Notes under the pieces: generated by a model
Databases searched by the model: none
Seen by the model: only the letters and a program-made list of their open reading frames with translations
Told to the model about the DNA's origin: nothing
Shown: positions 1 through 64,000 of the stretch, piece by piece
Layout of the letters: every line of letters begins with the position of its first letter
Position numbering within the stretch: the first letter of the stretch is position 1
DNA from: Candidatus Brocadia sp.
GTDB taxonomy: Bacteria; Planctomycetota; Brocadiia; Brocadiales; Brocadiaceae
Assembly (NCBI GenBank): GCA_021646415.1
Contig: SOEU01000013.1
Span: forward strand, 1-64,000
Direction of reading: 5' to 3'
DNA length: 64,000 nt
Position numbers and translations under genes: made by a program

Positions 1-3
1 ATA

Positions 4-10
4 CCTCCTT
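4..10 (-). promoter_or_regulatory. Strong Shine-Dalgarno of a leftward gene beyond the window edge
   Basis: Read on the minus strand, the first ten bases give AAGGAGGTAT, a near-perfect ribosome binding site pointing off the left edge. The start codon of that leftward gene should lie a few bases outside the window, so nothing can be said about its product. The adjoining stretch up to about 178 is AT-rich with no supported gene. Confidence 0.5.
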
Positions 11-178
11 GGTTCTATTTTGGTTCTATTGAAGATATTTGATTCGTAGGAAATTATACCGTATTTGAGCCTCGTTTCATCAATAAATACTGTATATAGA
101 CAAATTTTTTCATTTGACCCAGTCTGAAAGCGAAACCCAACAACTGCGATTATTCATGTCCCACATTTTCATCAAATT

Positions 179-313
179 TTATTTCAGTACTTGCCCCCAC
201 TCGCTATCATAAGTACCTTGTTTTGCATGACGATGAAAGCTGGAATATGGCAAGTTCCTGGGTGTTTTTACCAATCTGTGCTTAACTGGATTGAAATATT
301 TTGTGTTCACGCT
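179..313 (-). pseudogene. RAYT-type (IS200-like) transposase, C-terminal relic
   Basis: The minus strand reads NPVKHRLVKTPRNLPYSSFH and on through a segment ending DSEWGQVLK before a stop at 179-181. This is the characteristic end of REP-associated tyrosine transposases, where the NPVK/NPVR block follows the catalytic tyrosine. No upstream HUH-containing part is visible in frame, so only about 45 residues survive. It belongs to a different branch from the intact RAYT at 2750-3727, which has NPVRA and a long C-terminal extension. The identification is by motif recognition only. Confidence 0.5.
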
Positions 314-426
314 TGCATCGTCTGCTGAAATAACTCTTGATCAATCACTATCGCATTGAGAAAGCATTGTCGTTTCCAGGTTTTAATTATCAAAATACAG
401 TATGTCGAGTATGTGATAAATATTTA

Positions 427-734
427 TTATTCCTTTGGGGGGCCTTCTTCAATTGGCAACTCAGGGTGTCTTGACCATTCATTCCATGAACCGAAATAAA
501 CTCTCAGATTTTTAAAACCGGGTTCCTTCAAAGCGATGTGGGTGTTTGAAGCCCTGGACCCTTTAAAGCAATAAATGATAATATTGTCGTCAGCAAAAAT
601 ATCCTTTTTTGTGCAAAGCTTTTGTATTTCCTCTTTTTGAATGGTTCGGTATCCCTGATATCTATAAGGACAACAGGTTCTTTCGAAACAAGTTCATTTA
701 CTTCATAAGGCGTGTACAATATTTTCTGGCCCAT
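427..734 (-). pseudogene. Rhodanese-like sulfurtransferase, frameshifted and internally deleted
   Basis: The start is ATG at 734, with VVLIDIRD resembling the first rhodanese strand. The other frame then supplies the second half: IYCFKGSRAS, with Cys in the CxxGxRAS active-site loop, and VYFGSWNEW near the C terminus, ending at the stop at 427-429. The switch occurs around 630-660. The segment between the first strand and the active-site loop is far shorter than in intact single-domain rhodaneses, so there is a deletion as well as a frameshift. A functional protein would transfer sulfane sulfur from thiosulfate; this copy looks dead. Confidence 0.6.
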
Positions 735-1042
735 TATTTAATCCTCTCCATGCGCCAAATTTCATAATTAAAAAAGATAGAATCAAATGTATGTTTTTGG
801 CGTTTGTTTCATATCTTATAATTATCAAAATATTTACAATAATGCAACGATATATTCCAGGTAACCGTTTCGTAACCTTGATGTTCAATATATCGTATCA
901 ATATTATTATTGATAAACAAAACGAATCGCCATTTTTGCAGATTTATATTGCAGATTTATCGAAAAATGGGTTAATAAGAGTACCAAGTTAAGGAGATAA
1001 CGTGTGGATTATAAAACATCTTCTTGAATAACTGACTGAAAA
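735..1042. other. Intergenic, AT-rich with small palindromes
   Basis: No gene is supported here. The stretch holds a perfect 10-base inverted pair (ACGATATATT near 848 and AATATATCGT near 887) and a smaller palindrome around 898-917. It separates the divergent rhodanese relic and the TrmO fusion, so promoters for both are expected, but no -35/-10 pair stands out. Confidence 0.4.
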
Positions 1043-2176
1043 ATGAGACCAGCAATTATCTATAGACCCATAGGCATTATTCATTCTCCCTTTAAAGAAC
1101 CACATGGTGCTCCAATACAGTCCGCCGGTGCTACGGATAGTGAGGGAACTATTGAGATATTTCCTGAATATACTGAAGGGCTCACAGACCTGGAAGGGTT
1201 TTCGCATATTATCCTGCTCTATCATTTTCATTTATCTAAAAAAGGATTTTCCCTGAAGGTGAAGCCTTATCTCGATGAGCAGTTACGCGGAGTATTTGCT
1301 ACGCGTGCTCCGGCACGTCCGAATGCCATTGGTATGTCGATCGTGCGTCTCGTCAGGGTCGAAGGAGAGAAACTATTCATCCGGGATGTAGATATCCTGA
1401 ATGGAACACCTCTCCTCGACATCAAGCCCTATGTACCTGAATTTGATTCACGTAATGCCGGTAAGATTGGTTGGCTTTCCGGTAAGACCGAAAAACTTTC
1501 AGAAACAAGAGGTGATGGCAGGTTTTATAACAGAAATAACGTTTTTGACCTTTTCACAGATAAATATGATGCATGGTACGACTCAGAAGAAGGTCGCCTG
1601 CTTTATGAGAGCGAGATTACATGCATCAGACCGGTGGTTGAAAGCTCTCCGAAACCCATCCTTGAGATCGGTGTTGGCACGGGAAGATTTGCCATGCATT
1701 TCCCCGATGTTATTGGAATTGACCCGTCTCTTAATGCACTCAAAATGGCTGGAAAAAGAGGGGTGAAAATTGTGCATGGTGATGGAGAGCATCTTCCCTT
1801 TAAAGATAAAACATTCGACTGCATCCTTATTATCATGACCCTGTGTTTTGTCGAAAACCCCCTCGATGTATTAAAAGAGGCGGGAAGGGTATTGAACAAA
1901 AATGGAAGCATTCTCCTGGACATTGTCCCGAAGGATTCTCCGTGGGGTATATTTTACGAGGAAAAGAAGAAGGCCGGCCATCCCTTTTACAGCAACGCAA
2001 GGTTTTACACATTGAAGGATGTAGAAAATATGCTGCAAATAGCAGGGCTGAAAATATCCAGGATCAGGAGCACCCTGCTGCAAAGGCCTGATGCACCGCG
2101 CAGAGTTGAGGAACCAGTTGAAGGATATGTCAAGGATGCAGGATTTCTCTGTATAGAAGCAAAGCCAGTCAATTGA
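1043..2176 (+). CDS. TrmO-like tRNA methyltransferase fused to a class I SAM methyltransferase
   Basis: Residues 1 to about 150 are a TrmO/TsaA (YaeB) domain: IGIIHSPF near the N terminus, the conserved RAPARPNAIG at 88-97 and the LNGTPLLDIKPYVPEFD segment near 119-135. TrmO N6-methylates t6A37 in tRNA using SAM in a beta-barrel fold. Residues about 165-377 are a separate Rossmann methyltransferase with the SAM motif ExGxGTG at 208-214, an acidic strand end (GIDPS) and a motif like those of ubiE/type 11 methyltransferases. TrmO is usually single-domain or carries a different small C-terminal domain, so this two-methyltransferase fusion is notable. The second domain's substrate cannot be read from sequence. 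Confidence 0.85.
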   Translation: MRPAIIYRPIGIIHSPFKEPHGAPIQSAGATDSEGTIEIFPEYTEGLTDLEGFSHIILLYHFHLSKKGFSLKVKPYLDEQLRGVFATRAPARPNAIGMSIVRLVRVEGEKLFIRDVDILNGTPLLDIKPYVPEFDSRNAGKIGWLSGKTEKLSETRGDGRFYNRNNVFDLFTDKYDAWYDSEEGRLLYESEITCIRPVVESSPKPILEIGVGTGRFAMHFPDVIGIDPSLNALKMAGKRGVKIVHGDGEHLPFKDKTFDCILIIMTLCFVENPLDVLKEAGRVLNKNGSILLDIVPKDSPWGIFYEEKKKAGHPFYSNARFYTLKDVENMLQIAGLKISRIRSTLLQRPDAPRRVEEPVEGYVKDAGFLCIEAKPVN

Positions 2177-2749
2177 GGCATGAAATTTCAAACCATGAAA
2201 ATGCAAGTTTTAACGTCAACTCTATCAGGGCCAGGTCAGGAATCGTTCCTGACTGGTTGGTGACAGAGTTACCTGATGTGCTCTGTCTCATAGGGCTCCG
2301 TTTATCTTCCGATATCCTTTCCGGAGGGCTTTAAAGATGGTGTGAAGGATCATGGAGCAAAGGTAGTTGAGGTTCGAGTGCCCTCAGGAATTTCAAAAAT
2401 TGGGCGTGCGTCATGTCGACTCCTGCCGTTGCACAAAGGATGGGGCAATGGCAATTGTTTAAAAGAGAATATCAAGAAAATTACATCGATGTAGGTGTAG
2501 GAAAGATAAAAGAGTAGGAGCGAAGGGTCACCCAAACCTCACGTACGGTTTGACGAGAAGATGCTGGAAATAGGGTATGGTTGAGATGGTGTGACACTCT
2601 CAAAGGAAACGGAGAGAAACCGGGAATACAAACCTCAGCCTGTAGCCACTACGCCAGTATTTTACTCTACAATATTGATATTTTCTCTCGCATCAGTATA
2701 ATAGTCTTTGCCTGTTTTTTAACGGTGCATCGTCAAGAGAGAACATATC
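2177..2749. other. Gap containing a probable group II intron scar
   Basis: No protein gene is supported. Around 2536-2560 the sequence CTCACGTACGGTTTGACGAG matches the 3' strand of group II intron domain V and the start of domain VI as found after intron-encoded reverse transcriptase genes. The pairing 5' strand, the ORF and a clean 5' end are not seen, so this would be a decayed remnant. The rest of the gap up to the RAYT gene has no recognised content. Confidence 0.35.
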
Positions 2750-3727
2750 ATGGCAAGACCTTTACGTATAGAGTATCCTGGCGCATTTTATCATGTCATT
2801 AGTCGGGGAAATGCTGAAGAAATTCTCTTTACCGACGGACGTGACAGAGATAAATTCCTGGAATATCTTGTAAAATGTGTAGAACGATTCACTACAAAAA
2901 TCCACACCTATTGTCTCATGTCCAACCACTACCATGTATTGGTTGAAACCCCACAGGCCAATTTAAGCAGAGCAATTCAGTGGCTTAATGTCTGCTATTC
3001 AGTGTATTTCAATAGAAGACATCGCAGAAGAGGACATCTCTTCCAGGGCAGATTTAAGGCCATTCTCATCGATGCAAACGAGTATCTTGTCCTCCTGTCT
3101 CGCTACATTCACCTTAATCCCGTTCGTGCAAAAATGGTAAAACATCCCATGGAGTATCCGTGGAGCAGTTACCCTGCGTTTGCAGGAAAAAGGCGAAAAC
3201 CTGATTGGCTGAATACAGAAACAGTATTGTCCTATTTTGGGAAAGAGAAAAAGGAAGCTGTCGTAAGCCATAGGAGTTATGTTGAGAAAAGTATGATAGA
3301 ACCTATTGAAAATCCAAGCAAGAACTTGGTTGGAGAGGTAATCCTGGGTGGGACAGATTTTGTGAACTGGGTAAAGGGTACATTTCTTTCAACAAGGAAT
3401 ACCGAGAGAGAAATTCCCCAACTCAGGAAATTAAAGCCAAGGATATCCCTTGGAGCCATTCTTCGACGTGTATGTGATGAATTTGGCTGTAGTGAAGAAC
3501 AGATACAGAGGAAAGGCGGTAAGGACAACAAAGTGAGGGCGATTGCGATGTATCTTGCCAGAGACCTGAGTGGAATGTCATGCAAGGAGCTTGGCGAATT
3601 TTTCGGTGGGATAACAGGTGCAGCAATTACCATGAAATATAAGCAAATGAATGCCGAATTGACGCAGCATAAAAAATTGCATAAAAAAACAATGCAGATC
3701 AAGAATGATTTATTATTTAAGATGTGA
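2750..3727 (+). CDS. REP-associated tyrosine transposase (RAYT, Y1/HUH family) with C-terminal extension
   Basis: It opens with MARPLRIEYPGAFYHVISRGN, the standard RAYT start. The HUH metal motif is H60-Y-H62 (SNHYHVLVET), and the likely nucleophile is Tyr119 in SRYIHLNPVRA. Residues after about 200 form an extension with a predicted DnaA-like helix-turn-helix (LGEFFGGITGAAI near 285-297), seen in long RAYTs. These enzymes nick single-stranded DNA at REP-like hairpins and are usually domesticated single-copy genes. No flanking terminal hairpins clearly define a mobile unit. Dispersed palindromes elsewhere in the window may be its substrates, which is inference. Confidence 0.85.
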   Translation: MARPLRIEYPGAFYHVISRGNAEEILFTDGRDRDKFLEYLVKCVERFTTKIHTYCLMSNHYHVLVETPQANLSRAIQWLNVCYSVYFNRRHRRRGHLFQGRFKAILIDANEYLVLLSRYIHLNPVRAKMVKHPMEYPWSSYPAFAGKRRKPDWLNTETVLSYFGKEKKEAVVSHRSYVEKSMIEPIENPSKNLVGEVILGGTDFVNWVKGTFLSTRNTEREIPQLRKLKPRISLGAILRRVCDEFGCSEEQIQRKGGKDNKVRAIAMYLARDLSGMSCKELGEFFGGITGAAITMKYKQMNAELTQHKKLHKKTMQIKNDLLFKM

Positions 3728-3824
3728 CCCCAAGTACATAGTTTATGCGGAAGCTCTATAGCTTTTTAAGAATATGAATGTAGAATTTGTTTTGTATTAA
3801 TTCTCCCCTTTTTTAAGGATACAA

Positions 3825-4874
3825 ATGACTCGCGATAAATTTATCTCTTATTTCTTTATAGCCCTATTGGTTTCAGTAGTCGGCATGGTGATTTATATTT
3901 TTTCGCCCTTTTTCAAGGCTATTTTCTGGTCTGCCATTCTGGCTTTTGCTTTTTATCCCGTCTACGCGCAGTTGAACAGGCTTTTGAAAAACGAGACTGT
4001 GTCCGCGCTTTTGATGACTGCCTTGATTTTCCTTCTCGTGATTCCCCCGGTTATTTATTTAGTTGTCAATTTGTCCGCTCAAGCCATTGACCTTTATCAG
4101 CTCGCGACAGATTATGTCCGCGAAGGACGTTTGGAATCCTTCATTGATCACGTACGTTCCTTTCATGTGGTGCAAAATATCGAAGATCGCCTGATTCAAT
4201 GGGAACCGCTCAAGCAAAATTTGAATGAGTGGATGCTCTCTTCAGCGCGGGCCGTTGGCAACTACACCGCCGCGCAGGCAGGAACAATTACAAAGAATGT
4301 GTTTTTTGTGATTTTGAATGCCCTGATGATGTTCTTTCTGGTTTTTGTTTTTCTAAAGAATGGCAATGCTATTTACAGTTTCATTTATGAAATTGCGCCT
4401 CTGGAAGAAAAACACAAATGCCTCGTTTTTCAAAGAATCAGCGAGACCTTCTCGGCGGTCATCCGCGGCCAGCTCTTGACCAGCCTCGCGCAAGCCACGG
4501 TGGCAGGCATTATTTACTGGGCGATCGGCCTGCCGCTCCCGTTATTTTTTGCGACGCTCACCTTTATTACCTCGATGATTCCCATGGTCGGCACTACCGC
4601 CGTTTGGCTGCCGCTAGTGATTTATCTGGCTGTCACGCATCAATACATGAGAGCAGGTCTTCTAGCCGTCCTCGGATTTTTTGTCATCGGCCTGATTGAT
4701 AACTTCATCAAACCGGCACTGATCGGAAAAAAGACACACCTTCCCTACTTCCTGCTCTTTTTTGGAATTTTAGGAGGGATCACACTTTTCGGGCTGATGG
4801 GAATTTTCTTGGCGCCGGTCCTGCTCTCGCTTTTCTTCGCGCTGATTGCGATCTACCGTGAAAAGAGTTGGTAG
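3825..4874 (+). CDS. AI-2E family transporter (UPF0118/PerM-like permease)
   Basis: A polytopic membrane protein of 349 residues. It has two to three N-terminal hydrophobic segments (about 8-80), a soluble stretch (about 85-150) and a C-terminal block of five or so segments with the family's glycine/proline-rich PMVGT and GLIDNFIKPALIG motifs. The length matches the family, whose members include exporters of autoinducer-2 and Na+/H+ antiporters; substrate is not predictable. The gene looks richer in GC and in GCG/CGC codons than its AT-rich neighbours, suggesting acquisition. It stands alone, with about 100 bases to the preceding gene. Confidence 0.8.
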   Translation: MTRDKFISYFFIALLVSVVGMVIYIFSPFFKAIFWSAILAFAFYPVYAQLNRLLKNETVSALLMTALIFLLVIPPVIYLVVNLSAQAIDLYQLATDYVREGRLESFIDHVRSFHVVQNIEDRLIQWEPLKQNLNEWMLSSARAVGNYTAAQAGTITKNVFFVILNALMMFFLVFVFLKNGNAIYSFIYEIAPLEEKHKCLVFQRISETFSAVIRGQLLTSLAQATVAGIIYWAIGLPLPLFFATLTFITSMIPMVGTTAVWLPLVIYLAVTHQYMRAGLLAVLGFFVIGLIDNFIKPALIGKKTHLPYFLLFFGILGGITLFGLMGIFLAPVLLSLFFALIAIYREKSW

Positions 4875-5093
4875 TTTTAATAAAAAATAATTACCTATTT
4901 TTTGTAAAAAGCAGGCATGTCAGAAGTTTCTTTTTTACAAATGGAAAAGACAAGTGCTTAACAAGGCACTCGTGCAGACAGGCTATTACCTGCAGCACAG
5001 TTCAATTGATTTTCATCTATAAAAAGAAAGTTCATTTGTGAAGCTGTTTTGCTATATAATTATATATAAAAGTAATGATTTATATTCTCGACT

Positions 5094-5576
5094 TTAGTGT
5101 CTATTCAGGGTGATCTCTGAGTACCAAGCCTCAACCTTTCCGTGAGTTCGGTCTGCGTTGGTCTGAAATCCGACATAAAAAATTTTAGGTGGTTCTTCTC
5201 CAAACTCCCTGACATAGTCTTCGGAGTGGTTTACCTTGTAACTCAGCCACTTTCCTGCATCTTTTTCTCCGCTCTGGACTACTCTAAACCTTGCCCTATC
5301 CTCACAGGGACTTTTGTAACGCTCTCCTACTTGTACATTATTTCCATATGCGTAAACTAAGACCTTGTATTTACCAAATAGCAGATGAAAAAATGACTTG
5401 CAGTAAACTATACATACGGCAGCAGGGTAATCATCACCGCCAACCTCTTTTTCTCTGCTTTCCGGCAGGATGTTGGATATCTTCCAGTTCCAGTTCAAAA
5501 AGGGATATTCCTTCGGGTTCAGGCGTACTGACTTAAAGAGGATCGTGCCATTATCGTTGGCATTTACATAAAGCAT
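5094..5576 (-). CDS. DUF3047 family protein, C-terminal part of a frameshifted gene
   Basis: This frame carries most of the DUF3047 domain, including KEYPFLNWNWKI and a YVGFQTNAD-like end with a terminal SEITLNRH. The apparent start is not genuine. Upstream the gene continues in another frame (5564-5845), with the switch at an A6 run (minus strand) near 5572-5577. Adding one A restores a continuous protein of about 250 residues. DUF3047 proteins are secreted or periplasmic and of unknown function. Confidence 0.65.
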   Translation of the reverse strand: MLYVNANDNGTILFKSVRLNPKEYPFLNWNWKISNILPESREKEVGGDDYPAAVCIVYCKSFFHLLFGKYKVLVYAYGNNVQVGERYKSPCEDRARFRVVQSGEKDAGKWLSYKVNHSEDYVREFGEEPPKIFYVGFQTNADRTHGKVEAWYSEITLNRH

Positions 5577-5845
5577 TTTTTACCTTCCATTTCCACTATC
5601 CTGGGCATAATCCTGTTCTTAATCTCTCTGCAAATACCCTTATGGGTTTTCCAACCTATTGGCTCACCCTTAGTCAGCTCTTTTTCGGTGAAAGTTGTTA
5701 CTGGAAAAGAATCTTGCGCTGGCATTTCAGAAGCAGCGGCACAAGAGCAGAAAAAGAATATTGTCATGATAATTACGCTTCTCACGAAAATCTTAGTATA
5801 ATTAATTAAGTCTGAATATAAATCTATTCCTACAAAATAACTCAT
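5564..5845 (-). CDS. DUF3047 family protein, N-terminal part with signal sequence (frameshifted)
   Basis: The N-terminal 93 residues contain a hydrophobic segment (about 21-38) ending in FFCSCAAAS, resembling a signal peptide with a possible lipobox cysteine, then FTEKELTKGEPIGWKTHKG, typical for the start of DUF3047. The frame stops just after EGKKCFM, whereas the adjacent frame continues KMLYVNANDNG into the domain. Either a one-base loss in an A run inactivated the gene, a sequencing error broke it, or slippage on A6 permits some full-length product. Confidence 0.6.
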   Translation of the reverse strand: MSYFVGIDLYSDLINYTKIFVRSVIIMTIFFFCSCAAASEMPAQDSFPVTTFTEKELTKGEPIGWKTHKGICREIKNRIMPRIVEMEGKKCFM

Positions 5846-6363
5846 CTGTGCTCCCTCCTGTTTATTGTTAACAAATATTCCACAACTTTCTGTTAACTTT
5901 TGAAGAAGCCTTTTATATATTTATCACCTGTTAGAAGGTTCTGGTCAAGCAAAAAAATCTCTTTGGAGTAAAAAAATCGAAGATTTTTCCTATCATCAAC
6001 GTTCGAATGAAAGTAAATAGATAGAAAGAGGATCAGCATCTGTAGGATGGGTTAAGCGGAGCAACCCATCATTTCATTTTTTGTTTGTTGATACACTTTG
6101 TTTAGCATACAATATTTTAGTAATAAATCGCAGGGAATATAAATGGATATGGTACCATAAGTGCTAACTTAGAATGAAGAATTAATTTAACGTGTATTGA
6201 ATAACGAATATCGAACAAGAAATTTCGAATTATGAGGTTTTCTTAATAAAAAAGGTTTTGACACTGAACTGTGAACCTTACCATCATCTACCCTTCGGCA
6301 TTCATTATGCCTTGCCCCTTGTTAAATATTATACATTTGTGAATATTACCGGGAAATGGAGCC
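5846..6363. other. Intergenic with one short palindromic repeat
   Basis: About 500 bases between divergent genes. The only structure I see is GATGGGTT-9-AACCCATC at 6046-6070, listed separately. The remainder is AT-rich and without a supportable ORF. Confidence 0.4.
6046..6070. repeat. Palindromic repeat GATGGGTT...AACCCATC
   Basis: Perfect 8-base inverted arms with a 9-base spacer (AAGCGGAGC). The same arms with a longer centre recur at 43272-43319, and an inverted relative lies at 28604-28653, so this is one member of a dispersed family. Confidence 0.6.
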
Positions 6364-7938
6364 ATGTACGATCTGACAAATTTTACCATCCAGGACATGA
6401 CCCAATGCGGAGATGCACTGGAGCACCTTGGGTATAAAGCAAAAGGTGTAGAGGAACTGGCTGATTCGGTGGTTCATTATTTTTACGACCACCTTATTGA
6501 CAGGCGGACAGGTGAAAAGTCCTCTGCACTGGTACGCTTTTTTATGACATATCCATACGAAAGTCTTGACGAAGAATTGCGTCAGATAGCCAGCAAGATG
6601 CAAGGAGGACAATCTTTGGAGAAGACCACAAGTTGCCTGGTACTCCTGGCAACGGTGGGAGTGCAACCAGACTGGAATTCAAGAAAGCTTTCCAAAGGAC
6701 ACCGGGTTATTACCCTGGTAGATAAGCAAACGGTGGATCAACATCCGATGATCGCCCAATTGGTTTATCAGTTAGGCATAGATATCGACAAGGTGCTGCA
6801 TCCTCGTCCTACTCTTGAGACTGAGCTGGAAAGTAAGATTTTTAATGTGTTTCACGTGCCCGATGCCCTGGGAAGTCCCCATATTCCAGCTCAGGATGAA
6901 TTTGTGATCCCTTTTGGAATTAAATCGGCATTGGGGTTTGGAAGTATGTTGCCTACGGGGAATTTATTTACGGTAGTTCTATTTTCGAAAACGAGGGTTC
7001 CGCGGAATACGGCAGAGATGTTCAAATATCTCGCCCTGAATACAAGGATGGCCGTATTGCCCTTTGTATCAAAAAAAATCTACGTAAACGAGAAGAACGT
7101 GCTTGACGAAACCGAGAGACTCAGGTCGATCATTGCCACACAAACAAGTTTGTTGAGTGTATACAAGAAAACCGCTGTTAATCAATCCAGGCGCCTGGAG
7201 GGTATTTCGTTGAAATTTACGTTGTCTCTGGCGAAATTTACCAAAAAAGCCTGGCTCTACATTTCTTTGATAACCGCTTCGTCATTCTTTTTATACATTT
7301 TTTATGCGACACATGTCGAATTTATGTTGCACGTGGCTGCAATACCCCTTGAAATATTACTGGGCGCGTTATTGATAGAAAGGCTTTTAGAAAGAAAAGA
7401 GAAGGCAGAAAAATTTAATCAATTGATGTACATAAAGAGTTACCTGTATCGATCAGAGATGCGTAACCTTTTTATCACCAATTTCAGTTCATTAAAATTC
7501 CCGGTAATTACCATGTCAAAAATCAAAAATGCAAGTTTAGAAGAATTAAGGCAAATGCGTAGCGATGCGGATCACCTGGAATATTTTTCGTTGGATGCAA
7601 TGGAATTGGTGATTGGGGAGTATGTTTCAGCCTATCATGTATTTCATGACTTCATGGACCGGGCGAGCACGTATGGCATGGATACCCTTTTTCAGGACAT
7701 GATTTATACCTTACATTTCATTCAGGATGTTAAATTGTTTAAGCAGGCGAACCCTGATAAGCCTTTCATTTATGAAGCACAGGAACATCCTTTTTTAATG
7801 GAAAAAGTAAGAAAGGTTTTAGGGGACGGTACCCAGAAATTTCTGGATTATATGATTGAGCTAAAAGAAAAAAAACCAGACCTGTTCTACGACCTCTTAA
7901 CCGACTACGAATTATCGTCGCGCAGAATAACCCGATAA
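6364..7938 (+). CDS. Putative membrane-anchored sensor-like protein, function unknown
   Basis: The 524-residue protein has three parts. Residues 1 to about 245 form a soluble domain that I associate with input modules found upstream of PAS and histidine-kinase domains (TGEKSSALVRFFMTYPYESL near 52; FVIPFGIKSALGFGSMLP near 178). About 290-340 contains two hydrophobic segments flanking a short loop. About 345-524 is a mainly helical region without kinase, GGDEF, HAMP or HTH motifs. The output is therefore unknown. It is monocistronic and convergent with the MATE gene, 29 bases away. Confidence 0.55.
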   Translation: MYDLTNFTIQDMTQCGDALEHLGYKAKGVEELADSVVHYFYDHLIDRRTGEKSSALVRFFMTYPYESLDEELRQIASKMQGGQSLEKTTSCLVLLATVGVQPDWNSRKLSKGHRVITLVDKQTVDQHPMIAQLVYQLGIDIDKVLHPRPTLETELESKIFNVFHVPDALGSPHIPAQDEFVIPFGIKSALGFGSMLPTGNLFTVVLFSKTRVPRNTAEMFKYLALNTRMAVLPFVSKKIYVNEKNVLDETERLRSIIATQTSLLSVYKKTAVNQSRRLEGISLKFTLSLAKFTKKAWLYISLITASSFFLYIFYATHVEFMLHVAAIPLEILLGALLIERLLERKEKAEKFNQLMYIKSYLYRSEMRNLFITNFSSLKFPVITMSKIKNASLEELRQMRSDADHLEYFSLDAMELVIGEYVSAYHVFHDFMDRASTYGMDTLFQDMIYTLHFIQDVKLFKQANPDKPFIYEAQEHPFLMEKVRKVLGDGTQKFLDYMIELKEKKPDLFYDLLTDYELSSRRITR

Positions 7939-7967
7939 TGCACGAACGAATGAAAATATTGGTGCTA

Positions 7968-9317
7968 CTATACAGTAACACGCTTCCATCTCCCTTTTTT
8001 ATACATGATATAGATGGCAATGGCACGGATAATCCAGTCAACTGCCGCACCAAACCATATCCCTGCCAGTCCCCATTTGAGCGTAATGCCAAAGAGATAG
8101 GCCAGGGGGACGTGGAGACACAAAGTGCCTGCGATGGTAACAATCATAGGACTTATAGTATCGCCGGCACCACGGAGACCACCGGCATAAACCATATATA
8201 CGGCTAAAGCTGGTTGCTCAATGGCTGCGACCATTACGCAAGCTGCAGAAAGAGAAAGTACGCTGGACTCTGGCTTGAAAATCATGGCCATTTGGCTGGG
8301 AAATACCAGGAAGATTACGGCAAAGAAACCCATTAAGCCAAGGGCAAAATAGCAACTGCGTTTCATGCTGAGGAGTGCCAGGTCAACATTCCTTGCACCG
8401 AGACTTTGTCCTACCAAAGTAGCTGTTGATACCGCCAGTGCAAACCCCGGCATGAAAGAGATCGATTCAATCCGAACGGCAATTTGATGCGCAGCTAGTG
8501 GTACGGTTCCGAGAATCGTTACAATTTTGGTGAAGAACAAGAACCCCATCTGTGTTAAGAAGGCATCAATGGCTGCAGGGATGGAGATACGGAATATCCT
8601 TTGTAAGGATTCGATATGTATCCGAACTAAATGATGTATACGGATCTGTAAGATACACTTCCCTGCAAAGAGTTTTGTTATTAGTAAGCATGTTCCGATA
8701 GTATACGCAAGAGCTGTGGCCCACGCCACTCCGGAAACACCCAATTTGGGAAAAGGTCCTATGCCAAAGATTAATAACCAGTTAAACAGGATATTGATGC
8801 AATTGATAGTGAGTGTTACCTTCATCGGTGTCCTCGTATCACCTGCTCCACGCAGGACACCGCTGCATGCAAGGATAACGAGGCGAAATACCAGGAACCC
8901 CCCAACAATCTGGAGATAATCCGTACCGAGATCTGCGACATGGGGTTCTGCACTCATCAGGAGTAAAATTTTATTTGCAAAAAATATCAAAAAAGGTGTA
9001 ACCACCAGCCCCATTATGAGTGACATGAGGATTGCCTGTGCTCCAACTATCTGAGCTCGATCCTTTTCATTTGCACCGACATGCCTTGCAACAATACTGG
9101 CCGAACCAACATTGAGAGAGGAGAAGACCATGGAGATAATAAAAAAGAGAGTGCCTGCCAGACCTACAGCAGCAATGGCATTTGTTCCCAGGCGTCCCAC
9201 CATGATCGTATCCGAGACAAAGACGCTCATATGCAGGATATTTTCAATAGCTACCGGGATGCACAGTTTGAAAATGTTTTTATTAAGATTTTTTTCTGTG
9301 AGGTCGAGCGGATGCAT
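7968..9317 (-). CDS. MATE family efflux transporter
   Basis: A 449-residue protein with about twelve membrane segments in two homologous halves. The N-terminal half has DTIMVGRLGTNAIAAVGLAG and the second half ETLVGQSLGA-like spacing (STATLVGQSLGARN), both typical of NorM/DinF-type exporters that couple Na+ or H+ influx to drug or metabolite export. The start has only a weak, distant AAGGA, so it could lie a few codons away. It is convergent with the sensor-like gene and has no linked regulator. Confidence 0.9.
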   Translation of the reverse strand: MHPLDLTEKNLNKNIFKLCIPVAIENILHMSVFVSDTIMVGRLGTNAIAAVGLAGTLFFIISMVFSSLNVGSASIVARHVGANEKDRAQIVGAQAILMSLIMGLVVTPFLIFFANKILLLMSAEPHVADLGTDYLQIVGGFLVFRLVILACSGVLRGAGDTRTPMKVTLTINCINILFNWLLIFGIGPFPKLGVSGVAWATALAYTIGTCLLITKLFAGKCILQIRIHHLVRIHIESLQRIFRISIPAAIDAFLTQMGFLFFTKIVTILGTVPLAAHQIAVRIESISFMPGFALAVSTATLVGQSLGARNVDLALLSMKRSCYFALGLMGFFAVIFLVFPSQMAMIFKPESSVLSLSAACVMVAAIEQPALAVYMVYAGGLRGAGDTISPMIVTIAGTLCLHVPLAYLFGITLKWGLAGIWFGAAVDWIIRAIAIYIMYKKGRWKRVTV

Positions 9318-9717
9318 GGAAATTGAAATTATTGGTTCCTTTGCAAGCGTAACGCTGTAGCAAACATTGTAAAACTTTTTGCAAATTTTACCCCTCTTAG
9401 ATTCTCCCCTTGCGAAGGGGGAAAAGAGAGGGGTTACACCTTCGCTGCGTTACGGTATTATAAATATAAAAATAAAAAATCAAAATGCAAAATGGCGGGT
9501 CAAAATAGAAAGATAAGCCCAGAAAACAACATTATTGCAATATTCTTGAAATAATCAGGTGTGAATGAGTTAACCAAAGGGATACTTCCGGTAATTGTGT
9601 GAAGGAAGTGTAACCACAGGCTTTAATCTGTGAACGTACAGCAGGCAAAGTTTCGTTTTCCGAAATGCTCAGTTTTTCCAAGGTATTGCATGATTGAGTC
9701 TGATCTTTTGACCATAT
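9318..9717. other. Intergenic with a C-rich/G-rich hairpin
   Basis: An imperfect hairpin lies at about 9389-9436: TTACCCCTCT pairs with AGAGGGGTTA and an inner CCCCTT with AAGGGG. Similar CCCCTC-type hairpins recur near 16650, 44755, 47728 and 52275. No gene is supported. Confidence 0.4.
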
Positions 9718-10962
9718 TTAGAACATAGGTAACATCTTGGGAACCACGATAATGCCTTTTTCAGTAATTGTAAACTGCCCGGCATCTTCTTCCGGATTAT
9801 ATCCGATTTGTTTTCCATCCGGGACTATTACAAATTTATCAATGATGGTATTTCGAATTTTGACGTTTTTACCGATCCTCACTCCCTCCATGATAATTGA
9901 ATCGTAGATTTCGGAATGATTTTCAATCCTCACATTTGGTGAAATAACTGATCTCTCCACATGGGCGCCACTAATAATACAACCATTGGAAACCAGAGAA
10001 TTCATGACCGTACCGCATCTTCCACCAGGAAATAATTCTGAAAACACGGTCTTTGCAGGTGGAAACTGTTTATGATACGTACGAATTGGCCAGGACTTGT
10101 CGTACAGATTAAAGATAGGTTCTATCTGGATAAGGTCCATATTCGCATCCCAGTATGCATCAAGCGTCCCTATGTCTCTCCAATACTTAACGGCCTTATT
10201 GTTTTTATCATTAAATATATATGCAAACAAACGGCCTTCATGAATCATCGTCGGAATAATGTTCTTCCCGAAATCATGGATGGTATCTTTTTTGGCATCT
10301 TCAATTACCCGTTTTACCAATACTTCCGTATTGAACAGATAAATTCCCATAGACACCAGCGCTATGTTTGGATTTGAGGGCATTGATTGTGGATGTGCTG
10401 GTTTTTCCACAAAGTCCACAATTTTTTGATCGTTATTTATACTTACGATCCCAAAACGATTCGCCTCGTTTAATGGCACTTCAATACAGGGCACCGTGAC
10501 GTCTGCTTTCTTCGATTCGTGAAATTCTATCAATTCACGGTAATCCATTTTATAAATATGGTCACCTGCTAAGATCAAAACCTTTTCTGGTCGTTCTCTT
10601 TCCAACACATAGATATTTTGATATACGGCATCAGCTGTTCCCTGATACCACAAATCACTTGTTCTCTTTTGTGGTGGTATACCTTCTATAAACTCTTCTA
10701 ATTCATAATTATTTATATTCCACCCAATTCTTAGATGTCTATCCAGGGAATAGGATTTGTACTGTGTCAATACGCAAATCTTCTTCAAACCAGAGTTAAG
10801 ACAGTTACTTAAGGGAAAATCAATAATACGATAAATACCACCGAAAGGAACCGCAGGTTTTGCTCTGTCTCTCGTCAGAGGATAGAGTCGTTCACCCTGC
10901 CCGCCAGCCAGTAACATCACAAGTACTTTTCTGGACATTTCATGAATAAAAAGATTGGACAT
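9718..10962 (-). CDS. glgC: Glucose-1-phosphate adenylyltransferase (ADP-glucose pyrophosphorylase)
   Basis: Makes ADP-glucose from ATP and glucose-1-phosphate, the committed step of bacterial glycogen synthesis. The N-terminal nucleotidyltransferase domain has LAGGQGERLYPLTRDRAKPA at 18-37 and LAGDHIYKMDY near 135. The C-terminal third is a left-handed beta-helix with hexapeptide repeats (about 310-400). Length (414) fits. The in-frame Met9 (MSRKVLVMLLAGG) is an equally plausible start, because neither has a clear Shine-Dalgarno. It is the last gene of the polA-coaE-rho-glgC run, 12 bases after rho. Confidence 0.93.
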   Translation of the reverse strand: MSNLFIHEMSRKVLVMLLAGGQGERLYPLTRDRAKPAVPFGGIYRIIDFPLSNCLNSGLKKICVLTQYKSYSLDRHLRIGWNINNYELEEFIEGIPPQKRTSDLWYQGTADAVYQNIYVLERERPEKVLILAGDHIYKMDYRELIEFHESKKADVTVPCIEVPLNEANRFGIVSINNDQKIVDFVEKPAHPQSMPSNPNIALVSMGIYLFNTEVLVKRVIEDAKKDTIHDFGKNIIPTMIHEGRLFAYIFNDKNNKAVKYWRDIGTLDAYWDANMDLIQIEPIFNLYDKSWPIRTYHKQFPPAKTVFSELFPGGRCGTVMNSLVSNGCIISGAHVERSVISPNVRIENHSEIYDSIIMEGVRIGKNVKIRNTIIDKFVIVPDGKQIGYNPEEDAGQFTITEKGIIVVPKMLPMF

Positions 10963-10974
10963 AATGAAAAATAA

Positions 10975-12309
10975 TTATGTGATGTTCATTGTCATAAGGA
11001 ATTCGGCATTGGTCTTTGTCTTTGCCAGCCTGTTTTTAAGTAATTCCATGGCTTCTATGGGATTCATTTCATTGAGTACCTTTCGAAGCATCCACATGCG
11101 TTTAATCTCTTCTGCATTTACAATTAACTCTTCTTTCCGTGTACCGGAATGAGTAATGTCAATGGCCGGGAATAGTCTGCGATCTGCTAATTTTCTGTCC
11201 AGATGGAGTTCCATGTTGCCTGTGCCTTTAAACTCCTCAAAGATAACTTCGTCCATCCTGCTTCCGGTATCAATCAATGCTGTTGCAATGATCGTAAGAC
11301 TGCCACCTTCTTCAATATTTCTTGCTGCGCCAAAAAACCTCTTCGGTTTTTGGAGTGCACTGGCATCCACACCACCGGAAAGGATCTTTCCGCTGTGAGG
11401 AACTTCGGTGTTGTATGCCCTTGCCAATCTGGTAATGGAATCGAGTAAAACGACGACGTCTCTGCCGTATTCTACCATTCGCTTGGCTTTTTCAATCACC
11501 ATTTCAGCAACCTGAATATGTCTGCTTGCAGGTTCGTCAAAGGTTGAGCCAATGACTTCAGCTTCAACCGATCGATCCATATCGGTTACCTCTTCGGGCC
11601 TTTCGTCAATCAAAAGGATAATCAAATATACTTCGGGATGGTTCTTGGTAATGCTGTTGGCGATTTTTTGTAACAGCACGGTTTTACCCGTTCGCGGGGG
11701 TGCTACGATTAAACCCCTTTGACCTTTTCCAATAGGGGTAACAAGGTCCATAATCCTTGTTTCAAGTTCTGTTGAGCTTTTCTCTAAAAAGAGTCTTTCG
11801 TGGGGATGTAAAGGTGTCAGGTCATCAAAGACAATCTTTTCGCCCATAATCTCCGGATTTTCAAAATTAATAGCCTCTACCCGCAGTAAGGCAAAATACC
11901 TTTCCGTATCCTTTGGGGGCCTGATTTGCCCGGATACTACAGCGCCTGTCCTGATGCCAAACCGACGGATCTGAGAAGGAGAGATGTAGATGTCATCCGG
12001 ACAAGGTAAGTAATTGTAATCCGGTGACCGTAAGAAGCCAAATCCTTCAGGAAGTACCTCTACAACACCTTCTCCGTACATAAGCCCATTCTGATTGACT
12101 CTTTCTTTCAGAATTTTGAAAATCAGATCTTGTTTCTTCATTCCGGTATATTCTTTAATACCTTCTCTTTTTGCGGTTTCCTGCAATTCCTTAATGGTCA
12201 TTTTTTGCAATTCTGTAATATGCATCTCGCCACGTTTGATTTCCTCGTATTTTTCATTTGTTTCCTGATCAACAACCACAGGTTCTTTTTTACTGTTTGT
12301 TACTGCCAT
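10975..12309 (-). CDS. rho: Transcription termination factor Rho
   Basis: An RNA-dependent ATPase that releases transcripts. Residues about 30-75 are the Rho N-terminal helical domain, about 80-150 the cold-shock-like RNA-binding domain ([19 protein letters not shown]), and the rest the RecA-like motor with Walker A APPRTGKT near 203-210 and Walker B-like [17 protein letters not shown] lysine/glutamate-rich N-terminal lead of about 25 residues precedes the canonical start. Length 444 is normal. It lies 26 bases after coaE with a good AGGAGG upstream of the ATG. Confidence 0.95.
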
Positions 12310-12335
12310 AAATTTTTCCTCCTAGAATTTTAGAA

Positions 12336-12947
12336 TTAATTTTTTTCTATGTAAAGTTGCCAGAATTCTTTTATCTGTCTGAAAGTGTTATCTTCCGTAA
12401 AATTATTGTCAACGATATAATCTGCTTTTTTTCTCTTATCTTCCAAAGTCATTTGGAAACGCTCCCTTCTTTCCAGTTCACCATCCTGCCAATGCCTGCA
12501 GATTTTGCTTCGGCTTACTCTGTGATCTTTTCCTGTGTTTACAAAGATAATAAGATCACATATCAATGAAAGATCGGATTCCTCCAATAGCGCTGCATCG
12601 ATTACCATGGCTTTCCGACGTCCCCGTTTTTCTATTTCGGCGACCCTGGATCGTATCTGTTCGATGACAATGGGGTGTAAGATGTTGCAGAGGTCGTCTA
12701 AAAAGGTCTTGTCTTGAAACACAATCTCCGAAAGCCGGGAACGATCGATCTTGCCATAGTTGTCTTGTATAGTGATTCCGAAACTTTTGATGATTTTATC
12801 TTTCACCTCTTTTACAAGGAAAAGCCTATGGCATATCTCGTCGGCATCGATAATCTCCGCTCCCAATGAGGCAAGCATACGGGCTACCGTACTTTTTCCG
12901 CTTGATATGCCGCCTGTTATGCCGATGATCTTTGGTTTCGTGCTCAC
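12336..12947 (-). CDS. coaE: Dephospho-CoA kinase
   Basis: Catalyses the last step of coenzyme A synthesis, phosphorylating the 3'-OH of dephospho-CoA. The P-loop GITGGISSGKST is at about 9-20, followed by the family's IIDADEICHRL and VIDAALLEE strands. Length 203 matches. Its ATG overlaps the polA stop by 4 bases, indicating translational coupling, an arrangement common in many bacteria. Confidence 0.93.
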   Translation of the reverse strand: MSTKPKIIGITGGISSGKSTVARMLASLGAEIIDADEICHRLFLVKEVKDKIIKSFGITIQDNYGKIDRSRLSEIVFQDKTFLDDLCNILHPIVIEQIRSRVAEIEKRGRRKAMVIDAALLEESDLSLICDLIIFVNTGKDHRVSRSKICRHWQDGELERRERFQMTLEDKRKKADYIVDNNFTEDNTFRQIKEFWQLYIEKN

Positions 12948-15610
12948 TCTGCTTCCATCCAGTTTTTCCCAATCTTCATGTTCACCCTGATCGGAACGTT
13001 CAGGGTAACCGCATGACCCATTTCCGCCTGTACCATGGAACGTGTAGGTTCTAAGGTGTTTTCCTTTACCTCAAAGAGCAATTCATCGTGTATTTGAAGC
13101 AACATCTTTGCCTCGTAGTCAGTATTTTTCAACCGTGCGTGGATCTTATTCATTGCAATCTTTATCAAATCAGCTGCAGAACCCTGAATAATCGTATTGA
13201 CTGCGATGCGTTCCGACAGGTTTCTACGTTTTTTGTCTGTGGAATGAAGATCAGGTATAGGCCGTTTTCTGTTTAACAGTGTTTTTACGTAACCACATGC
13301 CCTCGCTTCTTCTATGACATTGTCTCTAAATCTTTTTACACCCTGATATAAACCAAAATAGGCATTAATGAACTCCCGTGCCTCTTCCAGAGATAGTCCA
13401 GTATCTCTGGAAAGCCCAAATTCACTCAGTCCGTAAACTATTCCAAAATTGACCGCCTTTGCATTTCGTCTCATTTCCGGAGTTACGTGTTCTATGGGAA
13501 CACCATAAATAGAAGAAGCAACAGCCGAATGGATGTCTTTGTCCTGATGGAATGCTGTCGTCAAAGCCGCATCTTTGGAAAAATGTGCAAGGATGCGTAA
13601 CTCGATTTGTGAATAATCTGCCGATAAAAATACCGTGTCCTTCCGGGAAGGGATAAATGCACGTCGGATTTGTTTTCCAGCATCTGTCCGAATCGGAATA
13701 TTTTGAAGATTTGGTTCGCTGCTACTGAGACGTCCCGTAGCTGTTACTGTCTGATTAAATGAGGTATGCACGCGACCTGTATTTGGGTTTATCATACCTG
13801 GCAAGGCATCGACGTACGTATTCTTTAATTTTGTAAGCTGCCGGTATTCAAGTACTAACCTGGGCAGGGTGTGCTGCCAGGCAAGGGTTGTCAGCACATT
13901 TGCATCTGTTGATAACCCTGTCTTAGTACGTCTTAACTGTGGCAATTCGAGTTTTTCAAAGAGGATCTCACTCAGCTGCCTGGGTGAACTGATATTGAAC
14001 TCATGCCCGGCTAAAGCATAGATTTCCTTTTCAAGTTGCTGTAATCTCCCGGTCAAATTGCAGGACATCTCCTTTAAAACAGAGGTATCCAGACATATCC
14101 CATTCCATTCCATTTCAGCCAAAACGTAAATTAAGGGGATCTCTACCTTATGGAGTAAAAGCAACAGTTCTTCTTCTCTGAGACGGGGTTCCATGACACT
14201 GGCTAAACGAAATGTGATATCAGCATCCTGACAAGCGTATTGACAGACCTTAGCGACATCTATCCGATCCATTGTAATTTGTTCTCTTCCGGATCCTATC
14301 AACTCTGATATGGTTATTGTTTTATACGATAGATATTCAAAGGCGATATCGTCCAGGTTATGGTTTCTTTTTATTGGATTAAGGAGATAGGAAGCAATCA
14401 TGGTATCAAATACAATTCCCTGTAAGAGAATGGTATTATTTCTCAGTACGAGGAGGTCGTATTTAATATTTTGTCCAATTTTCTTGACGTTTTCATCTTC
14501 TAAAATGAGTCGAATTTTTGATAATACTATATCTTTATCTAAACATTCTGTTCCTTCCGGTGCCATCAAAGGTATGTAATACGCTTCTCTTTCCTGCCAG
14601 GAAAAAGAAATACCTACGATCTTTGCTTTGAGGGGTTCGGTGCCGGTTGTTTCTAAATCTAAGGCAAATACCTTTTGTTCCTTTAGTTGGTCAAAGAATT
14701 CATGAAATTTTTCGAGTGTATTTATAAGGTGGTATCGGGTTTCTTCGTTCTTCGCCGTTGCGACCATATCCGTAAGAAGGGTATTAAATCCTAATTTTCT
14801 GAAGAGTTTTTTTAATTCTGTACTTTTGGTATCATTTAACTTGCAGGCATTCATATCAAACGGTATAGGGATGTCACTATAAAGCTTCAGGAGTTTCTCA
14901 GAAAGCCTGGCCTGGTCTGCAAATACTCTTAAATTTTCTTGCCTCTTCTTTCCTGTAATGTTATTGATATTGGCAAGAACGGATTGCAGCGAGCCCCATT
15001 TCTGGATAAGTTCCAGCGCTGTCTTGTCACCGATACCAGGCACCCCAGGTACATTGTCTGAGGCATCTCCTGAGAGGGCAAGGACGTCTACTACCTGCTC
15101 TGGCCGTATGCCTTTTTCTTTGAGAAGGACGTCCTGATCAATCATCAAACCTTTCTTTGTATTCAATATTTTTACGCGTGGACTTAATAATTGTTCCATG
15201 TCTTTATCTGAGGTTACTATAACAATTTCGACAGGTTTGTCGGATAGTAATTTTACCAGGGTACTGATTACATCATCTGCTTCATATCCTTTGGCTGCAT
15301 AAACGGGAATGTTATGTGCCCTGACAATTTTATAAATCAGTGGAATTTGTACCTGTAATTCATCGGGTGTCGGCTTACGGTTTGCCTTATACTCACGGTA
15401 ACTATGATGCCTGTGGGTAATCCATTTCGTATCAAAAGCAACAACTACGTATTCAGGATGATGCTCCCTGATCAGCCTCTGCAGCATCCTCGTGAATCCG
15501 TATACTGCATTTGCTGGTTTTCCTTCGGGCGTTGTAAGTCTTGCCGTGATGGCATAAAAAGCCTGGTAACAGTGTGAATGACCATCGATGATAAAGAATC
15601 GCTCTGACAT
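12944..15610 (-). CDS. polA: DNA polymerase I
   Basis: Full-length 888-residue enzyme for gap filling and Okazaki primer removal. The 5'-3' exonuclease occupies about 1-290 (GYEADDVIST, VTSDKDMEQL). The 3'-5' proofreading domain, about 305-490, looks active because it keeps DLET, GQNIKYDLLVL and the YACQDAD motif. The polymerase domain has motif A DYSQIELR, motif B RRNAKAVNFGIVYG and motif C IHDELLFE. It is the first gene of the leftward run polA-coaE-rho-glgC, with about 560 bases of non-coding DNA upstream. The start has only a weak GAGA ribosome site. Confidence 0.96.
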   Translation of the reverse strand: MSERFFIIDGHSHCYQAFYAITARLTTPEGKPANAVYGFTRMLQRLIREHHPEYVVVAFDTKWITHRHHSYREYKANRKPTPDELQVQIPLIYKIVRAHNIPVYAAKGYEADDVISTLVKLLSDKPVEIVIVTSDKDMEQLLSPRVKILNTKKGLMIDQDVLLKEKGIRPEQVVDVLALSGDASDNVPGVPGIGDKTALELIQKWGSLQSVLANINNITGKKRQENLRVFADQARLSEKLLKLYSDIPIPFDMNACKLNDTKSTELKKLFRKLGFNTLLTDMVATAKNEETRYHLINTLEKFHEFFDQLKEQKVFALDLETTGTEPLKAKIVGISFSWQEREAYYIPLMAPEGTECLDKDIVLSKIRLILEDENVKKIGQNIKYDLLVLRNNTILLQGIVFDTMIASYLLNPIKRNHNLDDIAFEYLSYKTITISELIGSGREQITMDRIDVAKVCQYACQDADITFRLASVMEPRLREEELLLLLHKVEIPLIYVLAEMEWNGICLDTSVLKEMSCNLTGRLQQLEKEIYALAGHEFNISSPRQLSEILFEKLELPQLRRTKTGLSTDANVLTTLAWQHTLPRLVLEYRQLTKLKNTYVDALPGMINPNTGRVHTSFNQTVTATGRLSSSEPNLQNIPIRTDAGKQIRRAFIPSRKDTVFLSADYSQIELRILAHFSKDAALTTAFHQDKDIHSAVASSIYGVPIEHVTPEMRRNAKAVNFGIVYGLSEFGLSRDTGLSLEEAREFINAYFGLYQGVKRFRDNVIEEARACGYVKTLLNRKRPIPDLHSTDKKRRNLSERIAVNTIIQGSAADLIKIAMNKIHARLKNTDYEAKMLLQIHDELLFEVKENTLEPTRSMVQAEMGHAVTLNVPIRVNMKIGKNWMEAE

Positions 15611-16175
15611 TCTCGGTTAGCGATGTAAAGCCTTGCGTACCATCAAACCAGTGATTTGCTCAGGAGCATCTGTAACAGAGACAGGCAATTGTTAGGCAAG
15701 ACAGGTTGCGGAGAAATACCGTAAAATTTATTTATAATTGTTCTTAAAACTGTAGAAAATCAAAATATTATAACTCTGCAATAAAGATACTGAAACTATT
15801 ATTTAAAGATGTTGGAAAATACCAGAACAAACTTAGGAAAGATTAGCTTACCGCTATGCTAACTTTAGGCTGGAAAACCTATCATTAACCAAAAAATTAT
15901 TATGGATAATTTTCATAAATAGTAACATCATTGAAAATTATTGTCAAGTTAAATAATAAATTTTATCTTATATATTTTAGTCCCAAACCCACAGGATTTC
16001 ACCCGATTTATATCGAGATTCAGAATACGTAATATATTTCAGATATTCCTTGAAAATATTTGCGTGAGGTGTTATCCTTTGTCTTTTTATGAAGATCCTT
16101 TTTAATCTTTGAAGAACGAAAATTGTCTCAAGCCTTCATCTTGAACAGTTCATTCCGAATATACTCGAAACGGGT
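15611..16175. other. AT-rich intergenic region upstream of polA
   Basis: About 560 bases with no supportable gene. A short hairpin (TTAGC-10-GCTAA) occurs near 15844-15863. Promoters for leftward polA are expected here, but I cannot single one out with confidence. Confidence 0.3.
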
Positions 16176-16251
16176 GGCGGTGTAGCTCAGTTGGTAGAGC
16201 AGCGGACTCATAAGCCGCGCGTCGGGGGTTCAACTCCCTCCACCGCTACCA
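16176..16251 (+). tRNA. tRNA with CAT anticodon (tRNA-Met or tRNA-Ile2)
   Basis: A 76-base cloverleaf including encoded CCA. Acceptor GGCGGTG pairs with CACCGCT (one G-U), the D arm is GCTC...GAGC, and the anticodon arm GCGGA-CTCATAA-GCCGC has CAT at 16209-16211 and an A-G apposition closing the loop. The T arm is GGGGG-TTCAACT-CCCTC. It lacks the 1-72 mismatch of initiators. Elongator Met and lysidine-modified Ile2 cannot be separated by eye. Confidence 0.92.
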
Positions 16252-16439
16252 AAATCTGATACTCCCGGAGCCTTTTCCTGAGCAGATGCAATGACATAGG
16301 TATATTCCCAATCTCATGGTCATAAATTCTCACATCCTTTTTGCCAGTATTTCTGCTTGCCCATAAACGAGGATAGACATCGATTCGGTTCTGAAAAAGA
16401 CTCCTAAACAGGGCTACCTTCTCGTCGTACCAGAGGTCT
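16252..16439 (-). pseudogene. Relic resembling a TOTE-type primase domain
   Basis: One minus-strand frame reads LWYDEKVALFRSLFQNRIDV, then YPRLWASRNTGKK, and stays open to the edge of the tRNA gene. The pattern ALFRSLFxxRxDVYxRxW is what I know from the archaeo-eukaryotic primase part of TOTE conflict systems and related helicase-primase proteins. A TAA directly precedes the segment and the conserved catalytic parts are missing, so it is a fragment of about 60 codons. Its abutment to the 3' end of the tRNA suggests residue of an element integrated there. Recognition is by motif only. Confidence 0.4.
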
Positions 16440-16749
16440 TAGAGATACTTTCAAATGCGGACTATAAAATTTCACAAGCAATTTGCATTGATTATACTAA
16501 TTTATTCTCATATAATCATTTATAATCGGTAAACAATTAGTGGTATGGTTTATATTTTCCTTAGTAAAAAAATCTTTTCCCCGGTTTCATGAGAACAAGT
16601 TTTCGTAAGTTTTTATATTATCCTTTAAAACTAACTTAAGTTCGCTTTACTTCATCCCTCGTTCGCATGGGTATAAAGAGAGGGGTAATTTGGTTGCGGC
16701 GTAGCTGCGCTAAGAATTTTGCTAAACATAGCATAAAAGGAGGATTACT
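16440..16749. other. Intergenic, AT-rich, no gene seen
   Basis: About 300 bases with no supported ORF. It contains a decayed member of the CCCTC...GAGAGGGG hairpin type near 16653-16688, then the strong AAGGAGG (16738-16744) that fixes the TTG start of the following cyclophilin gene. Confidence 0.35.
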
Positions 16750-17322
16750 TTGAAGAAGATCGTAGCTATACTTATCATCGCTCTGTTTTGTGTTGCGCAA
16801 GCGGCTTGGGCGAATCCTTCAAGCCCCCGCGTTCGACTGGAAACCAATAAAGGTGCCATTATCCTGGAACTTGATTCAAAAGCTGCTCCGAAAACGGTTG
16901 AAAATTTTCTCTGCTATGTCAAGGATGGATTTTATAATGGTACCATCTTTCATCGGGTGATAAAAGGGTTTATGATACAGGGTGGAGGCTTAACTGATGA
17001 TATGCGGGAGAGACCTACAGGGTCCCCGATCGCAAATGAGGCTGACAATGGACTCAAAAACCGGCGCGGTACAGTGGCTATGGCACGCACCATGGATCCC
17101 CACTCCGCCACTGTCCAATTCTTTATCAACACCGTGGATAATGCTTTCCTTGACCATAAAGGGAAAACCACCAATGGCTGGGGCTATTGCGTATTTGGTA
17201 AAGTTGTAGAGGGTATGAATGTGGTGGATACGATTGAAAACCTGCCTACCACAACCAAGTCAGGATTTCAGGATGTTCCTACTTCTCCTGTCGTCATTGA
17301 AAAGGCAATGACGCAGGAATAA
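16750..17322 (+). CDS. Secreted peptidyl-prolyl cis-trans isomerase, cyclophilin type
   Basis: A 190-residue cyclophilin acting on proline peptide bonds in the periplasm. A signal peptide spans about 1-22 (ends AAWA). The core shows [13 protein letters not shown] with the catalytic arginine, and FFINTVDN with the substrate-pocket residues. The TTG start is preferred because AAGGAGG lies just upstream. The gene stands alone, between the tRNA and the J-domain gene. Confidence 0.92.
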
Positions 17323-17367
17323 GTTTGCGAAAATGGGAGTATCTCTGTAAGAAGTAATAAAATTTGT

Positions 17368-17535
17368 ATGAAGGCAACCGATAATCAAGATGTGAAAGAA
17401 ATTGATGAAGCCAATTGGGTAAAATGTACTGCGATGATTAAAGGGAATATAATGAACGACTTAAATAATCTGACATATACACGTCATCACAAGAAATGCA
17501 ATTCTCCCAATCACTTCGAGCTGACATCTTCATAA
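17368..17535 (+). CDS. Possible small protein, 55 residues, unsupported by homology
   Basis: An ATG-initiated frame of 55 codons in the gap between the cyclophilin and J-domain genes. There is no clear ribosome binding site, no membrane segment and no motif I recognise, although it has two cysteines and a basic RHHKK patch. It may be chance. Confidence 0.15.
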   Translation: MKATDNQDVKEIDEANWVKCTAMIKGNIMNDLNNLTYTRHHKKCNSPNHFELTSS

Positions 17536-17563
17536 TGCAAACCTTCTTTTATCGCTTATTCAT

Positions 17564-18778
17564 ATGAAGGGATTAATCGGTTTTATCCTAATAATTATTA
17601 TTTTTTTGCTTCTTTTGCTGTTGGCTTTTGGGTTGCTTAGAGTGGCACTGATAACCTTACCAGCTTGTGGTGTAGCAATATGTGTAATGCTTTTGACCCT
17701 CTATTTATTTCGTGCCGTCAAAATCCATCGTCTGAACTCTCACGGAACTTTAGCAAAGGTAGTGATAGTTCAGTTTGACGGACAGAAATTGAATTGGGAT
17801 CTGGAAGAATCTCAAATTGAATTATATGCAAAAACAAAATTGGCGACGTTCTTAAGTATTATCTTAGGGATAACATCTATCTGGTCAATCCTGAGTATAA
17901 TTTATAAAAAAGGTGCCTTTAATGGTCTAACGGGGTTTTCTTCCGATGTTAATCTGGCAATAGGATATATTATATCAGGAGTTGTCCTCATTGTAACAAT
18001 ATTCAAAGCAAAGCCTGGAGAAACCCTCAAAGATGCAATATGGGAGCGGGCTAGTCATTTGGTTCGTCAGACAAACACTCAGCTTGAAAGAATCAAGGAG
18101 TTATGCTCATTGGAAACTTCGATCAAATCGATTGCCTATCAATTGAAAGTCTCTTTTCCAATAGATTTTAAAACAGAAATTCAGGAGTTTGTCAATACTC
18201 ATAAAAACGAACTTTTATCTGATACTTCCGCAGTGAATAATTTGATTATAGAAAATATTAAACGAGCCGAAGAAGACAGAATATATTTAGAAAAAGCAAA
18301 CAATCATTATCGCGCTGCAATGAAACTATACACAGTTGTAGCTATTGAAGTAAACTGGACTGGCAGCATGCCACTTATAAAGGAAATGGAATATGATTAT
18401 GAAGGTTTAACTTCTGAAAATCTAAAATCCCTTTTATGGAATAGAAAATGGGATGATTTTCATGATATAGTAAACGAAATTATGAGGGATCTTCAGCGAC
18501 TGAGAGAACTGGCCATAAAATATCAGGAGGAGGGGTATAAAGAAGGGGCAAATGGTTATAAGAAAGAGACGGACGAAGAGAAAGCATACCGTATTATGGA
18601 AATTTCACCTGCCGCATCAGATGAACAAATTAAAAAGGCTTATAGGGAGTTGGTACTTAACTATCACCCTGACAATGCAGAACAAACCACTCTTGGCATA
18701 AAAAAATTGGCGGAAGAACGCTTCAAGGAGATTAACTGGGCATATGATTTCTTGAAAGGAATTCGAAACTTCTGTTAA
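17564..18778 (+). CDS. Membrane-anchored J-domain (DnaJ-like) protein
   Basis: A 404-residue protein. Two N-terminal membrane segments (about 3-26 and 27-48) and two more hydrophobic stretches (about 90-112 and 126-147) anchor it. A helical middle (about 160-330) has no recognised domain. The C-terminal J-domain (about 344-404) contains AYRIMEISPAASDEQIKKAY and the HPD motif (YHPDNAEQ) needed to stimulate DnaK-type Hsp70. Membrane anchoring with a C-terminal J-domain recalls DjlA-type co-chaperones, but the rest is not similar. The VWA gene follows 12 bases later, implying co-transcription and a shared job. Confidence 0.8.
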   Translation: MKGLIGFILIIIIFLLLLLLAFGLLRVALITLPACGVAICVMLLTLYLFRAVKIHRLNSHGTLAKVVIVQFDGQKLNWDLEESQIELYAKTKLATFLSIILGITSIWSILSIIYKKGAFNGLTGFSSDVNLAIGYIISGVVLIVTIFKAKPGETLKDAIWERASHLVRQTNTQLERIKELCSLETSIKSIAYQLKVSFPIDFKTEIQEFVNTHKNELLSDTSAVNNLIIENIKRAEEDRIYLEKANNHYRAAMKLYTVVAIEVNWTGSMPLIKEMEYDYEGLTSENLKSLLWNRKWDDFHDIVNEIMRDLQRLRELAIKYQEEGYKEGANGYKKETDEEKAYRIMEISPAASDEQIKKAYRELVLNYHPDNAEQTTLGIKKLAEERFKEINWAYDFLKGIRNFC

Positions 18779-18790
18779 GGAATGAAATAC

Positions 18791-19450
18791 ATGGATGATA
18801 AGAAATCTATAATTAATTTAACGAATACGGATAATACTCCCGCAAGCTTTCAGCAAAAAAATTGGGTCAAAAAACTTGTGGCGGCTTCAGGAAAACCGGT
18901 AGTGCCGCGAACATCGGGAAAGATTGTGTATCTTCTCGTGGATTGCTCAGGAAGCATGGCAGAAGGTAACAAAATAGCGCAGGCAAAAAAGGGTGCCATC
19001 GGCTTTGCCAAAGAAGCGCAAAGGATGGAATACTCTGTGGGTCTCATCCAATTTGCATCGCATGCTGAATCCGTACTTGAACCACAGAATGAACTTACAA
19101 GTCTTAATATCAAAGTTGAAAAACTATCAGCCAATGGTTCAACGAACATGGCGGCTGCTATCCAAATAGCAGGAGATAAACTTTTAGAGAAGGCTGGTGA
19201 GAAAGTAATTTGTGTTGTGACAGATGGAATGCCAGACGATAAAAAAGCCACCCTTGAAGCCGCGAATGAAATAAGAATGCAGGGAGTCGAAATTATGACC
19301 ATTGGAACTGACGGTGCTGATAAAGAGTTCCTCGAAGAACTTGCGACACGAAAAGAACTTTCACTGAAGGTCCTAAGAGACCAACTTGAGCGGGGCATTG
19401 TTTCAATGGCGAAGATGTTGCCTCAAAAAATGGATAGCCAAAAACTATAG
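18791..19450 (+). CDS. von Willebrand factor A domain protein
   Basis: A cytoplasmic VWA protein of about 219 residues with a complete MIDAS signature: DxSxS in LLVDCSGSM, the threonine in NGSTNMAAAI and the aspartate in VTDGMPDD. Such domains bind partners through a metal ion. I moved the start to the second ATG (18791) because AAGGA lies 9-10 bases upstream of it but directly abuts the first ATG at 18782. It follows the membrane J-domain gene by a dozen bases. No signal peptide or membrane segment is seen. Confidence 0.85.
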   Translation: MDDKKSIINLTNTDNTPASFQQKNWVKKLVAASGKPVVPRTSGKIVYLLVDCSGSMAEGNKIAQAKKGAIGFAKEAQRMEYSVGLIQFASHAESVLEPQNELTSLNIKVEKLSANGSTNMAAAIQIAGDKLLEKAGEKVICVVTDGMPDDKKATLEAANEIRMQGVEIMTIGTDGADKEFLEELATRKELSLKVLRDQLERGIVSMAKMLPQKMDSQKL

Positions 19451-19547
19451 TAAGCTTTTTAAGAAGCCCGGTTGAGAAATTATTGCTTATTGAAGTGTAA
19501 CTCGTTATTATTAGTTTGTCGAAGGAACATTCGTGATTATAATAATT

Positions 19548-19586
19548 CCAAAATCCCCATTTTTAAAATGGGGATTTTGGTTTATT
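19548..19586 (+). terminator. Rho-independent terminator after the J-domain/VWA pair
   Basis: A 13-base perfect stem (CCAAAATCCCCAT with ATGGGGATTTTGG) around a 7-base loop, followed by TTTATTTTTTT. It ends the J-domain/VWA transcript about 100 bases after the VWA stop. Confidence 0.8.
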
Positions 19587-19623
19587 TTTTTCGTATTTAT
19601 AAACACAGGAGAAGGATTTACCC

Positions 19624-20712
19624 ATGGGTTTAAATTGTGGCATTGTTGGATTACCGAACGTCGGAAAATCCACGATCTTTAATGCATTGACCTCTGCCAA
19701 GGCTGCCTCGGCAAATTATCCCTTTTGTACCATTGATCCCAATGTGGGTGTGGTTGCCGTACCGGATAGGCGTCTGGATAAGATAGCAGAAATAATTACT
19801 ACTGAAAAAATTGTACCCACAACCGTTGAATTTGTAGATATCGCGGGGTTGGTGAAGGGTGCCAGTCAGGGAGAGGGTTTGGGAAATCAATTTTTGGGGC
19901 ACATTAAGAATGTTAATGCCATTTTGCATGTGGTGCGTTGTTTTGAAAAAAGTGATATCATTCACGTAGAAGGTGGGATACACCCAATCCGTGATATCGA
20001 GATTATCAATACGGAATTAATCCTTGCAGATATGGATACGGTAGAAAAAAGGCTATTAAAGAACGAGAGACTTTTGAAAACCGGTGATAAAAATATTATT
20101 GCTGCCGTTGGCGTACTAAAAAAAGTCAGGGATGGCCTCAATGGTAATAAACCTGTCAGGTTATTATCTTTATCGGATGAGGAGAGAAAGCTCATCGAGG
20201 ATATGCATTTAATGACTGAAAAGCCGGTATTATATGTTGTTAATGTCTTTGATTTTGAAAAAGATAAGCAATACATTGAAGAAGTCGGTAATTATGCAAA
20301 ACAGGAAAATTCAAAATGCGTGGTCATTTCAGGGGACATCGAATCAGAGATAGCACAGATGGAATCAACTGAAAGAAAGACGTATTATGAGGAGATGGGG
20401 ATAAAAGAGTCTGGACTGGAAAAGTTGATTCGAGAAACGTATCATCTATTAGGTCTTATTACCTATTTCACCGCAGGTCCAAAAGAAGTAAAGGCATGGA
20501 CGATTACACAGGGAACGAAGGCGCCGCAGGCCGCGGGGGTGATTCATTCTGATTTTGAGCGAGGATTTATCTGCGCTGAAACATACAACTATAATGATCT
20601 TATTGCGATGGGTTCCGAACACAAGGTAAAAGAAAAAGGACTTTTAAGACGTGAGGGAAAGGAATACGTTGTGAAGGATGGGGATATTATGCATTTCAGA
20701 TTTAATGTGTGA
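19624..20712 (+). CDS. ychF: Redox-regulated ribosome-binding ATPase YchF (Obg family)
   Basis: A universally conserved P-loop protein that binds ribosomes and, unlike most Obg relatives, prefers ATP. It has G1 GLPNVGKST at about 8-16, DIAGLVKGAS for switch II, a helical insertion (about 130-200) and a C-terminal TGS domain (TITQGTKAPQAAGVIHSDFE). Length 362 is typical. A good GGAGAAGG ribosome site precedes the ATG. It is monocistronic between two terminators. Confidence 0.95.
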   Translation: MGLNCGIVGLPNVGKSTIFNALTSAKAASANYPFCTIDPNVGVVAVPDRRLDKIAEIITTEKIVPTTVEFVDIAGLVKGASQGEGLGNQFLGHIKNVNAILHVVRCFEKSDIIHVEGGIHPIRDIEIINTELILADMDTVEKRLLKNERLLKTGDKNIIAAVGVLKKVRDGLNGNKPVRLLSLSDEERKLIEDMHLMTEKPVLYVVNVFDFEKDKQYIEEVGNYAKQENSKCVVISGDIESEIAQMESTERKTYYEEMGIKESGLEKLIRETYHLLGLITYFTAGPKEVKAWTITQGTKAPQAAGVIHSDFERGFICAETYNYNDLIAMGSEHKVKEKGLLRREGKEYVVKDGDIMHFRFNV

Positions 20713-20828
20713 GAATTTCTGTAAGTCATTAGTCTGCATGCGTTACAACTCGTTTGTATGTGTGCAAGTCGTACCTGAGTCGTACCTGGTTAAATCGCTG
20801 AGATATACTCGTCTGTAAGACTATAAAC

Positions 20829-20876
20829 AAAAATAGCTTGGTATGTCCTTTTTGACATACCAAGCTATTTTTTTCC
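20829..20876. terminator. Bidirectional terminator between ychF and ydbL
   Basis: A perfect 17-base stem (AAATAGCTTGGTATGTC with GACATACCAAGCTATTT, 20831-20847 and 20854-20870) and a 6-base loop. There is a T run on the right and an A run on the left, so it can end transcripts from both convergent units. Confidence 0.88.
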
Positions 20877-20933
20877 CTCTACAATAAACCCCTTACACTT
20901 TTTTCATTATTGGTCAATCTCACCTGTGTTTGC

Positions 20934-21314
20934 CTATTTCTGGTACCATTTTCCGGCCGGATTTTGTAACCATTCTCCCTTCCTTGCTTTAATGGCAATC
21001 TGCTGTGCCCTGCGCTGCCCCACTTGCTCTATATTTGCTCCTTCTTTTTTAGCAATTGATTCATAAACCTTTCTTCTATCCTGATTTTCTGCCTGAACGA
21101 TGTCCTCTTTTTCGCGCCTTCCACCAATAAATTGCAAATATCCCGTATTGTTCTCACCGATTATTCCTTTGGACTTTAATTCAACAATAATGGGAAGACG
21201 TTTTTCCATTTGTCTTTTTATTGCACTCAGATCATCAGCAACTGCTGAAACATTTGCAAAAAAACCTCCGAATATCATAATGATCAGAAGAGAAACATAC
21301 ATTTTTAATTTCAT
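20934..21314 (-). CDS. ydbL: YdbL family protein (DUF1318)
   Basis: A 126-residue exported protein with a signal peptide (about 1-27, cleaved near SAVADD). The DUF1318 core contains LKSKGIIGENNTGYLQFI and ends QRRAQQIAIKARKGEWLQNP. In E. coli YdbL is a periplasmic factor that supports the YdbH-YnbE bridge for phospholipid transport to the outer membrane. It is the third gene of the leftward ydbH-ynbE-ydbL set, which is the same neighbourhood as in enterobacteria. Confidence 0.85.
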   Translation of the reverse strand: MKLKMYVSLLIIMIFGGFFANVSAVADDLSAIKRQMEKRLPIIVELKSKGIIGENNTGYLQFIGGRREKEDIVQAENQDRRKVYESIAKKEGANIEQVGQRRAQQIAIKARKGEWLQNPAGKWYQK

Positions 21315-21356
21315 TTTTTTCTCCTTCGTTTGAGAATTTTAACTTTCGAGAGATAA

Positions 21357-21578
21357 CTATTGAGCAGGCTCAGACACTTCATCGGTTTTTTCACCACCAA
21401 CTTTTTGTGCAGCTTCGTCTAAATTGCCAAAGAAGTTTTCAAGTTCCCGATCAATTCTAACATTCACGTCGATGGTGATTTGCATTGGCTTTACGTCTAC
21501 TTCTACTTTGTGTTCAGTTTTACATCCGTGTAAAAAAATAAAAAATACTGCGCAAGAAACTGCAAAGACTCTTTTCAT
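21357..21578 (-). CDS. ynbE: YnbE-like outer-membrane lipoprotein
   Basis: A 73-residue lipoprotein with signal and lipobox FLHGC (Cys at about 19) followed by the diagnostic beta-strand VDVKPMQITIDVNVRID. In E. coli YnbE multimers cap the YdbH bridge at the outer membrane. The acidic C-terminal tail is a little longer than in E. coli. It sits between ydbH and ydbL. Confidence 0.85.
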   Translation of the reverse strand: MKRVFAVSCAVFFIFLHGCKTEHKVEVDVKPMQITIDVNVRIDRELENFFGNLDEAAQKVGGEKTDEVSEPAQ

Positions 21579-21675
21579 TCATCCTTCTCCTTACGATTAT
21601 TTCAATTATTCGGTACAATAAAAGCATACTTCTCTGTCATTATTATTCCTCCTTATTGGTATCAGTATTTTACAA

Positions 21676-24210
21676 TTACTCAGAGTGCAATAATTCACTC
21701 ATTCCGGCACCGTAATACAACATTTTATCGAGGGGCAGTTTAAAATTGATATTAAACCGTATTCCCTGAAAATGTGCCCTCGGCTCTTCTATTTTTACGA
21801 GGCCCTTTGCTTTACTAAAACCAAATGGTAATAAATCGGCAGGCCTTCCGTCCATCTGCATTCGTACCATAAGGTCATCACCCTGGCTCATCAATGAAAG
21901 CTTTGCCCAGTCATATTGAAAATTTTTCAGGGCTTCCTGGGCAATTTGCATTTGAATACTCTGCTGAACACCCGATGTTCCTGATACGAGTGTATCGGTA
22001 CGAAAACTAATGGTACCTTTTTCTCCGGGTGTAGAATAAAGGAAACCATCATGGACTTTTATTTTCCCCTCTTTATAACTTATTGGGATCCTTCCATTTA
22101 CTGCACCTTCACCATCAGCGCTCGCTGCCTTAAACTGTTTTAAGATTGTTGCAAGTTTAAGGCGATCGCAGTAACAAATAAGATCGAATTCCCTTCTCCC
22201 GGATTTTATCCGTAAGCCATGCGTATATACATGTCCTCCGCACCAGGAAAAACCACTCTTTTTGAGAAAAAAGGATGAAAAAGATTCTATCTGAAACTCA
22301 ACCTCTCCTCCATTCATTTCTACATCCCCCCAGGCAAAGCGTTTAAATTTTAACATTTGATCAGGGGCACTGCAAAATTTGTATAAATCCTGCATATCCA
22401 GGTCTAAATCAATGCCTTCAAGCGTCATTTTTTTCCCAGGGACTTCTATCTTTGAATTATGCATTGCTATAAGGGCATTACTTGTTATCGTGCTACCAAT
22501 GAATTTGCAATTACCGTTCATAGCCAGGTTGCCCTCAAAAAACATCCCTGTCAATCGTGATGAAAACTTACCAAGGTCTATTTTTTTAACCTGCTCTGGC
22601 TCAGAGGTTTTAAAATCAAGTATTGATACAAAATTACCTTCATTGCTCATTCCCGCACTTCCCAGGAAATGAACGTGAAAATCAGGGAATAAGCCCTTGT
22701 GTTGGCCTGCAAAGAAGATATTTAACCCATCCTGATAAGGAGTTGCAGAAATTCTCCCAACATCCATGTCAGCATATTTTATTTCACCTGTGTTAAAATA
22801 TCTTCCTGGTTCATTTATGAATTTCATTTTATCCGTTTCCATTGATGGATAAGGCCACTGGAAGGGAATTTTGGCATGTATTTTCCTTACAGATAGGCTT
22901 CCGGTATGATATTCTGTATTAATTACTTTTGCAAAGGCTTTTATCGTGGAAAACTGCGCACTATCGATGGAGGAATTACCGAATATCCAAAAATTTGGAA
23001 TATTGATACGCATATAATCTGAATCATATTTTATATGAGACATTTTCATTGAAAATCGCATAGTACCATTCGAACCTTTTCCTTTCCCATAGACGGAAAA
23101 TAACTTCGGATGCAAACGAACTTTTCCTGTCTGTCCGTGAAATTGAAGAGGTGTATTTGAACCGGTCGAATTCAAAGAGAAATACCACTGAGACCCTCCT
23201 TTTTTGCCTTTAAACGTAAAGGGTAAAGATTCCGAGTCGGCAACTTTTAACCAGAAACGAGAATTGCTGTTTGCTAATTCTTTATTAATATTTACATAAA
23301 TCTTTCCCTGCATATTCATTTGATCAGGCGAGATGTGCAGATTGCAATCAGTATTTTGTCTCATAGATAGTTCTATGGGAAAGGGTGACATAATACAAAA
23401 ACGGGAGAATTTCATGTGAATATCGCCCTGTTTTTTTGTAACTTCTATCGTTAATGGAGCATTGCCAGGGGAATTCTGTATTTGCAATCCCTTATATTCA
23501 ATATTCATATCAGTAAAGTTAAGTTGTATTCCAAAGTCATTTGTTTTAAAATTATATCTTGCGTCCATGGCTATCCGGGATGCGATTTTAACTCCTGGTA
23601 GCGGGTTTGCTAGGTTCGGATATAGCCATAATTGCACTTCATAACCTGAATCTGTTTCGTTTCCCTGTGTGGCAAAAGGCTTTGCTTTAATGCTCAATGG
23701 GATTCGAAAATTCTCGTCTCCTGATTTTAAAAGAATGGTAGCATTCCGTAATGCAAATTCTCCAAAACTTACAGGCAGCATTTGCTGCTGCGAATCGGTC
23801 GGTTTTTCTTGCTTTGTATCCGAAGGACTTTGGAAAAATTTTTTAAAATCCATTCCGGGAATACTAAGAGTGCCGTCTTTATATTCAGACCTGATTTCAA
23901 CGCCGCTGATAATGATCTTGTTTACGTGTTTTTGAAGCAAACCGAATAATGAATAGTCGAAGCGGACAGAGTCAAATGACAGGGAAGGACTTTCTGATTC
24001 TCCCCATTGCAGAGAGGACAGATCGAGTCCGGTCAGACTGAATTTGCGCACATCGCAGGTGAAATTGTTAAGTCCGAAGTTTTTTGCAAGGCGGGGAAGC
24101 AGTTTTTTTTCGAGAAAAAATGGAATAAATAAATATATGCCATATAACAGGGAGAAAATAATGAATACAATGAAGATGGAGCGAAACACTATTTTTTTAT
24201 TCAGATCCAT
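21676..24210 (-). CDS. ydbH: YdbH-like AsmA-family intermembrane bridge protein
   Basis: An 844-residue protein with one N-terminal membrane anchor (about 10-33), then a long beta-rich periplasmic part (AsmA-like groove) rich in alternating hydrophobic strands, including the LNGTGNC-type and the C-terminal RIPISYKEGKIKVHDGFLYS segment typical of YdbH. These proteins span the periplasm and conduct phospholipids to the outer membrane in parallel with TamB and YhdP. Assignment rests on the paired ynbE and ydbL downstream as much as on the protein itself. It is the first gene of the operon, with about 98 bases to ynbE. Confidence 0.8.
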   Translation of the reverse strand: MDLNKKIVFRSIFIVFIIFSLLYGIYLFIPFFLEKKLLPRLAKNFGLNNFTCDVRKFSLTGLDLSSLQWGESESPSLSFDSVRFDYSLFGLLQKHVNKIIISGVEIRSEYKDGTLSIPGMDFKKFFQSPSDTKQEKPTDSQQQMLPVSFGEFALRNATILLKSGDENFRIPLSIKAKPFATQGNETDSGYEVQLWLYPNLANPLPGVKIASRIAMDARYNFKTNDFGIQLNFTDMNIEYKGLQIQNSPGNAPLTIEVTKKQGDIHMKFSRFCIMSPFPIELSMRQNTDCNLHISPDQMNMQGKIYVNINKELANSNSRFWLKVADSESLPFTFKGKKGGSQWYFSLNSTGSNTPLQFHGQTGKVRLHPKLFSVYGKGKGSNGTMRFSMKMSHIKYDSDYMRINIPNFWIFGNSSIDSAQFSTIKAFAKVINTEYHTGSLSVRKIHAKIPFQWPYPSMETDKMKFINEPGRYFNTGEIKYADMDVGRISATPYQDGLNIFFAGQHKGLFPDFHVHFLGSAGMSNEGNFVSILDFKTSEPEQVKKIDLGKFSSRLTGMFFEGNLAMNGNCKFIGSTITSNALIAMHNSKIEVPGKKMTLEGIDLDLDMQDLYKFCSAPDQMLKFKRFAWGDVEMNGGEVEFQIESFSSFFLKKSGFSWCGGHVYTHGLRIKSGRREFDLICYCDRLKLATILKQFKAASADGEGAVNGRIPISYKEGKIKVHDGFLYSTPGEKGTISFRTDTLVSGTSGVQQSIQMQIAQEALKNFQYDWAKLSLMSQGDDLMVRMQMDGRPADLLPFGFSKAKGLVKIEEPRAHFQGIRFNINFKLPLDKMLYYGAGMSELLHSE

Positions 24211-24400
24211 AAGAACTATTCTTTTATCAAAGACTTATCATAATCACTTGTAAAATACTATAAATGCATATAAGCACAAATACAAGCATACAATGATAAA
24301 ATTTCCTTGATAGCACTGTAAGCATTGATAGAATGAATGAAAAAGCGCAGATGTGTTCAAGTTTGATTCTCATATTTCATGAGACAAAAGGACGTGGACT

Positions 24401-24517
24401 ATGGAACTTGCTTATTTTATTCTTAGTGTGGTATCGTTGATTGTTGTTTTTTTTCTCTTCTATGGGAAACATCTTTTTAAGCGTAAAAAAAATAAAAAAA
24501 AAGGACAAGGACAATGA
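24401..24517 (+). CDS. 38-residue single-pass membrane peptide coupled to the thioredoxin gene
   Basis: ATG at 24401, preceded by AAGGA at a suitable distance, opens a 38-codon frame. It has one hydrophobic segment (residues about 4-22, ending FFLFYG) followed by a very basic tail (KHLFKRKKNKKK...). Its TGA overlaps the ATG of the next gene as ATGA, so the two would be translationally coupled. The design (one helix, cytoplasmic lysine-rich end) suits a small membrane subunit or a leader peptide. No homologue is known to me. Confidence 0.6.
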   Translation: MELAYFILSVVSLIVVFFLFYGKHLFKRKKNKKKGQGQ

Positions 24518-26520
24518 AGGGTATCCGATCTTTTTCATGGCTTTCACCCCAAACGGTAATATTCCTCATCTTAATACTTTCCCTTTTTCAACATGGAGGA
24601 GGAATACCTTTGGCATCAGCACAGAAAAAAAAGATTCCTGCGCCTGAACTTGCAGGTGGTACGGCCTGGCTCAATATTTCAAAACCTCTTACCCTGGCTG
24701 ATTTAAAGGGGAAGGTGGTACTCCTGGACTTCTGGACATATTGTTGTATCAATTGCATGCACATTATTCCCGACCTTAAAAAGCTGGAGGCAAAATATCC
24801 AAAAGAATTAGTGATTATAGGGGTACATTCCGCAAAATTTGAGAATGAGCGGGATGCAGAAAATATCCGCCAGGCTATTCTCCGTTACGAAATTGAACAT
24901 CCGGTAGTTAATGACAGCAATTTTGCCATCTGGGATGCCTATGGTGCCAGGGCATGGCCCACCCTCGTACTGATCGATCCGGAGGGGTATGTGGTTGGAT
25001 CAGATACAGGTGAGGGACATTATGAGATGCTGGATAAACTCATCGGCCAATTGGTCTCCGATTACCGTTCTAAAAATCTCATCAATGAAACCCCCATACC
25101 ATTTTCTTTAGAAAAATACAAACTAGGAGAGGGCATTCTCTCTTTTCCTGGCAAAGTGCTGGCGGATGAGGCATCAAATCGGTTGTTCATTGCAGATTCA
25201 AATCACAACCGCATCATTGTTTCCGATTGGGAAGGTACCGTTTTGGATATTGCCGGTTGTGGCATAATAGGCAAGGACGATGGTACATTTACGGAAGCAA
25301 GCTTTCATCATCCGCAAGGGATGTCACTCCATGGTGATCACTTATATGTAGCAGATACCGGGAATCATTTCATTCGGAAACTGGATTTAAAGGCAAAGAC
25401 GGTTAAAACAATTGCTGGTACGGGTAAACAGGCGGACTTTATGGATACTGGTGGAATGGGCACGTTTTCCCCTCTGAATTCGCCCTGGGATCTGGTCTTT
25501 TTAGACGGGCAACTCTATATAGCCATGGCTGGGGCACATCAAATCTGGGTGATGGATTTAGAAACCGCAGTTTTCCAACCCTTTGCTGGTAGTGGCAGGG
25601 AGGGGCGTATTGATGGCCCGTTAGATAAGGCCGCCCTGGCTCAACCCAGCGGGATTACGGTTTCCGGCAGAAGGCTTTATTTTGCAGACAGTGAGGTAAG
25701 TTCGATCCGGTACGTAGACCTCGAAAAGAAGGAAGTAAAGACAGTGGTAGGACTGGATCTCTTTGTTTTTGGGGACGTGGATGGTCAGGAAAACGAGGTA
25801 CGTTTACAACATCCCCTTGGTGTATTTAACCATAACGGCCTTATCTATATAGCGGATACCTATAATCATAAGATTAAGCTTTTAAATCCTCTGGACAGAA
25901 CATGCAGGACGTACTCAGGTAATGGAAAAGCCGGATATGTAGACGGTAAAGATCCCCAATTCTATGAACCCGGAGGTCTCAGTATTGCCAATAATAAAAT
26001 ATATGTTGCTGATACCAATAACCATGCCATCCGCATGGTAGACATGAAAACGAAGGAAGCGAGTACCTTGCAGATGAAAGGATTCAAAACAGAAGTCTCA
26101 CCAAAAGTATCTGAGAGTGCAATACCTCCTTTTGCAAAGTCTTTAGATTTGCCTTTAAAAACCCTGGAAACAGATGCCGATATACAACTATCGGTAAACA
26201 TAAACCTTCCCAAGGGATATCATTTGAACCCCAATGCCCCACTGGTATATGCGGTCGAGGCGGGTACTGGTATTCAAATTGAGCAGGGCAATCGGAAAGC
26301 AAGGCTCGAAAAGCCTGCATTACCTCTAAAAATTTCCTTCAAGACAGGTTCTGAAGTATTAAGTACAGATTTAAAAGTCTCTGTAAGTTTTTACTATTGT
26401 CGGGAAGATAATCAGGGGGCGTGTTTCATTGATGTAGTAGTATGGCATCAACCGATTAAAATTGATAAGAATATGGGAGATACTGCATTGACGTTGGACT
26501 ACGATGTAAAATTACCGTAA
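24514..26520 (+). CDS. NHLRC2-like thioredoxin-NHL repeat protein
   Basis: The 668-residue exported protein has a signal peptide (about 1-37) and a thioredoxin domain (about 40-190) whose active site reads WTYCCINCMH (CxxC at 78-81). A six-bladed NHL beta-propeller (about 200-530) follows, with repeated ADT/ADS-N-H-x-I units such as IADSNHNRII and VADTNNHAIRMVD. The C-terminal domain (about 545-668) resembles the N-terminal domain of DsbD-type proteins and has a conserved cysteine pair region (YYCREDNQGACFID). The architecture matches the NHLRC2 family, seen from bacteria to animals. A role in envelope thiol redox is likely. It is coupled by ATGA to the upstream peptide. Confidence 0.85.
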   Translation: MKGIRSFSWLSPQTVIFLILILSLFQHGGGIPLASAQKKKIPAPELAGGTAWLNISKPLTLADLKGKVVLLDFWTYCCINCMHIIPDLKKLEAKYPKELVIIGVHSAKFENERDAENIRQAILRYEIEHPVVNDSNFAIWDAYGARAWPTLVLIDPEGYVVGSDTGEGHYEMLDKLIGQLVSDYRSKNLINETPIPFSLEKYKLGEGILSFPGKVLADEASNRLFIADSNHNRIIVSDWEGTVLDIAGCGIIGKDDGTFTEASFHHPQGMSLHGDHLYVADTGNHFIRKLDLKAKTVKTIAGTGKQADFMDTGGMGTFSPLNSPWDLVFLDGQLYIAMAGAHQIWVMDLETAVFQPFAGSGREGRIDGPLDKAALAQPSGITVSGRRLYFADSEVSSIRYVDLEKKEVKTVVGLDLFVFGDVDGQENEVRLQHPLGVFNHNGLIYIADTYNHKIKLLNPLDRTCRTYSGNGKAGYVDGKDPQFYEPGGLSIANNKIYVADTNNHAIRMVDMKTKEASTLQMKGFKTEVSPKVSESAIPPFAKSLDLPLKTLETDADIQLSVNINLPKGYHLNPNAPLVYAVEAGTGIQIEQGNRKARLEKPALPLKISFKTGSEVLSTDLKVSVSFYYCREDNQGACFIDVVVWHQPIKIDKNMGDTALTLDYDVKLP

Positions 26521-26564
26521 AAGTAACAATTTTGATTTTTGAAAAAATATCTTTTTACCACTCG

Positions 26565-26586
26565 CTCCCAAACTCCTATTTGGGAG
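26565..26586. repeat. Hairpin CTCCCAAA...TTTGGGAG
   Basis: Perfect 8-base arms around a 6-base loop, about 45 bases after the thioredoxin gene. A decayed variant (TTCCCAAACAGGAGTTTGCGAA) follows near 26624-26645. There is no T run, so it is better read as a repeat than a classical terminator. Confidence 0.5.
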
Positions 26587-26749
26587 TGCAATGGACGAGA
26601 AACTCAGTTTCTCTGTAATAGTGTTCCCAAACAGGAGTTTGCGAACAAGCAAAAAGTCGTATTGGTGCTGTAAAAACAAACGGTTCAAGTTGCAAACCCG
26701 CTAAGGATATGATTATAACTTAGATTTCTACAAGCAATTCAAAAAGAGA

Positions 26750-28465
26750 ATGACAAGGCTAAACAACTTTTCTGTAAAAGTCAGGAATTTAAAATGTTTT
26801 GGAAGCCAAGAACAGGGTTTCGAAGAAATAAAACCGATAAATCTCATCATTGGTCGTAACAACTCCGGAAAATCTACTTTATTGGATCTCATTGAATTTG
26901 TAGTGAAAGGTACAACGGACATCCCTCAAAGATTATGGTGCTCTGGCCAAGCGCCTGAAATCGTTGCAGAAGCACCGTTGACAGAAGATGAGATAAAGAG
27001 GGTATTTCGAGAAGATACATCTGGTGGTGTAATACCTGGCAGAAACCACTGGGAGTTTGGCCGAAAGTTTATTGGAGCCAAACTTCGTTGGCGTTTGAAT
27101 GTAACCAAAAACCAAAAATTTATTTCAATAGGAAACTGCTTGGATGGTAGTCGTCCTTTAGATTCCATTAGAAATGCTACGGATTATTTGGAGCGCCTTG
27201 CTAATGCAAAACAGAATCCCTTACTTGGAAAAGAGTTTAGACGCATTTTTGCTGAAAGAAATATTGTCCCGGAAGGAGATAACAGTGCAAATCTTGATGT
27301 TGCAGGAGATGGAAGAGGAGCAACAAACATAATTCAGAATTTTTTTAATAAAGCAAATCTAACAAGTCACTCTGTTGAACAAATTTTACTCGAAGAACTA
27401 AATATTATTTTCAAGACCGATGCAAAGTTTACCGACATTGTTTGTAAGCAGTTAGAGAGCAATGCCTGGGAAATTTATTTAGAGGAAGAAACAAAAGGAA
27501 TAATTCCACTATCTCAATCTGGTAGCGGACTCAAGACCATAATCCTTGCCCTCGTTTTTATCCACCTCATTCCTATTGACAAAAAGAGAGACTTATCTGA
27601 CTTTGTGTTTGGGTTCGAGGAGCTCGAAAACAATTTACATCCTGCTCTGCTGAGGCGATTACTCTCATACTTATATAAGCACGCAAAATCGCACGGATGT
27701 ATTTTCTTCCTTACGACACACTCAAACGTAGAGATAGACCTGTTTAGTAAGAACGAGGATGTACAGATATTACATGTAACACACGACGGTAAACAGGCAT
27801 ACAGTCGAACAGTGAAGACTTATATCGAAAACAAAGGTATTCTCGATGATCTTGATGTCCGAGCAAGTGATTTGCTACAATCTAACGGAGTGTTTTGGGT
27901 CGAAGGTCCTTCGGACAGGATTTATTTGAATAGGTGGATAGACCTTTGGTCTGAAGGTGAACTTTCAGAGGGAAATCACTACCAATGTGTGTTTTACGGT
28001 GGACGTTTACTTTCGCATCTTTCAAGCGAAGAACCAGATTTAGCGAAAGACGGAATCTCCATTCTAAAAGTAAACAAGAATTCAATGATTCTCATAGATA
28101 GTGACAAACAAACTCAGCAGAGTCGATTAAATGACACCAAGAAGCGAATTATAGAAGAAGTTGAAACAAATGGTGGGATTGCCTGGGTAACAAAGGGAAA
28201 AGAAATCGAAAATTATATTCCTGCTGATGTAGTAGCAACGTGGTTGAAAAAACAGGACATTGAGCAAGTAGGACAATATGATAATTTCTTTGATTATCTC
28301 GATAATTTAAAGAATGGGGAGGGACAGCGTTATTCCAGTCGAAAGCCCCTCTTAGCAGAACAACTATGTCAGTTTATGACAAAAGAAAATATCACAAATT
28401 CATTAGATCTTGCGGAAAGACTTAAGCAAGTGTGTGACGTTATACGCAAATGGAACAGTATGTAA
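26750..28465 (+). CDS. OLD-type AAA ATPase with probable Toprim nuclease domain
   Basis: A 571-residue protein. The N-terminal SMC/ABC-like ATPase has Walker A GRNNSGKST at 35-43, a signature-like LSQSGSGLKT (about 257), Walker B FVFGFEELENNLHP (about 282) and the H-loop TTHSNVEID. The C-terminal third carries FWVEGPSDRIYL (Toprim glutamate) and LIDSDKQ (Toprim acidic pair), then a KEIENYIP motif. This matches OLD family ATP-dependent nucleases, many of which defend against phage. It lacks an adjacent UvrD-like gene (as in Gabija) or reverse transcriptase, so it is class 1-like and solitary. Confidence 0.82.
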   Translation: MTRLNNFSVKVRNLKCFGSQEQGFEEIKPINLIIGRNNSGKSTLLDLIEFVVKGTTDIPQRLWCSGQAPEIVAEAPLTEDEIKRVFREDTSGGVIPGRNHWEFGRKFIGAKLRWRLNVTKNQKFISIGNCLDGSRPLDSIRNATDYLERLANAKQNPLLGKEFRRIFAERNIVPEGDNSANLDVAGDGRGATNIIQNFFNKANLTSHSVEQILLEELNIIFKTDAKFTDIVCKQLESNAWEIYLEEETKGIIPLSQSGSGLKTIILALVFIHLIPIDKKRDLSDFVFGFEELENNLHPALLRRLLSYLYKHAKSHGCIFFLTTHSNVEIDLFSKNEDVQILHVTHDGKQAYSRTVKTYIENKGILDDLDVRASDLLQSNGVFWVEGPSDRIYLNRWIDLWSEGELSEGNHYQCVFYGGRLLSHLSSEEPDLAKDGISILKVNKNSMILIDSDKQTQQSRLNDTKKRIIEEVETNGGIAWVTKGKEIENYIPADVVATWLKKQDIEQVGQYDNFFDYLDNLKNGEGQRYSSRKPLLAEQLCQFMTKENITNSLDLAERLKQVCDVIRKWNSM

Positions 28466-28603
28466 TAAACAAACATAGTTTTTTGTCCGATTTTAGCAAG
28501 AAATCGCAGATTCTCAGTTTTAGCCCGTGCGCGGCCTTTACTTCATCCAGTCTGGGTAGGATGGATTAAGGTGCCGTTTTTTGCGCCGGATCCACCTTTA
28601 TTT

Positions 28604-28653
28604 TGGTAGGTTCGCTCCGCCCTTCGCAAACTCAGGACAGGCTTAACCCACCA
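28604..28653 (-). repeat. Inverted copy of the GGGTTAAGCCTGTCCTGAG repeat
   Basis: On the minus strand this reads TGGTGGGTTAAGCCTGTCCT, then GAGTTTGCGAAGG, ending AGCGAACCTACCA. It matches 43272-43319 on the plus strand over most of its length, with ends that pair as an inverted repeat. It is a dispersed palindromic element. Confidence 0.65.
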
Positions 28654-28684
28654 ATTTCTATAATAAAAACTCAATGCTTTGGCT

Positions 28685-28708
28685 GGTTCAATCGTCCTCG
28701 ATTGAACC
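28685..28708. repeat. Palindrome GGTTCAATCG...CGATTGAACC
   Basis: A perfect 10-base inverted repeat with a 4-base loop. A close relative with 11-base arms (CTGGTTCAATC/GATTGAACCAG) lies at 28771-28797. Confidence 0.6.
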
Positions 28709-28770
28709 TAAACATTTTGCATTGTTCCATTGCAAATTATAATTCATCCCTATAATCCAGTTAAAAATTT

Positions 28771-28797
28771 CTGGTTCAATCTGCAAGATTGAACCAG
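28771..28797. repeat. Palindrome CTGGTTCAATC...GATTGAACCAG
   Basis: A perfect 11-base inverted repeat around TGCAA, sharing its arm sequence with the palindrome 80 bases upstream. Together they look like two copies of one REP-like unit. Confidence 0.6.
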
Positions 28798-28874
28798 CCC
28801 TGTGGGTGGATTCGGCGCAAAAGACTGCGCTTAATCGTTCGACTGAGCGCTCACGACGAAGTCCACCCTACCCA

Positions 28875-30362
28875 TTACTCCCATCTCAGCTTCGGTTCGC
28901 GGGCGGCCTTTACTTCATCAGGGCGTCCGATGGGGGTGGTTTGGGGTGTGTTGCGTACCACATCTGGTCGTTGTTCTATGTCTGTAGCTATCTGGACCAT
29001 AGTGGCAGCAAAGGCATCTAATGTTTCCCGTGATTCCGTCTCTGTGGGTTCTATCATTAGGGCCTCTTCCACAATTAAGGGGAAATATATTGTAGGGGCG
29101 TGGAAACCGTAATCAAGCAACTTCTTTGCGATGTCCAGGGCGGAGGCGCCTTTTTGCTTTTGTTTCCTGGCAGAAATGACAAACTCGTGCATGCAGGTCT
29201 TTCCATAGGGTATGTCGTAATATTTTTTGAGTTTGTGCTGCAGGTAGTTGGCATTTAAAACGGCATGCTCACCTACCTTGCAAAGACCTTCCTTGCCCAG
29301 GGACAAGAGATAGGTATATGTCCTGATCATCATCCCAATATGACCATAGAACGCCCTGACCCTTCCTAGGGAATCAGGGTAGTCATAATTTAAGGTATAT
29401 CGATTCTCCGCCTCTGTGTCCTCCGTGTTCTCTGCAGCTAATTTACCAACCATTTCAATGCGTGGTACAGGCAAAAATGGCTTCAATGCCTCGGTAACGC
29501 CGATAGGGCCAGCGCCTGGTCCACCACCGCCATGGGGTGTGGAAAAGGTTTTGTGGAGATTCAGGTGTAGGATATCTACGCCCATATCACCCGGTCGGGC
29601 TATGCCCAGGAGGGCATTCATGTTTGCCCCGTCACAATAGACGAGTCCGCCTGCATTGTGTGCGATCTTGCATATTTCCAAGATATCCTTCTCAAAAAGA
29701 CCCAGGGTATTGGGATTGGTGATCATGAGGGCGGCTGTGTCACGGGTAAAGGAGGTTTTTAGTTTTTCTATGTCTACAAGGCCATCTGTATTGGACTGAA
29801 TCGATTCAACTTCATACCCGCAAAGGGCTGCAGAGGCAGGATTGGTACCATGCGCAGAATCGGGGATGATAATTTTGTGTCTGGTCTCTCCCTTTTTCTC
29901 CAGGTAGGCACGGATCATCAGCATGCCCGTTAATTCGCCATGGGCGCCTGCGGCAGGTTGTAATGTAAATGCCGACATCCCTGAAATATTTATAAGGATT
30001 TGCTCAAGCTCGTAAAGGAGTTTCAGGATACCCTGACATTGCTCTATGGGCTGATAGGGATGTAATTTCGTAAAACCCTCCATGCGAGAGACATCTTCAT
30101 TAATTTTGGGATTGTATTTCATGGTGCATGAGCCTAATGGGTAAAAATTGGTATCCACGCAGAAGTTCTGTTGGGAGAGTCTGGTGAAATGGCGTACGAC
30201 ATCGATCTCCGAAACCTCGGGTAATTTCGCTTCCTGTTTCCTCAGCATTTGTTGAGGTAGGAAATTTGTTATAGGTTTCTCCGGTACGTCACAGGCAGGG
30301 AGGATAAAACATCGTCTGCCAGGAGAGGATTTTTCAAAGATGAGAGGTTCAGTGTTGTTCAT
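28875..30362 (-). CDS. gcvPB: Glycine dehydrogenase (decarboxylating) subunit 2
   Basis: The C-terminal half of the P-protein of the glycine cleavage system, carrying the pyridoxal phosphate lysine in NLHKTFSTPHGGGGPG. It decarboxylates glycine and passes the aminomethyl group to the lipoyl H-protein, working as a heterodimer with GcvPA. Length 495 is normal for the split form. Unusually, a HepT/MntA gene pair separates it from gcvPA in the same transcription direction. The gene starts 15 bases after hepT. Confidence 0.93.
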   Translation of the reverse strand: MNNTEPLIFEKSSPGRRCFILPACDVPEKPITNFLPQQMLRKQEAKLPEVSEIDVVRHFTRLSQQNFCVDTNFYPLGSCTMKYNPKINEDVSRMEGFTKLHPYQPIEQCQGILKLLYELEQILINISGMSAFTLQPAAGAHGELTGMLMIRAYLEKKGETRHKIIIPDSAHGTNPASAALCGYEVESIQSNTDGLVDIEKLKTSFTRDTAALMITNPNTLGLFEKDILEICKIAHNAGGLVYCDGANMNALLGIARPGDMGVDILHLNLHKTFSTPHGGGGPGAGPIGVTEALKPFLPVPRIEMVGKLAAENTEDTEAENRYTLNYDYPDSLGRVRAFYGHIGMMIRTYTYLLSLGKEGLCKVGEHAVLNANYLQHKLKKYYDIPYGKTCMHEFVISARKQKQKGASALDIAKKLLDYGFHAPTIYFPLIVEEALMIEPTETESRETLDAFAATMVQIATDIEQRPDVVRNTPQTTPIGRPDEVKAAREPKLRWE

Positions 30363-30377
30363 AGTCTTTAACTTTAT

Positions 30378-30812
30378 TTATCTAGTTTGCAGGATGGATT
30401 TTATTTTATTGAGTAAAGTCCTATAAATAGGTTCTGCTGTTTGAATGAATTCATTTATGGTAGTCCAGCGAATATCCAGGTATTCATGAGCAAGTATGTT
30501 TCTCAAGACCGCCCATTGTGAAATATTCTCACCAAAAACCTCGTCAAAGTGAGGAGAAGCGCCGAGTTCTTTCAAGATTTCCTTATATGAAGTGGGGATT
30601 CTCCTATCTTCAGAAGCAAGGATTACTTTGGCTATGTCTATGGAACAATTAACTATATTTTCAATCCATCTCTCGAGATTTCTCCTTGTATCCCTGTCTC
30701 CATTATAAGTTTTCCAATCAATTTTTGAGAATTTTTGGAAATCTGATAATTCTGATTTCATAAAGTCAGCGTATCGTATAAGTCGCTCTCTGTCTTCAGG
30801 TACCAACACCAT
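30378..30812 (-). CDS. hepT: HepT-like toxin (DUF86 HEPN ribonuclease)
   Basis: A 144-residue helical HEPN protein with the RNase motif R104-N-x-L-A-H109-E-Y111 (Rx4HxY). HepT cleaves RNA and is neutralised when MntA adds AMP to the motif tyrosine. It overlaps mntA by 17 bases and is followed by gcvPB after 15 bases. The motif is intact, so the toxin is probably functional. Confidence 0.88.
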   Translation of the reverse strand: MVLVPEDRERLIRYADFMKSELSDFQKFSKIDWKTYNGDRDTRRNLERWIENIVNCSIDIAKVILASEDRRIPTSYKEILKELGASPHFDEVFGENISQWAVLRNILAHEYLDIRWTTINEFIQTAEPIYRTLLNKIKSILQTR

Positions 30813-31230
30813 GTTTTATTCTCTCTTTCAAATTCCAATATGACTCAACCCATTGTCTGAAATCAATAGCTTCGGAGGTAATTCTTAAAAGAAAGTCCAT
30901 ATAAATAGTATGATTTTTTATGATAATGGGGATGCCTCTCAAGGCGCTGTCTGCAATAGTGGAAGCGGCTCTGTTGAGGATCAGAAGGTCCACCTCCTTT
31001 TCAACAATTTTTTCAATATCTACCCAAATGGATTTTTCGTAGTTGCTCCTGAAGGCTGTTTTTTCCCAATCATAACCTTTTCCTTCCGGGACAAAATATA
31101 TGGCTATATCAACGTCTGAATCAATGCCATCCTGACCCCTTGCCCAGGAACCAAAAAGGAAAGCGAAGGAAATTTCGTCTCTTTTTTCAAAATAGACCTT
31201 AAGTTTTTCTACGATGTTGTTTGTATTCAT
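30796..31230 (-). CDS. mntA: MntA-like minimal nucleotidyltransferase antitoxin
   Basis: A 144-residue minimal nucleotidyltransferase with the GS-x10-DxD signature: G27-S28 then D39-V-D41 (GSWARGQDGIDSDVDI). MntA antitoxins oligo-AMPylate HepT. Its ATG overlaps the gcvPA stop as ATGA, and it overlaps hepT by 17 bases. Translation of the pair is therefore tied to the glycine decarboxylase mRNA, which is not the usual situation for a TA module. Confidence 0.88.
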   Translation of the reverse strand: MNTNNIVEKLKVYFEKRDEISFAFLFGSWARGQDGIDSDVDIAIYFVPEGKGYDWEKTAFRSNYEKSIWVDIEKIVEKEVDLLILNRAASTIADSALRGIPIIIKNHTIYMDFLLRITSEAIDFRQWVESYWNLKERIKHGVGT

Positions 31231-32591
31231 TTAGAGATGTTTTTCATTTGTTGAATATGTGACAACTCAGTAACCAAACGGTCAATCAATTCTTTGGTCT
31301 TCGTCTCCGTTACGCACAGGAGCATACTATTGTCTAAACCGGGATAAAATCCGGAAAGCTCCAATCCGCCAATAATGCCCTTTGTCAGGAGGTATTCATT
31401 GATCTTGTTGATACGAAGACTGCCTCTGGCTTTCAGTGCAAATTCATGAAAGAATGATTGGTGAAATGCCGGTTCAAAGATGTCCAGGGTACACAATCTT
31501 TCATACGCATAATGGCTTTTTTGGATATTGAGGTTTGCTAATTCTGTCATGCCCTTTTTCCCTAATGCACAGAGATAAATGCATGCCCTTAATGCAAGGA
31601 GTGCCTGATTGGTGCAGATATTTGAAGTTGCCTTTTCTCTTCGAATATGCTGTTCCCTGGCCTGCAGGGTAAGGACAAAACACCTCTTCCCATTACTGTC
31701 CACCGTCTCGCCTGCGATCCTTCCGGGTATCTTGCGCAAGAGATCTTTTTTTACCGTAAAAAAACCGATGTAGGGACCACCATAATTCAGATAGTTTCCC
31801 AAAACCTGGGCCTCACCAACGGCGATATCGGCATTGTATTCACCCGGTGGTTTCAGGATGCCCAGAGAAATGGGGTTTACACAGGCGATAAAAAGGCTAT
31901 TATGCCTGTGGGTAATATTTGAGATGGTCTCCATGTCTTCAATACAGCCAAAGAAGTTTGGATTTTGGACGAGTACGGCTGCGGTGTTATCGTCAATAAC
32001 CTTTTCTGATTGATTTATATCCGTGATACCTTTGGGTGTATCTATTTCAACGATTTCCGTATGCAATCCTTTTAAATAGGTCTTGAGTACCTGCCGGTAT
32101 TCAGGATGGATTGCCCGTGAGCAGACAACCTTATTCTTTTCCTTCAACCGAATGGACAATAGCGCTGCCTCCGTTAAAGCGGTTGAACCGTCGTACATGG
32201 AGGAATTTGCTACATCCATACCAGTTAACTCACACATCAATGTTTGGAATTCATAGATTACCTGAAGCGTACCCTGGCTTACTTCGGGTTGATAAGGTGT
32301 ATAGCAGGTATAAAATTCACTCCTCGACGCCAGGTGGTCTACAACAGACGGGATATAGTGTTCATAGGCGCCGGCGCCTAAAAATGAAATGTATTTGTCG
32401 ATATTGCGATTCTTTTCACTTACATCTTTTAGGGCTTTTAATACCTGTGGTTCAGAAAGGCCGTCGGGTAATGGTAAAGAAAATTTTCTTAACGCCTTTG
32501 GAATGTTTTTAAGGAGGGCTTCAAAAGAAGGTATCCCTATTTCTTTCAACATTATTTCTTTATCGTGTGCGGTATTCGGAATGTAATCCAT
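31227..32591 (-). CDS. gcvPA: Glycine dehydrogenase (decarboxylating) subunit 1
   Basis: The N-terminal half of P-protein, partner of GcvPB. It has conserved YTPYQPEVSQGTLQ and YDGSTALTEAALL segments. I place the start at 32591 (MDYIPNTAHDKE) because GGAG lies 8 bases upstream of that ATG, giving about 454 residues; the longer frame would start at 32612. It follows carB by about 110 bases. Confidence 0.93.
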   Translation of the reverse strand: MDYIPNTAHDKEIMLKEIGIPSFEALLKNIPKALRKFSLPLPDGLSEPQVLKALKDVSEKNRNIDKYISFLGAGAYEHYIPSVVDHLASRSEFYTCYTPYQPEVSQGTLQVIYEFQTLMCELTGMDVANSSMYDGSTALTEAALLSIRLKEKNKVVCSRAIHPEYRQVLKTYLKGLHTEIVEIDTPKGITDINQSEKVIDDNTAAVLVQNPNFFGCIEDMETISNITHRHNSLFIACVNPISLGILKPPGEYNADIAVGEAQVLGNYLNYGGPYIGFFTVKKDLLRKIPGRIAGETVDSNGKRCFVLTLQAREQHIRREKATSNICTNQALLALRACIYLCALGKKGMTELANLNIQKSHYAYERLCTLDIFEPAFHQSFFHEFALKARGSLRINKINEYLLTKGIIGGLELSGFYPGLDNSMLLCVTETKTKELIDRLVTELSHIQQMKNISK

Positions 32592-32700
32592 AACATCTCC
32601 GTTGAAATGCAAAATTGAGCCTGTGAATAGAGATCAGTGTTGATGGAAAAATTGAAGCAAAAAAGGGCAGAACAATCAACGAAAAAAACTTTCGAATGAT

Positions 32701-35700
32701 TTATGTACGGTAGTAGTCCTGAATGGGTTTGACGTCCAGGCTTCCGTTTTTGAGTGCCTCGATAGCCTTCGTGGCGGCTACAGCACCGGCAAGTGTTGTA
32801 AAATAGGGCACACGATGAAGAAGTGCGGTGCGCCTGATGGAATAGGAGGCCTCCTGGGCTGCCTTACCTCCTGTGGTGTTGATGACGAGTTGGATTTCGT
32901 TACTCTTGATGTGGTCGACAATATTGGGCCGTCCTTCAATAACTTTTAAGACAGTCGTGACAGGAACGTTATTTTCGGAAAGGACTTTAGCTGTACCGTT
33001 TGTGGCTACAAGTCTAAAACCCATTTGTGAGAGTTTTTTGGCAATGGGGACAATGGGCTTTTTGTCTCTGTCTCTTACGCTCATGAAAACGGTACCCGTT
33101 AATGGGAGGCTGCAGTCAGCCGCCATTTGGGATTTAGCATAGGCACGACCAAAGTCCTTATCTATTCCCATGACCTCGCCTGTCGATTTCATTTCTGGTC
33201 CTAAGATTGTGTCGACTCCTTTAAACTTTATAAAAGGAAATACAGCCTCTTTTACGGTAATATGTTTTAACTCCATGTTCATGGAGATGTTGAATTCACT
33301 GAGCTTCTTTCCCATGATTACCTTTGTTGCAATCTTGGCCAACGGAATACCAATTGCTTTGCTGACAAAAGGAACTGTCCTTGATGCACGTGGATTGACC
33401 TCCAGCACATATACTATTCTGTCTTTAATTGCATATTGGATATTGATGAGACCTATGACATTCAATGTCCGGGCTATGGTTTGCGTCTGTTTTTTTAACT
33501 CGTCAATGATGTCATTTCCGATAGAATATGGTGGGAGCGAACATGCACTGTCTCCGGAATGGATGCCAGCTTCTTCGATGTGTTCCATAACGCCACCGAT
33601 AAACACTTCCTTGCCGTCACAAATAGCGTCAACATCAATTTCTACGGCGTCTTCCAAAAATCGGTCAATGAGAACCGGGTGTTCTGGCGAGACATGTACA
33701 GCATGGGTAATGTATTCCTCTAAACCAGCTTCATCGTAAACGATACGCATGGCTCGTCCGCCCAGGACATAGGATGGACGGAGCAGTACGGGGTAACCTA
33801 TTTTACAGGCAATAAGCTTTGCTTCCGTGGCAGACCGGGCACATCCATTATCCGGCTGCCTTAAATTTAATCGGTTCATTAAGGCTGCAAATCGTTCACG
33901 GTCCTCTGCAATATCAATACTCTCCGGAGAAGTTCCCAGTATTCTGATACCCTCTTTCTCTAAAGGGATTGCCAATTTTAGCGGTGTTTGTCCACCAAAT
34001 TGAACAATAACGCCTTCGGGCATCTCTTTATCAATAATCTCAAGGACGTCTTCCAGGGAAAGCGGTTCAAAATAAAGCCTGTCGGCGGTATCATAATCCG
34101 TACTCACCGTCTCTGGATTGCAATTGACCATAATCGTCTCATAACCCAGTTCTTTTAAGGCAAAGACCCCATGGACACAACAGTAGTCGAACTCAATGCC
34201 CTGTCCGATACGGTTAGGCCCGCTTCCGAGGATAATGACCTTTTTCCTCTGAGTTGGTTCCGCCTCACACGCACCTTCATAAGCGGAGTACAAATAGGGT
34301 GTAAAGGCCTTGAATTCTGCTGCACAGGTATCCACATGTTTAAACACTGGCCTGATAGATTCCCTTTGACGGTACGTTCGCATCGTTTTTTCATCAACAT
34401 TACACAAACAAGCCAGGTATTTATCTGAATAACCGCATTGTTTTGCCTCAGTCAGTATCTCCTTGCTCATTGCAAATACCTCTCTGTTTTGAGAGGTATT
34501 TGCACTTTTAGAATACCTTTGCCTTATCTCGGCTTCAATATCCAGTACCTGCCTGATATTGTAAAGGAACCAGCGGTCGATATGAGTCCATTTAAATATC
34601 TCATCCAGACTCATGCCAAACCGTATCGCATCGGCAATGTGCCAGAGCCTGTCAGGATTGGGTATCATCAACTTCGTCCTCAGGAATTCATATCTTTGTT
34701 CGGTAGTCCATTTATCACTGTCAGAGGGCCATAATGATTCAAATCCATACCGCCCTGATTCTAAAGAACGGATGGCTTTACCAATGGCCTCTTTGAACGT
34801 ACGCCCCATGGCCATGACCTCTCCCACAGATTTCATGTGGATAGTAAGTGCTTGATCAGTGTCAGGGAATTTTTCAAAATTAAATCGGGGCACTTTTACG
34901 ACACAATAGTCGATGGTGGGTTCAAAACAGGCCGGGGTATAACGGGTGATGTCGTTAGGGATTTCATCAAGGGTATAGCCGACGGCTAATTTTGCAGCGA
35001 TCTTGGCAATAGGAAATCCCGTGGCCTTCGAGGCAAGGGCGGAACTCCTTGAAACCCTCGGGTTCATTTCAATAGCAAGTATTTCTCCGTTTTCGGGGTT
35101 CACAGCGAATTGGATATTGGAACCCCCGGTCTCAACACCAATCTCCCGGATAATCTTGATTGCCGCATTCCGCATAACCTGATATTCGACATCGGTAAGG
35201 GTTTGGGCAGGGGCCACCGTGATGCTGTCGCCCGTATGTACACCCATGGGATCAAAATTTTCAATTGAGCAAATGATCACGACATTGTCTTTTAAATCAC
35301 GCATTACTTCCAGTTCATATTCCTTCCAGCCTAACACGGAACGTTCCACAAGGACTTCATGAACCGGGCTGGCTTCAAGGGCTACCTTGATATATTCTTT
35401 GTACTCTTCGATATTATATGCTGCATTTCCACCAGTGCCCCCTAACGTAAAAGAAGGACGTATAATAGCCGGAAAACCTATTTTTTCGATAACCGTTATC
35501 GCTTCATCGTATGAACGGACATAAGCACTTTCAGGAACCGGGATACCAATGCGTTTCATAGCAGACTTAAAGAGTGACCTGTCTTCGGCCTTTTTGATGG
35601 CATTCAGTTTGGCACCGATCAACTCTACGCCAAATTCATTCAGTACCCCTTTTTCTGCAAGGCTAACTGCTGTATTTAAACCTGTCTGTCCGCCCAATGT

Positions 35701-35964
35701 TGGAAGTAATGCCTGTGGACGTTCCTTTGCGATAACCTTTGCTACCATTTCCGTTGTTATCGGTTCTATATAAGTCCTGTCGGCAATTTCGGGGTCTGTC
35801 ATAATGGTAGCGGGATTACTATTTACAAGGACAACTTTGTATCCCTCTTCACGAAGCGCTTTACAGGCCTGGGTACCCGAATAATCAAATTCACAGGCCT
35901 GGCCGATGATGATCGGGCCAGATCCGATAATCAGGATTTTTTGTATGTCGGTTCTTTTGGGCAT
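32701..35964 (-). CDS. carB: Carbamoyl phosphate synthase large subunit
   Basis: A 1087-residue enzyme that makes carbamoyl phosphate from bicarbonate, ammonia (delivered by CarA) and two ATP, feeding arginine and pyrimidine synthesis. It has two ATP-grasp halves (about 1-400 and 560-940; [18 protein letters not shown] and [17 protein letters not shown]), an oligomerisation domain between them and a C-terminal MGS-like regulatory domain. It lies 32 bases after carA. Confidence 0.96.
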
Positions 35965-35996
35965 TGTTTATTTTTAGATTTTAAATCTTAATTTTG

Positions 35997-37115
35997 CTAT
36001 TTCATCATCTCAATAAATCTCTCAAACAGATAACTCGCATCGTGAGGGCCGGGTGAAGCCTCCGGGTGATATTGGACGGAAAAGGCAGGTATCGTGTGGC
36101 ATTTCAATCCCTCTACAGACTTGTCGTTGAGATTGATATGGGTAATCTCCACGTTTCCATATGGACTTTTATGCACAGTTCCCTCCTGTGGCGCCGTTAC
36201 CGCGAAACTGTGATTTTGTGCAGTAATCTCCACTTTTTTGGTGTTCAAATCTATGACGGGTTGATTTCCTCCGTGGTGTCCAAACTTTAGTTTGTAAGTC
36301 TTTAGCCCCAGGGTAAGCGCCATCAATTGATGACCAAGACAAATCCCGAATACGGGTTTTTTCCCTAATAAACCCTTAATGTTTTCAATCATATAAGGAA
36401 CAGCTGCTGGGTCACCGGGGCCATTCGAAAGCACGATTCCATCCGGTTTCATGTCCAAAACAGCTTGAGACTGAGTTTGTGCCGGAACTACCGTTACAGA
36501 GCAGCCGGCACTGTTCAGTTTTCTGAGAATGTTATATTTTACACCACAATCATAGACAACGACCTTACATTTTTTTGGTTTGCCGGCGTCCTGGTTTGAA
36601 TCTTTCCAGTCATACGAATTATCACATGTTACAGACTTTACAAGGTCTATTCCGACTAATCCAGGAGCTGATTTTATCTTTTTGGTAAGGCTTGTAACAT
36701 CAAAATCATCGGTAGAAACAATGCCCTGCTGGACACCATAATCCCGTAATCGTCTTGTTAATTCCCTGGTGTCAATCCCTTGAATACCCACAATCCCCCT
36801 ATTCTTAAGAAACTCATCCAGACTAATCTGTGAGCGCCAATTACTGGGGAAAGGGCTGTATTCTTTAACAATAAAACCCTCCAAAAAGGGGCTACAGGAT
36901 TCGTAATCTTTTTCATTAATCCCATAATTGCCGATAAGCGGGTAGGTCATGACCACCATTTGACCTTTGTACGATGGGTCGGTAAGGATTTCCTGATAAC
37001 CCATCATGCTGGTGTTAAAAACGACTTCACCGATCTTTTCACCGGTGGCACCCAAAGAGTATCCCGTAAAACTTGTTCCGTCTGCAAGGACAAGTATTGC
37101 CTTTTTTTTGTTCAT
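35997..37115 (-). CDS. carA: Carbamoyl phosphate synthase small (glutaminase) subunit
   Basis: A 372-residue class I glutamine amidotransferase. The nucleophile is the Cys in [12 protein letters not shown], and the His/Glu pair lies in [13 protein letters not shown]. The N-terminal CPSase small-subunit domain begins [19 protein letters not shown]. It hydrolyses glutamine and channels ammonia to CarB. It is the first gene of the leftward carA-carB-gcvPA-mntA-hepT-gcvPB run, divergent from the epimerase gene. Confidence 0.95.
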
Positions 37116-37315
37116 AATTTTCAGTAAAAGGTTGTGAGGTTGTTAATCTCTCCGTGTCTCAGCTTTTGGTGGCTAAATTCAAGTCGATAAATCGTACAAA
37201 TAAAAAATGGACGTGTCAAGTCAAAGTTGTTTTTTCACTTGACTAAGATGACTCCTCTGCTATATTAAATCGTAAAACTGCAATATTATAAGCGCATGAA
37301 AGGATAGTTTACTTA

Positions 37316-38290
37316 ATGACAATCCTCGTTACTGGTGGCGCTGGGTTTATCGGTTCACATCTGGTGGAAAAATTACTATTTCAGGGTGAACAGGTAGTTG
37401 TCATCGATAATTTTAATGATTTCTACCAACCTGCTTATAAAAGAGAAAATATCTCCGGGGCCATTCGTAATCAACGGTTAACACTATACGAAACAGATAT
37501 CTGTAACACAGTCTCATGTAAAGATGTATTTGAGAAACACCGCATTGAAAAGATTGTTCATCTGGCGGCGTATGCTGGCGTGAGACCGTCGATCGAACGA
37601 CCATTGCTCTATGAAGAGGTTAATTGCAAGGGTACGTTGAACCTGCTTGAACTTTCCAGGATATATAAGGTCAAGCAATTTATCTTTGGTTCGTCTTCAT
37701 CGGTTTATGGGAATAATAAAAAGACTCCATTTTCAGAAGATGACCCTGTAAACGAACCTATATCCCCCTATGCTGCTACCAAACGGGCGGGAGAACTATA
37801 TTGTTATAACTACCACCATCTCTATAAGATACCCGTTGCCTGTCTCCGTTTTTTCACGGTGTACGGACCACGGCAACGTCCCGATCTTGCTATACGTAAA
37901 TTTACCGAAATAATTGATTGTGACCAGCAAATTCCCATGTATGGAGATGGAACGACGCAGAGAGATTATACCTTCTTTTCTGACATCATAGACGGTGTGG
38001 TTTCTGCCTTACAGAAGCAATTTGATTTCGAAATTATTAATCTGGGTAATTCAACACCGATCCAGTTGGCAAAAATTATTGAACTCATTGAACAAGAAAT
38101 GGGGAAAAAGGCGAAAATCAAAAGACTTCCGGAGCAACCTGGCGATGTGCATAGGACTTATGCAGATATTAGAAAGGCAGAACGTTTTTTACAGTACAGA
38201 CCGAAAGTATCTATTGAACAAGGTATCCGTTTGTTTGTGGCTTGGTATAAAGAACATAAAAATAAACAGCCAAATCCCTTACCAGGGTAA
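37316..38290 (+). CDS. NAD-dependent epimerase (UDP-glucuronate 4-epimerase-like)
   Basis: A 324-residue extended short-chain dehydrogenase acting on nucleotide sugars. It has Rossmann GGAGFIGSHL at 7-16, the catalytic YAATK (Y/K pair, near 155) and a preceding SSSSVYG serine motif. The TVYGPRQRPDLAI and RDYTFFSDIIDGV segments match UDP-glucuronate 4-epimerase/GDP-mannose 4,6-dehydratase-type members. It is likely for lipopolysaccharide or capsule precursor supply. Confidence 0.85.
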   Translation: MTILVTGGAGFIGSHLVEKLLFQGEQVVVIDNFNDFYQPAYKRENISGAIRNQRLTLYETDICNTVSCKDVFEKHRIEKIVHLAAYAGVRPSIERPLLYEEVNCKGTLNLLELSRIYKVKQFIFGSSSSVYGNNKKTPFSEDDPVNEPISPYAATKRAGELYCYNYHHLYKIPVACLRFFTVYGPRQRPDLAIRKFTEIIDCDQQIPMYGDGTTQRDYTFFSDIIDGVVSALQKQFDFEIINLGNSTPIQLAKIIELIEQEMGKKAKIKRLPEQPGDVHRTYADIRKAERFLQYRPKVSIEQGIRLFVAWYKEHKNKQPNPLPG

Positions 38291-38366
38291 AACTGACACA
38301 ACGAATGAAACTCAGTAATGACAAATAGTTGCCAACAGCAGAAAATATCATCAATGAGGTTTTCTT

Positions 38367-38915
38367 ATGTTAACACTCTCTAATAAAATAAGCCTCAGCA
38401 GGATATTTTTTATTCCTCCCCTGGTGTTTTGTATAACACAAGTCCAGCATAACAATTATTACCGATATGTCTGTCTTTTTATCATGCTGGTTATCGGCCT
38501 AAGCGATATGCTGGACGGCTATCTTGCCAGAAAAAGAAACGAAATAACAAATCTGGGAAGGTATCTGGACCCTGTTGCGGACAAGCTTGTCCTGGTGATC
38601 TCCTGCATCATACTTTCCTCTGATCGTATCTGGCCTGAACCGAGATTTCCCAACTGGATTCCAACAGTTATTGTCTGCAGAGATCTTTTACTCATGTTTG
38701 GCACCATCGCTTCTCTTTTCATTACCGGGAGAATGGATTGTCAACCAACGATGCTGGGTAAGGCTGCCACCGGCCTTCAAATTATTGCTATCATATCCGT
38801 ACTCATTGGAAACCATATCCCATTACCTGCACTCGTCATCATCTGGTGGATGGCCGTTATTTTAACCTTTATTTCCGGACTCTTGTATATGTACAGGGGG
38901 GTAAAACAATTGTAA
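38367..38915 (+). CDS. pgsA: CDP-diacylglycerol-glycerol-3-phosphate 3-phosphatidyltransferase
   Basis: A 182-residue membrane enzyme making phosphatidylglycerophosphate. The CDP-alcohol phosphotransferase motif DGx2ARx(n)Gx3Dx3D is clear in DMLDGYLARKRNEITNLGRY and the following LDPVADKL. Four to six hydrophobic segments are present. pgsA is the usual single-copy member, but other CDP-alcohol transferases of this size are possible. Confidence 0.82.
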   Translation: MLTLSNKISLSRIFFIPPLVFCITQVQHNNYYRYVCLFIMLVIGLSDMLDGYLARKRNEITNLGRYLDPVADKLVLVISCIILSSDRIWPEPRFPNWIPTVIVCRDLLLMFGTIASLFITGRMDCQPTMLGKAATGLQIIAIISVLIGNHIPLPALVIIWWMAVILTFISGLLYMYRGVKQL

Positions 38916-39110
38916 GGTACTATCACTCCCTTCTCACCATATTTATACAAAAAGGCTTTACATTGCCCATCTTTTATACTAGTATTTATATAATTTTTAG
39001 TAAGCAATCAGCCCTCATCAAACAATAATCAGTGATAACTGAAAACTGACAGTTGATGGCTGAGCGCATACGAATTAACTCATCGAAATTTGTAATACGA
39101 GAGGTTTTTT

Positions 39111-40340
39111 ATGCGATTTAACACAATACAAGAGGCCGTAGAAGACCTTAAACAGGGGAAAATGATCATTCTGGTAGACGATGCGAATCGTGAAAACGAG
39201 GGGGATATTACCATCGCCGCTGAAAAGATCATGCCAGAAACTATTAATTTCATGCTTACACACGCACGTGGCATTATATGTCTTGCAATTCATGCCGAAC
39301 GGGCAGAAGAACTCGATCTTTATCCCATGGTATCCAATAATACGTCAAACTTTCAGACGCCCTTTACCGTTTCTATCGATGCCAGGAGTGGTATTACAAC
39401 GGGCGTTTCTTCAAAGGACCGGGCTACAACGATTTTAACTGCAATTGACGACAAGGCGACCGCCGATGACCTTGTCAGACCTGGCCATGTCTTCCCGCTC
39501 AAGGCCCAGAGGGGTGGAGTGCTGGTCAGGACAGGCCACACAGAAGGCGCGGTAGACCTGACACGCATTGCAGGTCTTAAACCCGCTGCAGTTATTTGCG
39601 AGATTATGACAGAAGACGGGAATATGGCGAAACTTCCTGATCTCAAGAAGTTTGCCGAAAAGCACAATCTTAAAATATGTACCATTGCTGATATCATTAA
39701 GTTTCGACATGAACAGGAGCGATTGATTGAAAAGCGCGTTACCGTAAAATTGCCGACAGTTTATGGAAATTTTACGCTTCATCTGTACCGTTCTTTTGTC
39801 GATGAATATCTCCACTTAGCTCTTTGCCTGGGCATAGGTAATGAGAGTGGGAATGAACCCTCTCCCTTGCACAATGAACCTGTGCTGGTAAGGGTACATG
39901 ATGAATGTTTGACCGGTGACATCTTTGGCTCTCTCCGTTGTGATTGTGGTGAACAACTCCACAGTGCCCTCCAGATAATCCAAAATCACGGGAAGGGCGT
40001 ACTGCTGTATATGCGGCAAGAGGGGCGGGGGATTGGTTTGGAGAACAAATTGCATGCCTATTTATTACAGGAAAAGGGGCTTGATACTGTTGAGGCCAAT
40101 GAAAGACTTGGTTTTCCCGCCGATAAACGCGATTATGGCATCGGTGCGCAAATCTTGCGGGACCTGGGCGTAACAAAGATGCGGCTGCTTACCAACAATC
40201 CTAAAAAGTTTGCTGCCCTTGCCGGATACGGGCTTGAGATTGTGGAACGGGTACCCATCGTTATGGAGCCGCAAGAGGAAAACAAGCGTTATCTGCAGAC
40301 AAAGAAAGAAAAATTGGGACATATCATAGAAAAGGTGTAG
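39111..40340 (+). CDS. ribBA: Bifunctional 3,4-dihydroxy-2-butanone-4-phosphate synthase / GTP cyclohydrolase II
   Basis: A 409-residue riboflavin enzyme. The N-terminal RibB domain (about 1-200) has the acidic [11 protein letters not shown] and the THARGIICL motif. The C-terminal RibA domain (about 205-400) has the zinc site [11 protein letters not shown], the EGRGIGL loop and LLTNNPKK. The two domains supply both precursors for the pathway; ribD lies about 13.5 kb downstream, so the pathway is scattered. A repeat palindrome follows the gene at 40468. Confidence 0.94.
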
Positions 40341-40685
40341 CCTGCATTTGGAAAACCACAAAGACTCAAAGGGAACAAAGAACGTTTAAAGGTAGAAGGT
40401 TGGGGAAATGAATCAACTCTCTGTAGCATCTTATAAAAAATATTTTGACATTTTTAGCAAAAATAAAAACCCTGCCAGGGTTTAGAACCCTGACAGGGTT
40501 AAAACACAAATTTCGTGCTTTGGATTTTGTCTTTTCCGACTCGTTCGGATTAGATTCATACTCGTATCGACTTCGGCTCGAGTTCGTTTTCTTTGCAGCG
40601 CTACTAAGGCATGGTGATGCTGACTAAGTGATTGGATTAATAACTTCTCTGTAAATTCTGTGGTTAAAGGTTATTTTTCAGAGCG
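40341..40685. other. Gap holding a dispersed palindromic repeat
   Basis: No gene is supported. The stretch is dominated by the AACCCTG(C/A)CAGGGTT repeat described separately and a GC-skewed tail (TCGACTTCGGCTCGAG) near 40567-40583. Confidence 0.4.
40468..40560 (+). repeat. Dispersed repeat with AACCCTGACAGGGTT palindrome
   Basis: Two palindromes in tandem (AACCCTGCCAGGGTT and AACCCTGACAGGGTT) then about 60 bases including TTTCGTGCTTTGG and TTTTGTCTTTTCCGAC. A close copy in the same order and strand occurs at 53695-53785 at the aroA 3' end. Confidence 0.7.
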
Positions 40686-42197
40686 ATGAAAAAACTTTTT
40701 GCAAGAAAAACCCTGCGTGATCTTGTTGAAGAATCTAATCACCACCACTTCAAACGGGTATTAGGCCCATTCTCGCTAACAGCCTTAGGAATCGGTGCCG
40801 TCATTGGTGCTGGCATATTTGTTTTGACTGGTCTTGCAGCTAAAGAGTTTGCCGGCCCCGGTTTAATCCTCTCATTTGTCCTTTCAGGTCTTGCCTGTAT
40901 CTTCGTAGCCCTGTGCTACGCCGAGTTTGCATCCATGGTTCCTCTGGCCGGCAGTGCTTATACTTATTCATATGCAGCACTGGGAGAGGTTTTCGCCTGG
41001 ATTATTGGGTGGGACCTTATTCTTGAATATTCCCTCGCATCAAGCCTTGTAGCCGTGGGCTGGTCACATTATTTTGTAAAATTACTAGGACTCTTTGGCC
41101 TGCATATTCCACCCTGGCTTACCAATGACTATTGGACATTATCTCACCAGGCACAAGACCTCTTTGCTCAAAGTGTGCCCTTTATTCATGGAATCCCCAT
41201 CGTATTCAACCTACCCGCCGTCCTTATCATCATTGCCATTACTACCTTACTGGTCATCGGCATAAAAGAGAGCGCCCGGTTCAATAGTATCATCGTAGGG
41301 GTAAAACTTGCCGTAATATTTCTGGTGATTTTTGCAGGGTGGTTTTATGTAAAAAGTGATAATTGGGGAAGTAGTTTTGAGACCTTTGCACCGTATGGTA
41401 TTGGTGGTATTGGTACCGGAGCAGCTTACGTATTTTTTGCCTACATTGGTTTTGACGCGGTCTCTACCACTGCCCAGGAGGCGAGAAACCCGAAAAGGGA
41501 CGTGCCCATTGGCATCATTGTATCGCTGGTACTGTGTACTATTTTATACATTGCCGTTACTGCGGTCCTTACCGGTATGGTTTATTACAAAGATATTAAC
41601 ATCGATGCACCCCTGGCAGATGCCTTTACTCGATACGGACTGACAAAGGTATCCTTTTTTATCTCGGTCGGGGCGGTGGCGGGGCTGACCAGTGTGCTCC
41701 TGGTATTACTTTTGAGCCAGTCCAGGATATTCTGGGCTATAGCCAGGGATGGCCTCCTGCCTGAACGAATCTTCGCCGCTGTCCATCCCCGGTTCGGTAC
41801 ACCCTACATATCTACCATCATTGTGGGTGCCTGTGTTGCTCTTACTGCCAGTTGCTTTCCCATTGAAGAGATCGCAAAACTGGTCAATATCGGGACACTC
41901 CTTGCCTTCTGCCTTGTTTCTGCCGCAGTTATCATCCTTCGAATTAAAGATCCCCATCATCCCCGCGCCTTTAAGTGTCCCTTTGTTCCGGTAATACCTA
42001 TCCTGGGCATCCTTTCCTGTGGATACATGATGATACGACTCGAATTCTCCACCTGGCTCAGACTCCTTGTATGGCTGGCGCTAGGTTCCATCATCTATGC
42101 TGCCTATGGCAGGCGCCACAGCAAACTGGCAAAGAAACACGCCCTGACGGAGAAACAAAATGAGTCGTTGGTGGAGTTGGATAAGAGTTATCTGTAG
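40686..42197 (+). CDS. APC family amino acid permease
   Basis: A 503-residue transporter with about twelve membrane segments. The first helix carries the substrate-site GIGAVIGAGIFVLTG, and a YAEFASMVPLAGSAYTYSY segment follows, typical of the cationic amino acid (CAT/YhdG) branch. It is probably a proton-coupled uptake or exchange system. It stands alone, with a repeat upstream and a relic downstream. Confidence 0.88.
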   Translation: MKKLFARKTLRDLVEESNHHHFKRVLGPFSLTALGIGAVIGAGIFVLTGLAAKEFAGPGLILSFVLSGLACIFVALCYAEFASMVPLAGSAYTYSYAALGEVFAWIIGWDLILEYSLASSLVAVGWSHYFVKLLGLFGLHIPPWLTNDYWTLSHQAQDLFAQSVPFIHGIPIVFNLPAVLIIIAITTLLVIGIKESARFNSIIVGVKLAVIFLVIFAGWFYVKSDNWGSSFETFAPYGIGGIGTGAAYVFFAYIGFDAVSTTAQEARNPKRDVPIGIIVSLVLCTILYIAVTAVLTGMVYYKDINIDAPLADAFTRYGLTKVSFFISVGAVAGLTSVLLVLLLSQSRIFWAIARDGLLPERIFAAVHPRFGTPYISTIIVGACVALTASCFPIEEIAKLVNIGTLLAFCLVSAAVIILRIKDPHHPRAFKCPFVPVIPILGILSCGYMMIRLEFSTWLRLLVWLALGSIIYAAYGRRHSKLAKKHALTEKQNESLVELDKSYL

Positions 42198-42212
42198 GGT
42201 GCGTCCTACGCA

Positions 42213-42359
42213 CCATTCATATTTAAAGGGCGTTTGCAATGCGGTGAACGACTCTATTCGCCTGAAACGGTAGAGAATATTCAAAACGCCATTTGGCAGA
42301 ACCGGAAACCAGATAGATTTATTGAAACACCGGTCATTGACTATGTGTCTATTGGATGA
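42213..42359 (+). pseudogene. Relic of a YgiT-type zinc finger antitoxin-like protein
   Basis: One frame reads QCGERLYSPETVENIQNAIW, then RKPDRFIETPVIDY, before a stop at 42357-42359. The CxxCGE...SPETVExIQ...RxIExPVxxY pattern is what follows the zinc finger in YgiT/MqsA-type proteins; only the second half of the finger is left. No ATG with a ribosome site precedes it. Confidence 0.35.
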
Positions 42360-42525
42360 TATGAACATCACAGTCGATAGCAAACTTTCTGTCAAGAACA
42401 AAGGCGTTGGGTTTCGTGCCTCAACCCAACCTTATATGTTATGCTGTGTATGCTCTTGATATTTAGAATAAAAAGCTTCTGACTAAAATAGCCAAATGGA
42501 ATTATGGAATAAAAATACAGGAAAC
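42360..42525. other. Short intergenic tail
   Basis: No gene is recognised. It leads into the MITE-like element at 42526. Confidence 0.3.
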
Positions 42526-42805
42526 AGTTTAGTTTTTTGAAAAATGAGTTGTGCTTTTTAAGTCCCTATAGGGACGTGAGGCAATAGGCAGGTAATTTAT
42601 TGCCTGTATTTTTATCAAAGAGAAATACAGTCCCGTAGGGACGATTGAGACGATTGTGTATCCATAATCTTCATTCGCCCCTACAGGGCTTATTTTTATC
42701 TTTCTCTTAACACAGGCAATAAATTGCCTGCCTATGAGCAATTTGCCCCTCCGGGGCGAAATCAGCACAAGGCTTTTCCTTGATAGTTTTTCAAATAACT
42801 AAAGT
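42526..42805. mobile_element. MITE-like element, about 280 bp
   Basis: The ends are near-perfect 19-base inverted repeats (AGTTTAGTTTTTTGAAAAA at 42526 and TTTTTCAAATAACTAAAGT at 42787). Inside, a second inverted pair of about 27 bases (GCAATAGGCAGGTAATTTAT... and its partner near 42712) surrounds a region with several GCCCC/GGGGC and GGGAC palindromes. There is no ORF of its own; a shadow frame covers it only by chance. It abuts the relic that begins near 42816. Confidence 0.6.
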
Positions 42806-42986
42806 GTTAAAAAATTTGTTATTAGTTTGTGGAAATTGTCATAATCAATTCCACTATGCCGATGTAAAACAAGAGCTTAAGAAAGGATGGATTTCGAAGG
42901 TGTTTTTCAATGATAGAATATTTGAGGTTAATCAAATAGTCTTCAAACAAAAATTTGAAGAAGCAATGAAAGAAATTTTCATTTAA
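42780..42986 (+). pseudogene. HNH endonuclease relic
   Basis: After a few codons from the element, the frame reads LLVCGNCHNQFHYADVKQ, matching the CxxCHxxxH end of an HNH nuclease, then about 40 further residues to a stop. The N-terminal half is missing, apparently cut by the MITE-like element. The frame continues directly into a DNA methyltransferase relic. Confidence 0.4.
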
Positions 42987-43169
42987 TTTAAAGGTGATGT
43001 AATTCTCGATCCATTTTGTGAAAGTGGAACGGCTTGTTTGTCGGCTCTAAAAAATGAAAGACATTATATTGGGTATAACATTAATCAGGAATATGTTGAC
43101 TTAGCAAATAGAAGGATTCAAGAGGTTATAAATAAACCAAATCAAAAAAAGCTATTTCAAGAAGTGTAA
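42987..43169 (+). pseudogene. DNA methyltransferase relic (C-terminal end)
   Basis: Directly after the stop of the HNH relic and in the same frame, it reads GDVILDPFCESGTACLSAL and then GYNINQEYVDLANRRI to a stop at 43167-43169. DPFxxSGT followed by a GxxINxEYVxLAxxRI block is the C-terminal end of N4/N6-adenine or cytosine methyltransferases of type II restriction systems. The catalytic DPPY motif is gone. Together with the HNH piece it suggests a decayed restriction-modification locus. Confidence 0.5.
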
Positions 43170-43271
43170 AATAGGCTATGGAGAAGTGGGAATCCAGGAA
43201 ATAAATGGGAAGCATGGATTCCTGCTTTCGCAAGAATGACACATAACATTTGTCATTTACTATAGTGATTG

Positions 43272-43319
43272 GATGGGTTAAGCCTGTCCTGAGTTTGCGA
43301 AGGACAAAGCGAACCCATC
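43272..43319 (+). repeat. Palindromic repeat GATGGGTT...AACCCATC (long centre)
   Basis: The arms GATGGGTT and AACCCATC enclose AAGCCTGTCCTGAGTTTGCG and more. It shares arms with 6046-6070 and its whole length with the inverted copy at 28604-28653. Confidence 0.7.
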
Positions 43320-43422
43320 GTCGCCTTGTTTCTAGGGCGTACTATGCCTTACTCAGTCTTACTTACTCGAAGTCAGATCAGAATTAGCAGGTAGCACAAA
43401 TTTTTCGGGGAGTAGGTCTCTA

Positions 43423-44546
43423 TGACCTCCTCACTTTTTTCCAAACTATATGACGTTGCCGTTTGTCGGGAGTGGTCCCGCGGGATCATCGGCTGCCCTT
43501 TGTTTAGCCAGGCAAGGGGTAAGAGTTGCAGCCATAGAGAAGGCCTCGCTGCCACGGCACAAGACGTGCGGCGGGGGAGTAACATACAGGGCGATCCAAC
43601 TGTTGCCGGTTGGCATCCAAGAGGCCATTGAGTTAAAGTGCTATACTGCCGAATTAAATTTACTCGATGCCGGCCTTCATTTCTCTATCAGAAGACAACA
43701 ACCAATTGTTTCAACGACCACACGGGAGAAGTTTGATTTCTTCCTGATTTCAGCAGCCAGAGATGCGGGGGTAGATATTTTTGCAGAATGTAAGGTAATT
43801 GGTGTTATGAATAAGTCCGATAAGGTTGAATTAATAACCAGCAAGGGAGTATTATCTGCCCGATTTGCGGTTGTGGCAGATGGCGCGATGGACATTGTGC
43901 CAGAAAAAGCCGGCTGGCAGGAAACTCGTTACCTTATCCCCACGTTGGAATACGAGGTTTCTGTCGCAGATAATGTGCTGAAGTGATTTTGCTGTGCTGA
44001 GCATGAGACGTAACCCAATAATTTGGATGAAATTTTTAAGCGGTATTTGAGGCTTATTGGCATCAATAAAAGACTGGGTATAAAGAGGCACGGATCTCTT
44101 ATTCCGGTAAGTCCGAGGAGGGATTCCATTGTAAAGGGGCACCTGCTTCTTGCAGGAGATGCGGCGGGTTTTGCGGATCCTGTTACCGGAGAAGGGATAA
44201 CTTTTGCAATCCTGAGCGGACAGATTTCCGCAAAAGCATTACTTACCGGAAATTTTGAAGAAAGTCACGTTAAACAAGCTTATCATGCACAACTTGCGAA
44301 GACTATATTGCCAGAACTGCGATTGGGTGGAGTTTTGGCGAAATTGATTTACAATTATCCGGGGGGCGCACGTGGCTATTCCGTTTGCATGGACAGAAGT
44401 TGAGTGAGGTTGTTACCGATATATTCATAGGTGAAAAAACCTATTGTGGGATGCTGCACAGTCCTTTGAATTACCTCAAGTTAGGCCTTCGGCATCTTTT
44501 TAATGTAGAGCGAAGAGTCTCTTCGCTCTACAAATCGTTTAAATAA
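43423..44546 (+). pseudogene. Geranylgeranyl reductase-like FAD oxidoreductase, multiply broken
   Basis: ATG at 43423 leads into KLYDVAV; then one extra T in a TTT run (43462-43464) shifts frame, and GSGPAGSSAAL (FAD-binding GxGxxG) continues in the next frame to about 43986. An internal deletion removes roughly forty residues of the substrate region. The C-terminal part resumes (about 44023) with GHLLLAGDAAGFADPVTGEG, the GD motif of GGR-type proteins, and another shift near 44370-44400 leads to HGQKLSEVVTDIF and a stop at 44544-44546. An intact relative occurs at 61786-63132. Its original job, judging from the family, was probably reducing an isoprenoid or polyketide double bond. Confidence 0.7.
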
Positions 44547-44913
44547 CAATGAAATTCCTTATATATAATCAAGGTATTCCTATCCGATGACAGAAGTAGA
44601 AAGAAGGCAGCGCATGTGGCAGATAATACGGGTCTGGGAAATTTACTTTAACAAGCGGGGACGGTTGACAATGCATTTTTAATATCCGTGTAAACTTTTC
44701 CTTAATAAATTAGGTTGGGTTTTAAAAGGCAAAACTCAACGACTTTTCATTTTTACCCACCCCTTAATCCCCTCCTGGGAGGGGACTTATAAAATTCCCC
44801 TCTTGAGGGGTAGGGGTGTGTTTATTCATTGCTTAACTAAAAAGTTTGAAATTCCTATACGTGAACTTAAACACGGACAAACTCCGTTTGTCCATGCCAC
44901 CCCAAAAAACCGC
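44547..44913. other. Gap with a C-rich/G-rich hairpin and a short palindrome
   Basis: A decayed copy of the CCCCTC hairpin family lies near 44755-44815. A perfect hairpin (GGACAAA-CTCCG-TTTGTCC, 44875-44893) directly precedes the transporter start. A 31-codon frame (44587) has no support. Confidence 0.4.
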
Positions 44914-46203
44914 ATGAATAATATGCAGGGTTCTATGGTAAGGATTATTTTTAGCTGGCGGATGCTGGTTACGTTCTTTTTGGGCGTGAGCTCTGGTATC
45001 CCTCTTTTAGTCACAGGTTCGACACTTCAGGCGTGGATGACCGATGAAAAGGTTAATCTTGCAGTGATTGGTATGTTTTCATTAGTTGGGCTTCCTTACA
45101 CGGTCAAGTTCCTCTGGGCACCTGTTATGGACCGATATGTGCCTCCACTTCTGGGTCGACGTCGCGGGTGGATGCTGATTTCCCAGATCCTTCTCATGCT
45201 AGCCATTGGTGCCTTTTCATTCGTAAGGCCTGCCGAATCTCCCTGGATTGTGGCCTTCCTCGCGGTGCTTGTGTCTTTTTTTAGCGCGAGTCAGGATATT
45301 GTTGTTGATGCATATCGGCGTGAGCTTTTAAGGGATGAAGAATTGGGTCTCGGCTCTTCTCTTGCAGTAAACGGCTATCGCATCGGTATGCTCATTTCCG
45401 GGGCGTTTGCCCTATTCTTGGCCGACCGTATCCCCTGGAATTACGTTTATCTGCTGCTGGCCGTCTCACTTCTTATTGGAATTATTACTACCTGCTGTGC
45501 GCCAAAAAAGGAAGGACAGGTAATTCCCCCAAAATCCCTCCGCGAAGCGGTTATAGAACCCTTTATTGATTATTTTAAGAGGGCGGGGGCCTTTGAAATC
45601 CTGGCCTTTATCCTTCTATATAAAATTGGCGACGTCATGGCGAGCAGCATGACAATCCCTTTCATTTTAAAGATGGGATTTACCAAGACGGAATTGGCAG
45701 CCATTGTGAAGACCTTTGGCATATTTGCCACGATTGCAGGCGGTCTTGTCGGTGGCATTCTCATAATAAAATTTGGACTTCGCAAAGGTCTCTGGATTTT
45801 TGGCATCCTTCAAGCGGTTTCGACCCTCTCTTTTTCAGCGCTTGCCTCTGTGGGTGCCTATCACTCCCTATTAGCGGCCACGGTTACCTTTGAAAATTTA
45901 ACCAGCGGTATGGGGACCTCCGCCTTTACAGCATTTATGGCAAGCCTCTGCAATAGAAGATTTACCGCCACACAATATGCGCTTTTGAGCAGCCTCATGG
46001 GTATTCCGAGAGTGATTGTTTCTTCACCCACCGGGTTTTTGGTTGAGAGATTAGGATGGGTTCATTTTTTTATCTTCTGCACGTTAGCTGCTATTCCGGG
46101 ACTCGTTTTCCTCTTGCGTTTTAAGTCCTGGCAAGGGGAATCCCGTCCAATCACCGAAACAACCACCTCTCGTGAAGGGAATGAACTGTTTACCGGATTT
46201 TAG
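44914..46203 (+). CDS. MFS transporter, AmpG-like
   Basis: About 429 residues with roughly twelve membrane segments. The segment LPYTVKFLWAPVMDRYVPP is the AmpG hallmark, and VDAYRRELLRDEELGLGSS follows in the next loop. AmpG imports anhydro-muropeptides from the periplasm for wall recycling. I prefer the ATG at 44914 because the longer frame (44803) begins at a TTG inside a repeat; neither has a strong ribosome site. A hairpin sits just upstream, so translation might be sensitive to structure. Confidence 0.85.
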   Translation: MNNMQGSMVRIIFSWRMLVTFFLGVSSGIPLLVTGSTLQAWMTDEKVNLAVIGMFSLVGLPYTVKFLWAPVMDRYVPPLLGRRRGWMLISQILLMLAIGAFSFVRPAESPWIVAFLAVLVSFFSASQDIVVDAYRRELLRDEELGLGSSLAVNGYRIGMLISGAFALFLADRIPWNYVYLLLAVSLLIGIITTCCAPKKEGQVIPPKSLREAVIEPFIDYFKRAGAFEILAFILLYKIGDVMASSMTIPFILKMGFTKTELAAIVKTFGIFATIAGGLVGGILIIKFGLRKGLWIFGILQAVSTLSFSALASVGAYHSLLAATVTFENLTSGMGTSAFTAFMASLCNRRFTATQYALLSSLMGIPRVIVSSPTGFLVERLGWVHFFIFCTLAAIPGLVFLLRFKSWQGESRPITETTTSREGNELFTGF

Positions 46204-46280
46204 TTTTTTAAATAGTTGCGTAATAGTTTCCACTTTTATTTGCGGTTAGCCGCACTGCGTTTAACCTGGAGGTTTGTATC

Positions 46281-47657
46281 ATGAAAAAGACTATTTTTAT
46301 TACCGTTTTTTCCTGTCTGTTTCTTTTCTCATTTTTTATTTCTCATTCTGTAACCGTAGCACAGGGTAATGACGTCTCTATTACCATTTATCAGAACAAT
46401 CTTGGCCTGGTTCATGACGTCCGCGAAATGGATTTAAAGGCGGGAAGTCAGGAAATACGCTTTACCGATGTCGCGTCTTTAATTGACCCCACCTCCGTTC
46501 ATTTCAAGTCACTTACTGCGCCTGATCAGGTGACTATCCTTGAACAAAACTATGAATATGATTTGGTGAGCGCTGAAAAGATATTGCAAAAATATATCGA
46601 TCAAGCCGTCCAACTCTTCACCAAAGAGGGTAAAATTTTTGACGGAAAACTGCTGAGCGCAGGCGGAAATGTGATCCTGGAGAAAAAAGAAGGTGGAATT
46701 CAATCAATCGCAGTAGCAAATATTCAAAATATGGACTTTCCCAAACTACCTGCGGGTTTAATCACCAGACCGACACTGGTCTGGTATCTTTCGAGTGAAA
46801 AAGCCGGCAAACACAACATGGAAACAAGCTACTTAACGGATGGGATCGGCTGGCATGCAGAATACGTTGCGTTGGTGAATAAAGATGAAGTGGCATTGGA
46901 TTTATCTGCCTGGGTGTCCGTTCATAATCAATCGGGTACCGATTACGAAAATGCCAAACTCAAGCTGGTAGCTGGTGATGTCCACCGGATAACTCCTCCG
47001 CCACCGCGCTATATCGGTTACGAGGAACGGGTAATGGCAAAAGTCGCTCCGGCTCCTCAATTTGAGGAAAAGGCCTTCTTTGAGTATCACCTTTATACGC
47101 TACAGCGCGCCGCAACGATTAAAAACAATCAAATCAAGCAGCTTTCGCTGTTTCCAACGGCAACAACACCGGTTAAAAAGATTTATGAATATGACGGATC
47201 CAAAAGAGAAAAGAAGATTAATGTAAAATTGGAATTTATAAATGCAGAAAAAAATGGGTTAGGATTACCCATACCAGCTGGGAAGGTGCGGGTTTATAAA
47301 TCAGATGAAGATCAATCCCAGATTTTTCTTGGGGAGGATCAAGTTGATCACACCCCTAAGGATGAAAAAATCCGGTTGTATGTGGGAGACGCCTTTGATG
47401 TGGTTGGGGAGCGAAAGCAAATGAGTTATAAACAATTAAGTGACCGGGCACGAGAAGAGATTTGGCAAATCAAGCTGCGCAATCACAAAAAAGAAGATAT
47501 CGAAGTCCTGGTAACAGAACATCTTTGGGGTGATTGGGAAATCCGCGAATCTTCGCATACGTATAATAAAAAAGATGCGAACACCATTGAATTTATAATC
47601 CCGGTGAAAAAAGATGCAGAGACCATCGTAAAATACACTGTATTATATCGCTGGTAA
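46281..47657 (+). CDS. DUF4139 domain-containing exported protein
   Basis: A 458-residue protein with a signal peptide (about 1-28, ends SVTVAQ). The remaining region matches the DUF4139 (mucoidy inhibitor A-like) architecture: VTIYQNNLGLVHDVREM at the start and a beta-rich C terminus with the EVLVTEHLWGDWEI segment. The function is unknown. It lies 77 bases after the AmpG-like gene with a good AGGAGG-like site (GGAGG), so they could be co-transcribed. Confidence 0.85.
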   Translation: MKKTIFITVFSCLFLFSFFISHSVTVAQGNDVSITIYQNNLGLVHDVREMDLKAGSQEIRFTDVASLIDPTSVHFKSLTAPDQVTILEQNYEYDLVSAEKILQKYIDQAVQLFTKEGKIFDGKLLSAGGNVILEKKEGGIQSIAVANIQNMDFPKLPAGLITRPTLVWYLSSEKAGKHNMETSYLTDGIGWHAEYVALVNKDEVALDLSAWVSVHNQSGTDYENAKLKLVAGDVHRITPPPPRYIGYEERVMAKVAPAPQFEEKAFFEYHLYTLQRAATIKNNQIKQLSLFPTATTPVKKIYEYDGSKREKKINVKLEFINAEKNGLGLPIPAGKVRVYKSDEDQSQIFLGEDQVDHTPKDEKIRLYVGDAFDVVGERKQMSYKQLSDRAREEIWQIKLRNHKKEDIEVLVTEHLWGDWEIRESSHTYNKKDANTIEFIIPVKKDAETIVKYTVLYRW

Positions 47658-47727
47658 TTAAATTGTATAGAAATTTTCATATATTTGGGATAACTGGCAA
47701 TGTGCTTAAATAACTGGTGGAAAACCT

Positions 47728-47766
47728 CCCCTTTATCCCCTCCTTGTGAAGGAGGGGAAATAGGGG
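47728..47766. repeat. Strong hairpin CCCCTCCTT...AAGGAGGGG
   Basis: A 9-base perfect stem (47737-47745 with 47749-47757) around GTG, extended by CCCC/GGGG. There is no T run. It is the best-preserved copy of a hairpin family also seen near 9389, 44755 and 52275, and it sits between the DUF4139 and CorA-like genes. Confidence 0.65.
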
Positions 47767-47781
47767 TGGTTATAATCTGAA

Positions 47782-48711
47782 ATGATTGAGATTTTTAAAA
47801 GCACGAATCATAGGCTTGAGATAGTTAATACGCCAACCGAAGGATGCTGGGTCAACGTAGTAAACCCCAGCGATCAGGAGGTTGCACAGGTCGAGGGTTT
47901 GGGCATTCCTCCCTACTTCGTAATCCATTCTCTGGATATTGACGAGCGTTCCCGTACGGAAAGAAGCAACGGCTTCGTCCTGATAGTGCTCCGCCTGCCT
48001 TATCTACAGGGCAGAATGGAGCCCATTCCCTATATTACCGTGCCGCTCGGAATTATCCTGACTGACACGCTTATCGTTACAATTTGCCGAGAGGAGACAT
48101 GCGTCATTCAGGAATTTGCCACCGGGCAGGTGCATGGCCTGTCTACGGTTAAAAAGAATCGGTTTGTCCTCCAATTACTTCTCCGTACTGCTGACCGATA
48201 CCAGAGTTACTTGCGGGACATCGATGCTGCCGTTGATACACTCGAAGAGAAGCTTCATCGCTCATTGCAAAACAAGGAGGTCAGGGAGTTGTTGAAATAC
48301 CAGAAGAGCCTTGTTTATTTCACCACCGCCCTGAAATCCAACGAATTGATGCTGGAGCGCCTGCAAAAAAGCCAGTTATTTCAGGCTTATCCTGAAGATG
48401 TGGACCTGCTTGACGATGTGCTTATCGAGATACGTCAGGCAATCGAAGTAACCGCTATTTCGGAAAACATCCTGAGCCAGATGATGGATGCATTCGCATC
48501 TATTATCTCGAATAATTTGAACGTAGTTATGAAGTTTCTAACCTCCATGACGATTGTAATCAGCCTGCCTACCCTGATCGCGAGTTTTTACGGCATGAAC
48601 GTCCGCCTTCCCGGACAGGACCACCCCTATGTGTTTTCTCTGACGCTGCTCGCTTCCCTCATGATATCTTTGATCGTTGTGATCATTTTTTGGAAGAAGG
48701 AATGGCTGTGA
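47782..48711 (+). CDS. CorA-like Mg2+/divalent cation transporter
   Basis: A 309-residue protein with a soluble N-terminal domain, a long helix (about 120-250) and two C-terminal membrane helices; the pore motif GMN is in SFYGMNVRLPGQ. CorA channels import Mg2+ (or Co2+/Ni2+). The usual YGMN and a following acidic loop are present. It starts 16 bases after the hairpin above. Confidence 0.88.
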   Translation: MIEIFKSTNHRLEIVNTPTEGCWVNVVNPSDQEVAQVEGLGIPPYFVIHSLDIDERSRTERSNGFVLIVLRLPYLQGRMEPIPYITVPLGIILTDTLIVTICREETCVIQEFATGQVHGLSTVKKNRFVLQLLLRTADRYQSYLRDIDAAVDTLEEKLHRSLQNKEVRELLKYQKSLVYFTTALKSNELMLERLQKSQLFQAYPEDVDLLDDVLIEIRQAIEVTAISENILSQMMDAFASIISNNLNVVMKFLTSMTIVISLPTLIASFYGMNVRLPGQDHPYVFSLTLLASLMISLIVVIIFWKKEWL

Positions 48712-48833
48712 GGAGGAATGAAAAATTTCAGAGAGGTGATAAAGGATATGTCAAAAACACACGCATTTCAGGCAATTAGATATCGCAAGCAAATCAATCA
48801 TCATCGTATCCAATATTATGGGGGATACAATAT

Positions 48834-51143
48834 TTAATAAATACAATTAAGCTCATAAAAGATTTTCCTGGCATTTTTATTGTTTCGCGTTTCCTGAGAA
48901 ACCCTGCCAAAAACCTCCTTAATCACATGGTAGCCAAGGGTCCTGTAGGCTTCAAACTGAGATTCATCAAACATCTGATTGAGCGTGGTTTGGTGGGGGA
49001 ATGATTTGTTCCGCTCCTTGTAACTCTTAATGTCCAGTGGCTCGTCACCGGTTAATGAGGACTTGATGTAAACGAGGATACCGTCAGAGGAAGTTTCGGA
49101 ATCAACCTTTTTGTATTCAATGGTTCCTATAGCATAGTGGCTGCCACTGATTCCCAATTCCTTGTCCTTCTTCATCCGTTCTACATTGATGGAAATATTA
49201 ATGCCGAAGTCGGTGCGGCATTTTTCAATGGCATTTGCAAGGTCACCGAACTCCATATTGGGGTCTTCACCCACGTCGCTGGCAACGATGTACCGGCACC
49301 GCCTCCGAACAAGTTCATAAATGCCGAGGTTCTCGAAGTGACCTCCATCGGAAAGATAAACGTATCTTCCACAATCATCGCTCCACCCGAATAGCTCTTT
49401 CAAGAGATACCACAGCCCTGAACAAGCAAGACCCCCATATTTCCCGAAGGTTTTTTTGTGTCTCGGATTGCCAAACCACTGGCCAAGGCGGACATTAAAC
49501 ACCGTCATGATAAAAGCGAGGGCGCCTGACGAACGGTATCCCATGCTGGGACTTGCCGCAGCGCCGGAGATGGCCATGGCATCTCCAAGAGAAAGTTGTT
49601 GCTTAGATCTATTCCATGAACGGTATGCATCTTTACACAAATCCTTTCCCTCGTTAGAATGTCTGTGATTGGATTCATAGCCATAGTGCAGGGGAGTGAA
49701 AACAAAGGATGCCGCCTTACGCTGTTGCCAGGCGAGTTCTGCCCCTTTTGTTAAATTAAGGGTTGCATTTATGATGGGGTAAGGACCGTCATAGCCTTTA
49801 TCTGGACGCATCTCGTTGATTGCTATATTGTCATTTTCAGTTTCACCAAGATACGCAAGTTTCAGTCTGTCCTTATACAGGGTGTGAAGTGAAAGGGAGT
49901 TGATATTCATACTACAGGCCAGACCAAAAGCAATTACCAAAGAACCAACAAAAGCACCAGATAGCCATATGTAAGAAGCTGTTTGATCTAATTGAAATAA
50001 ATGAGGCAACCAGGCTGAGATGATAATAGCTCCCACGATGATGATGCACATTCCCAAAGCTATTGCTATCTTGAAACCCCATTTTGCGCCCTTCCTTTCA
50101 GTCCCCGGGATAAATCTCTGTAACAGCCCGCTAATAACAATCATTACATTAACCCAGGCAAAGGTGGCGATGGACTGAAATAAGATAACGATTTTTCCTG
50201 AAATTGCTCTTCCAAAGATGGTCACTGCAAACAAGGCGGTTGTCAGCGCCGTCCAGCCAAGAAGGGACACGGCAAAACGTCCGAGACTTTTCCTCACGTC
50301 CTCGGAAAAAGTATCTCTGGACAGTAGAAACCAAAAAGCGCCCGTAAAAAGAAATATCAATATAACCGTGGGCATTCCAAAACATGCGAAGATCAAACGG
50401 CCACGTTTGCTTTTCGGGCAATCATTGGGAAACATCTCCTCAATGAGGAGGCGGTTGAGTTTTTTGACATTGCTCTTCTTCCTCTCATCCATTTCAAAAA
50501 ACTGTTTCCTTCTGGAATCGGAAGTCTTTTCTGCTAAATTGTTTACCTTATAACTGAAATTAAAATAACATACCCTGTCGTAGAAAGCAGGATACTGTAT
50601 CAATCTATTAAGCCATTGAATAAGGCTTTCATCATTGGATTTGGGCAACGTATCCTTTGTACCTCGCAAACTATCAGTAACATCTATAATTTCTTTGGTT
50701 TTTTTATAAAGTTCTCGGATTTTGTAATGCGGGAATCCCGTTGGGTAGATTTCATTCAACAAAAACCAATTCAGATTTTTAATCCTTTCTTCTTGATAAC
50801 CTATATATTTTGTAAAAGTCTTTCTACGATGATCTTCTGTTTTTTCTGCAAAATAATCTATCTCCTTATAGAGAAATTTGCGATAATTCTTCCACGTAAA
50901 ATTGTCATAGAGATGAGTAATTTTTAATATCTCATTGAAATGTGCGATGGTATTTTCGTGGGCTTTGAAATGTATTTCGTTATCATCTATGATCCCATCA
51001 TTTCTTAGCGTTGTACAAAGTGCTTCTACTTTAGATAAATCAATAAACTCGTCCTCCCTAAAGTCGCTTATGGCGATATCTCTTTTCTGTATCCAGCATG
51101 ATAAGAAAAAGAGTAGTCCACCAGCAACGAATCCCGCAAGCAC
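48834..51143 (-). CDS. Patatin-like phospholipase, C-terminal part of a frameshifted gene
   Basis: This 769-codon frame carries the second half of the enzyme. It has about five membrane segments (roughly residues 245-415), then the catalytic aspartate region YLSDGGHFENLGIYE, the DGG motif that completes the Ser-Asp dyad. The frame has no genuine start. It is joined to the N-terminal frame (51068-51997) at a run of eight T on the minus strand around 51143-51151. A joined protein is about 1,050 residues. Confidence 0.7.
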   Translation of the reverse strand: MLAGFVAGGLLFFLSCWIQKRDIAISDFREDEFIDLSKVEALCTTLRNDGIIDDNEIHFKAHENTIAHFNEILKITHLYDNFTWKNYRKFLYKEIDYFAEKTEDHRRKTFTKYIGYQEERIKNLNWFLLNEIYPTGFPHYKIRELYKKTKEIIDVTDSLRGTKDTLPKSNDESLIQWLNRLIQYPAFYDRVCYFNFSYKVNNLAEKTSDSRRKQFFEMDERKKSNVKKLNRLLIEEMFPNDCPKSKRGRLIFACFGMPTVILIFLFTGAFWFLLSRDTFSEDVRKSLGRFAVSLLGWTALTTALFAVTIFGRAISGKIVILFQSIATFAWVNVMIVISGLLQRFIPGTERKGAKWGFKIAIALGMCIIIVGAIIISAWLPHLFQLDQTASYIWLSGAFVGSLVIAFGLACSMNINSLSLHTLYKDRLKLAYLGETENDNIAINEMRPDKGYDGPYPIINATLNLTKGAELAWQQRKAASFVFTPLHYGYESNHRHSNEGKDLCKDAYRSWNRSKQQLSLGDAMAISGAAASPSMGYRSSGALAFIMTVFNVRLGQWFGNPRHKKTFGKYGGLACSGLWYLLKELFGWSDDCGRYVYLSDGGHFENLGIYELVRRRCRYIVASDVGEDPNMEFGDLANAIEKCRTDFGINISINVERMKKDKELGISGSHYAIGTIEYKKVDSETSSDGILVYIKSSLTGDEPLDIKSYKERNKSFPHQTTLNQMFDESQFEAYRTLGYHVIKEVFGRVSQETRNNKNARKIFYELNCIY

Positions 51144-51997
51144 AAAAAAAATATTTTTATAAAGATTTTGCCTATATGCTTTTCACTTATTGTGATTCTG
51201 AAAAGCGACCAGAGAAAACTGAGGAGCAGGAATAATGCTGAAGCCAACTTCCAGCAATCTATCGAATCAATATAATATCCCTTCCATAATCCGTAGCTAA
51301 GGAATAAGGCCACTATAATCAAGACAAAAGGCAACCACTTCCGTTCCATTGAACCGCAAAGAAAGCTGATGCAGATGATAATAAATATAAAAGGAATCAC
51401 CCAACAAGCTATTTCTACGTAGTCATGAAAGGGTGAACTTGGATGATACGAAGAAATGAGTATGAAATGAATAAATGTTATAATGGAGAAAAGAACTGAT
51501 ACGAGGATAAGCAGATTAAAGAATGAGTTGCGCAGGTATGTTGTAAGAAGCAACCACGTGTCAGTCCCGAGTAAGCCTTTCCGGGGCGTCAGGTAGTTGC
51601 TGTAATCACGCAGGTGATGGATTTTTTCAGGTTCCTTCTTATTATTATGCTTGCTCCAGTCAGGATGCAGGTTGTCAATAACAGTCTGTCTACCTTTGTT
51701 TTTTATCCATGCTACCAGCCAGCTCCCGATATAACCGCCACCGGACACCGTTGACAGATAATCGAAAATGGGGAGTATGCCTAATTCTGCTAGGCCTTGC
51801 AGCACGCCAAGGTTAAAAGTGGCGCTGCGAATACCACCGCCAGAGAAGGCAAGGCCAACTAATAATTCTTCACCAGAATTATTACCTTCAGACAATCTTT
51901 TTTTACGAGATCTTTTGATTTCTTCTTTTTCTGCGTCTTTGACTTCATTAAAGGTCAAAGTATTTGTGTTCGATGTGTTATTTCCGGTGTTTTGCAT
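51068..51997 (-). CDS. Patatin-like phospholipase, N-terminal part (frameshifted)
   Basis: ATG at 51997 has GGAGGTATCT directly upstream. The oxyanion motif GGGIRS is at 53-58 and the nucleophile is Ser85 (TVSGGGYIG). Three or four hydrophobic segments (about 160-280) follow. This frame ends soon after the T8 run, where the sister frame takes over with FVLAGFVAG. The joined protein would be a membrane patatin with the active site split by transmembrane domains. Either the gene is broken, the run is a sequencing error, or slippage at T8 yields both products. Confidence 0.7.
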   Translation of the reverse strand: MQNTGNNTSNTNTLTFNEVKDAEKEEIKRSRKKRLSEGNNSGEELLVGLAFSGGGIRSATFNLGVLQGLAELGILPIFDYLSTVSGGGYIGSWLVAWIKNKGRQTVIDNLHPDWSKHNNKKEPEKIHHLRDYSNYLTPRKGLLGTDTWLLLTTYLRNSFFNLLILVSVLFSIITFIHFILISSYHPSSPFHDYVEIACWVIPFIFIIICISFLCGSMERKWLPFVLIIVALFLSYGLWKGYYIDSIDCWKLASALFLLLSFLWSLFRITISEKHIGKIFIKIFFLCLRDSLLVDYSFSYHAGYRKEISP

Positions 51998-52416
51998 AGA
52001 TACCTCCGGATGCAGATGAGAAGGTGTGAATTGTCATATGACCGTTTGCGGAAAGTAAAGCAAAAATTTTAAAAAATTTCAAGTCTAATTTTCCGCTTTT
52101 TGCAATGGAGCTATCATTATCCGGATTACGGTAAAAGATATTTTTTGCAGAGTCATTGCGGTGCAATTTTAAATACACGGGAATATTTTCCATTTCAAAT
52201 CTTTGTCCTGTTTGGTATATTTTCCACAATAGATATCTTAACGTATTACAACTGTGTCTAAATGGATAAACCATCCCTCAATCCCTTTCGCAAGGAGGGG
52301 ACTTCGTCGTGAGGTCAGCCGAACGATGAAGGGGAGGTAAAAATCCTGCTACAAAAAGAAGTTTTTATAAGGTAATACTATAACGCTGAGAACGAATTTT
52401 CTAAGGAAGTCATAAA
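51998..52416. other. Intergenic, with a C-rich hairpin near 52275
   Basis: No gene is supported. A decayed CCCTC...GAGGGGA hairpin lies near 52275-52300. Confidence 0.35.
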
Positions 52417-53721
52417 GTGATTGAGATAAAACCGATAACCGGAACACTCGATGCAATCGTTAAAGTCCCGGGCTCGAAGAGCTATACAAACCGTGCACTT
52501 ATCACGGCGGCATTGGCCGATGGAGAATCCATGATTGCGAATACCCTTTTCAGCGACGATACCAAATATATGGCATCCGGCTTGAATGTCCTGGGAATAC
52601 CCGTCGAAGAACAGCAAGATACCAATAAGTTCATCGTACACGGAAAAGGTGGGGCTATTCCCGTAAGACAGGCGAATTTGTTTGTCGGGAACGCAGGGAC
52701 TGCCATGAGGTTTCTAACGGCTATGCTGACCCTGGGCAACGGGGTTTATGAGATAGATGGTGTTACACGTATGCGGCAAAGGCCCATACAGGATTTACTT
52801 GATGGCCTAAGACAGCTTGGGGCGGATGTTATATCGAAACATAACGATGGTTGTCCACCCGTAATAATCCGGGGAAAAGGATTAAGCGGTGGATTAGCCG
52901 TTGTAAAGGGGGATTTGAGCAGCCAGTATTTTAGCGCCCTGTTGATGACGGCACCTTACGCAAAAAAGGATGTGATCATAGAAGTGAAGGGAAGTCTGGT
53001 TTCAAAACGTTATGTGGATATGACAGTGGCACTGATGCGTCATTTTGGTGTAAATGTCGAGAACAATGATTATAAAATGTTTTTGGTAAAAGCCGGGCAG
53101 CGTTATAAAGCGACAGACTATGAGGTTGAGGGGGATGCATCGGCTGCCTCTTATTTTTTTGCTGCTGCGGCCATTACTGGCGGAAAGGTAAGAGTTGTGG
53201 GCATCGGAAGTGATTCTTTGCAAGGAGACATCCATTTTGTCGATGTCCTGAAGAGCATGGGTTGTAAGATTACGGTGGGCAGCAACTGGATTGAAGTGCA
53301 GGGGAATACACTGCATGGGGTAGATGTTGACATGGGTGATATGCCGGATGTGGTGCAGACTTTGGCAGCCGTGGCAGTATTTGCACACGGTAAAACGCGG
53401 GTACGAAATGTAAAAAATATGCGGATAAAGGAAACCGACCGTATTGCGGCAGTGGTAAATGAACTGCAGAGAATGGGGATCTCAGCGGTGGAATATGAGG
53501 ACGGCTTTGAGATTGAGCCATCTCCACCGCAGCCGGCTGAGATAGAAACTTACGATGACCATCGTATGGCCATGAGTTTTGCATTGATTGGGTTGCGTTC
53601 AAAAGGGATATCGATAAAAAAACCGGAGTGTGTATCCAAAACATTTCCTGATTATTTTCAGAGATTGGAAGCCTTAAGGGGTGGGAAAAAAATTGAACCC
53701 TGTCAGGGTTCAAAACCCTGA
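52417..53721 (+). CDS. aroA: 3-phosphoshikimate 1-carboxyvinyltransferase (EPSP synthase)
   Basis: A 434-residue enzyme of the shikimate pathway, transferring enolpyruvate from PEP. Conserved SKSYTNRAL (about 21), GNAGTAMRFLTAML (about 90) and IKETDRIAAVVNEL are present. The start is GTG at 52417 with AAGGAAG upstream. The last ten or so codons (EPCQGSKP) and the stop come from a dispersed palindromic repeat, so the C terminus is atypical. No aro neighbours. Confidence 0.93.
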   Translation: MIEIKPITGTLDAIVKVPGSKSYTNRALITAALADGESMIANTLFSDDTKYMASGLNVLGIPVEEQQDTNKFIVHGKGGAIPVRQANLFVGNAGTAMRFLTAMLTLGNGVYEIDGVTRMRQRPIQDLLDGLRQLGADVISKHNDGCPPVIIRGKGLSGGLAVVKGDLSSQYFSALLMTAPYAKKDVIIEVKGSLVSKRYVDMTVALMRHFGVNVENNDYKMFLVKAGQRYKATDYEVEGDASAASYFFAAAAITGGKVRVVGIGSDSLQGDIHFVDVLKSMGCKITVGSNWIEVQGNTLHGVDVDMGDMPDVVQTLAAVAVFAHGKTRVRNVKNMRIKETDRIAAVVNELQRMGISAVEYEDGFEIEPSPPQPAEIETYDDHRMAMSFALIGLRSKGISIKKPECVSKTFPDYFQRLEALRGGKKIEPCQGSKP

Positions 53722-53785
53722 CAGGGTTGTATTGCGAATTTCGTGCTTTCGGACTTTGTCTTTTCCGACATATTCGGGTTAAGAC
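53695..53785 (+). repeat. Dispersed repeat with AACCCTGACAGGGTT palindrome (second copy)
   Basis: GAACCCTGTCAGGGTTCAAA, then ACCCTGACAGGGTT, then TTTCGTGCTTTCGGA and TTTGTCTTTTCCGAC. It matches 40468-40560 over nearly its full length and overlaps the last codons of aroA. Confidence 0.7.
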
Positions 53786-53906
53786 GCCGGATGCGTTATA
53801 GACGCTGATGATAAAGAATTCTTATTTTCATTCATTTGCCTAATCATATCACTTTTTGTAAACTTTCTAAGGGACGTGACGATGCAAAGGTCTTTTTTGA
53901 AATGCT

Positions 53907-55010
53907 ATGATGGCGCCGGATGTTGATGAGAAATATATGACCCTTGCCCTGGAATTGGCAGAAAAAGGGCGGGGGAAGGTAGAGCCGAATCCCATGGTAG
54001 GTGCAGTACTGGTAAAAAATGGTGAGATCGCTGGAAAGGGTTATCACCAGGTTTTTGGCGGACCACATGCCGAGACATACGCAATCAGCGAGGGGGGAGC
54101 TAAGTGCAAGGGAGCCACGCTCTATGTTTCCATGGAACCCTGTGCACACTATGGTAAAACGGCGCCGTGTGTTGATGCCATCATTAATGCAGGGATTACA
54201 AAAGTGGTAACAACGGTTATTGACCCTAATCCAGTTACCTCCGGCAAGGGGATACAAAAATTGATGGGGTCAGGAATTGAAGTTCGCCTGGGTGTTATGG
54301 AAGCACGAGCCAAAGAGCTTAATGCCCCTTTTTTTAAATTAATGCAAAAAGGATTACCCTATGTGATCATAAAGTGGGCAATGTCGCTCGACGGCAAGAT
54401 TGCCACCCACACGGGAGACTCCCGGTGGATTACGTCTGAGGAATCCCGCGCGTATGTGCACAAAATCCGCGGGCAGGTGGATGGTATAATGGTAGGAATC
54501 AATACCGTATTGCGGGATGATCCATTATTGACCTGCCGTCTCGAAGGGGGACGAAGTCCGAAAAGAATTATTATCGATGGCAATGCCTTGCTACCATTAA
54601 ATTCTCGCCTTTTAAACACGATCAATGAAAGTGAAATAATTGTTGCGGTCAATAAAAGCGCACAGCAAGAACGCGTTGCAATGCTGGAACAATTGGGATG
54701 TAAAATCATTCAAACGAATGATACGAATGGCTCTGTGGATTTGCATGATCTTTTTCATCGGCTTGGGGGCATGAAATTGACCAATATTTTAGTAGAGGGG
54801 GGGAGCAGGGTTATTACATCGGTAATAGAAGGGCGACATGCCGATAAGGTAATGGTTTTTATTGCTCCGATTATTATCGGTGGTGAAGGTGCAAAGTCGC
54901 CCGTACTTGGGAAGGGGATTGATAAGATAAGCGAGGCTGCAAAATTTCATGAAATTTCGGTAAAAAGGTTTTCAAACGATGTAGTTATTGAAGGTATTCC
55001 GAAATATTGA
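53907..55010 (+). CDS. ribD: Bifunctional riboflavin deaminase/reductase
   Basis: A 367-residue protein. The N-terminal zinc deaminase has HAE in GGPHAETYA and PCxxxxxxxxC in EPCAHYGKTAPC. The C-terminal reductase has KWAMSLDGKIAT and LVEGGSRVI. It converts the ribA product to the 5-amino ribitylamino-uracil intermediate. Unlinked to ribBA. Confidence 0.93.
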   Translation: MMAPDVDEKYMTLALELAEKGRGKVEPNPMVGAVLVKNGEIAGKGYHQVFGGPHAETYAISEGGAKCKGATLYVSMEPCAHYGKTAPCVDAIINAGITKVVTTVIDPNPVTSGKGIQKLMGSGIEVRLGVMEARAKELNAPFFKLMQKGLPYVIIKWAMSLDGKIATHTGDSRWITSEESRAYVHKIRGQVDGIMVGINTVLRDDPLLTCRLEGGRSPKRIIIDGNALLPLNSRLLNTINESEIIVAVNKSAQQERVAMLEQLGCKIIQTNDTNGSVDLHDLFHRLGGMKLTNILVEGGSRVITSVIEGRHADKVMVFIAPIIIGGEGAKSPVLGKGIDKISEAAKFHEISVKRFSNDVVIEGIPKY

Positions 55011-55033
55011 TTTGCTTCAATGCATGGTCACCT

Positions 55034-55134
55034 CAATCCAGCGGCAATGGAAAGAAATGGTTATTGAATCAGCCGATTCAATGACATTCCAGATTATTGT
55101 CTTTGAAGTCAATAACTTTCTTACCGCTGGATTG
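55034..55134. repeat. Imperfect palindrome with 11-base perfect ends
   Basis: CAATCCAGCGG (55034-55044) pairs with CCGCTGGATTG (55124-55134), and an inner GTTATTGA/TCAATAAC pair extends it. About 100 bases overall, just after ribD. A frame reading through it (54988-55182) begins inside ribD and is not credible. Confidence 0.55.
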
Positions 55135-55218
55135 GGGGATTACAAATTTGATTCACTATTCGAAAAAATACTTGGAAAGTAACATCGGGGAATAAATAGG
55201 GGTGTATGGAATCAATAT

Positions 55219-55386
55219 TTACGCGTTATCGAGATCACCATCCTCATCGTCCAGTGCTTTTTCAATTTCGAATTCAATCTCTCTCCTCGGTTCGAGTACT
55301 AGTTTCTTGTATCTTTCTTTAATAAGAGCCAAACGCTCAGATTTTTTTCGTTGATTATCAATTGAATAATTTACATCTAAAATCAT
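55219..55386 (-). CDS. Small acidic protein, 55 residues
   Basis: ATG (minus strand, 55384-55386) with AAAAGGAGAG just upstream opens a 55-codon frame. A basic first half with KKSERLALIKERYKKL is followed by an acidic end (EIEKALDDEDGDLDN). The composition and ribosome site favour a real gene. I know no homologue; antitoxin-like or regulatory roles are only guesses. Confidence 0.5.
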   Translation of the reverse strand: MILDVNYSIDNQRKKSERLALIKERYKKLVLEPRREIEFEIEKALDDEDGDLDNA

Positions 55387-55692
55387 TTGTTTTCTCTCCT
55401 TTTCGCAATCTGAGATTATTAAATTAACACTGAATGCTAATTACTGTTGAATTTCTAAAATTTCAGAAATTATATATTCAACCTGACCAATGTCAAGCCA
55501 AAAACTGGATAAATTTTCATGGTTAATTACGTGACTTTTAAAGTCATAATGCCGGAGTATAAAAACTCATTCTGAATATTTTTTTGCCTTGCATTTCAAA
55601 ATCCATTTCTTTACTATAATTCAACTTAAATGCGGGAAATGAATTTATAAAATTTACTTTTCTAGAAAACTCCCCAGAGGAGGGAATTTAAA
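55387..55692. other. Divergent intergenic region upstream of fabG
   Basis: AT-rich with a small palindrome (ATTTCTAAAATTTCAGAAAT near 55451-55470). It should contain promoters for the leftward small gene and for fabG. Nothing else is recognised. Confidence 0.35.
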
Positions 55693-56436
55693 ATGCAATT
55701 CATGGATAAGGTAGCGATTGTTACTGGAGGTACACGCGGTATAGGGAAGGCAATTGTATTAGAACTTGCGAAAAATGGTTGCAATGTTGCCTTCAATTAT
55801 AGTAAGAACGCTGATGTGGCGAATGCACTGGTGAAAGAGATTGAATCTATGGGTGCTAAGGCCATTTCCTTCCAGGTAAATGCAGCCAGTTTTGAAGGTG
55901 CAAAGAATATGGTAAAAGAGGTTAAAGATACGTTTGGGAAGATTGATTTTCTGGTGAATAATGCCGGTATTACCCGCGATAAACTCCTGGCCCTCATGGG
56001 CGAGAGCGATTGGGATGAGGTCATCAATACGAACCTCAAGAGTGTTTATAACTTTTCCAAGGCGGTCATTACACAAATGATCAAACAAAAATCCGGGAAT
56101 ATCCTCAATATAACTTCTGTAAGTGGTTTGATGGGGATGGCAGGGCAGGTAAATTATTCTTCTTCTAAGGCTGGCATGGTCGGTTTTACCAAGGCCCTTG
56201 CTAAAGAGGTAGGGAAGGCCAATATTACGGTGAATGCTATTGCCTGCGGTTTTATTGAAACGGACATGACGACCGTCCTGCCCCAGGAATATAAAGACAA
56301 GATGGTTGAAATGATCCCAGTAAGGAGATTTGGTAAACCAGAGGAGATTGCAAAGGTAGCTGCATTTCTATTGTCCGATGATGCCAAATATATTACGGGA
56401 CACGTGATTAGCGTAGATGGTGGGTTAGCAATCTAG
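55693..56436 (+). CDS. fabG: 3-oxoacyl-[acyl-carrier-protein] reductase
   Basis: A 247-residue short-chain dehydrogenase with cofactor motif TGGTRGIG (11-18), NNAG (89-92) and catalytic Ser142 or 144 with Tyr155/Lys159 (YSSSK). It reduces 3-oxoacyl-ACP with NADPH in fatty acid elongation. GAGGAGGG lies upstream. The muconolactone isomerase-like gene follows after 15 bases, so they are co-transcribed. Confidence 0.88.
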   Translation: MQFMDKVAIVTGGTRGIGKAIVLELAKNGCNVAFNYSKNADVANALVKEIESMGAKAISFQVNAASFEGAKNMVKEVKDTFGKIDFLVNNAGITRDKLLALMGESDWDEVINTNLKSVYNFSKAVITQMIKQKSGNILNITSVSGLMGMAGQVNYSSSKAGMVGFTKALAKEVGKANITVNAIACGFIETDMTTVLPQEYKDKMVEMIPVRRFGKPEEIAKVAAFLLSDDAKYITGHVISVDGGLAI

Positions 56437-56451
56437 GAAAAATGAAAGGTA

Positions 56452-56769
56452 ATGAACATGTTATTTCTCTTAAAAGTTGAGATAAAACAGATGCCTCAGA
56501 TGCCGGTAAAGGACTTTCTGGGATATGTGATAAAGGAGTGGGAGTATTTTTCACGTTTCCAGCGGCGGGGAAAGATTTTGGCGGGGGGAAAGCTGGCAGG
56601 CCGGAGGGGGGCAGCGGCTATTATTGACGCCGAGTCCAACGAAGAAATGGAAGAAATTGTCGCAAAACTTCCCCTTTTCCCGTTTTTTACCGCTATAGAG
56701 ATTACGCCACTGATACCGATGGAGAAAGCACTACTTGACACAAAGAGGATCCATTCCCTTATGAAATAG
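56452..56769 (+). CDS. Muconolactone isomerase-like (ferredoxin-fold) protein
   Basis: A 105-residue protein of the muconolactone delta-isomerase fold (dimeric alpha-beta barrel): MLFLLKVEIKQ at the start, GKILAGGKLAGRRGAAAI and LPLFPFFTAIEITPL. In the absence of catechol pathway genes a role in aromatic breakdown is not implied. It is linked to fabG. Confidence 0.75.
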   Translation: MNMLFLLKVEIKQMPQMPVKDFLGYVIKEWEYFSRFQRRGKILAGGKLAGRRGAAAIIDAESNEEMEEIVAKLPLFPFFTAIEITPLIPMEKALLDTKRIHSLMK

Positions 56770-56968
56770 ATAGTTGGTTACGGTGGTTAGGTCGTGTTGG
56801 TTGAACCGGGCAGGTATTCCCTGCCAAAATATCATTCGCCAAAATCCGCACCGGTTATCTCACCCGTTTCATCTCCCTCCCTATAATGTTAGTGCGGCCA
56901 CATCGCAACCATTATAGCCGTCTCTTTCATCGACGTCTTTGATCGAAATAAACTGATTGACTGACATA

Positions 56969-58408
56969 ATGAACAACAAATCAAAATGGAATCCCATGAA
57001 AATTGCAAAAATCTTTCTTAGTGTAATGCTACTTTCAATCTGGAACTTCACAAATGAGACAGGAAGTGCCCAGCATATTGAACATGGAAGGAAGTTTATG
57101 AGTCAAATGCCTGATTACGGACAGTCTGATCCGAAACGTGTCGACGAATTTCTTCGCGAGTTTAAAAAACCTACGTTTCGTATTTTTAGGGAGCAACGCA
57201 CCCGGAAACTCGACAATCGTATTGGCAATGCAAAGCTAAACCTGGGCGACAAGATTGAAGTCTTCAAAAGGCTTGCGCCTCGCGCAGATGTGACCGGCCG
57301 TAGGGAAGAACTGCGAATGGAACGCCTGCTCTTTTCAGTTGCTCCGGATGACCTGCCACTGTTCAAGTTCGTCCTGGAATATGACGGAGACTACAAGGAT
57401 ATGGTGGAGTACACATTCAGCGATATAGACGACAAGGAGTGCCAGGGTCGAATTATCAAGCACCTCCGAACGGTGAAGCAGAAGGTCGGCATCAAAGTCC
57501 TTTCAGATGTTGATGACACGATGTACGCCAATCTCATTGATGCCCGATATCCAAGGAAAACCCTGTATCCGGGGGTCCTGGAATTTTATGATTCCTTGAA
57601 ACACGAGCCCTTTGAGTTGCAGGCAATTCCTGTGACGACCTTGTCAGCACGGCCCAATCCTATCGCTGGCACATTAGAGGAGGGGAGCCTTAAGAGCTTA
57701 GCGGAATTCAAGGATAGCAGTGATAGGAGATTGTGCCCCAGCGCATTGTCAGGAGACCTTGGCAGTTCATTCATCGGTACCGTTGAGACACTTTTGCGGG
57801 AAAAACTTCATCCTCTCCATGATAAGATCCCCCATGGACAGGAAGACGAGATTGGCAGAGTGAAGTTTATGAATTTCGAGAAATTCGCAAAGGTCTATCC
57901 TGAATATCGGTACGTTTTTGTCGGCGATTCCGGACAGGCAGATGCACTGACAGCACAAATGATGGTTACAAAGGAGCCAACAGGCGATGCATCGAGGATT
58001 GTCACCACCTTTATTCATGATCTCAGACTGTCTGATGTCGATGCAAAGTCAGCGAGTCCTTCATTTAGAAGCCTCAGACCTGACATTGTGATCACGAAGG
58101 CATCTTCTCATGGTCGGGGAGTGATCGTATTCAGAAACTACATCGGTGCGGCTGTGTCTGCATATATTCATTCGGCTACTCTTGAGGATTTGATTACAGC
58201 GGAGGAACTTGCAAGAATTACCAAATCTGCCCTCAGTCAGTTTCTGGTGATTGATTTCCAGGGTAAAGAAGCTTCCGGAAAGAAACTTCGGGAACAGTAC
58301 CGGCAAGACGCCGAAGAGTCCTATAAACTTTTGACAACAAGGTCTTCTCTGCATCCAGAAACTCTAAAGGGAATCCGCAGCATACTGGATGAAAAGTTCC
58401 CTCACTGA
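56969..58408 (+). CDS. App1-like phosphatidate phosphatase (DUF2183)
   Basis: About 479 residues with a likely signal peptide or anchor (about 11-26). The DUF2183/App1 catalytic domain has KVLSDVDDTMYAN (DxDxT) and PGVLEFYDSL, plus FVGDSGQAD as the second acidic site. In yeast App1 removes phosphate from phosphatidate. The start is uncertain: TTG at 56957, ATG at 56969 or ATG at 56996 are all possible, with no clear ribosome site. Confidence 0.8.
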   Translation: MNNKSKWNPMKIAKIFLSVMLLSIWNFTNETGSAQHIEHGRKFMSQMPDYGQSDPKRVDEFLREFKKPTFRIFREQRTRKLDNRIGNAKLNLGDKIEVFKRLAPRADVTGRREELRMERLLFSVAPDDLPLFKFVLEYDGDYKDMVEYTFSDIDDKECQGRIIKHLRTVKQKVGIKVLSDVDDTMYANLIDARYPRKTLYPGVLEFYDSLKHEPFELQAIPVTTLSARPNPIAGTLEEGSLKSLAEFKDSSDRRLCPSALSGDLGSSFIGTVETLLREKLHPLHDKIPHGQEDEIGRVKFMNFEKFAKVYPEYRYVFVGDSGQADALTAQMMVTKEPTGDASRIVTTFIHDLRLSDVDAKSASPSFRSLRPDIVITKASSHGRGVIVFRNYIGAAVSAYIHSATLEDLITAEELARITKSALSQFLVIDFQGKEASGKKLREQYRQDAEESYKLLTTRSSLHPETLKGIRSILDEKFPH

Positions 58409-58504
58409 AGTATTTTACTGATAGGGGTTTTCTCTTTTTTAATTTCTTCACTTCTTGTCTGAAAACTGCTGCCATGTGCGCATGTAATTGGTCTTCAACA
58501 CGAA

Positions 58505-58530
58505 TATAAGCCCTGTGGGCTTTTATTTAA
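58505..58530 (+). terminator. Probable terminator after the App1-like gene
   Basis: A short stem AAGCCC-TGT-GGGCTT followed by TTATTT, about 100 bases after the stop. The stem is short (6 bases), hence moderate confidence. Confidence 0.5.
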
Positions 58531-58669
58531 AAATGAATATGTCTTTTGAGAAATTAAAACCGAAGGTATCCGTATTCTTCGATAATTTGGTACATATGCC
58601 ATTTACCATTCGTGTAATTTTTATGATAGGACGGTAGGGCAGGGCATTGCCCGGCATGATCAATCCTGA

Positions 58670-60100
58670 TTACTTGGTTAGCTCTCTATTAATACGGTTG
58701 ATTTCTTTGGATGGCGCTAGTACAAATATGATATCCTGCTTTTTGAGGACTGTATTGCCTTTGGGAGGAATAATATGATCTTCCCGAATTATTGAGATGA
58801 TCGATGTATCGGGTGATAAGGTTAATTCTTTTATTTTCATCCCATCAGTACGTGACGTATCCGGGATTTGGATTTCAAAGACATCGAAATCACTTTTTCG
58901 CATTGTAATTAACTCGATAGAAAGTGGCGCTCTTGGACGAGCAGGCATGGATAATCTCAATTTCTTTGCCACCCACCTCATGGTAGTCCCTTGTAATAAG
59001 CAGGATAAAAATACTGCAAAAAAGACGATGTTAAAGATATGATGATTCTTATCAATGCCGTAGGCGGCTGGATATGTGGCCAATACGATGGGAACAGCCC
59101 CTTTTATTCCTCCCCACACAATAAACAGTTTTTCCTTGAATCTAAATTTAAAAGGCAATGTACAGACGAATACTACGATTGGGCGTGCGACAAGGATCAT
59201 GAGTAGCGTAATCAGAAATCCTTCTTTCCAAACAGAAATAAGGCTTTTGGGGAACACCAATACTCCTAATAACAAAAATAGCGCCATATTACTAAAGGTA
59301 GAAATACCTTCAATAAAAGAGCCAACGCCACGCCGATAGACAAAATCTGAGTTCCCAAGCCAGTATCCTGCGAAAAATACGGCGATAATTCCACTTGCGT
59401 GGATACTATCTGCAAAGCCGAACGCAAGCAGGCCCACGGCTATACTCATTACATGGTAGTAACCTCTGTTCTCTACCTTTAATTTATCAAATAATTGACT
59501 TCCGATCTTCCCAATAATCCATCCAATTCCGATTCCGCCCCCAAGCTGCCATGTGAGGTGCATCAGGAACAATGGCACATCTTTGGTTTGACCGGAAATT
59601 ATTTGGACCATGACTACAGTCAGAAGGATTGCCATGGGATCATTGGCTGCCGATTCGACCTCCAAAGTGGTGGAGACATGTCTTTTGACTGATTGTTGTT
59701 TGAACATCGTGAAAACTGCAGCGGCATCGGTTGAGGAAATGATGGAACCGATTAGGAAGGAATAAAGTAAGTTGAACTGGGTAACATAATAAATTAATAA
59801 TCCAAGAGTCGCTGCAGTGAGCACTATGCCGAATGTCGCAAGAGTTAATGCCGGGCCAAAAACAAATCGAAGAATCTCCCTTCGGGTACGAAATCCTCCT
59901 TCAAATATAATAAATATCAAGGCAATATTGGTAATTTTTTGAGCCAGGATGGCATCATCAAAATAAATGAGATTGAGTGCGTCACTCCCGATAATCATCC
60001 CACATCCTAAAAAAAGCAGTAGGACAGGAATGCCCAATTTTGATGTGAGTTTGGTGGCGTATATTGCGGCGATTAGTAATAAAGCAGCGAGAAAAAGCAC
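58670..60100 (-). CDS. K+/H+ antiporter with RCK_C domain (CPA1, NhaP2-like)
   Basis: A 476-residue protein with about twelve membrane segments; the functional acidic pair region reads STDAAAVFTMF (helix 5, with the Asp) and a preceding FEGG. The C-terminal 80 residues form a TrkA-C/RCK_C domain (FEIQIPDTSRTDGMKIKEL...ILAPSKEI) for ligand sensing. It is likely a K+(Na+)/H+ exchanger, NhaP2/CvrA-like. Confidence 0.87.
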   Translation of the reverse strand: MLFLAALLLIAAIYATKLTSKLGIPVLLLFLGCGMIIGSDALNLIYFDDAILAQKITNIALIFIIFEGGFRTRREILRFVFGPALTLATFGIVLTAATLGLLIYYVTQFNLLYSFLIGSIISSTDAAAVFTMFKQQSVKRHVSTTLEVESAANDPMAILLTVVMVQIISGQTKDVPLFLMHLTWQLGGGIGIGWIIGKIGSQLFDKLKVENRGYYHVMSIAVGLLAFGFADSIHASGIIAVFFAGYWLGNSDFVYRRGVGSFIEGISTFSNMALFLLLGVLVFPKSLISVWKEGFLITLLMILVARPIVVFVCTLPFKFRFKEKLFIVWGGIKGAVPIVLATYPAAYGIDKNHHIFNIVFFAVFLSCLLQGTTMRWVAKKLRLSMPARPRAPLSIELITMRKSDFDVFEIQIPDTSRTDGMKIKELTLSPDTSIISIIREDHIIPPKGNTVLKKQDIIFVLAPSKEINRINRELTK

Positions 60101-60379
60101 GAACGCCTCCCCAAAAGGTAGTATAATGCCACAATCAGGAATTTACCCATTCCCTTGTGAACGGCAATCAAATCGAAAATACAATATGGGCGTATAATCG
60201 TACAGCCATGAATCATGAATTAGCCGTACTGATAGCCGTCCTATTTTACGGCTATTACATATAATACCCTTACTGGTAGCGTATTATATGCCTATTTGAA
60301 CTATAATAAAGTTAATAAAAAACTTGTCAAGTATATAACATATTTATTTATTCAAAAAGAAAATTAATATATGCCCAAA
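60101..60379. other. Intergenic, upstream of the antiporter
   Basis: A hairpin TAGCCGT-8-ACGGCTA (near 60233-60254) is the only structure seen. No gene is supported. Confidence 0.3.
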
Positions 60380-60399
60380 CCTAAATTACTGGATCGGTC

Positions 60400-60842
60400 A
60401 TGTAGGGTAGGCACCGCCTACCAAAAACTGGGCAATGGGGGGTTCTGCACGAAGGACATGTCCTCGTGAAACGGGGATTGGATCGGAATGGTCTTGCTGA
60501 AGCAGGGGAGAATGGACGGATTCAAAGAATGGGAAGCAGGAGAACTCAACAAAAGTCTCGGAGTCTGGTATGAATACTTTAAACAGAGCCACAAAATGCA
60601 GAATAGACAGTTGGATACGAATAAGACTGAGAAGCATCTTGAGAAAGCGTCACGGAGTAAAGGAAGAGGCCGCGGCGCAGACCAACAGTGATGGCCAAAT
60701 GCGTACTTTGCTAATCTTGAGTTGTTCACATTAACCGCAGCCCATGCATTATTCTGTCAATCCCGAAAGGGTAACCACTGACTGGAGACCCGCCTGTACG
60801 GTTCGGAGAGAGGGGAGGCGAAAACCTTCCCTACCCCTATCT
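60400..60842 (+). mobile_element. Group II intron scar without reverse transcriptase
   Basis: The stretch ends with CCTGTACGGTTCGGAGAGAG and GGCGAAAACCTTCCCTACCCCTATC, which resembles the 3' strand of domain V and all of domain VI with a bulged A. The 5' strand of domain V is largely missing and no intron-encoded protein is present. The interior carries only a 67-codon frame without recognisable domains. The relationship to the scar near 2536 is family-level. The 5' end is not defined. Confidence 0.5.
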
Positions 60843-60912
60843 TGGCTGAAACGTTTTGATCCCTAATCTGCACGCTCGTACCAGAGAAGAGGTATTTTTT
60901 AGAACAGAAACA

Positions 60913-61659
60913 TTATTTATTTTTAACCTTTATGGCCACTGTTGTCTTCAAACCAGCAGACTTGAATTCAACCTTTGCCTTACCAGTCTTCTGCGTAGCT
61001 GTAATAGTAAATATGGCTTTACCGTTTGTGTCTGTATCTTGACTTGGAGGTGTCACAGATACACGTTTCTTACCCGACTTAACCTTTGCCGTTACCGTTT
61101 CACCAACAACCGGGGTACTATCAGAGCAAGTTACTGTTACAGTTACGTCATCGCTTTTTTCTTTCTTAAGCCGTAGTACATGTGGAGATGCAGTTATCTC
61201 TTCGGCTTTGCATCCAGGAGTTGGTGTCACTGTTGGTGTTAATGGTATCAAACCAAAATATTTTTCATCTCCATATGATGTTCCTGCGCTATCCTGTGCA
61301 GCAATCCTGTAATAATAAATAGTTTCTTCCAACAACTTTCCTATGTTGATGCTTACCTTGGTATCAGTCGTTCCAGTTACAATTTGTGTGCTTGATTTAT
61401 TATTATAAGAACCACTGCTCGTACCATAATCAAACCATGCAGTTGTCAACAACCCATGGGCATTGACAATACCTTCCAGAATTACTGAATTGCCTTCTGA
61501 TAATGATGATTCCCCAGTTGTTACCTTCGGTGGTTGTGGTGTCGGTGCCAATGTTGGAGTTGCTGGTACCATAAATACAGATGTCTCATGTGCAAATGTA
61601 CCCCTTACAATACCTACAAGTAACAAAATCAAACTTATACAAAAAAATCTTCTTCCCAT
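60913..61659 (-). CDS. Secreted Ig-like/fibronectin III-like protein
   Basis: A 248-residue protein with a signal peptide (about 1-23), a proline/threonine-rich linker (PATPTLAPTPQPP), a fibronectin III-like domain (about 48-135; AWFDYGTSSGSY, YYYRIAAQDSAG) and a second Ig-like (Big_1-type) domain (about 155-245; DTDTNGKAIFTITATQ). A surface or adhesin-like role is plausible, but it has no anchor motif. Confidence 0.65.
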   Translation of the reverse strand: MGRRFFCISLILLLVGIVRGTFAHETSVFMVPATPTLAPTPQPPKVTTGESSLSEGNSVILEGIVNAHGLLTTAWFDYGTSSGSYNNKSSTQIVTGTTDTKVSINIGKLLEETIYYYRIAAQDSAGTSYGDEKYFGLIPLTPTVTPTPGCKAEEITASPHVLRLKKEKSDDVTVTVTCSDSTPVVGETVTAKVKSGKKRVSVTPPSQDTDTNGKAIFTITATQKTGKAKVEFKSAGLKTTVAIKVKNK

Positions 61660-61785
61660 TTACTGTTACCTCTTTTGAGTATTTTTACAAAAAGAACCAT
61701 TCTTTCAAACAGATTTCCTAAGAATCCTTTCAAGTTGTCATTTAATTCTATCAATATCTTATTCTATTAAATGTACAAGATGTTG

Positions 61786-63132
61786 TTATTCATTCTTTCG
61801 TATCAGTGAACGCGCTGTAACAAGAAAAAGGTTTATTAAGAGCCTTGGGTGTACACTCTTGAAAAAAATATCTTTATAGGGGGCATTTCCAGTTACCGAA
61901 TTCCATAATACCTCATTCATCCGTTTGGTTTCCCAGGTATCCGGGTGTTCGGACATGTATTTTATATGGTTTGATACGAGGTGTTTTTCTCCGGCTATGA
62001 TATCATTTGCAGTGAGAATTGCACTTCCATAGACATTGTCTCTGCCCAGGAGTATTTTTGCAGGATTGAAGTATCCTTTTTCAAAATCCTTCTCTGACAC
62101 ACCCTTTTCAAATGCGGTCTTTGCAGCTAGTTGTGCTGTGGTAAATGCTGAATCTATACCGTTTTTATAGGTACGGGATATTCCGGCATCCCCGATAATA
62201 ACGAACCTGTTTGTATATGGATGCCAGGCATGATTAATGGGGATTTTAGGAAAACAGATACATCGTTTCTTTACATCGTCCCAGCCTTTCGGGAGCATTT
62301 CCTGTATTTTCGGCTGATGTAAAAACTCATTGAGCAGTGTTTTATTCATCTCTTTGGTTCCCACAAGGCAAATAGTCAAAAAATCACCTTTGGGGATAAA
62401 CGAGGCAAATCGTATGTATTTTAGGCCCAGAGAGAACACATAGATGTTATTTCCATACAGTGCATCATTTACCGGTCTTGTCGGGTAAATATCCATAATA
62501 CAGGTTTGAACGGTTTTTGGGGGGATATAGCCAAAGCCTAATTTTTGTAATTCATAAAGGGTGTCTGCGTTGACCCCAAAGGCACCTACGGCGAGGTCGG
62601 CTGTATATTCAGTTTTTGAAAATTCTTTTCCGCAGGTAAGTTTTATCGGGTCTTGTGGATTTTCGGGTATTTGAATATTTGTCACAGGATCAAGAATAAT
62701 CTGGGCTCCCATTTCTTTAGCGTGTTCTAAGAGAAAGTAATCAAAACTTTCACTCACGTCGCGATCGGCAAACTTGGGCCCGCTGCCGCGAAAAACCGTA
62801 ACAATCCTGGTTTTATGGGGAGTCTGTGGATAGTGTAAAGGTATGCCGTATTCCGGTACCTGGAGGAAATACCCTTCTATTTCCTGCTGGATACATGAGG
62901 AAGGAAGGTGGATGTTATGCTCTGGAAGTTTACTCAGGAGTGCCTCGGAAAGCACACCCGCACTCATGTTACAGCCTGGGGCGCCTTTCCTGGCAAAATC
63001 TTTTTTCTCGAAGATTGTTACTGAAACAGTAATGCCTAACTGTTTAGCATATGTTAAGGCGAAATGTGCAAAGAAACTCCCGGCAGGCCCACCACCGATG
63101 ATTGCTATTTTTGCCCCATTTTTTAGCTGCAT
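61786..63132 (-). CDS. Geranylgeranyl reductase-like FAD oxidoreductase
   Basis: A 448-residue flavoprotein. N-terminal Rossmann IGGGPAGSFFA (about 11-21), a substrate domain and the GDAGISRTYKNGID segment (about 318-331), matching the second FAD-binding region of GGR-type enzymes. It is an intact relative of the dead copy at 43423-44546. Substrate could be a lipid or isoprenoid, but no pathway genes are nearby. Confidence 0.8.
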   Translation of the reverse strand: MQLKNGAKIAIIGGGPAGSFFAHFALTYAKQLGITVSVTIFEKKDFARKGAPGCNMSAGVLSEALLSKLPEHNIHLPSSCIQQEIEGYFLQVPEYGIPLHYPQTPHKTRIVTVFRGSGPKFADRDVSESFDYFLLEHAKEMGAQIILDPVTNIQIPENPQDPIKLTCGKEFSKTEYTADLAVGAFGVNADTLYELQKLGFGYIPPKTVQTCIMDIYPTRPVNDALYGNNIYVFSLGLKYIRFASFIPKGDFLTICLVGTKEMNKTLLNEFLHQPKIQEMLPKGWDDVKKRCICFPKIPINHAWHPYTNRFVIIGDAGISRTYKNGIDSAFTTAQLAAKTAFEKGVSEKDFEKGYFNPAKILLGRDNVYGSAILTANDIIAGEKHLVSNHIKYMSEHPDTWETKRMNEVLWNSVTGNAPYKDIFFKSVHPRLLINLFLVTARSLIRKNE

Positions 63133-63294
63133 GTGCCTGTGAAATCCTCATCCCAAATATCCAGGTAAAGAGCGTAGCTGCATCTAAAAAGGGTTACTTG
63201 GGAGTGATCAACAAATACTGCCGGTTGTATTTTGGCAAATTCGAGAAAAGAAGTGTTTACACTGTAATACTTTAGTGAGGCATTTTGCCCACGG

Positions 63295-63495
63295 TCATGT
63301 ATGCCCTTCCAGATATTTTCTAATGGCTAGTTGTGCAATGGCAAACTCCTCAATCTTTCTCACCCGTTGTAAAACATGATGCCATTCTTCCGGAGTACCA
63401 TAGGGACCTTCTTCTTTGAATTTCTTTTCCAATTTTTTTAAATCCAATTCCAGTAATTCGAGTCTGTTTTTAAGATCTTTCACGGTGTTCTCCAA
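63295..63495 (-). CDS. Small coiled-coil protein, 66 residues
   Basis: A heptad-like leading helix (VKDLKNRLELLELDLKKLEK) followed by a conserved-looking WHHVLQRVRKIEEFA end. No domain recognised. The frame is open and starts with ATG; the terminal proximity to a TPR gene may mean co-transcription. Confidence 0.45.
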   Translation of the reverse strand: MENTVKDLKNRLELLELDLKKLEKKFKEEGPYGTPEEWHHVLQRVRKIEEFAIAQLAIRKYLEGHT

Positions 63496-63629
63496 ACGGT
63501 TACTCCAAATTTAAATACTGTAGACATTTTTGGACACAGATAAACGCGGATTGTCAGAATTTAAAAAAACTGAAAGATAAGAATTTTGTCTGTATATATT
63601 TGTGGAAATCTGTGTCCTGATTTATTTGG

Positions 63630-64000
63630 TTACGGGATTTTCTTTGTTGATTTATCATCCGTATGATAGAGCGAAAACTCATCTTTGGCTTTATCTGTCC
63701 AACCCTTTGCTGTATAGGCAATACCGAGCTTTTGGTGGATTTCCCTGTCTTTGGGCTTGTAGGCCAGTGCCTTGTTGAATTCGCTGATCGCATCATCAAC
63801 CAACCCATTCGAGAAATATGAAAATCCCAGGTTGTAATGAACAGAGGCCTTTTGCTTGGTTTTATTTTCAGAGAGAAGCCCCAGAGACTTTCGATATTCA
63901 GGAATGGCCTCACTATGTAATCCCTTGCATCGATAGGCATAGCCAAGATTATAGTGGGCCTCTGCTGATTTTGGACTCTGAGTAATAGCTGTCTGAAATG
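63630..64000 (-). CDS. TPR repeat protein, 3' part (5' end outside the window)
   Basis: The reading frame with TPR consensus runs through the right edge and stops at 63630-63632. Repeats include AEAHYNLGYAYRCKGLHSEA, ASVHYNLGFSYFSNGLVDDA and a third IHQKLGIAYTAKGWTDKAK. TPRs bind partner proteins; the function is not readable. The opposite-frame ORF at 63554-63946 is a shadow. Confidence 0.8.
   Translation of the reverse strand, partial: FQTAITQSPKSAEAHYNLGYAYRCKGLHSEAIPEYRKSLGLLSENKTKQKASVHYNLGFSYFSNGLVDDAISEFNKALAYKPKDREIHQKLGIAYTAKGWTDKAKDEFSLYHTDDKSTKKIP

Follow-up and report, generated by a model that had tools for sequence, protein, structure and literature searches.

A membrane protein with a J domain and a protein with a von Willebrand factor A (VWA) domain are encoded by two closely spaced genes (here referred to as J and V) in a genome of Candidatus Brocadia, and the question raised by this locus is whether these genes form a functional unit or whether they adjoin each other incidentally. 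A first-pass annotation of the window (viz. the whole stretch of 64,000 nucleotides that was analysed) had suggested that the two proteins could form a two-component quality-control or assembly device, and that the pairing should be regarded as incidental if the genes occur apart in most relatives. The coordinates of the features discussed below are collected in Table 1.

Table 1. Features of the J-V locus (positions within the window)
Feature	Coordinates	Strand	Residues	Basis or remark
Cyclophilin-type PPIase gene, upstream of J	16750..17322	+		Pfam
J gene	17564..18778	+	404 aa	ORF list and Pfam
J helical region			149-322	Sequence/alignment; followed by a variable linker (323-338)
Most conserved part of J	18299..18529	+	246-322	Alignment
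J domain (C-terminal)	18584..18757	+		Pfam DnaJ match
V gene	18791..19450	+	219 aa	Soluble VWA protein
C-terminal helix of V	19343..19423	+	185-211	Alignment
Intrinsic terminator	19548-19580	+		Hairpin, then T run; between V and ychF
ychF GTPase gene, downstream of V	19624..20712	+		Pfam

Characteristics of the J and V proteins

J had been described as a polytopic membrane protein with an intact HPD motif in a C-terminal J domain, and this description is borne out. The Pfam DnaJ model matches residues 341-398 (E 2.6e-15; 56.7 bits, cut-off 27.8), no second Pfam domain is accepted, and the residues H368-P369-D370 are invariant in all 10 intact J sequences. With a J domain above the Pfam cut-off and its HPD motif, J is a member of the J-domain proteins (Hsp40 superfamily). 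The hydropathy profile has three peaks, at approximately residues 4-22, 95-113 and 129-147, of which the first opens a hydrophobic run reaching about residue 49; as this run (1-49) may be one or two helices, J has 3 or 4 transmembrane (TM) segments. An AF2 model of J from an 8-row alignment (mean pLDDT 45, pTM 0.30) is too poor for assigning fold or topology. However, because the J domain must meet the cytoplasmic DnaK and because V carries no hydrophobic signal, a cytoplasmic C terminus appears to be the sensible topology for J. The recruitment of an Hsp70 to the membrane, which was also part of the first-pass annotation, would follow from the HPD-bearing J domain.

V matches the Pfam VWA model with 69.2 bits (cut-off 23.8), and the residues of its MIDAS motif (DxSxS...T...D; viz. 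D51, S53, S55, T118 and D145) do not vary among the 10 sequences compared. AF2 gives V a VWA fold (mean pLDDT 73), which Foldseek matches to many VWA structures, including BatB, and V is thus a member of the VWA superfamily, as defined by this fold with a MIDAS. No signal peptide or TM segment was seen in the V sequence. The parts of the two proteins that are most alike between the copies from genera g1/g7 and g6 lie elsewhere: identity is 79% for J residues 246-322 (70% for the J domain) and 79% for V residues 185-211 (63% for the VWA core). These two segments would be the likely contact surfaces, and that of V is a candidate partner-binding element. Alignment A1 was made without L007, in which J is frameshifted, and alignment A2 without L003, in which V is cut by a contig end. 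The frameshift in L007 (6344-6348; B. carolinensis, G003) is located near codon 115 of J and is either real decay or an assembly error; V is intact in this strain.

The junction of the two genes is tight. The ORF list opens V at 18782, which would leave a gap of 3 nt after J; however, the ATG at 18791, which is located 12 nt past the J stop codon and is preceded by AAGGA, is the better start, because it is common to the relatives, unlike the ATG at 18782, which is not conserved in all of them. The spacing of 12 bases noted originally is therefore the one retained, and the distance from the J stop to the V start is 1-16 nt in seven relatives whose junction is intact. The strong terminator reported after the VWA gene is also present, about 98 nt beyond the V stop codon and hence outside the interval 17564-19450 to which the annotation was attached; it has a stem of 15 pairs (-22.6 kcal/mol, z -5.1 versus shuffled sequences), and a similar hairpin with a T run is found in five of the six relatives that have the V-ychF interval, the exception being L001. 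Upstream of J, no conserved motif is supported, the alignment being too divergent outside the start region, and the heat-shock element CIRCE (exact consensus) is absent from the window. From this arrangement we infer that J and V are co-transcribed.

Conservation of the gene pair and its genomic locations

Among 33 genomes of the family, a close relative of J is present in 11 (E 1.3e-146 or better; the split second piece of the frameshifted J of G003 was not counted separately), the remaining matches being at the level of the J domain (E 1.1e-8 or weaker). V is present in the same 11 genomes (E 1.1e-28 or better), and its other matches are weak VWA matches (E 8.9e-5 or weaker). By coordinates, V lies directly downstream of J in all 11 carriers (in G012 it is cut by the contig end), and there is no case among the 33 genomes of J or V occurring alone. 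The 22 genomes without the pair include G005, in which polA, cyclophilin and ychF also have no match, and G011, in which both contigs end at the site; due to these missing flanking genes and contig ends, the two are not clear absences. A further genome in this set (G026) is 58% complete. In any case, the shared absence of J and V is by itself weak evidence, because two neighbouring genes may be lost together for purely mechanical reasons.

Stronger evidence is provided by the locations of the pair, which occupies three unrelated genomic addresses. In most carriers of genus g1, the gene order is polA (on the minus strand), cyclophilin, J, V and ychF. In the two carriers from g6, the pair is located beside a globin gene, with a beta-propeller protein or an aminotransferase as the other neighbour, and ychF is on another contig. 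In g7 (G022), the pair follows hflK-hflC, its other neighbour is an ORF of 83 aa, and ychF is about 0.5 Mb away. Taken over all carriers, the cyclophilin-J adjacency is kept in 7 of 11 and the V-ychF adjacency in 7 of the 10 that are testable, whereas the J-V adjacency is kept in 11 of 11. The flanks thus serve as a built-in control, and since the flanking adjacencies break and that of J and V never does, chance adjacency is unlikely; the genes do not occur apart in the family, and the pairing should not be interpreted as incidental. For the same reason, viz. that their adjacency to the pair breaks, cyclophilin and ychF are rejected as members of the unit. Nei-Gojobori dN/dS values are 0.09-0.16 for J (11 of the 12 pairs listed, one being saturated), and the 11 pairs for V range over 0.14-0.25; by this measure both genes are under purifying selection. 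The J-V pair is, in our assessment, very probably a functional unit.

The pair has also been lost, probably in one step. The genome G006 has a YchF 94% identical to that of the window but lacks J and V; in it, about 21 codons of the 3' end of V remain before a flipped ychF (L084 6325-6389), and the cyclophilin gene is now about 343 kb away, with homology ending shortly after it. Based on this remnant and on the displaced cyclophilin gene, one rearrangement probably removed J and V together. In G020, the synteny of the globin side is present and the pair is cleanly absent. This clean absence indicates that the J-V pair is dispensable, as does its loss in G006, which is closely related to the window genome. 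Further, in the trees for both J and V, the copies from G022 fall among those of g1. When g1 was forced to form one clade, the AU test gave p values of 0.081 for the J protein, 0.304 for V, 0.0585 for both and 0.0255 for J DNA (the YchF tree, without G009, covers 15 of 16 genomes). A transfer of J-V as a unit is therefore suggested by trees whose evidence is borderline, and it should not be taken as established.

Beyond the family, 294 sampled Planctomycetota genomes yielded V (E 1e-15 or better) in 6, all of them family members, and full-length J in those same 6, with 4 more matches at the J-domain level. One scan of a contig collection, using peptide patterns derived from J, found 13 loci, viz. 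8 with full-length J and 5 with the J domain only; V is adjacent at all 8 of the former (one V is cut by a contig end and one J is frameshifted). The close relatives carry the names Candidatus Brocadia, Candidatus Kuenenia and, in one case, Planctomycetia bacterium, in keeping with an anammox bacterium of the Brocadia type as the source of the window. Outside this family, only domain-level matches were found, and outside Planctomycetota a scan derived from J may miss distant relatives.

Comparison with known systems

The DjlA-type J proteins (DjlA, DjlB and DjlC) are membrane-attached and, like J, carry a J domain on such a protein; in DjlA the J domain is C-terminal, as it is in J. However, DjlA has a TerB domain and a single TM segment, whereas J has 3-4 TM segments and a VWA gene partner, and TerB was not found by Pfam in the middle region of eight J sequences. 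The assignment of J as DjlA is rejected by the NCBIfam equivalog model (45 bits, cut-off 162), and E. coli DjlA aligns in hhalign with J residues 316-403 only; the alignment with DjlC is weak and is likewise limited to the J region. DjlA has been connected with a trans-envelope pump, viz. with its assembly and/or its capacity (PMC10754441).

According to PMC7159879, VWA domains serve MoxR AAA+ proteins as co-chaperones that capture peptides, and RavA-ViaA is reported to interact with a respiratory complex (PMC3893208). The MoxR AAA+/VWA modules (RavA-ViaA, NorQ-NorD and the VMAP ternary systems; same sources) resemble J-V in that a VWA protein is encoded with a would-be ATP-driven remodelling partner, in some cases one for membrane enzyme complexes. 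However, J-V is not a module of this kind: at none of its three addresses does an AAA+ gene, including MoxR, adjoin the pair, and the partner of V would be a DnaK-recruiting J protein. An Hsp70 gene was likewise not found beside the pair. The window genome (3.8 Mb) has four DnaJ-domain matches, J included, one canonical DnaK locus, and one weaker Hsp70-family match, which we take to be an MreB-type actin-fold protein.

The closest remote VWA protein to V is encoded on a cyanobacterial plasmid (98.4%). The VWA proteins of such clusters in Gloeothece and Tolypothrix are the best remote V matches (59-65 bits); they differ from V in being larger, with about 24-31% identity. Both plasmids (L090 and L091, respectively) encode several VWA proteins, an ARC6-IMS protein and a beta-lactamase-fold protein, and L090 also encodes FHA and PP2C proteins. 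The ARC6-type neighbour was considered as a J-like protein and rejected: Pfam detects an IMS domain in it, but a J domain neither in it nor in any other of the proteins scanned near these VWA genes.

J and V belong to the known J-domain and VWA superfamilies, and their combination was not found described. A literature search for anammox with DnaJ and von Willebrand returned no such pair; the search for J-domain proteins with VWA domains returned only unrelated yeast work, and the passages available from literature on related terms contain no such pair. In the yeast case, the VWA domain of Ste5 with the Hsp70 Ssa1 (PMC10584130), we read the relationship as client-type quality control of Ste5 and not as a J-VWA device. 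A fusion of a domain like the cysteine-rich domain of DnaJ to GTPases, in vWA/FtsZ-like operons, is noted in PMC2875224.

Proposed function and alternative explanations

The reading that we regard as the most likely, to which we give somewhat less than an even chance, is that J-V is a lineage-specific, DnaK-recruiting membrane module in which V is an adaptor or client-binding subunit. In anammox bacteria, J and V would be transcribed together and function as a single unit, with J as an integral membrane co-chaperone whose cytoplasm-facing C-terminal J domain would bring the single housekeeping DnaK to the membrane. The cytoplasmic V would dock on the helical region of J or on a client, via the Mg-dependent face of its MIDAS and/or its C-terminal helix, and would select or hold a membrane-associated client (an assembly intermediate or a damaged complex) during remodelling by DnaK. 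Because no MoxR gene adjoins J-V, DnaK is the obvious ATP-driven partner; the contact between J and V, the stimulation of DnaK and the handling of a client are all inferred. The two-component quality-control or assembly device of the first-pass annotation is, in this form, plausible. Against this reading stand the dispensability of the pair, the J frameshift in B. carolinensis (which may be an assembly error) and the absence of CIRCE from the window. If J and V do cooperate, then VWA adaptors would not be tied to AAA+ motors but could be coupled to Hsp70 via a membrane J protein dedicated to this task; such a division of labour was not found described in the literature searched, and J-V would likely be a new DnaK address within anammox cells. 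Anammox bacteria rely on an internal membrane compartment and on many metal and haem enzymes; the assembly and repair of their complexes is a standing question, for which J-V supplies two concrete, testable proteins. A more specific proposal, which we consider improbable, is that J-V is a co-chaperone machine built on a VWA protein, with the membrane J protein and DnaK in place of the usual MoxR AAA+ motor, the MIDAS of V capturing a peptide of a membrane-bound (e.g. anammoxosome respiratory) complex to which J delivers a pulling Hsp70. If true, this machine would correspond to RavA-ViaA or NorQ-NorD, but with Hsp70 as its source of power.

The membrane module has to be weighed first against a role in signalling, in which V would be a metal-sensing VWA protein similar to TerY/YegL, J its membrane platform, and a release of DnaK gated by the MIDAS metal would, as part of a stress response, alter the activity of a target encoded elsewhere. 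V resembles the TerY-P triads in being a small stand-alone MIDAS VWA protein (PMC11090510), hhalign gives its profile 98.1% with a TerY-like VWA of a Polaromonas plasmid cluster and 96.0% with E. coli YegL, and in E. coli K-12 yegL is located near yegD (Hsp70-family), yegI (kinase) and pphC (phosphatase). However, these matches are at the superfamily level and the cyanobacterial plasmid protein noted above is closer to V than either. Further, no PP2C phosphatase, Ser/Thr kinase or TerD is encoded among the neighbours scanned, for which reason J-V is rejected as a TerY-P triad, and V has no match to TerY_C, which the Polaromonas relative possesses. A signalling role is thus unlikely.

It is also conceivable, with a still smaller likelihood, that V is a dedicated regulator or substrate of the co-chaperone J, its C-terminal helix filling the helical region of J and switching it off, without any client-binding role. 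The two most conserved segments, which are both located outside the catalytic signatures, agree with such a relationship, and the tight gap between the genes would permit coupled synthesis; however, the invariant MIDAS suggests that V itself binds a ligand.

We attach little weight to reading J-V as an anti-phage cassette or a mobile accessory one. Its patchy spread (11 of 33 genomes), its new addresses and the position of the G022 copies among those of g1 are in keeping with such a cassette. However, neither J nor V matched any family of the PADLOC anti-phage models, and J residues 1-330, i.e. its part outside the J domain, had no match in plasmids or phages. V had none in phages either; its relatives in plasmids (6) and in viral contigs (2, with none for J) are weak VWA matches. 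The neighbours of the pair are ordinary metabolic genes, the proteins evolve slowly, and the tree evidence for transfer is, as noted, borderline. Lastly, although bacterial genes on the same strand are often separated by short gaps, an incidental adjacency of two unrelated genes is contradicted at the family level by the survival of J-V in every carrier while both flanks break, and it is the least probable of these explanations.

Other neighbouring genes

The cyclophilin-type PPIase encoded upstream of J in the window has an N terminus resembling a signal peptide; in most of the g1 carriers its gene separates polA from J, and in other genera it is located elsewhere. The hflK-hflC genes adjoin the pair in G022 only, and hflKC is therefore rejected as a standing partner. 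In this genome they are located directly upstream of J-V (L081 6462-8392), and hflC, which is present in 1 of the 33 family genomes, was possibly acquired recently.
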